Virus record (IMG/VR): IMGVR_UViG_3300030329_004321
Span: 648 to 28,875 of that record
Strand: one strand, 5' to 3'
DNA: 28,228 bases
From: a virus
Shown piece after piece: positions 1 through 28,228 of the stretch. The notes beneath the pieces were generated by a model that worked only from the letters and a program-made list of their open reading frames with translations, had not been told where the DNA came from and did no database searches. The number at the start of each line of letters is the position of its first letter. Positions within the stretch are counted from its first letter, which is position 1. The translations under genes and the position numbers were made by a program.

Positions 1-1779
1 TTATAAAGCGATAGCCATAGCAACAGCAAAACCTGCTCCTGATTTGGCATCTAGTTGAGTTTGTATGTCGCTTGACACATTTGCCAAGTAACCGTATTCA
101 GTATCATTCACCGTAGTTCCACTTCCAATTTTTGTTGCAGAAATTCTATTGACATCAATAGTAATATTTCCACTTGATGTTACCGGAGTTCCTGAAATTG
201 TAAATTCTGATCCCGATTGAGTTAATCCTATTGAAGTGACTGTTCCTGTGTTTGATGGTGTCACCTGTGTATATGTTATGCTTGTGCTACCAATAGAACC
301 CGTTGAATCGGTAGTACATAAGAAGATTTTATTATCGTTTGCTGTCCCCTGATTTATAACAATTAAACCACCCGACAGTTCAGCGATTGTGTCGTGTTCA
401 GGATCTCTTGAAGCAGCACCGCTTGATACTGCTAAATATAAACCGTTTTCGGTTGCCGTGCTTTGATCTTTAAGTAGAACTCTATCTCCAGCCACAAGCG
501 TAACGCCATCTATTGAATCTCCTGCTTCTAATCCGTTAGAAATATTGACGTTTGCTGTTGAAGCACATTCAGCAATAATTCTTGTACGCAGTCCAGCCAC
601 CGCCTCGTCAACGTAGCTTTTTATGGCAACATCAGAATTTGATGAAGGCGATCCTATTCCAGTTATTGATCCACCTGTTACTGCTACATTACTTGCTGCT
701 TGGGTTGCAATCGTTCCAAGACCGAGATTAGTTCTTGCAGTTGAGGCTGTTCCAATATCACTTAAATTATTTGAAGCAGTTAGCTTTCCAGAAATTTGTG
801 TTTGAGCATTTGAGCTTAATGAATTTATGTACTGGAATTCTTCATTTGACACGGTTCCATCTGCAATCTTCGCAGCATCTATTCCAGTTGCAACTTGAGA
901 ATTGCCAATCGTTCCTGTTAAAGAAGAAGCAGGATATGAAGTTGCATCTGATAAATTAAAAGCAGGAGTTGTGTCTGAAGCACCTAAAGCTAAAGTTACT
1001 CCACCATAATTAACTGATGAGTTAGCAAGTTCTGCGTTTTCTACTCCACCGGTTTTAATTGTTACTGCACCAGATGATACAGAAAAATTATCAGATGAGA
1101 ATGAAGCGACACCTTTTGCTGAAGTTGAGGCATCATCTCCTGCAACAGTTAAAGTTTGTCCTGAAGCTGTTGTTGTAATTCCACTTCCTCCTGCAATATC
1201 AAAAGATTGTGAATCCAAATCAACAGAAGATGATCCACTATCGCCTTCAAAATCTAAATCCTGTGCTGTTACTTGAGCATCTACATAAGATTTTACTGAT
1301 CCTTGCGAAGGAGGTAAAATTTGACTTGTTCCTAAAGAAGTATCGTGAATAACTGGTATTGATGGATTAGTGTAAGGAGCGCCGACATAAACATCAACGG
1401 TCGAATCTGATCCGCTTATAGAACCTGAATCGAAAGTAAAATTAATTGTTGTATTGGTACTAAAAGAAGAAGAAGCAACTATACCGTATATCGTACCTGT
1501 TGATGAACCCACTACCTTTACGCGTCTATTTGCGTGGTAATCCGAAGTAACGTTTGTTGAAGCTACCGTTACCGAAGTTGCGGACGCTCTAGTAAACGTA
1601 CACCCTTGATCTCGGTCGCCAACTATAAACCATTCTTTATCGTTTAAATAAGAACGTAAGTCGGATAATTCATTTCTGATTGCATTATTAACGTTTGATG
1701 GTGGCATTCCCTCAGCAATACTGATTGAATTAATCGAAGTATTGTTCGCTGCGGTTGTGCTATAATTTTTAACTGCCAT
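1..1779 (-). CDS. Tail fibre / receptor-binding protein
   Basis: A 592-residue protein, last gene of the late operon inside the window; its TAA stop is the first three bases, so the C-terminus is complete. The N-terminus carries the SIAEGMPPSNVNNAIRNELSDL stretch, common in phage fibres as the virion-attachment end. The rest is low-complexity Ser/Thr/Gly/Asn beta-rich sequence, as expected for a trimeric fibre shaft. A repeat of the form T-V-x-(D/E)-x-E(F/Y)-x-Y-(I/L)...QTQ(I/L) occurs twice, near residues 310-330 and 560-580, and SYVD segments also recur. It ends abruptly in a hydrophobic GFAVAMAIAL tail instead of the longer tip that such fibres often have, so the receptor-binding tip may be short or supplied by another protein. 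The start codon overlaps the upstream gene's stop by one base. Role confident, receptor unknown. Confidence 0.85.
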   Translation of the reverse strand: MAVKNYSTTAANNTSINSISIAEGMPPSNVNNAIRNELSDLRSYLNDKEWFIVGDRDQGCTFTRASATSVTVASTNVTSDYHANRRVKVVGSSTGTIYGIVASSSFSTNTTINFTFDSGSISGSDSTVDVYVGAPYTNPSIPVIHDTSLGTSQILPPSQGSVKSYVDAQVTAQDLDFEGDSGSSSVDLDSQSFDIAGGSGITTTASGQTLTVAGDDASTSAKGVASFSSDNFSVSSGAVTIKTGGVENAELANSSVNYGGVTLALGASDTTPAFNLSDATSYPASSLTGTIGNSQVATGIDAAKIADGTVSNEEFQYINSLSSNAQTQISGKLTASNNLSDIGTASTARTNLGLGTIATQAASNVAVTGGSITGIGSPSSNSDVAIKSYVDEAVAGLRTRIIAECASTANVNISNGLEAGDSIDGVTLVAGDRVLLKDQSTATENGLYLAVSSGAASRDPEHDTIAELSGGLIVINQGTANDNKIFLCTTDSTGSIGSTSITYTQVTPSNTGTVTSIGLTQSGSEFTISGTPVTSSGNITIDVNRISATKIGSGTTVNDTEYGYLANVSSDIQTQLDAKSGAGFAVAMAIAL

Positions 1780-3398
1780 TATTCTAATAGTCCCCTATTT
1801 TGTTGTGTTGCCCCAGCCCCTATTGTTATTGGAGCTGTTACTCTTTTATTAATTCCTAATCCTAGTTTATCTAAAATATTGCTTGTTTTATAATTTGGTC
1901 TAATTGCTTTTTGATATGATTTATTTAACAATCCGCCTCTTATTACTGGTCTAGCTACTGTAACTCCCATTCCTAACGGGTTTCCTGTTATTGCCATAGT
2001 TCCAAATCCAATACCAAAATCAGCAAAACTAACGCCTTTACTATCTTTTAAAACTTGAAAAGATTTAGGAGATAAGTTGTAAGCATCAACAATAGTTTTT
2101 AATTCGTCGGTTAAGTATTTATTTTTTGCTAATAAACCTGCCGATACATCACCTGTACTACTATCATAGGCGCTTTTAACAGCGTTTGCTTTTGCAATAA
2201 TAACCCTATTCTTTTTAAATTCGTTAATTATAGTTTTATCTAAACCTTCAATATCATCCATATTACGCCCAACTAAATCTAGTAAATCGTCGGCTAAAGA
2301 ACTTTGTACTTTTGCCTGCATTTGTTTTGCAGCATCATCTCCGGCTTTCCATAAAGCTTTGTTTTCTTTTTGAAGCGCTTTAACTAAAACAATAATATTA
2401 GAAGCGTCTATTTCTTCCATATTATCTAACGTTTTAATTAAACTATCTAATTTAGCTATTTTTCTATCGGGAAGTTGTTCAATAACTTTTTTATAATCGT
2501 CAATAGATTTAGCTACATTATTAGTAAATTTTGAATCTATTTTAAAAGTACCTAAACCTTCAATTTCTTTATAAACTTTAGCAGCATCTTCAATAATATC
2601 ATCAATAGCTTTTATTGTTAAAGGTTGATCGTCCGCTATATTTAAAGCTTTTTTAACTACATTGTTTGTAACAATTTGATTCTTTAACGACGCTTGTTGT
2701 GAAGTTTGTATTTTACCACCAGCGCTTTCTAATATTTTTTGTGTTGTAGAACCTTTGTTTACTTGCGCGGGAGGTATAACGTAACCTAATTCTTGAGCAT
2801 CTTTAATAGTATTATCTCGAACTTGATTAGCTATTTTTAATTTGTTTAAATTGCTTTGTTGATTTGCTATTCTATTTTGAAGAATTTTAGAAATTTTATC
2901 CCCGCCTGCTTTACCTACAATACCTGCTGCTCCGCCAATAGCGGTATTAATAAGTCTTGACTGATCTTCCGTTCCTAAAGCTTCATCTTCCGTTGTTGTT
3001 GGTTGTATTGCCCCTAAACCAAGTCCGGCTAAAGTCATACCAGTATACGTTTGCCCACCTGGAATAAAAGCAGCTCCAACGGCAGGTGCAGCTGTGCCTA
3101 CAATATTTCCAGCCGTACCCCAGCCCGTATTTAAAACATCTCTATTTTGAATAGCCCGTTCGTTAATTATATTTTGCAATTCTTTTTCGCGGTCGCTTAC
3201 TCCAGGTGCTAGTGAACGTATAAGTTGTTCAATTCCTAAAATATTATCTTTAAAACCAATTTTAACACCTTTAGTAAATAAATCTTCGTTTTCTTTACGC
3301 TTAATATCTTGTTTAATATATTTATCGGCTTTTTCGCTACCAAATAAATTTGTTAGTCTTATGCGTTTTTCTTCTATTCTTTTATCTATTTCGCTCAT
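1779..3398 (-). CDS. Putative DNA-ejection / internal virion protein (539 aa)
   Basis: No close family is recognised. Residues about 90-180 are rich in Gly, Ala and hydrophobic residues (TAGNIVGTAAPAVGAAF, AIGGAAGIVGKAGG), a composition typical of podovirus ejection proteins that leave the capsid and insert into the envelope. The middle third is helical and charged, compatible with coiled coils, and another Gly-rich hydrophobic stretch follows near residues 455-480. It lies between the fibre gene and two further Gly-rich or helical proteins, the usual place for the three ejection proteins of P22-like and T7-like phages. ATG start; overlaps the next upstream gene by four bases (ATGA), so translation is probably coupled. 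Function is inferred from composition and position. Confidence 0.6.
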   Translation of the reverse strand: MSEIDKRIEEKRIRLTNLFGSEKADKYIKQDIKRKENEDLFTKGVKIGFKDNILGIEQLIRSLAPGVSDREKELQNIINERAIQNRDVLNTGWGTAGNIVGTAAPAVGAAFIPGGQTYTGMTLAGLGLGAIQPTTTEDEALGTEDQSRLINTAIGGAAGIVGKAGGDKISKILQNRIANQQSNLNKLKIANQVRDNTIKDAQELGYVIPPAQVNKGSTTQKILESAGGKIQTSQQASLKNQIVTNNVVKKALNIADDQPLTIKAIDDIIEDAAKVYKEIEGLGTFKIDSKFTNNVAKSIDDYKKVIEQLPDRKIAKLDSLIKTLDNMEEIDASNIIVLVKALQKENKALWKAGDDAAKQMQAKVQSSLADDLLDLVGRNMDDIEGLDKTIINEFKKNRVIIAKANAVKSAYDSSTGDVSAGLLAKNKYLTDELKTIVDAYNLSPKSFQVLKDSKGVSFADFGIGFGTMAITGNPLGMGVTVARPVIRGGLLNKSYQKAIRPNYKTSNILDKLGLGINKRVTAPITIGAGATQQNRGLLE

Positions 3399-4726
3399 TT
3401 ATTTGTTCTTTCAGCGTCTTTAATTCTTTCGTCTAATAATTGTTCGTAAAATTCTTTTTGAGTTTCGCTATAACCAGAAGTGTCAATATTAGCTAAATCG
3501 ACTGTACTCAAAGTCCGTAAATCTTTTTTAAATTTTAAAGAAGATGCATCAAAATCTTCTTCCACATATTCTTTAGTTAAATCTAATCCGTCGGTATTTA
3601 GATTTAAACCGGCAAAAACCATAGAAGGTGGAATACCTAACGGCTCGTATAAATTTTCTTTTCTATCTGCAGAATAATCTTCATAATCATTGACTAATCT
3701 ATTAACCGTTTTGTTGGCTAAATTTACTATACTTGTTCTAACAGAAGGAGGAAAACCTTTTCCTTCAAATTTTTTCAATTCAATTTGTAATTGTGTAAAC
3801 AAACCTTGAAATGCACCAAATGTTCTAACTTCGCCTTCTCTAACAACTGAATCGTCAAGTTGTTTAATAAATTTAATCATTAGAGCATAAGAAGCTGCAC
3901 CATCTTGAACATTAGCTGCATCTAATATTTGTTTAAAATTATCAACGCCTTTTTTTACAAGATTAAAGGTTTTTTGTTCGTCTTTACTTGCTCCTATAAT
4001 TTCTTTTGTATAATCTTTAATAGTAGTCGGTTTTCCAAGTTCCGCTAATTTCGTACCTTCGGCAATAAAACCTTCTTTTAAAAGTTCTTTAGCAACTGCA
4101 GAATAATATTCTCTATCGTTTGCATAATCGTCTTTGTTAATACTATCAAAAATTTCTTTAGATTTATCATCTCTTAAAATTGAACGGTCAAATAATTGTT
4201 GTTCTCTTTCGTCCTTACTTTCAGCTAATCCAAATTCCTTTTCTTTTATTAAATTAAGAAATTCTTGTTGTTCTTTTTTAGCTTCTCTATCTACCGCTTC
4301 ATCAGAACGTTTAGACGCTAAAGCTAACGCCGTTCCCATTGAAGTTGGCATAGTTGAATAACCGGAAGCTTCTAATAAACCTTGCGCAAATCCTTGACCT
4401 TCGGGGGAAAGAACGTAGTCTAATAAATTATTTTTAAAGTTTGGCGGAGTTCCGTCTTGGCTAACATTACCTTTTGGCATTGTTTTATTAGCGTTCCTAG
4501 ATAAAGCTTGTCTATCTACAAATTGTGGAACATTAACCGGAGCTGTTGGTAAACTACCGTAAGCTGCAGGGTTAGTCATTAATTGTCTAAATCTATTTTT
4601 ATTACCTAAAGCAGAATATCTATTCATTTGATTTGTAGTTATAGCGTTCGTACTTCCAGGATTACTTGTAGCTTTATCTCTAAATCCACCTAAAACCATA
4701 TTTCTATAAATATCGTATTGGTTCAT
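3395..4726 (-). CDS. Putative internal virion protein (443 aa)
   Basis: Unrecognised by motif. The first 130 residues are Asn/Pro/Gly-rich and probably flexible, residues about 140-200 are strongly charged and helical (long runs of Glu, Lys and Gln), and the C-terminal half is mixed helical with an acidic end. There is no signal peptide and no transmembrane segment. It is the middle of three consecutive genes between the neck and fibre genes, coupled on both sides by start-stop overlaps, so it is most likely a second ejection or core protein of the virion. It could also be an assembly factor. Confidence 0.5.
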   Translation of the reverse strand: MNQYDIYRNMVLGGFRDKATSNPGSTNAITTNQMNRYSALGNKNRFRQLMTNPAAYGSLPTAPVNVPQFVDRQALSRNANKTMPKGNVSQDGTPPNFKNNLLDYVLSPEGQGFAQGLLEASGYSTMPTSMGTALALASKRSDEAVDREAKKEQQEFLNLIKEKEFGLAESKDEREQQLFDRSILRDDKSKEIFDSINKDDYANDREYYSAVAKELLKEGFIAEGTKLAELGKPTTIKDYTKEIIGASKDEQKTFNLVKKGVDNFKQILDAANVQDGAASYALMIKFIKQLDDSVVREGEVRTFGAFQGLFTQLQIELKKFEGKGFPPSVRTSIVNLANKTVNRLVNDYEDYSADRKENLYEPLGIPPSMVFAGLNLNTDGLDLTKEYVEEDFDASSLKFKKDLRTLSTVDLANIDTSGYSETQKEFYEQLLDERIKDAERTNK

Positions 4727-5544
4727 TAAAAGAATCCTCCGAGAATTCCTCCGCCTAACGCTCCCATACCAGCACCAATTTGAGGTACAAGTCCTCCAAG
4801 TTTAGCGCCAGTCATAGCGCCTCCTAACAATCCAGCGCCAGTATTTCTAAATATTGGTTGTGTTTGAGAAGTTGTTTGTGCGTAAGGAGAACCAATGGAA
4901 GCTAAATATTCGCGAAGCTTAAAGTAAGGTTTATTTTGTTCAAAATCAAAACGAGCCATAGCATCTTGTATTTTTGCCATTTCCATATCTTCTTTAGCTA
5001 CGCCTACTTGTCCTAATTGCGCTATATCGTCGTAATCAGCTTGTGCTAATTGAGGGGCAAGTTGTGTCGCTTGGAACATTCTATCGCGTTCTTGATTGTA
5101 TTGATCGCCGTATACTTGACTAGCAACTTTACCTAATTCTTCCGCTAATACGCTTTGATTTGCTGCGCTTCCAAGTCTGCCTGCTTTTGAAAATTGCGAT
5201 TGAACACCTGAAGTCACGTCCCCAGCTATTTGATTATATAAAGCTTGTGAATAAGGGTTTGTTGTAGGCGATAAATAATTACCGCTTAATATTTTATTTA
5301 TTTCACTTTGACTTGATCCTAAAAGAGGATTCCCCGCTAAAGCTCTTGCGCTTTGTAATTGTAAAGCGGTAGAAGTTTCAGGAGCAAAATCTGTATACGT
5401 TTGTTTTGGAAAATAATTCGGAACGTTTGATTGAAATAAATTCTGCGCTTGATTAAAAGCTTCCGATAAATACGGTTTTACAAAATCACTTGGATCTTGC
5501 GCAGTTGTTGTTGTTACGTTACTTGGGTTGCTACCTTTGCTCAT
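4726..5544 (-). CDS. Putative DNA-ejection protein with Gly-rich membrane-active C-terminus (272 aa)
   Basis: The N-terminal part (Phe/Tyr-rich, NPYSQALYNQIAGDVTSGVQ and RLGSAANQSVLAEELGKVA motifs) resembles a family common in marine podoviruses and usually annotated as internal virion or injection protein. Residues about 165-210 are helical and charged. The last 45 residues are a repetitive Gly/Leu/Ala segment (GAGLLGGAMTGAKLGG, then GAGMGALGGGILGGFF) that could enter a membrane. It starts with ATG four bases inside the previous gene and its stop overlaps the next gene by one base. Family resemblance is from memory; the membrane role is inferred. Confidence 0.6.
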   Translation of the reverse strand: MSKGSNPSNVTTTTAQDPSDFVKPYLSEAFNQAQNLFQSNVPNYFPKQTYTDFAPETSTALQLQSARALAGNPLLGSSQSEINKILSGNYLSPTTNPYSQALYNQIAGDVTSGVQSQFSKAGRLGSAANQSVLAEELGKVASQVYGDQYNQERDRMFQATQLAPQLAQADYDDIAQLGQVGVAKEDMEMAKIQDAMARFDFEQNKPYFKLREYLASIGSPYAQTTSQTQPIFRNTGAGLLGGAMTGAKLGGLVPQIGAGMGALGGGILGGFF

Positions 5545-5933
5545 AATTCTTTACTCATTAAATATATTTTTTGTTTATAACCTTTTAATTTTCGTAACCA
5601 TCCTTTACGTCCGGCTACTTCTATTGCTTTACATCCGTTTTTTTTAGCAAATTGTTCAATAGTTTCTTGAATCGGAATTAACCAATTATCTAAATTGTTA
5701 CCCCCTGCTAAAAAATAACGACAAATCTTTTTTCGCGGATAAGCTGCTATTTCAGTTATTACCGCGCTTTCTACTTTAAATTTTTCCCAACTAATAAATA
5801 GTTGAAATCTATCTTGCATTAAACCGTTATAAATATCTTTTGATTCATAGCAGTCGTCTAATGCTTTCTTAATTAACTTTTCTACATCTTCCCAAACAAT
5901 ATATAAATCTTCCGGTGGTACTCTTGAAATCAT
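5541..5933 (-). CDS. GNAT-like phage virion-associated protein (130 aa)
   Basis: A small mixed alpha/beta protein. The C-terminal portion, with an NGCKAIEVAGRKGWLRKLKGYK stretch, resembles the end of acetyltransferase-fold phage proteins, including those compared with T7 gp13, a small protein needed for virion maturation. The acetyl-CoA pyrophosphate loop is not obvious, so catalytic activity is doubtful. It lies directly upstream of the ejection-protein genes, the position of T7 gene 13 relative to 14-16. Coupled by ATGA-type overlaps on both sides. Fold assignment is tentative. Confidence 0.5.
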   Translation of the reverse strand: MISRVPPEDLYIVWEDVEKLIKKALDDCYESKDIYNGLMQDRFQLFISWEKFKVESAVITEIAAYPRKKICRYFLAGGNNLDNWLIPIQETIEQFAKKNGCKAIEVAGRKGWLRKLKGYKQKIYLMSKEL

Positions 5934-6259
5934 CCAATAACTATGTAACCGAAAGTCTGATCGGTTGCAGAGTCGCTTGAATGTGTTAGTGTTGCCGTTC
6001 CATCTCCCCTTGCAGAAACATATAAATTTGCTTTTGCAGAGTTACCGTTAGCCGTAGTTGGCATAAATAATATTATACTATTTGCGCCTATACGAGCGTC
6101 GGTTAATGTAGTTGTTGTTGCCGAAGCTGTTAAAGTTACATCTCCGGTCGAGTTTAACTTTCCGTCTACGGTATTATTAATTACCGAAGAAATTAAACGA
6201 ATATGTTGTGCCGTATCTGGCATTGACAATGGTACGTTTAAAAATTGGTTAGTAGCCAT
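5930..6259 (-). CDS. Small beta-rich virion protein (109 aa)
   Basis: A compact Thr/Ala/Ser-rich protein with the pattern NNTVDGKLNSTGDVTLTASATTTTLTDARIGANSIILFMPTT and an ARGDGTATLTHSSDSATDQTFGYIVIG end. This pattern (T-G-x-V-T-L-T, I/V-ILFMPTT, a final aromatic-aliphatic strand) is frequent in small phage structural proteins next to neck genes, often annotated only as hypothetical or decoration protein. No catalytic residues are seen. ATG start with the stop overlapping the next gene. Virion location is inferred from its place in the operon. Confidence 0.6.
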   Translation of the reverse strand: MATNQFLNVPLSMPDTAQHIRLISSVINNTVDGKLNSTGDVTLTASATTTTLTDARIGANSIILFMPTTANGNSAKANLYVSARGDGTATLTHSSDSATDQTFGYIVIG

Positions 6260-6261
6260 AA

Positions 6262-6417
6262 TTAATCTGTTCCTTCAAATTTATCATCCCATTCATCATC
6301 TTCTTCTTCAAGCAACTCATTGATTTCTTCAAAGATTGCTTCTTCTTTTTCGTGGATTTTGGATAGCTTATCCATTTTTTTTCTAATTTTATCTAAAGTT
6401 GATTGTCTTTTAGCCAT
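6262..6417 (-). CDS. Small acidic coiled-coil protein (51 aa)
   Basis: An ORF of 51 residues: a basic first third (MAKRQSTLDKIRKKMDKL) and a highly acidic remainder with EEINELLEEEDDEWDD, predicted as one continuous helix. Its ATG shares one base with the stop codon of the gp10-like gene (TAATG), and its stop is two bases before the next start, so it fills an otherwise empty slot in a tightly packed operon; this is the main reason to call it real. Possible roles are an assembly chaperone or a minor neck component; nothing in the sequence decides. Confidence 0.65.
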   Translation of the reverse strand: MAKRQSTLDKIRKKMDKLSKIHEKEEAIFEEINELLEEEDDEWDDKFEGTD

Positions 6418-8171
6418 TATCGTTTACCTTCTTTTCTTGAATCAATATCTACGCCCGACATAGTTGTAAAGTTTCCCGTTACCCCTATGCGTAATCTATG
6501 GTATCTACTTGTACTTCGTAAAGGACAAGCTCCATTCGATAAAGCCGTTACCGAAGATCCCGTAGCTACAGCGTCTGCTTGGGACGAACGAGTAATCGGC
6601 GTTACCGTTATTGTTGTTGTATCACCGTTAGCGTCTACAATTGGTCTAGCTTCAATTAGCGTACTTCTTGAATTTTCAGCTCCTTCAAATTCGGTTGTGT
6701 CTACCGTTGCAGATAAACTACCTCCTAAAAACTTACCGAACTTCTTATTAGAATCAAATCCCGCTAAACCTACAACACCTTCGTCGTAGAAAAAACTATC
6801 AAGACTTTTCGGCAAAGCGTCTAAATCTCCTAATACGTCTAAACTTTCTAAAGTTGTAAAAGCTTCTTGCGACGCGGAATTAATAAATTGTAAATCTTGT
6901 CCGCTACCCGTAGACCATTTATCTACGTTAAAGTTATAACAAAGTAATTTATTATTTATAGTGCTTGTGCCGGTTGCACCGCTTCCTCTATAACTCCAAA
7001 CAACTAAACTGTTATTTGGATCAATAGCTGAAGTTATGCCTTCAAAATTACTTGTAACGTCGTTTAAAAAAAACTCGTCCACTCTACCTTTTCCAATAGG
7101 TATTAACTGTTGTCCTCCGGCTATTTTGTAAAAGCCGTCTTGCGCTAGAAAGAATATATCGCTACCAAAAGAAGCTACCGATTTAGGCGCGAACGCCCCT
7201 ATATTATCGGCTATCTTATTAAATTGAAAGATTAGTGGTGTTCCAACATAATCCATTCGGTAGATAGCTCTTTCTAAAAATATAATACCAAAACTTTCAC
7301 CACCCACAATTGCTTGAACCGAGCCGTGAGTACCTACAATATCTTGATAACCGCTTTGTGTCGTTTGGCTTGGCGTCCACGTAGAACTATCGTTTAATCC
7401 AGACCATTTTACGCGTTGGTTATTAACAGTATATTTTTGTAATTTATGTGTTTGACTTCCACCAGTAGCAGTTAAAGTAATTGCTGTTCCTGCTGTGGCA
7501 TTAGCTGAAGTCGTCGCTAATTTAATAGTATTAGCTGCAACATAAATAACATAATAAGTGCTACCATCAGTTAAGTTGGTTAAAGCAGTATTACCATTTC
7601 TATCGTAAACAACTGTATCTCCAGTCGCCCACCCGTGACTTGTAATCGTTATTTGATTACTTGAAATAGTATTAGAATCAAAAGTCTTTGCTGTATCATA
7701 TTCTGTTGTATAACCTGCAACAACAAAATCTCTTATAACAGCTAAATATTTTGCTTTAACATCTGAAACTAAATCTGAAAAAAGACTATCAACTCCTTCT
7801 TCAAACTTTTGTATATAATCAGCCCCGTTAGTTGCTATAATATTAGAACCAAATTGTGTAAACGCCCAGAAATCTCGGCTTCCTTCGGTTGTACTATTAC
7901 TATAATTACCGGCTTTACTTTTATCTTGAAATACAAGTGAACTATCCATTTGATATAGTTTAGTTGTATCTCCAGCGTAGTTTGTAACTCCCCCCGCCGA
8001 AAATGACGTAAATAACCCCACCGGAGTCGTTCCCAGACCCGTACCGCTTAAAGCTACAAAAGAAGGAAACGATTTATACCCTTTTGTTAAAGGTATAACG
8101 TTATCTACTTTAATAGCGCCGGTATTTTGATAAGTAGGTAAATCGGCTTGAAGCTGTCCAAACTCAATCAT
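6417..8171 (-). CDS. P22 gp10-like tail hub / packaged-DNA stabilisation protein (584 aa)
   Basis: A long beta-rich protein that resembles the phage stabilisation family, in which the protein closes the neck below the adaptor and holds packaged DNA. Supporting stretches are the opening FGQLQADLPTYQNTGAIKVDN, the SFGIIFLERAIYRMDYVG region near residue 290, DIFFLAQDGFYKIAGG near 345 and the NSLVVWSYRG motif near 390, all typical of its repeating propeller strands. It lies immediately downstream of the tail adaptor gene with no gap, the same order as gene 4 then gene 10 in P22-like phages. Residues about 165-245 (DSNTISSNQITITSHG to THKLQ) look like an inserted domain shared with many phage structural proteins. 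Confidence 0.75.
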   Translation of the reverse strand: MIEFGQLQADLPTYQNTGAIKVDNVIPLTKGYKSFPSFVALSGTGLGTTPVGLFTSFSAGGVTNYAGDTTKLYQMDSSLVFQDKSKAGNYSNSTTEGSRDFWAFTQFGSNIIATNGADYIQKFEEGVDSLFSDLVSDVKAKYLAVIRDFVVAGYTTEYDTAKTFDSNTISSNQITITSHGWATGDTVVYDRNGNTALTNLTDGSTYYVIYVAANTIKLATTSANATAGTAITLTATGGSQTHKLQKYTVNNQRVKWSGLNDSSTWTPSQTTQSGYQDIVGTHGSVQAIVGGESFGIIFLERAIYRMDYVGTPLIFQFNKIADNIGAFAPKSVASFGSDIFFLAQDGFYKIAGGQQLIPIGKGRVDEFFLNDVTSNFEGITSAIDPNNSLVVWSYRGSGATGTSTINNKLLCYNFNVDKWSTGSGQDLQFINSASQEAFTTLESLDVLGDLDALPKSLDSFFYDEGVVGLAGFDSNKKFGKFLGGSLSATVDTTEFEGAENSRSTLIEARPIVDANGDTTTITVTPITRSSQADAVATGSSVTALSNGACPLRSTSRYHRLRIGVTGNFTTMSGVDIDSRKEGKR

Positions 8172-8801
8172 TTACACTACCCTTAAAGCTGACATTTGCA
8201 ACGGCGCGGAAGATTGCCTTCCTCGTTGCGCAGATTCGTTAGCTGTATTAACTCCTTCTTTGTATAATCCCGCCCATACCGGAAGTCTTTCATCTTGCAT
8301 TAAGAATGGAGAACTTTCCGCTAATGCTCCGTATAAATACAGATCGGGAAAATACGTTAAAATATCGTTACTTGTGTTTGAATCCGATAATCCGGTTAAT
8401 CTTTTAAAATAACCTATTTCTAAAGTTTGAGCAGCGTCTGGTTTTGCTCCTAAATAAATTTTTTTTCCAATTATTGTATAATACGTTGGCGTTCCCGAAT
8501 CTTCTGCAGCGTTATAAACGCGAAAGAAATCGGCAGGAGCCATATAATTTAAAAACGTATAAGGATCGCTTTGATAATTTACAAAACGGGTTTCTAAATA
8601 TCCCGTTGGTAAATCGTAAGCTTGTGTTCCCGAAACAGTTGTAATAGACGTATCTACCGCTTCCATTTCTCTTATGCGCAAATCTCGAGCGTGTCTGCTT
8701 TCAGCTAAATCAATAAACGTATCTAAATATTCCGTTAAGTCCGTTCTGTTTAGATAGTTTCCTATTTCTGTTTTTAAATTCGCGTAAGTGTCTAAAGCCA
8801 T
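8172..8801 (-). CDS. Head-tail adaptor (P22 gp4 / tail accessory factor-like, 209 aa)
   Basis: The opening TYANLKTEIGNYLNRTDLTEYLDTFIDLAESRHARDLRIREME is typical of podovirus adaptor proteins that dock under the portal. It is followed by a beta stretch (TQAYDLPTGYLETRFVNY) and a helical end (YLYGALAESSPFLMQDER). It has the usual size, about 200 residues, and lies between capsid and gp10-like genes as in relatives. The protein probably forms a ring that extends the portal channel. ATG start, one-base overlap with the preceding gene's stop. Confidence 0.8.
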   Translation of the reverse strand: MALDTYANLKTEIGNYLNRTDLTEYLDTFIDLAESRHARDLRIREMEAVDTSITTVSGTQAYDLPTGYLETRFVNYQSDPYTFLNYMAPADFFRVYNAAEDSGTPTYYTIIGKKIYLGAKPDAAQTLEIGYFKRLTGLSDSNTSNDILTYFPDLYLYGALAESSPFLMQDERLPVWAGLYKEGVNTANESAQRGRQSSAPLQMSALRVV

Positions 8802-9157
8802 TATACATTTCCTTGATAAACCTTAAACGCCTTGTTATCAGGATCGTTTAACCATTGTTTAAATCTTTTTCTATCTTTTATTCCACCACCAACTGTCATA
8901 ATTCCTTGCTTAGCAAGTTGTTGAACAACAATTAATGGAATAGAAGCAACTTTAGTCATTCCGGCGTGTTTTCCTAATTCACCTTTCCAACGTAATTGTT
9001 GGTTTCCTAAACTAGCTTCTTTTTTATTTAATTCTAATATTGATTTAACGTCTTGTACATCTTCAAAATGATATTTGTTTTCGCTTTCATCAATATGCAT
9101 TCTAGATTTAACAACGCTTTTACTATTAGCGTCGTCAATCCATAATTTTTTTGTCAT
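8801..9157 (-). CDS. Conserved phage protein of the head-neck module (118 aa)
   Basis: A soluble protein with no recognisable enzymatic motif. Its last segment, DRKRFKQWLNDPDNKAFKVYQGNV, resembles the C-terminus of small conserved proteins found after the capsid gene in several marine podoviruses. The middle has an aliphatic helix (ASIPLIVVQQLAKQGI). It starts at ATG sharing one base with the stop of the 38-residue ORF upstream, and its own stop touches the adaptor gene start. Function unknown; position suggests a neck or head-completion role. Confidence 0.6.
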   Translation of the reverse strand: MTKKLWIDDANSKSVVKSRMHIDESENKYHFEDVQDVKSILELNKKEASLGNQQLRWKGELGKHAGMTKVASIPLIVVQQLAKQGIMTVGGGIKDRKRFKQWLNDPDNKAFKVYQGNV

Positions 9158-9273
9158 TATTTAGATTTAGTAGCTTTTGCTATCATTTTTTCTGTAATGC
9201 CACTTCCTTTTGGCGAAACAGTTTTTTTTCTTTTGTAAGGTTTAGTCTTATCTTTGAATGGTTTATCTGTCAT
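9157..9273 (-). CDS. Small basic peptide (38 aa) downstream of the capsid gene
   Basis: An ORF of 38 residues, about one third Lys, beginning MTDKPFKDKTKPYKRKK and ending in Lys. It is the first gene after the capsid terminator on the minus strand, and its TAA shares one base with the ATG of the next gene. The overlap and the lack of any other gene in this 117-base slot support it. The strong positive charge would suit nucleic-acid or scaffold binding. Too short for a family call. Confidence 0.55.
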   Translation of the reverse strand: MTDKPFKDKTKPYKRKKTVSPKGSGITEKMIAKATKSK

Positions 9274-9291
9274 TTTGTCCTCGTATTAAAT

Positions 9292-9320
9292 TAAAAAGGA
9301 GGGGATTTTTTTCCCCTCCT
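9292..9320 (-). terminator. Hairpin terminator behind the major capsid gene
   Basis: A perfect 9-bp stem, AGGAGGGGA (9297-9305) with TCCCCTCCT (9312-9320), closed by a 6-base loop. On the minus strand the stem is followed by TTTTTAATTT, the form of a Rho-independent terminator. It begins 21 bases after the capsid stop, so it would trim most late transcripts behind the capsid gene. On the plus strand the loop is T-rich but no T run follows the stem. Confidence 0.8.
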
Positions 9321-9341
9321 AATCCTTAAAACTACAAATAA

Positions 9342-10316
9342 TTATGCAGTTAAGTTAAATATGCCGTAGTTAGCGTTAGGCGATCTTGCAGTTAAAGTCC
9401 ACTCTGTTACAAGTAATCTTTTGTCATTATCACCCGAAGAAGCTAATTCTTTAGTTTGGAATGGTCTTAAATAGGAAACTTCCCATTTATCCATTTCTAA
9501 AATATCAACTCTATTCGCTTGTTGGTATCTATCTGGAACGAAATTTACTTCGCCAAAATCTGATACATACACATCAACAGCACCAATAACAGTTTTGTCA
9601 TCAACGTTTTTATAAAGCGTTGCTACACCGTTAAAAGCACTTGCTAGTTGCTTATGAGAAGCGGTCATTAATACTACGTCTGGATTTCCACCCAATTCGT
9701 AACATTTTTTCAAACCAGCTTTTAATAAAGTTTCAGTATATGTACGATTTGTACCACCCGCAATAGCGGTAGCTCCCGTACCTGCGGGGCTGGCACTTGG
9801 AGAGCCGTTAGTAGCGAAGTTTCCTGCTGCACTTGAAGTTCCAGCTATATTTCCTCCGTACCACGTGCCAACTGAAGCTGATTCACGTGCAGTACCGGAA
9901 GCTCCGGCTGCTTTTGCATTTTCAACTCCTATGTTTGCGTGCTCTATATCTCGTTTTATTTCTTTTCCAGCTTTCGCTAACTGATATGCCAGTTCGTCAC
10001 CGCGCCCTGCATTTTTTACAGTTTGGTCTGTGCCAGATACCCCAACAACTTTAGTTGAGATTTGTGTGTAGTTTCCTAATCTTACTGTTGCTGCGCGACT
10101 TTCTAGAGCGTGGTCGTCACCCTCTTTTTGTGCATTCGCAGCTACAGCAGCTAGTCCATCGGTTTGCCACTCGTGAAGTGTTTGAGAAGCTGAACCGGTT
10201 GCTGCATTGGAAATGAAAGGTGTCTCAGTTGGTGCGATGTTATATATCACGTCAGCAAGATCCTCTCTTATACCAATACGGTCGTATGTTTCTACAGTAT
10301 TTGTAGGTACACCCAT
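9342..10316 (-). CDS. Major capsid protein, SU10 / DUF5309 type (324 aa)
   Basis: The opening MGVPTNTVETYDRIGIREDL with IYNIAPTETPFISNA and LHEWQTDGLA is characteristic of the SU10-type capsid family (DUF5309), an HK97-fold coat protein. The other family landmarks are also present: a G-N-Y-T-Q-I-S-T-K motif near residue 75, GRGDELAYQLAKAGKEIKRDIEHA near 105-130, and a C-terminal KWEVSYLRPFQTKELASSGD. The length of 324 matches the family. It follows the scaffold gene by nine bases and is followed by a terminator, as expected for the most expressed late gene. A Gly/Ser/Ala-rich insert at residues about 140-190 may be a surface loop. Confidence 0.92.
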   Translation of the reverse strand: MGVPTNTVETYDRIGIREDLADVIYNIAPTETPFISNAATGSASQTLHEWQTDGLAAVAANAQKEGDDHALESRAATVRLGNYTQISTKVVGVSGTDQTVKNAGRGDELAYQLAKAGKEIKRDIEHANIGVENAKAAGASGTARESASVGTWYGGNIAGTSSAAGNFATNGSPSASPAGTGATAIAGGTNRTYTETLLKAGLKKCYELGGNPDVVLMTASHKQLASAFNGVATLYKNVDDKTVIGAVDVYVSDFGEVNFVPDRYQQANRVDILEMDKWEVSYLRPFQTKELASSGDNDKRLLVTEWTLTARSPNANYGIFNLTA

Positions 10317-10325
10317 TTTTAACTC

Positions 10326-11339
10326 CTATTTGTTAAAAAGCATTTCTTTCAGCACCTTTTGTGCGTCCCGAACATGCCCCGTTTTTTTCAGTTTGCTTAC
10401 GCTATCTTTCATACGCTTTGTATTATCAGAATCTTCCCGAACGTTCGTCGCATTAGAACTAACTACTTTCGGCGCTTTATTAACTTTCTTGTTTGCTAAT
10501 TTAGTTTTCTTTAGTTGGTTATAACGATAAGCATCTGCTAACATTATAACTGACCTATGGTCGACTAACATAGATATTTCCTGATCGGTATATCCAATTT
10601 CTTTAGCGAAATTAACAAGATTGTTATTAAATTGCTTTCCTTTAGCTTCGTCTTTATAAATTGGCAACTTCTCTTTCAAAAGTTCACGCTCTTTAGCAAT
10701 ATAATTTTTATATATTTTTTCTTGCTCCGTGCGTTGCTCTTGTTGAATCCGTTGTTGTTCTTGTTGAGCTAAAGTTTTTAATTCCTGTTGCCTATCGTAT
10801 TCCGCTTTTTGAACGGCATAGGTTTGGGGATCATCTTGAGCTAACTTAACCCAATCTATATTTTGATCTGCGTTTAAACTTTCGTTTAATACTTTTAATT
10901 TTTCAGCGTAATCGTCTCGCGCTCGCTTGACTGCATCTTGCTCAGTTTTTAAACTTTCTTGTTGTGTATCTAATTCACGACGTTGATTGCCTAAATCTTG
11001 AGTTTTTTTGGTATAGTCTGATTCTCTGGAGTAACCTTTAAGAAGTTCATCGAGGGTAACTTTTTGATTATTACCGTTAATAGTAACATCGTAAAGTTCC
11101 TCTTGACTTTCTAATCGGGCTTCCTCGTTTTCAACTATGTCGTCTGCCGTAATATCGTCATCTGAGAGTTCCGCTTGATCTTCTTGAAGATTGCTTTCCT
11201 CTTTATCTGATAATTCCGTTTTTGGCTCTTCGTTGCTCGCAGTCTCTTTTTCTAAAAGCGTCGCGAAAGCCTGTGCTGTTTCATCAGTTTTGTAGGTTGG
11301 TTTTGAAACAGCAGAATCTTGTTCAGATTGCTCTGCCAT
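10326..11339 (-). CDS. Capsid scaffold protein (337 aa)
   Basis: Directly upstream of the capsid gene. The first 85 residues are acidic and disordered (runs of Asp and Glu). Residues about 115-235 form a long Gln/Glu/Arg/Lys coiled coil (QEQQRIQQEQRTEQEKI). The C-terminus is short and basic (TGHVRDAQKVLKEMLFNK), the kind of helix that contacts the coat protein in P22-type scaffolds. No protease motif is visible, so it is probably recycled or expelled. Call rests on architecture and position. Confidence 0.8.
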   Translation of the reverse strand: MAEQSEQDSAVSKPTYKTDETAQAFATLLEKETASNEEPKTELSDKEESNLQEDQAELSDDDITADDIVENEEARLESQEELYDVTINGNNQKVTLDELLKGYSRESDYTKKTQDLGNQRRELDTQQESLKTEQDAVKRARDDYAEKLKVLNESLNADQNIDWVKLAQDDPQTYAVQKAEYDRQQELKTLAQQEQQRIQQEQRTEQEKIYKNYIAKERELLKEKLPIYKDEAKGKQFNNNLVNFAKEIGYTDQEISMLVDHRSVIMLADAYRYNQLKKTKLANKKVNKAPKVVSSNATNVREDSDNTKRMKDSVSKLKKTGHVRDAQKVLKEMLFNK

Positions 11340-11348
11340 TATAACTCC

Positions 11349-11597
11349 TTATTGTTTATCTGTCTGTTTTGTCGCCAATTTTCCAGTCTCTAAAACAGAC
11401 TTCAGTTGCACCAAAAGACTATCAAACATTCTTGTCATCAAAAATATTTTTTCACGTCCTTCGGAATCTCGTATCGGTGTGTTTATCCACTCCTGATATA
11501 AATTCGTTTTTATTGTATTTATAGTTTCAACAAATATTTCATCTTCTAATATTTGTTTTGCTCGTAATCCTCGTTGTTTTTCTTTTTCTAAATCCAT
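11349..11597 (-). CDS. Small helical late protein (82 aa)
   Basis: A short helical protein (LRAKQILEDEIFVETINTIKTNLYQEWINTPIRDSEGREKIF). Small proteins of this type, with a W-x-x-T-P(I) turn followed by charged residues, commonly lie between portal and scaffold genes in podoviruses. They have no assigned function. ATG start sharing one base with the upstream stop. Confidence 0.6.
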   Translation of the reverse strand: MDLEKEKQRGLRAKQILEDEIFVETINTIKTNLYQEWINTPIRDSEGREKIFLMTRMFDSLLVQLKSVLETGKLATKQTDKQ

Positions 11598-12457
11598 TAT
11601 CTTCCACCATAAAAGCCACCGAGTTTTTTATTATATTTACTTGTTGGAGATTTAACTGTATTTATTATGTTTTGTTGTAAAGCTTGTTGATACGCTTTTT
11701 CATCTCTTTCTCGTTTACCTTCTCTATTAGTTTTTAATAAATAACTACTATCATCAGAAGGTTTAGTTCCTTGTCCTTTTTCTTGACCTGTAATAGTTGT
11801 TGGTTGATCTTGAACTGTAATAATGTTTTTAACAGCATCATCTACGTTTTCTTGGAAAAGTAACGGGTTAATATTAAAAGTAGATTTATCATCTTCATTT
11901 TTACCGGAATAAAAACCCCTTTTAGTTAGTTCGTCTATAATAAAATTTCTTCTGGTTTCATTTAATTTTCCAAAAGCTAAATTTAATAAAGGGTGCATTA
12001 TAGTACCGCCAACTGTAAATTCATCACCTTTACTTTGTAAATAACCTAAAGGATGATTTTTTATCCAGCCGTCTTTTAAATAATTTATTAAATCAAAATC
12101 TGACATTTCTGACATTTCTTCAGAAGAATAATATGGTCTTTCTTCTACCCTATCTTCTCGGTCTTGTTTTTCATCATACATAGATTTTCCAAAAGTTTCT
12201 ATTGGCTGACAAATACCATCAACTAACATATAACCTTCTTGACAAGGATCAACAATTTCATCTTCGGCAGAAAAATCTAATTGCGGATTTGGGTATAAAT
12301 CAGTTGATTTTAACGTGCCCGCTTTTTCTTGTTCTGTTCTAATATCAAAAATTGGATTTCGTATATCGTCGTTTGCCATTGTTTGATTAAATCCTCCGGC
12401 ATTAATATACGCATCAATAATGTTTTGTGCACCTGTGCTTTGCAAAAAAGGATTCAT
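11597..12457 (-). CDS. Hypothetical late protein with a C-x-E-G-Y...C motif (286 aa)
   Basis: No family is assigned. Residues about 70-90 hold a small knuckle, DPCQEGYMLVDGICQPIE, a motif that recurs in uncharacterised proteins encoded near phage portal genes. The rest is hydrophilic with low complexity at the C-terminus (KYNKKLGGFYGGR). There is no signal peptide or membrane segment. It is coupled to the portal gene by a one-base overlap. A virion or assembly role is inferred from position alone. Confidence 0.55.
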   Translation of the reverse strand: MNPFLQSTGAQNIIDAYINAGGFNQTMANDDIRNPIFDIRTEQEKAGTLKSTDLYPNPQLDFSAEDEIVDPCQEGYMLVDGICQPIETFGKSMYDEKQDREDRVEERPYYSSEEMSEMSDFDLINYLKDGWIKNHPLGYLQSKGDEFTVGGTIMHPLLNLAFGKLNETRRNFIIDELTKRGFYSGKNEDDKSTFNINPLLFQENVDDAVKNIITVQDQPTTITGQEKGQGTKPSDDSSYLLKTNREGKRERDEKAYQQALQQNIINTVKSPTSKYNKKLGGFYGGR

Positions 12458-14469
12458 TAATTTAATCCTTGTTCAATAATTTTAGACGCTAATTTTTCTT
12501 TTTCCAAACTATCTACTTTTTGATCCTTGATAATTTGCGAAGCTAATTTCTGTTCGTCTAAATTTAGTTTTTGCATTTTTATAACATTATCCTGTTGTTG
12601 TTTTTGTTGTTTAAGTTGTATATCCGCTTGGTTCTTCGCGTTTCTCATTTGTATATCTTGTTGTGCGACTTGAACCGCAGGATCAACTTCGGGAGGTTTA
12701 GGCGGTTGCGGTGGAGTAGTTGCCGGATTCATAAAAAACTCAGTAGCGTTTTTATATCCAGCGTTCTCTAAATATTTTTCTAACGTATTGTAAACATTTT
12801 GAGGGGTTACTAAACCTAGTCCGCCTTGTGCAATTAATTTTTCTTGAACACCTAAAACTTGTTGTAAAACTTCTAATCGTTGGTCTTGGTTTCCCGTTCC
12901 TAAACCAACTTGAACAGTAACGTCGTAACGATTTGCCCATTCGCGAGGATTCATACTTACAAAATCCCCTCGTAAACGAATGATACGCTCTTTATCTTGG
13001 TATTCACAAAGACATTTGAAAATATTTTTAAATATATCCTTAACGCCTTCGGCAAAATTACGCGCTATTAATTCAATTCGTTGTGTACTAGCGTTCATCA
13101 TTTGATTAACGCTTTGCGCTGATGTATGCGATTTATTAATCGTATCGGGATTCATACCCGTTAATTGTTTACCGACACCGCTACGTTGCTCTTTCAAATC
13201 ATCAATTTTTTGCAACATCATTAAACCGTCGCCTAAAAAGTTTGGTGTTTGTAAAGGCGTTACGGCGTTAGGTGATTTAACCCTAACGATTCCACCTGCT
13301 CTGCTTGTGAGCAAGTCATCAAGATTTGCTTGTCCGTCTACAACAACCGTACGTCCGTTGTTAAGAAAATACATATTATCGAGCGTGTTACGAAGTACTG
13401 CAGTTTTTGTTAATTGTAAATCTGCGATTAAATCGTAAAAGCTTAAACCAAAAAATCTATGGGGCATTGGTATTGCTACCGCTACCGCAAAAGGTATAAT
13501 AGGTATTTCCTCGTTTTCTAATAAAACGTAATTGTTATAACCACTTCCGCCTACTGTAATTTTTCGTAGTTCCGCGATACCGTCGTTATCGTAATCACAT
13601 TTCATATAAACTTCGGTTATAGAAACCACCCTTAACGAAGGATCTATTGTACTAGCTTCTAATTCCGTAGTTTCGTCGTCGTAACTTCTTCTAGTCGTAG
13701 CTTCGGTATTGAAAATAGCTTCTTCCGAAGAAGGAAGTTCTTCTACCAATTTTTTATCATATCCCATATCTATTAATTCAGATACGGTTTTAAAAACACG
13801 TTGCGCGATAAAATCACAATCGTCTATTGATTTCGCTCGTTTGCTAACAAGCATTTCTTCCGGAGCGACGTTTTCAATACATACGCGTCCAATATCTTTA
13901 ACCCTTTTAACGTCTACGTCATACGAAATATCGACACCGCCGGAATTGTTTTCGTATTCGCTTTCTTCAACTTTAATAATTTCAACTTCGTTATCTAATT
14001 CTAACGCTTGAAGTTCTTCTTCGGTTAAATTTTTATAGTATTCCTTTTTTTGTTCTTTTGATTTCTTATAATACGTTTTAACAAAACCGTTTTTAGACAA
14101 TAACGCGTCTTTAAACATTGTATGAAGAATTTTAAATCCTTCATTATCTTTTTGGAAAACGTAATTACAATAATCCGAAACTTGTGCAGCGTATTCTACA
14201 TCTTCGGGGTTCGTCGGATCAAAATTTACTATTTTGTCACCTTGCGTGAACATACGCATTAAGCTCGGGAGGATTGCTTCAATAACTTCTAGTAAATCTT
14301 GGCTAACAACACTTGAACGACCTTCGACTTCGTTACCTAACGGCTCTCCTAAATAATATTTAAGCGCGTTTTGGCGTTGTGAAGATAATTCTGACGCATA
14401 AAACCCTAAACTATTTTGAATTTCTTGCGATACTAAAGATAGTAGCTTCGTTTTTGTTAATTTTGCCAT
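12457..14469 (-). CDS. Portal protein, P22-like (670 aa)
   Basis: The ring through which DNA enters and leaves the capsid. The N-terminal region has ALKYYLGEPLGNEVEGRSSVVSQDL, the usual portal landmark in which the protein recognises duplex DNA, and YNNYVLLENEEIPIIPF near residue 330. The crown/stem region has LRNTLDNMYFLNNGR and the conserved SGVGKQLTGMNPDTINKS. A wing-like strand follows (MNPREWANRYDVTVQVGLGTGNQDQR). The last 90 residues are a Gln/Lys-rich coil (QLKQQKQQQDN) that could form the internal barrel. Terminase lies immediately upstream and scaffold and capsid downstream, as in P22-like phages. Confidence 0.92.
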   Translation of the reverse strand: MAKLTKTKLLSLVSQEIQNSLGFYASELSSQRQNALKYYLGEPLGNEVEGRSSVVSQDLLEVIEAILPSLMRMFTQGDKIVNFDPTNPEDVEYAAQVSDYCNYVFQKDNEGFKILHTMFKDALLSKNGFVKTYYKKSKEQKKEYYKNLTEEELQALELDNEVEIIKVEESEYENNSGGVDISYDVDVKRVKDIGRVCIENVAPEEMLVSKRAKSIDDCDFIAQRVFKTVSELIDMGYDKKLVEELPSSEEAIFNTEATTRRSYDDETTELEASTIDPSLRVVSITEVYMKCDYDNDGIAELRKITVGGSGYNNYVLLENEEIPIIPFAVAVAIPMPHRFFGLSFYDLIADLQLTKTAVLRNTLDNMYFLNNGRTVVVDGQANLDDLLTSRAGGIVRVKSPNAVTPLQTPNFLGDGLMMLQKIDDLKEQRSGVGKQLTGMNPDTINKSHTSAQSVNQMMNASTQRIELIARNFAEGVKDIFKNIFKCLCEYQDKERIIRLRGDFVSMNPREWANRYDVTVQVGLGTGNQDQRLEVLQQVLGVQEKLIAQGGLGLVTPQNVYNTLEKYLENAGYKNATEFFMNPATTPPQPPKPPEVDPAVQVAQQDIQMRNAKNQADIQLKQQKQQQDNVIKMQKLNLDEQKLASQIIKDQKVDSLEKEKLASKIIEQGLN

Positions 14470-14472
14470 TCG

Positions 14473-15723
14473 TTAAACTATTCCTATATTCTTGTATTCT
14501 AATTTGGTTGTCCATTGTGTTGTTTGTTGATTCCCTACAGCGAAATATCGAAATGAATCAGAAGCGTGGGACGTCCAATCGTGAACGGGTTTGTTTTTTA
14601 TTTCCCCTTTATCGTTTGTAGACCATCGATATTGCCGTAAGGCGTCTAAACCGTCCTTACAATTTTCGTAATCCCACCAACAACGAGATAGAATCATACG
14701 TACTGCGTTTATTCCATCTTCAATAGATAGTTTGGGTACGATTGACGTTCGCAATCCTAAACTTTGCGCTGTTTCTAATCTTGATACCCCCGTCCCTATT
14801 TCGCGCACATTCGCGTCGTGAGGTAAATAATGGGTATCGTAAATATATTTTTTTTGATCTAATAATTGCGCGTAGTATTCTAAAGATTCACCGCTATCTT
14901 CAATATAATCTATTATATGAAAAGCGCTTCCTTTTGTTTGCACCAGCCAAATACTCGTCTTATCTGCCATCCCAAGATCCCAGAATGTATTTACTTTTAA
15001 TCCGGTTTCGTACGGCACTTTGGTTATACGGTTTTCTTCTTCCGCTAATTGTAAACCTTTAGCGTATATAGAGCCGATAGCTGCGCTATCGAACGAACAT
15101 TCAAATTCCGCTTCATATATTTCTTCGGGCATTAAATGTTTTGCTTCGTTCAATTCTAAATCCGATATAATGCCGGTTTTAGAAGCGGGAAACATTTCCG
15201 CGTACCAACTTTCTTGATGTAACGCGTAATCGTATAAATCAAAAAAACTGTTATGTCCTTGCGGTGTCCCTATTCCTATCATAAACCCGTTACGGTCTGA
15301 CAAGGCAGGGCGGATTACTTCCGTCCAAAGTCTAGGTGGCATTTGCGCTACTTCGTCTAGTACAACACCGTCTATATATAATCCCCTCAAACTATCGGGA
15401 CGTTCGCATCCTAATAATTGTATTCTTGCGCCGTTGGGTAAATCACATCGTAATTCTGTTTCGTGGTAATTTACATCCGGTAACACACCGGTATATTCTT
15501 TGACGTAGTCCCAAGCGTTTTTTTTCGCCATTGCATACGTCGGGCAAACATAATAATATCGAGGGCGTGGTAATTGGTTTTGTAACGCCTTCTTTATAAG
15601 TTCGTTTATACAAAGAACCGTTTTTCCAAATCGCCTATGGCAAACTAAAACGTTAAATCGTTTTAATTTATTATGGATTTCTTTTTGTAATTTTCGCGGT
15701 TTGTACGGGATTACGATTTTCAT
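14473..15723 (-). CDS. Terminase large subunit
   Basis: The packaging motor, ATPase plus nuclease. A Walker A-type loop HRRFGKT lies at residues 29-35, the Walker B strand and catalytic Glu at VVLDE (120-124), and a coupling-type GIGTPQG at 150-156. The nuclease domain shows the first acidic residue in FWDLG (Asp249), a HD pair near 302-303 and the last acidic residue in HASDSF (Asp389). At 416 residues it is short but complete for this lineage. ATG start; it ends three bases before the portal gene and overlaps the small basic protein upstream by four bases. Confidence 0.95.
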   Translation of the reverse strand: MKIVIPYKPRKLQKEIHNKLKRFNVLVCHRRFGKTVLCINELIKKALQNQLPRPRYYYVCPTYAMAKKNAWDYVKEYTGVLPDVNYHETELRCDLPNGARIQLLGCERPDSLRGLYIDGVVLDEVAQMPPRLWTEVIRPALSDRNGFMIGIGTPQGHNSFFDLYDYALHQESWYAEMFPASKTGIISDLELNEAKHLMPEEIYEAEFECSFDSAAIGSIYAKGLQLAEEENRITKVPYETGLKVNTFWDLGMADKTSIWLVQTKGSAFHIIDYIEDSGESLEYYAQLLDQKKYIYDTHYLPHDANVREIGTGVSRLETAQSLGLRTSIVPKLSIEDGINAVRMILSRCWWDYENCKDGLDALRQYRWSTNDKGEIKNKPVHDWTSHASDSFRYFAVGNQQTTQWTTKLEYKNIGIV

Positions 15724-15950
15724 ACGTCATTTTTTTGCCCATCTAAATAATCGCGAACACCCGCTACGTCTTTTCCTTTAACTTGGGATTTCCCCACGCT
15801 TTCGGGATAAGTTGTTTTATTATTGATTGCGATAACCAATTCCTTAAACGGATCGTTAAACGGTTTTCTATTATATTTCTTCTTATCTTTTTTTACGCGC
15901 ATTTTATATTTTGAAGTCCTTAAATCCTTCGCCATTGGATTAATCGCCAT
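15720..15950 (-). CDS. Small basic late protein upstream of terminase (76 aa)
   Basis: I place the start at the ATG at 15950, because GAGGGG lies about ten bases upstream, rather than at an in-frame TTG at 15968 that overlaps that ribosome site. The protein is basic in its first half (KYKMRVKKDKKKYNRKPF) and ends YLDGQKNDV. Similar Lys/Arg-rich small proteins are common beside terminase genes; no function is known. Its stop overlaps the terminase start by four bases, so the two are probably co-translated. Confidence 0.6.
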   Translation of the reverse strand: MAINPMAKDLRTSKYKMRVKKDKKKYNRKPFNDPFKELVIAINNKTTYPESVGKSQVKGKDVAGVRDYLDGQKNDV

Positions 15951-16169
15951 AGTAAAAATTCCCCTCAATTAGAATAGGTAGTAAGACTAATACTTCCAAC
16001 CCTTCGGGGTACAAAAGCTAGGAAAAAAGCCAATCTCAAAGAAAAATATTTGAAAAATCAACAAAAATATCAATCAAACTATTATTAGTAGTAAGAAACC
16101 AACGTAAATCCGCCAATATTTATCTAAATGACAAAAAAATAACAAGATTTCTTTACTTTTTTTACTTTT

Positions 16170-16184
16170 GTTCGCTATTTGTTC
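16170..16184 (+). promoter_or_regulatory. SOS-box-like GTTC-N7-GTTC site in the terminase gap
   Basis: The plus strand reads GTTC GCTATTT GTTC. This is the direct-repeat form established for LexA binding in Alphaproteobacteria. It matches the site at 17563-17577 at 14 of 15 positions, including six of seven spacer bases, although that copy is on the other strand. Binding protein is inferred: host LexA or the LexA-like protein encoded at 18884-19153. Confidence 0.55.
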
Positions 16185-16272
16185 TTTTTTTCATAGAAAT
16201 TTCGTCTTAAAAAGTCTTTTTGAAGGAAAACTCTTTCAATTAAACGTTGTTCTATAAGGATTTATGGATCTA

Positions 16273-16302
16273 ACCGTTACATACCGTTACAGTACTTTGT
16301 AA
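16273..16302. repeat. Tandem 10-bp repeats with overlapping inverted repeat
   Basis: ACCGTTACA occurs at 16273-16281 and again at 16283-16291, spaced exactly one helical turn. The second copy runs into an inverted repeat TTACA (16287-16291), six bases, TGTAA (16298-16302). Same-face repeats like these usually bind a protein. They lie about 50 bases beyond the 51-residue ORF, between the terminase genes, so terminase small subunit is one candidate ligand. Confidence 0.45.
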
Positions 16303-16354
16303 TACAGTTAGTAGTCTTTTAGTATAGTTTTGGATAGTATTTAGACAGATTTAG

Positions 16355-16510
16355 TTAGTTTTTTATCTTTTTTATACTTAAAGATTTAATCTTACCGTCC
16401 TTAAACATTTTTTTAGTTAAAGTTCTTAATTTTGTAGCACTTAAATTACTGTTTCTAGTAAAGTTCATATCCCCAATACCTTTAACGTTTACTTTAATAT
16501 TATATTTCAT
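16355..16510 (-). CDS. Small basic hypothetical protein (51 aa)
   Basis: A 51-residue ORF starting at an ATG preceded by AAGG about nine bases upstream. The product is rich in Lys, Asn and Ile with an SNLSATKLRTLTKKMFKDGKI core and no Cys, signal peptide or membrane segment. It lies 23 bases downstream of terminase small subunit. The ribosome site and the fit into the operon support it; function unknown. Confidence 0.5.
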   Translation of the reverse strand: MKYNIKVNVKGIGDMNFTRNSNLSATKLRTLTKKMFKDGKIKSLSIKKIKN

Positions 16511-16533
16511 TTAATTTACCTTATATATTTCTG

Positions 16534-16986
16534 TTAATCTTTCTGCCACTCTATTTCTAATTTCTGTCCGTTACTGCCGGTCAAACTAATTTGTTGTTTA
16601 TCTGTACCGAATGTCTTTGGTGCTAACTTGGAAGCGACCCATTGTTTATGCTTAACCCAAATATCAACACTCTTTACGGTCGCAAGGTCTATTTCTTTAT
16701 TCGCTGCTTTTTCTATAGTGTTTCTAGCAACTTCTTCTGTTTCTGAAATTGTATAATCTATTCCGTCCTGTTTTGCCTGAACGTATGCATTTCTTAATTC
16801 GTACTTATCCATCCAAAGCCTCCACGTTCGCCAAGTAATTCCCTCTTGCTTTAGAGCGGATCTTATTGAAACACCTTTACTTAACAGTTCTAGAATGTTT
16901 CTTACGATCGTTTTGCTGTATTTTGTTGGACGACCTATTTTTGACGTACCAGATTGTTTTGTCTTTACCAATTGTGAATTTTCCAC
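16534..16986 (-). CDS. Terminase small subunit (Sf6-like)
   Basis: DNA-recognition subunit of the packaging enzyme. Residues about 18-62 form the helix-turn-helix region, GRPTKYSKTIVRNILELL followed by GVSIRSALKQEGITWRTWRLWM, the pattern of Sf6-type small terminases. The next segment (YVQAKQDGIDYTISETEEVAR) is the oligomerisation helix pair, and VDIWVKHKQWVASKLAPKTFG is the usual core before the C-terminal tail that contacts the portal or large subunit. The start is GTG; GGAAG lies six bases upstream. The large subunit is 810 bases away, an unusually wide separation. Confident call. Confidence 0.88.
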   Translation of the reverse strand: MENSQLVKTKQSGTSKIGRPTKYSKTIVRNILELLSKGVSIRSALKQEGITWRTWRLWMDKYELRNAYVQAKQDGIDYTISETEEVARNTIEKAANKEIDLATVKSVDIWVKHKQWVASKLAPKTFGTDKQQISLTGSNGQKLEIEWQKD

Positions 16987-17030
16987 TTAATACTTCCGCT
17001 ATTTTTTCTAATTCTTGTTGTTGTTCTTTA

Positions 17031-17222
17031 TCAATGGATTGTATATTTTTCACTTAAATCAAAAAACTCTTCCTTTTGCTTAAATGTTTGGACGAAGCTC
17101 AACGCGTCGCTTTTATCAACAAAGTTACTAAATCTAACAATAATCTCTGGCTGTAACGTATCGGGATTTTCAACGTAAAATAGCGTACACATTAAATCGT
17201 CATAATTTAGCAAATTTTTCAT
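17031..17222 (-). CDS. Hypothetical late-leader protein (63 aa)
   Basis: Second gene after the candidate late promoter. Mixed alpha/beta composition (LMCTLFYVENPDTLQPEIIVRFSNFVDKSDALSFVQTFKQ) suggests a small folded domain. ATG start lies 23 bases inside the previous gene. No known family recognised. Position at the head of the late operon, before terminase, is where phages often keep small regulatory or packaging accessory proteins. Confidence 0.55.
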   Translation of the reverse strand: MKNLLNYDDLMCTLFYVENPDTLQPEIIVRFSNFVDKSDALSFVQTFKQKEEFFDLSEKYTIH

Positions 17223-17466
17223 TTAATAAATACTTTATGTCCTCAGTTGAAAGATAATTAGTATGTTCTTTCATTTTGTTGTAAATGTTTAAAACATAAG
17301 AAGAATCTAAATTAGCCAAATCACAAATATATATAAAATCCTTGCTTTTTAGCCATTTTAAAGCTTCTCGACAATATCTTTTGTTGCTTTTACTATACCA
17401 AAAAAATCTATTGAAAGCGTCTAATAATCCTTGAATAATTACAGCACGAAAAAGTTTTTCTTCCAT
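17200..17466 (-). CDS. Hypothetical first gene of the late operon (88 aa)
   Basis: First ORF downstream of the terminator at 17476-17499. A helical protein with an aromatic, basic middle (FNRFFWYSKSNKRYCREALKWLKSKDFIYICDLANLDSSYVLNIYNKM) that could be a small DNA-binding fold: the DLANLDSSYVLNIYNKM part resembles a recognition-helix turn. No clear ribosome site precedes the ATG, which starts ten bases beyond the terminator T run, so translation may depend on read-through transcripts. Family unknown; DNA binding is a guess. Confidence 0.55.
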   Translation of the reverse strand: MEEKLFRAVIIQGLLDAFNRFFWYSKSNKRYCREALKWLKSKDFIYICDLANLDSSYVLNIYNKMKEHTNYLSTEDIKYLLNEKFAKL

Positions 17467-17475
17467 CGTGCAAAT

Positions 17476-17499
17476 AAAAAATCCCGTATAAAAACGGGA
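17476..17499 (-). terminator. Intrinsic terminator between late promoter and late operon
   Basis: On the minus strand TCCCGT, a 6-base loop, ACGGGA (spanning 17499-17482) is followed by six T residues. It lies only about 30-50 bases downstream of the predicted transcription start, and before the first late gene. A terminator in this place would block late transcription until antitermination, as at the lambda late promoter. It would also end the leftward early transcript. Confidence 0.8.
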
Positions 17500-17532
17500 C
17501 AGTCCTTACCTTATTTATGTAATTGTATATTA

Positions 17533-17560
17533 ATTATACTATTCGCTAACTTCTAGTAAG
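17533..17560 (-). promoter_or_regulatory. Candidate late promoter (leftward)
   Basis: A perfect TATAAT on the minus strand at 17538-17533. With 16-bp spacing the upstream hexamer is CTTACT (17560-17555), which matches the sigma-70 consensus at only three positions, so the promoter may need an activator or a special factor. Predicted start near 17526. Operator-like repeats surround the -35 region. Confidence 0.5.
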
Positions 17561-17576
17561 TAGAACAATTAGCGAA
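17542..17576. repeat. Inverted repeat around the late promoter -35 region
   Basis: Perfect 8-bp arms TTCGCTAA (17542-17549) and TTAGCGAA (17569-17576) with 19 bases between. The right arm lies inside the GTTC-N7-GTTC box and the left arm just upstream of the -10 hexamer. Such a symmetric pair would suit a dimeric regulator spanning the promoter. The arms could alternatively form a hairpin at the 3' end of the upstream mRNA. Confidence 0.55.
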
Positions 17577-17577
17577 C
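17563..17577 (-). promoter_or_regulatory. SOS-box-like GTTC-N7-GTTC site at the late promoter
   Basis: The minus strand reads GTTC GCTAATT GTTC (17577 to 17563). It has the direct-repeat spacing of alphaproteobacterial SOS boxes and lies just upstream of the candidate -35 hexamer of the late promoter. A near-identical copy lies at 16170-16184. Occupancy by host LexA or by the phage LexA-like protein would tie virion gene expression to the SOS response or to the phage's own switch. The binding protein is inferred. Confidence 0.6.
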
Positions 17578-17578
17578 A

Positions 17579-18088
17579 TTACATATCAAAATGTTTTACT
17601 AAATAATCTAATCCTTCTCTAAATTTATCAATTTCTTTACCCGCAGCTTTATTTTCAATTATAACTTTCCAGACAATAGTCCAACAATTTTTCATAGCTT
17701 TCAAACAAAGATGTAAATCGCTTTTAGCGTCTAACGTATCGCTTAAAAAGTCGTCATTTGAACCAATAACAACTTCCGATAACTTTGTTGTAATTCGTTG
17801 ATTCATTCCCGAACGGTGAGCTAATTTTTCAAATCTTTCACCCGCCCAAAACATTCTTGAATTAATATCCCTGTCTTGCGGATATAATAAATTGCGCAAA
17901 TAGTAATTTTCTAGCAAAGATTTAATTGTTTTTTCTAAATGACGTTCATTTCCGTAAAAAGCTAACCGAAAAGCAGTTCCGTCTACTTTACGAACCAAAG
18001 TATTATCTTCTTCGTTCCTAATTAACTCTTGTGAACCCAAATCTATTGAAAATTTATTCTTTTTGTTCTTTTTTTTGTTTTTTTTCAA
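17579..18088 (-). CDS. Putative late-gene regulator (DUF6456-like, 169 aa)
   Basis: Last gene of the leftward early operon, ending just two bases before the late promoter box. The N-terminus is a Lys/Asn tail encoded by two runs of eight A. From about residue 55 the order of segments, NLLYPQDRDINSRMFWAGERFEKLAHRSG, then a charged helix, LHLCLKAMKNCWTIVWKVIIENKAAGKEID and a final FREGLDYLVKHF helix, resembles the layout of DUF6456-type domains seen in alphaproteobacterial and phage regulators; this resemblance is from memory and moderate. Position next to its presumed target matches lambda Q. Start is TTG overlapping the previous stop (TTGA); no downstream ATG leaves the domain intact. Confidence 0.55.
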   Translation of the reverse strand: MKKNKKKNKKNKFSIDLGSQELIRNEEDNTLVRKVDGTAFRLAFYGNERHLEKTIKSLLENYYLRNLLYPQDRDINSRMFWAGERFEKLAHRSGMNQRITTKLSEVVIGSNDDFLSDTLDAKSDLHLCLKAMKNCWTIVWKVIIENKAAGKEIDKFREGLDYLVKHFDM

Positions 18089-18891
18089 AGTTTTATACCC
18101 AGTTCTTCGGCTCTTTCTTTCGTTAAATCTCCTTTTCTTACAGCTTCCCTTACATCTCCTTCGTGTTGCTTGGCAAAAACCTTAACAAAATTAGTAATTT
18201 TCCCATTAAACATTTGTAATCTTGTTTTATAGACATTATCTGAATAACTAATAATTTCTTCCTTTTTATCCGTTGAAAGATCCTCTTCCCAACGGTAATC
18301 TTTTAACCATTTGCTTAAATGCGCCATATATTTTTTTTCTTCTTGTTGAGAACAATACAAATTATATTTTTCAACAATTATTTCGGGTTTAATATCGGTA
18401 GCGTGGATAATATATTTTTTATAAGCTTCAGCCCTACTACCCCTTTTGTATTTAATCTTTTCCCATATATCATTAATAAATAGAGATTCAGAATCAGAGT
18501 CAGATGCTTTGCTAGACTTTAGCTTCGCTTTCGCTAGACCTCCTTTACTGCCATTTGCTGATTTAACTTTAATTTTGTGTACCTTTTCTAGCCGGTCTAC
18601 AAACTGTCTGTTTTGGTGGTATTTGCCGTCGTCCCTTAAAGTAAACTTATCGTTTAAAACAAACGTCAAATCTTGCTTTAATTCTTCCATTTTTTCAAGA
18701 TCAGGAGCGTATAAGTTAGCAATTCGGCACAATTGGTCAAAATTATTGGGTAATCCCCGTCCGTTTAGCGTTCCGGCGTGGCAAAACAAATCTATATAAA
18801 TTCCCTTTTGTTGATGGCTGAAATGTGCCGTTCCGTTTAAAAAATCGCTATAATAAAAATCAACGTAAGGTAATTTTATATCTTCAACCAT
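18085..18891 (-). CDS. DUF1376-type phage replication protein (268 aa)
   Basis: The N-terminal 110 residues match the DUF1376 pattern: YVDFYYSDFLNGTAHFSHQQKGIYIDLFCHAGTL, LPNNFDQLCRIANL, then FTLRDDGKYHQNRQFVDRLEK and a SANGSKGGLAKAK turn. Such proteins are found in phage replication modules and are thought to act at origin initiation or helicase loading. The C-terminal part, with KYMAHLSKWLKDYRWEED, is the typical end of phage replication initiators. No helicase or primase motif. I choose the ATG at 18891, seven bases after AAGGAG, over the TTG at 18897. It overlaps the LexA-like gene by eight bases. With no phage DNA polymerase in the window, it presumably recruits host replication machinery. 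Confidence 0.75.
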   Translation of the reverse strand: MVEDIKLPYVDFYYSDFLNGTAHFSHQQKGIYIDLFCHAGTLNGRGLPNNFDQLCRIANLYAPDLEKMEELKQDLTFVLNDKFTLRDDGKYHQNRQFVDRLEKVHKIKVKSANGSKGGLAKAKLKSSKASDSDSESLFINDIWEKIKYKRGSRAEAYKKYIIHATDIKPEIIVEKYNLYCSQQEEKKYMAHLSKWLKDYRWEEDLSTDKKEEIISYSDNVYKTRLQMFNGKITNFVKVFAKQHEGDVREAVRKGDLTKERAEELGIKL

Positions 18892-19153
18892 CGGCAATCT
18901 CCTTAATAATTTTAATGGATCTATGTTTTCCTTCTTCTAGGTAAATAAAGCTTTTTTTAGAAAGATTATAAAGATAGCGGTCTACGTTAGACGTAGAACC
19001 TAAACCAACACCCTTCATTATTTCCCGAAAACTAGGGGAAATAGAATATTCTTTTTGAAAATTTTTGATAAATTTAAGAATTTCCTTTTCTTTTGGCGTT
19101 AAATTACTATCAATTTCTTTTTCAATTCCACAAATGTTGCAAATAATTTTCAT
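18884..19153 (-). CDS. Stand-alone LexA-type winged-helix DNA-binding protein (89 aa)
   Basis: Residues 18-82 follow the LexA N-terminal domain: LTPKEKEILKFIKNF, a SISPSFREIMKGVGLGSTSNVDRYLYNL helix-turn-helix and a wing YLEEGKHRSIKI. The PSF turn before the recognition segment is also seen in alphaproteobacterial LexA. The S24 peptidase domain of LexA is absent, so the protein cannot self-cleave. The N-terminus has a CxxC pair (Cys5, Cys8) that LexA lacks and that might bind a metal. It is the first gene of the leftward operon, facing the repressor gene. A GTTC repeat lies just before its start codon. Probably a transcription regulator that competes with or copies host LexA. Confidence 0.75.
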   Translation of the reverse strand: MKIICNICGIEKEIDSNLTPKEKEILKFIKNFQKEYSISPSFREIMKGVGLGSTSNVDRYLYNLSKKSFIYLEEGKHRSIKIIKEIADG

Positions 19154-19161
19154 TTTTTTTT

Positions 19162-19175
19162 GTTCTAATTTGTTC
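19162..19175 (+). promoter_or_regulatory. GTTC-N6-GTTC direct repeat before the LexA-like gene
   Basis: The plus strand reads GTTC TAATTT GTTC, part of a longer repeat TTGTTCTA spaced ten bases. It lies 9-22 bases upstream of the LexA-like gene's ATG. Spacing is one base shorter than the SOS-box form, so binding by LexA-type proteins is less certain. Likely place for autoregulation. Confidence 0.4.
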
Positions 19176-19189
19176 TATTCTTTAACAAA

Positions 19190-19205
19190 GTTAATTATAA
19201 TTGAC
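19190..19205. promoter_or_regulatory. Repressor operator, copy 1
   Basis: GTTAAT TATA ATTGAC, a near-perfect inverted repeat of 6-bp arms, matching the copy at 19931-19946 at 14 of 16 positions. It covers the -35 of the repressor promoter and contains a TATAAT on the minus strand (19199-19194) that could serve the leftward operon, although no good -35 partner was found. Binding by the repressor between the two copies is inferred. Confidence 0.65.
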
Positions 19206-19228
19206 AAAGTAAATATTTTCTTTTAAAT
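19201..19228 (+). promoter_or_regulatory. Repressor promoter
   Basis: Consensus -35 TTGACA (19201-19206), 16 bases, then TTAAAT (19223-19228). The same arrangement, including TTCTTTTAAAT at the -10, recurs at 19942-19969. The -35 overlaps operator copy 1, which points to negative autoregulation of the repressor. Confidence 0.65.
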
Positions 19229-19259
19229 GCTTTAAATTGCTTATTTGTAAAAAAACAAT

Positions 19260-19919
19260 ATGATAAAAGAAAATTTAAAAATTATGGCTAAAGCTAAAAA
19301 GATTATAAGTAAAAATCCTTTAGGTTCATTGGCTATTGATTTAGGTTTTAGCGCTAGGGAAATATCTAGGCAATCAAAAATTCTTGGAAATTATATCAAT
19401 CATTCAAGCGTAAACGACCATTTAAACGGGGCAAAAGTTGATATTGAAACCTTAAAAACATACCATAAAATATTTATTACTGAGGAAGAAAATCTCCCTT
19501 TTTCTAGGTTATTTAATAGCGAAATCCCTACTTATGAAATAGCCGGAAATATTGATAGAATTACAAATATATTAGAACGCCCTAATTATATTGAATCTCC
19601 TTCTCAAAGTGTCGTATTAATTAACGATAGTGTTAAACAAAAAAATTCTAAAGCTATTTGTGTTTATGATTCAACTAAACCTAATTTTGAAAACTATATT
19701 ATTTTTTTTGATACTAAAAACGATCTTAATTATACAGGCGTTTGTTTAATAATACATAGCGACAATGTAGGAAAAGTCGTAAGAATTGATCCTTTTGGTA
19801 AAAATGGCTTATCTTATTATAACTACTTTGATTTAACACCAGTTACCGCCAAAAATATAAAAAAAGTATATCCTATAAATTCTTTAAGATTTAGAAATTT
19901 TGAAATAATTAATAATTAA
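19260..19919 (+). CDS. CI-like lysogeny repressor with degenerate S24 domain (219 aa)
   Basis: Residues about 20-75 form a lambda-type helix-turn-helix (LGSLAIDLGFSAREISRQSK, then HSSVNDHLNGAKVDIETLKTYHKIF). From residue 89 the sequence follows the layout of S24 (LexA/CI) domains: a start IPTYEIAGNI, the box VYDSTKPNFENYIIFF aligned with the G-D-S-M-x-P box, and GKVVRID aligned with the V-K-R-L box. Ser138 could be the nucleophile, but the catalytic Lys position holds Val174, so self-cleavage is doubtful. It is flanked by two operator-promoter cassettes. The ATG has no clear ribosome site, consistent with weak translation. Repressor role likely; loss of cleavage is inference. Confidence 0.7.
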   Translation: MIKENLKIMAKAKKIISKNPLGSLAIDLGFSAREISRQSKILGNYINHSSVNDHLNGAKVDIETLKTYHKIFITEEENLPFSRLFNSEIPTYEIAGNIDRITNILERPNYIESPSQSVVLINDSVKQKNSKAICVYDSTKPNFENYIIFFDTKNDLNYTGVCLIIHSDNVGKVVRIDPFGKNGLSYYNYFDLTPVTAKNIKKVYPINSLRFRNFEIINN

Positions 19920-19930
19920 ATACTTTCATT

Positions 19931-19946
19931 GTCAATTATCATTGAC
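19931..19946. promoter_or_regulatory. Repressor operator, copy 2
   Basis: GTCAAT TATC ATTGAC, a perfect inverted repeat with 6-bp arms and a 4-base spacer. It begins 12 bases after the repressor stop codon and overlaps the -35 of the rightward early promoter. Same sequence as copy 1 apart from two bases. Confidence 0.7.
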
Positions 19947-19969
19947 ATCGTAAGAAACTTCTTTTAAAT
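19942..19969 (+). promoter_or_regulatory. Rightward early promoter
   Basis: TTGACA (19942-19947), 16-bp spacing, TTAAAT (19964-19969), matching the repressor promoter in hexamers, spacing and flanking bases. Predicted start near 19976, exactly where the first leader hairpin begins. It should drive the operon of nuclease, SSB-like, excisionase and integrase genes. Confidence 0.65.
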
Positions 19970-19975
19970 ACCTAA

Positions 19976-20131
19976 ATATGCAAGAAAGAGCCCTTTTTTG
20001 CATATAGTCGCCGAACGGGAGGGGTGGAATTAGCTGCCCCTTCTACTTAATCGGAGTCTATTAGTTGAAAAATAATTCGACATCTTCATTAGGGGAAGTT
20101 GTGAGACATAGCTTCCCCTTAAAAAAAGGGG
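19976..20131 (+). ncRNA. Structured leader of the rightward early transcript
   Basis: About 160 untranslated bases with three hairpins: ATATGCAA/TTGCATAT (19976-20005); a G-rich stem GGAGGGG with CCCCTTC, extendable to ten pairs (20018-20043); and a 12-bp stem with a 5-base loop (20091-20119) containing AGGGGAAG/CTTCCCCT. The 3' arm of the last, CCCCTT (20115-20120), can instead pair with AAGGGG (20126-20131) and hide the ribosome site of the next gene. No T run follows any stem, so these are not simple terminators. Regulatory RNA role is inferred. Confidence 0.5.
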
Positions 20132-20136
20132 GCAAA

Positions 20137-20391
20137 ATGAAAGAGAACGTTTTGAAAAAAGATAATATTATTAACTTACCCACAAAATCTAAACCAAGAA
20201 TTATTTGTAGTAAAGAAGATTGGAAACGAATGGATCGGGAAGAAGCCGTAAAAAAACAATGTGAAAAAACTTTTAACGATTATTTTATACGGATTCTTGG
20301 AAGAATTACACCTAGACCTAAACACGAAAGACCAAAGACTTCTTCTTTAACAAGAAAAATATATAATTTAGTAACTTTAGAAAATGAATAA
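20137..20391 (+). CDS. Hypothetical first gene of the rightward operon (84 aa)
   Basis: Start chosen at the ATG at 20137, behind GGGGG at 20128-20132. An in-frame TTG at 20065 would add 24 residues but has no ribosome site and runs through the leader hairpin. The product is basic, with IICSKEDWKRMDREEAVKKQCEKTFNDYFIRILGRITPRPKHERPK. No family recognised. As the first gene after the operator-controlled promoter, with a ribosome site that can be sequestered, it may be a regulator or host-takeover protein. Confidence 0.6.
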   Translation: MKENVLKKDNIINLPTKSKPRIICSKEDWKRMDREEAVKKQCEKTFNDYFIRILGRITPRPKHERPKTSSLTRKIYNLVTLENE

Positions 20392-20443
20392 AAAATTTTA
20401 CAGTTTGTTTATTTGTTTAATTAACCTCCTAAACTCCTTGTAA

Positions 20444-20770
20444 ATGAAATTAACGAATAAACATAATTTACCGAGCAGTATAGTTTCTGCCATAACAAAT
20501 ATTTCCTCCAATTATTCGAGAGGCAAAGCTGATTGCTCGGTAACACAATTAATTGATAGTCCTAAAATAAAAATTTTAAGTGAAGAATATGACGACAAAT
20601 TAACGGAAGATGTAGCCGATAGAATTTGGTCGGTTTTAGGAACTTCAACACACGATTTAATTGAAAAAACAGATAACAAAGCGACTACTGAAAAAAGGTT
20701 ATACGCCGAATGCAATGGCTGGATAATATCCGGCGCGTTAGACCGAATTGTAGTCCTAGATGACAAATGA
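20444..20770 (+). CDS. PD-(D/E)XK exonuclease, N-terminal fragment (split gene, part A)
   Basis: The first 108 residues of a RecB/Cas4-like phage nuclease: opening MKLTNKHNLPSSIVSAI, a SVTQLIDSPKIKIL motif, VADRIWSVLGTSTHDLIEK with the conserved His70 and Glu74, and WIISGALDRI with the metal-binding Asp100. It stops four codons after VVLD. The next expected motif, (D/E)-X-K, is absent here but present at the start of the ORF at 21656, with a methyltransferase gene between. Part A and part B are in the same reading frame. It cannot be active alone because its catalytic Lys is on the other fragment. No ribosome site precedes the ATG, but this start fits the family. Confidence 0.8.
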   Translation: MKLTNKHNLPSSIVSAITNISSNYSRGKADCSVTQLIDSPKIKILSEEYDDKLTEDVADRIWSVLGTSTHDLIEKTDNKATTEKRLYAECNGWIISGALDRIVVLDDK

Positions 20771-21668
20771 AAATGAAGATAAAGATTTATTCGGCAACGT
20801 TATTGAAAAGAAAAAAATCTTGCGCGAAAAATTTATAGAACCCCCTTTTACAATATTAGATTCCAAACAAGGTAATTGGCAACGCCGAAAAAGAACTTGG
20901 AAAGAATTAGGTATTCAAAGTGAAATAGGACGGGAAAGCACAACAAAAGGAAATAATTCTTTTGCTTCAAAACACGGTTTAGAACATCAAGCCGAAAGTA
21001 CACAAAAGATTATGGATATAGGGACGATAAGTATTTTTGATCCGGCTCTTTGTGAAGTTTTATACACTTGGTTTTGTAAAAAAGGCGGTAAAATATTAGA
21101 TCCATTTGCTGGTGGTTCCGTAAGAGGAATAGTAGCGGAATATTTAGGTTTTAAATATACCGGTATAGATATTCGTAAAGAACAAATAGATAGTAACGTC
21201 GAACAAGGAATAGAAATATTAGAAGAAAACCAACAACCAAAATGGATTGTTGGCGACGCGAATAAAGTATTAAATTCTATTGAAGAAGAATTTGATTTTG
21301 TATTTTCTTGTCCTCCTTACGGTGATTTAGAAATTTATTCTGATTTAGAAGGAGATATTTCTAATATGGAATATCAAGATTTTTTAAAATTTTATACCGA
21401 AATTATAGATAAAAGTTGCAAGTTGTTAAAACAAAATTCTTACGCTTGTTTCGTTATAGGGGATTTTCGGGATAAAAAAGGAAACTATCGCGGGTTTGTT
21501 GCCGATACTATTAAAGCTTTTCAAAGTTGCGGAATGCCTTTTTATAACGACGCCGTTTATTTACAGCCAACTGGCTCGGCAAGTATGAGAGCTAACGGAC
21601 AAATGAGAAATCAAAAGTTAGTAAAGATTCATCAAAACATATTGGTATTTAAAAAATGCCTGAATTGA
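20760..21668 (+). CDS. DNA methyltransferase inserted inside the exonuclease gene (302 aa)
   Basis: An S-adenosylmethionine-dependent amino methyltransferase acting on adenine N6 or cytosine N4. Motif I is DPFAGGS (residues 114-120), where AdoMet binds, followed by an acidic GIDI end; motif IV is SCPPYGD (183-189), the catalytic loop. A phage-type N-terminal extension (RKRTWKELGIQ) precedes. No partner restriction enzyme is nearby, so protection or regulation is more likely than restriction-modification. The ATG lies in the last codons of nuclease part A (11-base overlap) and its stop is 13 bases inside part B. It therefore interrupts the nuclease gene without leaving spare sequence. Target sequence unknown. 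Confidence 0.85.
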   Translation: MTNENEDKDLFGNVIEKKKILREKFIEPPFTILDSKQGNWQRRKRTWKELGIQSEIGRESTTKGNNSFASKHGLEHQAESTQKIMDIGTISIFDPALCEVLYTWFCKKGGKILDPFAGGSVRGIVAEYLGFKYTGIDIRKEQIDSNVEQGIEILEENQQPKWIVGDANKVLNSIEEEFDFVFSCPPYGDLEIYSDLEGDISNMEYQDFLKFYTEIIDKSCKLLKQNSYACFVIGDFRDKKGNYRGFVADTIKAFQSCGMPFYNDAVYLQPTGSASMRANGQMRNQKLVKIHQNILVFKKCLN

Positions 21669-22288
21669 CATTAGCGGAATTAGAAAGAAGTATGAAAAAT
21701 ATAAAAATACAAGATTACAAAGTTACAAGTGTCTGGTCTGTTATTCCGACTAAAGATAATCCTAACGGTTATAAAGAAGATTGGGAATATCAATTAAATT
21801 CATACGCTTGGTTAGGTAGAAAAAATGGTTATCGCGCTAAAAAACTTCAAATTATTGCTATACTTCGTGACCATCAAAAATCAAAAGGTTTTCAATCCTA
21901 CAAAGAAAAAGGAAACTACCCTTATCTTCCAATAAAGGTAATTGATATTCCTTTATGGACGGACGAAGAACAAGATAAATATGTTTTAGATAGAGTAGAA
22001 ACTCATCAAGAAGCAGATATGCTTTTTCATACGTTAGATAGGCAAATTGATTGTACCGATAAAGAACGGTGGAAAAAACAAGATGAATACGCCGTTAAAG
22101 TACCTAATCTAAAAAAAGCAAAAAAACTATTTACCAATTTAGAAGAAGCAGAATTATTTAAAGCTACTGTTCCCAAGTCGTTCGTAGAATTTCGAAAAGG
22201 GAATAGTAATAGATGCGCACAATATTGTTCGGTGGTTAATTTTTGTAAACAAGCAAAAGGAGAAGGTTATGGAAAAAAGACAACCTGA
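21656..22288 (+). CDS. PD-(D/E)XK exonuclease, C-terminal fragment (split gene, part B)
   Basis: Begins 17-20 residues before IQDYKVTSVWSVI, where Asp20-Tyr-Lys22 is the (D/E)XK catalytic box. Then come EDWEYQLNSYAWLG with the helper Gln46, KLQIIAILRDHQKSK, a long segment with YAVKVPNLKKAKKLF, and a Cys cluster RCAQYCSVVNFCKQ (Cys187, 191, 197) like the iron-sulphur clamp at the C-terminus of Cas4/AddB nucleases. A fourth ligand might be Cys31 of part A. Residues before about 15 are probably new sequence added after the split; an in-frame ATG at 21692 is a possible alternative start. The protein likely needs part A to be active. Role: recombination exonuclease working with the SSB-like protein encoded next. 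Confidence 0.8.
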   Translation: MPELTLAELERSMKNIKIQDYKVTSVWSVIPTKDNPNGYKEDWEYQLNSYAWLGRKNGYRAKKLQIIAILRDHQKSKGFQSYKEKGNYPYLPIKVIDIPLWTDEEQDKYVLDRVETHQEADMLFHTLDRQIDCTDKERWKKQDEYAVKVPNLKKAKKLFTNLEEAELFKATVPKSFVEFRKGNSNRCAQYCSVVNFCKQAKGEGYGKKTT

Positions 22289-22778
22289 TTTTGATTTAGT
22301 CTACGAACAGCGTTTTAAAGGTAATAGTACCGATAGAAAAATAGGCGCTGGGTGGAAAAACGAAGATGGAATTTATATACAATTTGAATTTGGCGGAAGC
22401 GTTAAATTAAAAAAACGAGAAGCTAATAGCCAAAATACAACGGCTAACGGTTATCAGCAAACAAAAGAAAGATTTACCGCGTCGAACGTAGAAGTTAGCG
22501 ACGATAGAGGCGAAGGCGAAGTTGTAAGAATTAACGATTACAGCAAAGACGGTAAACCAAACTTTATGATTATTACAAAAATAGACGGCGAAGATAAAAC
22601 GTTATACGCTAACGAACCTTGCAATTTACAAGCCGGAGATCAAATAAGTTTTGTCTATAAGAAAAAGGATCAAGTAAGCGGTAAAGGAAATAAGTTTTCT
22701 AGCGTTAAATTTGTAAAACAAGTTTCCCCAGTAAATCAAGAAGTTTCAAATGAAGAAGATGCGGATATTCCTTTTTAA
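22269..22778 (+). CDS. SSB-like single-strand DNA-binding protein (169 aa)
   Basis: The final EEDADIPF is the acidic tip by which SSB proteins recruit partner enzymes. Upstream are a beta-rich segment with KIGAGWKNEDGIYIQFEFGGSVKL, an SSB-like QTKERFTASNVEVSDDRGEGEVV stretch and a second beta-rich segment. It lacks the classic Escherichia SSB layout, so it is a diverged phage form or a functional analogue. AAGGAGAAGG precedes the ATG, which overlaps nuclease part B by 20 bases. Pairing an exonuclease with a single-strand binder is typical of phage recombination modules. Confidence 0.65.
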   Translation: MEKRQPDFDLVYEQRFKGNSTDRKIGAGWKNEDGIYIQFEFGGSVKLKKREANSQNTTANGYQQTKERFTASNVEVSDDRGEGEVVRINDYSKDGKPNFMIITKIDGEDKTLYANEPCNLQAGDQISFVYKKKDQVSGKGNKFSSVKFVKQVSPVNQEVSNEEDADIPF

Positions 22779-22783
22779 TATGA

Positions 22784-23017
22784 ATGGAAGCAGAAAAAAA
22801 AGCAGAAAGAATTATTATGGAAATTTTAACACAACGATACATTGGAATTTGCCAAGAAAATAATATGCGTTTTCCAGATTATAGAGATAATTGTAAAGAA
22901 GAATCTATTAAGCAAGTAGTAGAAGATAGAAAAAAACAAATTAAAACGGTTTATAAAAAACAAAAGCAATTATCAAAAAACGTAAAAATACATAAACCCA
23001 AACTTTCTTTTGATTAA
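22784..23017 (+). CDS. Small basic helical protein (77 aa)
   Basis: A Lys-rich helical protein (AEKKAERIIMEILTQRYIGICQENNMRF then KKQIKTVYKKQKQLSKNVKIHKPK). The second half may be a nucleic-acid-binding tail. No family recognised. It follows the SSB-like gene by five bases and ends one base before the small membrane ORF. Confidence 0.55.
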   Translation: MEAEKKAERIIMEILTQRYIGICQENNMRFPDYRDNCKEESIKQVVEDRKKQIKTVYKKQKQLSKNVKIHKPKLSFD

Positions 23018-23018
23018 T

Positions 23019-23120
23019 ATGATTACGAATATTTTACTTGTACTTAATTTATTAGTTTTAATTTTTATAGCTTTTCAACTTTTTGTTATTGGCGATAAAT
23101 TATTCGGTGATAAAAAATGA
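23019..23120 (+). CDS. Single-span membrane peptide (33 aa)
   Basis: A short ORF of 33 residues: MITN, then a hydrophobic stretch of about 19 residues (ILLVLNLLVLIFIAFQLFV), then IGDKLFGDKK. A single membrane helix with a positive C-terminal tail is the clear prediction. The ATG lies one base after the previous stop, and the TGA overlaps the HNH gene's ATG (ATGA), so it fits exactly between two genes. It could be a holin-like, superinfection-exclusion or membrane-anchor peptide. Confidence 0.6.
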   Translation: MITNILLVLNLLVLIFIAFQLFVIGDKLFGDKK

Positions 23121-23401
23121 AAAATTATAAAGACGTTTTTATGAATTTTTGGAATGACAATTTAACAATAGCGCAATCTTATCAATGTTTTAATTGTTCA
23201 AGTTGGGAAGGTGTAGATATTCATCATATAAACAACAAAGGTATGGGAGGAAGCAAAAATAAATGTTTTGATTACATAGAAAATCTAACGTGTTTATGTC
23301 GCACTTGCCATATCAAAGCGCATAAAGATAAAGATTTTAATAATACAATTAGGGCGAAAACATTACATTTAATAGCGGATAGATTAGATAATGGATTATA
23401 A
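23117..23401 (+). CDS. HNH nuclease (94 aa)
   Basis: A compact HNH/zinc finger nuclease: Cys24-x2-Cys27, DIHHI with His36-His37, an N-L pair at 56-57, then Cys61-x2-Cys64-His65 and His69. The two CxxC pairs should bind zinc and the His/Asn residues form the active site. It lacks an extra DNA-binding domain, so a recombination nuclease such as the NinG type, or a small homing enzyme, are both possible. It lies within the recombination cluster, ATGA-coupled to the membrane peptide. Confidence 0.8.
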   Translation: MKNYKDVFMNFWNDNLTIAQSYQCFNCSSWEGVDIHHINNKGMGGSKNKCFDYIENLTCLCRTCHIKAHKDKDFNNTIRAKTLHLIADRLDNGL

Positions 23402-23795
23402 AGATATTAACGAAAAAAATATAGTTAGATTAGAAGGCGGTTTTTATAAATACGATCCACACTTATTGGGAAACTTATTTCAATCATTACATTTAAACAA
23501 AGAAATAGCGCGTAATAAAATAAAGAATTTAGAACAAGAACTAAAAGATTTATTAGACGTAAAATTTTTAGAATATAAATATCCGGTAGGAACAAACGAA
23601 AAAATATCGGACAAGGTAGCGGAAGCGAAAGCTAATACCGACGAAAGCGTTAAGGTAAAGAAAAAAGAAATAGTAACGGCAAAAGATGAATTAGCTACAC
23701 ATTCTAGTGCTTACGTTGGAAAAGAAAAGAAACTAGACAGTATGGTTGAACAAAATAGTAATTCTAGGGCAGAAATAAAAATGGGTGGAATTTGA
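23391..23795 (+). CDS. Hypothetical coiled-coil protein (134 aa)
   Basis: No family recognised. Residues about 35-60 and 65-125 are charged helices rich in Lys and Glu (IKNLEQELKDLLDVKFLEYKYP, DKVAEAKANTDESVKVKKKEI). It starts 11 bases inside the HNH gene and ends in MGGI just before the next gene's TTG start. Its place between two nucleases suggests an accessory to recombination or repair, but nothing direct supports this. Confidence 0.55.
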   Translation: MDYKDINEKNIVRLEGGFYKYDPHLLGNLFQSLHLNKEIARNKIKNLEQELKDLLDVKFLEYKYPVGTNEKISDKVAEAKANTDESVKVKKKEIVTAKDELATHSSAYVGKEKKLDSMVEQNSNSRAEIKMGGI

Positions 23796-24226
23796 CTTTA
23801 ACGTTCAAAAGAGATTTAGATAAAGGGGTTCAAATAGAAGATAAACTTCTAAATTATTTGCGCCTTAAATATCCGGCTACAACAAAAATAGAAGGGTATT
23901 TTCCTAGTTACGATATTTGGATTCCAGAAATATCAAAAAGCGTAGAAGTTAAATCGGACGAAAAAAGTTTAGAAACAGGTAATATTGTTATTGAAGTAGA
24001 AATGTATGGAAAGCCGTCAGGGTTATTAACAACAACAGCTTCTTATTGGGTTTTTTATGACGGTAAACAATTTTTATGGACGACACCTAGAAAAATTTTT
24101 CAATGTATTTTGCTTAACAAACTTACTTGTGTTTCTTTTATAGGTAACGGCGATAAACAAAAAAAGAAAGCGATATTAATTAATAAAGAATTATTAGGCG
24201 ATTATTTACTTCAAGGAATAAAATGA
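23792..24226 (+). CDS. Small PD-(D/E)XK nuclease, resolvase-like (144 aa)
   Basis: A minimal nuclease fold: Glu16 in the first helix, Asp41 in SYDIW, and the pair Glu52-Val-Lys54 in SVEVKSD, followed by a beta-alpha end with GKPSGLLTTTASYWVFYDG. This size and layout suits Holliday-junction resolvases or small phage endonucleases. A four-base overlap with the previous stop (TTGA) makes TTG the start; the next ATG would remove the active site. It probably processes recombination or replication junctions before packaging. Confidence 0.75.
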   Translation: MTLTFKRDLDKGVQIEDKLLNYLRLKYPATTKIEGYFPSYDIWIPEISKSVEVKSDEKSLETGNIVIEVEMYGKPSGLLTTTASYWVFYDGKQFLWTTPRKIFQCILLNKLTCVSFIGNGDKQKKKAILINKELLGDYLLQGIK

Positions 24227-24792
24227 GTAAGGAAATAAAAATAATAGAACAAATTGAAGAAGGTGGTTTAAATCCCAAGAGTAACATCCGAGAGGAAAAA
24301 CTTTGGAAATTATATTTTGAAGATGAGTCAGAGCCAAGAACACTAGGTCGAACTAAAATGTTAGAGTATTTAAGTAAAGGTACAATGCCTCCTAAAACTG
24401 CTTTTTCTTTTAAGAAATGGGATTTAACAATTCCTTTTCCAGAATTAGAAGAAGTTAACGAAACTTATAATATTAGTATACCTACTAAAAAAATAGCAAG
24501 AACTTGGGCAGTTGTTTATGATGATAAACAGCACATTCAATTAATTAGTAAAGATTTTTATGCGTTGATAACTAATGGTCATAAGAATAAAGATAAGGAA
24601 AAAAAAGAAGAATTAAATCCTAAAGCAGAAGCTCCACCAAATCCTGCTCTTTTTACCGAAAGAATTACCACTCCAGAAGAAAAGGAAGAGCTGAAAAAAT
24701 TAAGAGAAAATATAGATGCTGATGAGGCATTTAAACTAGGATTACATTTACACGACGACGAAATAGAAGAAATAAAAAAGGAAAATAAATAA
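24223..24792 (+). CDS. Hypothetical protein (189 aa)
   Basis: Unrecognised. The first 110 residues seem folded: LYFEDESEPRTLGRTKMLEYLSKGTMPPKTAFSFKKWDL and PTKKIARTWAVVYDD suggest beta strands. The last 75 residues are charged and low complexity (KNKDKEKKEELNPKAEAPP), ending in a helical acidic DADEAFKLGLHLHDDEIEEIKKENK. Coupled at both ends to neighbouring genes. It precedes the excisionase gene and could be an accessory of recombination or a regulator. Confidence 0.55.
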   Translation: MSKEIKIIEQIEEGGLNPKSNIREEKLWKLYFEDESEPRTLGRTKMLEYLSKGTMPPKTAFSFKKWDLTIPFPELEEVNETYNISIPTKKIARTWAVVYDDKQHIQLISKDFYALITNGHKNKDKEKKEELNPKAEAPPNPALFTERITTPEEKEELKKLRENIDADEAFKLGLHLHDDEIEEIKKENK

Positions 24793-25016
24793 TGGCTGTA
24801 CTTTATAATAAAAAAGACTTATGTAAATTTTTAGGAATTTCGACAAGAACTGGCTATTCTTTTCTTTCTAACCTTCAGGCGCAATATCCGAAGGAAAAAT
24901 GCTTTCAATTATACGTTAATAAAAGGCAACGGTTTACCGAAGCCGATAAGGAGAGGATTTTACAATTATGCTACACTACAAAAGACGCGAAAGAGCAAAG
25001 AACAGGTACTGGTTAG
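24792..25016 (+). CDS. Putative excisionase / HTH DNA-binding protein (74 aa)
   Basis: A short winged-helix-type protein: YNKKDLCKFLGISTRTGYSFLSNL followed by RFTEADKERILQLC. The arrangement, a helix-turn-helix near the N-terminus with a short tail, is common in phage excisionases and is found immediately before integrase genes. It overlaps the integrase start by 49 bases, which couples excisionase and integrase synthesis. It could also be a regulator only. Confidence 0.6.
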   Translation: MAVLYNKKDLCKFLGISTRTGYSFLSNLQAQYPKEKCFQLYVNKRQRFTEADKERILQLCYTTKDAKEQRTGTG

Positions 25017-26272
25017 TTCGAGGAATCCATAGGTTTACTTGGCATAACAAAACGTACAAATACGTTATAGAAAATTATTTAAGTACCAAACATCTTATTA
25101 AAGAAGATGCTGAAATATGGGTTAAAAATAATTTAACCGATCCTTTTGAAGCCAAAGTAAAAGCGGGAATACAAGAAGTTAAAAAGGTTTTAACCGTCAA
25201 AGAAATGTACGAATATAAACAAAGTACCGATAAACCTTTTACTTCTAAATATTGCTTATTATTAGATAGAATTATGGATTTAAAAGTCCAAGAAGGAATC
25301 AGCGCGGGGGAATTTCCAATTACAAAAGTTACAAACGAATTTATAAAAAATATTGCTGATAAAATTTACCCTAAAGAAAAATATAAAGTTTGGATTAAAG
25401 AAAAGAAAGAATTAGTACAAAAACCTTTAGAATTAATTGGGTATAGGGAATTAAATCAAGTTTTAATACACCCTAATGATTATACCGGAAATTATTATTA
25501 TGGGAAAAGTCAAACGTGGAAAAGAAATTTTTTAAAAGCGTTGCAAAAAAAATCTGATAATATGAAGTTTGCTTCGCTAAACGAAACTTTTAATTTACGA
25601 AAGTTTAGATCCTCAAAATTAAATTCAAAGAATCAAGTTGTATCTGTATTGGCGTCTTTAGTTCATTTAGCGCACTATAAAGATAATATAGCGTGGGTTA
25701 GAATATCTAAATATTCTTTGTTTGATTCCCCGCCTATAACTTTTAGCGAAGAAGAATGCCAACGGTTTATAGACAACGCGACGTTAGTTGATACTAAACG
25801 TTTATTTATATTTTGTTTATATACGGGGGCAAGATTAAACGAAGCTTTAAAACAAAGATGGGATATGATTGATTTAGAAAATAATTCTATTTCTATATTT
25901 GAAGAAAAAGATTTAGATTATAGGGTTATAACAATACACCCAATATTAAAACAAATGTTAGAAGAAATAAATAATAAAGAAGGTAGATTATTTATTTGGG
26001 AAACAGAAGATACGTTTAAGAATACCCATCAAGGTTTATATAATAATTGGCATTGGACGTTAAGCAAAGCCGGTATAACCCACGATAAAACGTGCCATCA
26101 ATGTCGAGCAACGTTTATTACTTGGAATAGAAAATATAATAACTTTGATAAGATAGGTTTGAAAAGATTATCGGGACATAAAAGCGACGCTTCAATAGAC
26201 CATTACGCTAATGTTTTACCGGAAGAAATAACAAGCGCTATTAATAATCTTCCTAGTTTATCTATTAATTAA
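24968..26272 (+). CDS. int: Tyrosine integrase (434 aa)
   Basis: Site-specific recombinase. The catalytic residues are Arg289 (TGARLNE), a Lys probably near 314, His377 and Arg380 (CHQCR), His404 (LSGHKS) and the nucleophile Tyr413 (DHYANV). The N-terminal 60 residues (RERAKNRYWLVRGIHRFTWHNKTYKYV) look like the arm-binding fold and residues about 75-250 the core-binding domain. The Leu-rich C-terminus after Tyr413 is short. This gene makes the phage temperate. The attachment site was not found; there is no gap on its 3' side, where the second methyltransferase starts after two bases. Confidence 0.9.
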   Translation: MLHYKRRERAKNRYWLVRGIHRFTWHNKTYKYVIENYLSTKHLIKEDAEIWVKNNLTDPFEAKVKAGIQEVKKVLTVKEMYEYKQSTDKPFTSKYCLLLDRIMDLKVQEGISAGEFPITKVTNEFIKNIADKIYPKEKYKVWIKEKKELVQKPLELIGYRELNQVLIHPNDYTGNYYYGKSQTWKRNFLKALQKKSDNMKFASLNETFNLRKFRSSKLNSKNQVVSVLASLVHLAHYKDNIAWVRISKYSLFDSPPITFSEEECQRFIDNATLVDTKRLFIFCLYTGARLNEALKQRWDMIDLENNSISIFEEKDLDYRVITIHPILKQMLEEINNKEGRLFIWETEDTFKNTHQGLYNNWHWTLSKAGITHDKTCHQCRATFITWNRKYNNFDKIGLKRLSGHKSDASIDHYANVLPEEITSAINNLPSLSIN

Positions 26273-26274
26273 AT

Positions 26275-26889
26275 ATGATTTATAATGAAGATTGCAGAGA
26301 AACCTTTAAGAAAATTAGTTACGATTATGTTTTTACTTCCCCTCCGGATTTTGAAGAAATAAAACTAAATCCCAAAGAAAATAATTATAAAGATTTTCTT
26401 GATAGTTGGACACCGTTATTAAAGCCAACTAACAATTTAGTAACGATTTGCATAACGGATAGAAAAGTAAACGGCGGTATAAACACGAAGCATATAGATG
26501 TTATCGCTTCAATGAAAGAAAACGGCTGGTATTTAAAGGAAAATAAAATCTGGGTTAAGTCTTTAAAGATTAATTTATTTAGGTTGAACTTTATGAATAT
26601 ATTAACTTTTGCAAAAAAACCTTTTAAACTAATTGATAATAAAAATATTCCAGACGTTTTGTTTGATGATAAACCGTATAGATATAAAGACTATAACGAT
26701 ACTATGTCGTTGGAAGTTTGTAAGCAAATTATAAATAAGTATACCAACAAAGATAATATTGTTTACGATTGTTTCTTTGGAGCTGGTACTACCGGTTTAG
26801 CTTGTAAGGAATTAGGGATAGATTTTTTAGGTAGTGAAATAGATAAAAATATACTAAACTACTATTATGAACGTTTAAAACAAAAATAA
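26275..26889 (+). CDS. Small DNA methyltransferase with atypical SPPD motif (204 aa)
   Basis: Beta-class order: the catalytic motif comes first (TSPPDF, residues 21-26), the AdoMet-binding motif I last (DCFFGAGTT, 165-173, followed by FLGSEID). The usual fourth residue of the catalytic motif is aromatic (S/D/N-P-P-Y/F/W), here Asp25 followed by Phe26. A family of marine phage methylases with ITDRKVNG and KIWVKSLKINLFRLNFMNIL segments seems to share this form, from memory. The protein is short, with a small target-recognition region. It could be catalytically changed or inactive. It starts two bases after integrase. Confidence 0.75.
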   Translation: MIYNEDCRETFKKISYDYVFTSPPDFEEIKLNPKENNYKDFLDSWTPLLKPTNNLVTICITDRKVNGGINTKHIDVIASMKENGWYLKENKIWVKSLKINLFRLNFMNILTFAKKPFKLIDNKNIPDVLFDDKPYRYKDYNDTMSLEVCKQIINKYTNKDNIVYDCFFGAGTTGLACKELGIDFLGSEIDKNILNYYYERLKQK

Positions 26890-26951
26890 AAACGGTTATT
26901 TTTCTGTCAATAAATAAATTATTTTAAAAATTGGCGGAAATGCGGGGTGAA

Positions 26952-26980
26952 TTGATGTACGATTTTTCTTGTCATACTAT
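26952..26980 (+). promoter_or_regulatory. Candidate promoter for the distal small-gene cluster
   Basis: TTGATG (26952-26957), 17-bp spacing, TACTAT (26975-26980); each hexamer matches four of six consensus positions. It lies in the 117-base gap after the second methyltransferase, 27 bases before the next start. Neither operator of the repressor is present here, so these genes might be expressed from a prophage. Confidence 0.4.
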
Positions 26981-27006
26981 TGGTAATAAACTATGCTTCA
27001 AGAATA

Positions 27007-27399
27007 ATGAAGCAAATAGAAGAAATAAATAGCCAAAATAAGCTAAAGGAAGAAAGTAGCCGAAATAATACGTTGTCAAAAAACGGTTACTTTTTTCCGA
27101 AGCTACCGGTTACTTCTTTTTGCCCAGATTTTTTAAAATTGGAGGATGTTATGTTCGTTAAGATTGATACGAACCCTCGAGAAGATTGGGTACTAGAAAA
27201 ACCTGATTACTATACGGCTTGGGTTCGTACTAAAGACGGTAGAATTAGAATTGAAGGTAAAACTTTTGATTCTATTATTAAAACAGCAAAAGAATTATCT
27301 AGTAAGTACGATAAAGATATTTTGCTTTACGCGGTTCGAGATAGATCAGATGCTTGTTTCGGTACTTATAAAAAAGATAATCCTTTTTTTACTAAATAG
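27007..27399 (+). CDS. Hypothetical small protein (130 aa, or 82 aa from an internal start)
   Basis: The ORF runs from ATG 27007 (no good ribosome site) and also contains ATG 27151, six bases after a strong GGAGG. The latter would give an 82-residue protein covering the best-folded part (VKIDTNPREDWVLEKPDYYTAWVRTKDGRIRIEG). The longer form adds a Ser/Lys/Asn-rich tail with a FCPDFLKLED motif. Both starts may be used. No known family recognised. Confidence 0.5.
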   Translation: MKQIEEINSQNKLKEESSRNNTLSKNGYFFPKLPVTSFCPDFLKLEDVMFVKIDTNPREDWVLEKPDYYTAWVRTKDGRIRIEGKTFDSIIKTAKELSSKYDKDILLYAVRDRSDACFGTYKKDNPFFTK

Positions 27400-27409
27400 G
27401 GAGAAAAAA

Positions 27410-27706
27410 ATGAAAGATATAACAAATATGATTGAAACTTTAAATTATAAATATTTTGGTGATGGAATTTTATATAAAAAATCAGGATATAAAAAGAAAA
27501 TTACCAAAGAAGATATTATAATTAGAAATAACTGGGTTTTTGTTAATATGGATAATACCGATAGTCCTTTTAATTATACCGGTATAGATATTTATTCTAC
27601 TAACCTTGAAGATTGTTATTTAAATGTAATGAATTGTTTTAAGCGTAAGTCTTTTAAAAACTTTGTAGAAACTTTTGATTTTAATAAATTAAAGGTGGCT
27701 CAATAA
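27410..27706 (+). CDS. Hypothetical small protein (98 aa)
   Basis: Start at ATG 27410, after GGGAG, ten bases beyond the previous stop. A longer in-frame reading from 27251 runs across the previous gene and is not supported. The protein is basic, with KYFGDGILYKKSGYKKKITKEDIII and CYLNVMNCFKRKSFKNFVETFDF. Its overall form (short helix-strand segments) suggests a folded domain, not a pseudogene. No family recognised. Confidence 0.55.
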   Translation: MKDITNMIETLNYKYFGDGILYKKSGYKKKITKEDIIIRNNWVFVNMDNTDSPFNYTGIDIYSTNLEDCYLNVMNCFKRKSFKNFVETFDFNKLKVAQ

Positions 27707-27715
27707 TGAGCCATC
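27694..27715 (+). terminator. Hairpin over a stop codon
   Basis: A 9-bp stem with one G-T pair: GGTGGCTCA (27694-27702) with TGAGCCATC (27707-27715), loop ATAA. It encloses the TAA stop of the 98-residue gene. No T run follows on the plus strand, so it is not a standard terminator; it may stabilise mRNA or affect reading of the next gene, whose ribosome site begins eight bases later. Confidence 0.45.
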
Positions 27716-27732
27716 TAACTAGGGAGGGTTAA

Positions 27733-27924
27733 ATGAATGTTGAGCAAGTAATAAAAGAACTGCAAAAAATTAAAAATAAATCATTAAATGTAGTTGTATG
27801 TATAAACAGCACTAAAGAAAAAAATCATACTCAATTTACTAATCTAAATGCTATTTTAGAATATAATGATGAATTAGAATTATTGGGAGATTATAATAAT
27901 TATGAAGGAGTAAATAATGAGTAA
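27733..27924 (+). CDS. Hypothetical small protein (63 aa)
   Basis: ATG after a strong GGGAGG site. Sequence opens MNVEQVIKELQKIKNKSLNVVVCIN, a helix plus strand start seen in many small phage proteins of unknown function; the rest is acidic. No catalytic or binding motif. Stop overlaps the next ORF. Confidence 0.55.
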   Translation: MNVEQVIKELQKIKNKSLNVVVCINSTKEKNHTQFTNLNAILEYNDELELLGDYNNYEGVNNE

Positions 27925-27967
27925 AATAGCTGTAGATTGGGATAGTAAAACTGACAATAATAAATGA
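27917..27967 (+). CDS. Possible 16-residue peptide ORF
   Basis: MSKIAVDWDSKTDNNK, ATG inside the previous gene with an ATGAGTAA overlap and a TGA that overlaps the next ATG (ATGA). The chaining on both sides is the only support. It could be a coupling device that passes ribosomes between genes. Confidence 0.35.
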   Translation: MSKIAVDWDSKTDNNK

Positions 27968-28137
27968 AAAGAGAAATTTGTAAATTAGATAGAAAACACG
28001 AAGATTATTTTTATTGGCTTAAACATAAAGTTCCAACTACTAACGAAACTGTTTGGTCAAAAATATTTCCAAACAAACATAGAAAAATAATCAATAAAGC
28101 TCTAAAAAAACTTAGTTCATTAACTAAAGAAATTTAA
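27964..28137 (+). CDS. Small basic hypothetical protein (57 aa)
   Basis: ORF of 57 residues rich in Lys and His (EICKLDRKHEDYFYWLKHKV, KHRKIINKALKKLSSLTKEI), probably helical. ATG overlaps the previous stop. It converges with the minus-strand ORF at the right end and overlaps it by 14 bases. Possibly nucleic-acid binding; unrecognised. Confidence 0.5.
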   Translation: MKREICKLDRKHEDYFYWLKHKVPTTNETVWSKIFPNKHRKIINKALKKLSSLTKEI

Positions 28138-28228
28138 TATCTACGACACAACTTCTAGGGAAAGTTTCGACTCTCCCTAGTAAGTCATCTTTATCTTCTG
28201 AATTATCGTGTTCATCTATGTCTGCTGC
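28124..28228 (-). CDS. Possible 3' end of a minus-strand gene (partial)
   Basis: The last 105 bases read on the minus strand as 34 residues ending in a TAG at 28124-28126: acidic (ADIDEHDNSEDKDDLLG) then VETFPRSCVVDIKFL. It has no start within the window. If the genome is circular or continues right, this would be the tail of a leftward gene, perhaps of the late module. Short and unsupported by any motif, so only tentative. Confidence 0.35.
   Translation of the reverse strand, partial: AADIDEHDNSEDKDDLLGRVETFPRSCVVDIKFL
28155..28180. repeat. Inverted repeat at the convergent end
   Basis: CTAGGGA (28155-28161) and TCCCTAG (28174-28180), a perfect 7-bp stem with a 12-base loop. There is no T run on either side. 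It lies just past the stop of the plus-strand cluster, so it may protect or end converging transcripts. It also lies inside the possible partial ORF. Confidence 0.45.

Follow-up and report, generated by a model that had tools for sequence, protein, structure and literature searches.

In a 28,228-nt stretch of viral DNA (the window; positions 648-28875 of a 28,875-nt virus record), a gene predicted to encode a complete DNA methyltransferase (MTase) lies between two open reading frames, A and B, which sequence comparison identifies as the two complementary parts of a single phage Cas4/EXO5-like PD-(D/E)XK exonuclease (PHROG 2139). We consider it likely that the exonuclease gene underwent fission at the tip of a beta-hairpin, that the MTase gene sits in the break and that A and B act jointly as a two-chain enzyme. 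The locus contains the following features:

20444..20770, + strand: ExoA (A), 108 aa, putative N-terminal part of a PHROG-2139 / N4 gp42-like PD-(D/E)XK exonuclease
20760..21668, + strand: MTase, 302 aa, predicted complete stand-alone DNA methyltransferase, between A and B
21656..22288, + strand: ExoB (B), 210 aa, putative C-terminal part of the same exonuclease as A
20760..20770, + strand: junction 1, stop of A overlapping the MTase start (ATGACAAATGA), in identical register in the related contig L108 (ATGATAAGTGA)
21656..21668, + strand: junction 2, stop of MTase overlapping the B start; homologous B start in L108
21656..21697, + strand: N-terminal extension of B, ~14 residues (MPELTLAELERSMK), not in intact relatives; L108 counterpart (VSELTMEAFERDLK) partly conserved
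22269..22778, + strand: SSB-like gene downstream of B, 20-nt overlap with B, acidic DIPF tail

Layout of the locus and assignment of its genes

The three open reading frames were located at the coordinates given in a preliminary description of this DNA, with one frame (position mod 3 = 2) for A and B and another (0) for MTase, and the 11-nt (A/MTase) and 13-nt (MTase/B) overlaps reported there were borne out. The C-terminus of A reads ...LDRIVVLDDK* and thus lies six codons past GALDRI, not four as had been stated. B had been described as resuming with the (D/E)XK motif; the motif (IQDYK) is indeed present in B, but 17 residues precede it, about 14 of which form the extension. B and its SSB-like neighbor, a label based on inspection of a sequence for which Pfam and PHROG searches returned no family match, belong to one recombination/replication operon. 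The terminase of the window is 49% identical to pelagiphage terminases, such as those of Greip EXVC021P and HTVC024P. Further downstream (24968-26889), 2 nt separate a tyrosine integrase gene from the gene that follows it, which encodes another DNA methyltransferase (204 aa), unrelated to MTase; the phage carries two methyltransferases and is probably temperate.

A matched the PHROG 2139 profile ('exonuclease') at positions 2-82 of 330 (E 1.2e-13) and B at positions 143-320 (E 6e-26), so that together they cover the profile N- then C-terminally, in order. Because chance cannot yield complementary, collinear matches, we assign both to one exonuclease family, in line with the preliminary description of an exonuclease gene divided by an MTase gene between its metal-site motifs. 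A contains the conserved residues His70 and Glu74 and the metal-binding motif G97-A-L-D100, while B carries D20-Y-K22, Q46 (QxxxY) and cysteines 133, 187, 191 and 197; the metal-site motifs GxxD (A) and DxK and QxxxY (B) are near-invariant among relatives and present in the window. The alignment to the phage exonuclease family proposed in the preliminary description supported the assignment: A keeps the residues invariant in 61 intact relatives, and A+B is collinear with, and carries the invariant residues of, the intact proteins of Pelagibacter phage Baldr, Leptospira phage LE3, archaeal virus vir555 and Planktothrix phage Pag-Yong1. A match to PDDEXK_1 (PF12705) was found in 46 of 62 alignment members; members of PHROG 2139 and PDDEXK_1 are single polypeptides, and the enzyme is encoded by two ORFs in the window and in L108. 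When viral contigs were scanned with B or MTase as single proteins, almost nothing was found, and alignment queries were needed to recover relatives. Twenty of the 62 intact exonucleases also matched DUF2188 (a K/A-rich motif) in their C-terminal half, which suggests an inserted subdomain there.

The MTase matched Pfam N6_N4_Mtase (E 5e-14) and contains the motifs DPFAGGS and SCPPY, which are conserved in its relatives. Its residues 9-299 align with positions 18-301 of 316 of PHROG 12517 (E 3e-89), a near full-length match that agrees with the earlier description of a complete 302-residue protein; we therefore predict a complete enzyme of the N6_N4 type, belonging to a family of stand-alone phage methyltransferases. 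Pfam and PHROG searches revealed no nuclease domain in the insert, and hence nothing that would class it as a homing endonuclease. Relatives of the MTase at 60-65% identity are common in marine phages, many unsplit contexts contain relatives at 58-65%, and exonuclease halves were found beside the gene at none of 79 other MTase loci. In L331 (2480-3418), a relative of the MTase gene is itself divided between two ORFs of 705 and 231 nt. An HNH gene of the window (23117-23401) was considered as homing agent and rejected, given that it also occurs in L190, which has an intact exonuclease, and in genomes in which no exonuclease was detected, so that no link between the two emerged.

Intact relatives, a second split genome and selection on the halves

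Both halves were present in a single ORF in 178 cases (136 distinct proteins) across all fetched loci. In the first set, comprising phage records, IMG/VR and GTDB genomes, 101 of 101 had both halves in one open frame, and in 270 phage records every match was contiguous, among the matches listed; overall, the exonuclease occupied one open frame in all but a few sampled relatives. GxxD and DxK, placed within about 15 residues of each other by the preliminary description, are separated by ~8-21 residues in the intact relatives, and their continuity in these homologs leaves the claim of a divided gene standing. L190/L185 encodes one intact 305-aa exonuclease in a record whose TerL is 83% identical to that of the window. 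In a tree of the family, the window and L108 group together, with L185, L198 and L199 as neighbors. The ancestral state is a single-chain exonuclease, and the sister lineage L190/L185 is uninterrupted.

The search for the same split in related genomes, suggested with the first description, was successful. L108, a 34,972-nt contig found via a terminase search (TerL 90% identical to that of the window), has the same order A-MTase-B, with protein identities of 67% (A), 86% (MTase) and 65% (B). Its A likewise ends in ...LDDK with an 11-nt overlap with MTase, and its B begins at the homologous position with the codon GTG and a 4-nt overlap. A third contig, L189, belongs to a different dataset; it spans A and the first portion of MTase, with a sequence identical to that of L108.

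Among four-fold sites with conserved amino acids, 23 of 74 differed between the window and L108 in MTase and 38 of 69 in A+B, and nucleotide identity rises at both MTase borders. The MTase alone may have been exchanged later. Nearby genes are even more similar than MTase (the HNH gene and the following gene, 23391-23795, share 93-94% DNA identity with L108, compared with 64-80% for their neighbors), indicating that the region is mosaic in general; the segment 23117-23795 marks a mosaic border inside the early region.

dN/dS between the window and L108 was 0.16 for A, 0.17 for MTase and 0.30 for B, values that derive from two distinct split sequences with high synonymous divergence (dS 0.85-1.36). 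Fifty-eight alignment columns are at least 90% conserved in 130 intact proteins, which retain a median of 100% of them; the window keeps 57 and L108 all 58, the lone departure being His73 in B of the window, where almost all relatives have Trp. Both halves have been under purifying selection since the split. Given that D100 of A and D20/K22 of B are needed for one metal site and that both are retained, the data point to joint function.

The cysteines are distributed differently from what had been proposed. C133, C187, C191 and C197 of B are invariant in 62 of 62 intact proteins, whereas Cys31 of A, which had been suggested to share a cluster with the B cysteines, is Cys in only 3 of 62 and Ile in L108. 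A cluster common to both pieces via Cys31 is ruled out by this non-conservation; since all four invariant cysteines lie in B, a possible Fe-S cluster would not be shared between the pieces. The four residues could hold an iron-sulfur cluster of the Cas4/EXO5/AddB type.

In a structure model of the intact L190 protein (pLDDT 95), the strands carrying GxxD (residues 96-111) and DxK (117-129) form a hairpin, and the break maps to residues 112-118, the tip of the beta-hairpin joining the catalytic strands. The PDB fold matches of this model were Cas4 SSO0001 (4ic1, E 7.5e-8), human EXO5, RecE, type I-C Cas4 and MGME1, the nearest entries of these nucleases being 4ic1, 7lwa, 3h4r and 8xa9; a PDB sequence search with the family profile gave no real match, so that only the fold search succeeded. 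Rows from phage records were left out of the structure-model alignments. When B is modeled alone (pLDDT 95), the extension is predicted to form a short helix at residues 6-12, ahead of the DYK strand. The preliminary description would have been contradicted by a model in which B forms a complete nuclease without A; no such fold was seen, and a PDB search with the B-alone model had no match at E<0.1. Taken together, the models assign the enzyme to the Cas4/EXO5 group and speak against B being a complete nuclease.

Proposed working and origin of the split

In our proposed mechanism, the ancestor would have been a single-chain Cas4/EXO5-like exonuclease (PHROG 2139, N4 gp42 family) encoded beside an SSB-like gene. 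In this scheme, the gene was divided at the tip of the beta-hairpin between the catalytic strands, and the break is now filled by a stand-alone DNA methyltransferase gene that is itself complete. A, MTase and B are probably translated in succession by termination-reinitiation: no Shine-Dalgarno-like sequence was seen upstream of MTase or B, and with overlapping stop and start codons and no obvious ribosome-binding site at MTase/B, coupled reinitiation is the natural reading. A frameshift or readthrough joining A, MTase and B was rejected, as a TAA lies just before the B start in the frame of B and the overlaps contain no slippery heptamer. After synthesis, A (GxxD strand) and B (DxK strand, QxxxY and cysteine cluster) would associate and re-pair the hairpin strands, which would rebuild one metal site across two chains. 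A+B is thus probably a two-subunit enzyme with its metal-site residues on separate chains, and it is from the sequences and models that we infer two-subunit activity, physical association, nuclease activity and translational coupling.

The finding of the same split in a diverged contig shows that the split in the window is not an assembly error. Although the window is itself a metagenomic contig, a chimera or sequencing artefact has a negligible probability in view of the shared structure at 65-86% protein identity in L108 and of the A/MTase junction in L189 from another dataset. It is also improbable that A and B are decaying remnants of a nuclease inactivated by the insertion, with MTase alone functional. 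The replacement of a near-invariant Trp by His73 in B of the window and a dN/dS of B somewhat above that of MTase would fit such decay, but in two genomes whose halves are 65-67% identical both reading frames are open and subject to purifying selection, the 57 and 58 conserved columns kept include metal-site residues on both chains, and the junctions are conserved between the window and L108. A single-chain nuclease could still be made if MTase lay inside a self-splicing intron or between split-intein halves, arrangements that are common among interrupted phage genes (PMC3653736). This is very unlikely here. A search against Rfam introns gave no match at E up to 1. The gap is taken up by MTase coding sequence, which is in a frame other than that of A and B and extends into both of them, so that ~42 nt are left. 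Furthermore, the last residues of A are exonuclease residues, and the 14-aa extension of B is too short for an intein part. The earlier statement that no leftover intron-like sequence is present is therefore correct, the insert being all MTase coding sequence.

We further infer that it was the entry of MTase that split the gene, and not an earlier break. A possible, if less probable, order of events is that a loop change and a frameshift first produced two overlapping ORFs at the hairpin tip with two-chain function, and that MTase entered the junction later. A contig with such a break is L199 (1-922), ~93% identical to the intact L196/L198, in which the exonuclease ORF is interrupted at exactly the hairpin tip affected in the window although no gene is inserted there; compared with L196/L198, the sequence of the tip has been replaced. 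Its A ends in GAIDRIIIEEE*, TTG can serve as the start codon of its B, giving a 14-nt overlap, and 54 of the 58 conserved columns are kept. A prior break would also fit the lower four-fold divergence of MTase compared with the flanking halves, and the same order has been raised for gene 43 of Aeromonas phage 25 (PMC2988022). However, L199 groups in the tree with the intact L185/L198, apart from the MTase-split pair, so that its break looks separate, and as a single contig it could reflect a one-base error or a fresh pseudogene. L199 may accordingly represent an independent break, such an error, or a stage of the break-first route. The two orders lead to the same final mechanism.

Splits at a second site of the exonuclease were found in three further contigs:

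L229 2965-4080, L231 2965-4080 and L213 2989-4382: exonuclease split in the loop between the RDW helix and the YP motif

L229 and L231, which come from two datasets, are identical in sequence and contain one inserted small ORF, whereas L213 contains two different small ORFs; none of these inserts had a PHROG match. The splits likewise show stop/start overlaps, the first parts of the exonucleases have a dN/dS of 0.047, and L229 keeps 58 of 58 conserved columns. Since these three form their own clade among the intact genes in the tree, exonuclease fission by non-endonuclease cargo has occurred at least twice when the MTase split is included. We put forward tentatively, with slightly less than even confidence, that ordinary cargo genes have repeatedly landed in the exonuclease gene of marine phages, with independent lineages split by unrelated non-endonuclease genes at two surface loops (MTase at the catalytic hairpin, small ORFs before the YP motif), always with stop/start overlaps and preserved halves, and that fission by cargo is a general route to multi-subunit phage enzymes without a homing endonuclease; the MTase may move as a cassette.

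Significance and comparison with known systems

To our knowledge, where a free-standing gene is known to have split a phage gene, the intruder is a homing endonuclease, and the damage is accounted for by its selfish mobility. The splitting gene here is a methyltransferase and, in another clade, the inserts are small ORFs without an assigned family. Moreover, an enzyme is not easily divided between two strands that hold one metal site. Should the halves assemble, they would constitute a natural split nuclease, the reconstitution of which is testable with three small genes and with the intact sister as control. Annotation would label A and B as two unrelated hypothetical proteins.

By sequence, A+B belongs over its full length to the N4 gp42-like exonucleases (PHROG 2139), with all metal-site and cysteine positions; the members in phage records (Baldr, LE3, Pag-Yong1) are encoded by one contiguous ORF, in contrast to the two genes plus MTase found here. 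Cas4, EXO5, MGME1 and RecE, the nearest solved folds of the intact homolog, are single chains, unlike A + B. In Cas4 and EXO5 one cluster cysteine lies N-terminal of the nuclease core, whereas all four invariant cysteines of the present family lie in the C-terminal half.

Among phages, insertions of mobE and mobA have split nrdA in Aeh1 and gene 60 in T4, respectively, and seg43 accompanies the divided gene 43 of Aeromonas phage 25, for which a prior split of the gene was left open; activity has been reported for the pieces of nrdA (Aeh1) and of gene 43 (gp43A/B, phage 25) (PMC2988022). The mobE/nrdA arrangement had been named as an analog in the preliminary description, and the comparison is apt in that a foreign gene divides a core phage enzyme and neither an intron nor an intein is involved. 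As in all three systems, the foreign gene divides the core enzyme gene near a functionally critical region, the pieces would be expected to assemble, and the overlapping stop and start codons suggest translational coupling. Unlike these systems, in which the insert is a homing endonuclease that explains its own mobility, the insert here is an MTase without known homing activity, and the split gene encodes a putative Cas4/EXO5-like exonuclease with the break between its catalytic strands. Outside phages, the mitochondrial cox2 gene of Campsomeris has undergone insertional fission (PMC5374615), where, similarly, an insertion with its own ORFs led to two complementary coding units; that case concerns an animal mitochondrion, and a nuclease ORF in the insert was proposed as the agent. 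A search of the open-access literature found no phage gene split by an MTase. With uninterrupted relatives, no splicing element and purifying selection on the pieces, the locus shows these features of phage "genes in pieces", with a methyltransferase in place of the homing endonuclease, and it is this part that is new.
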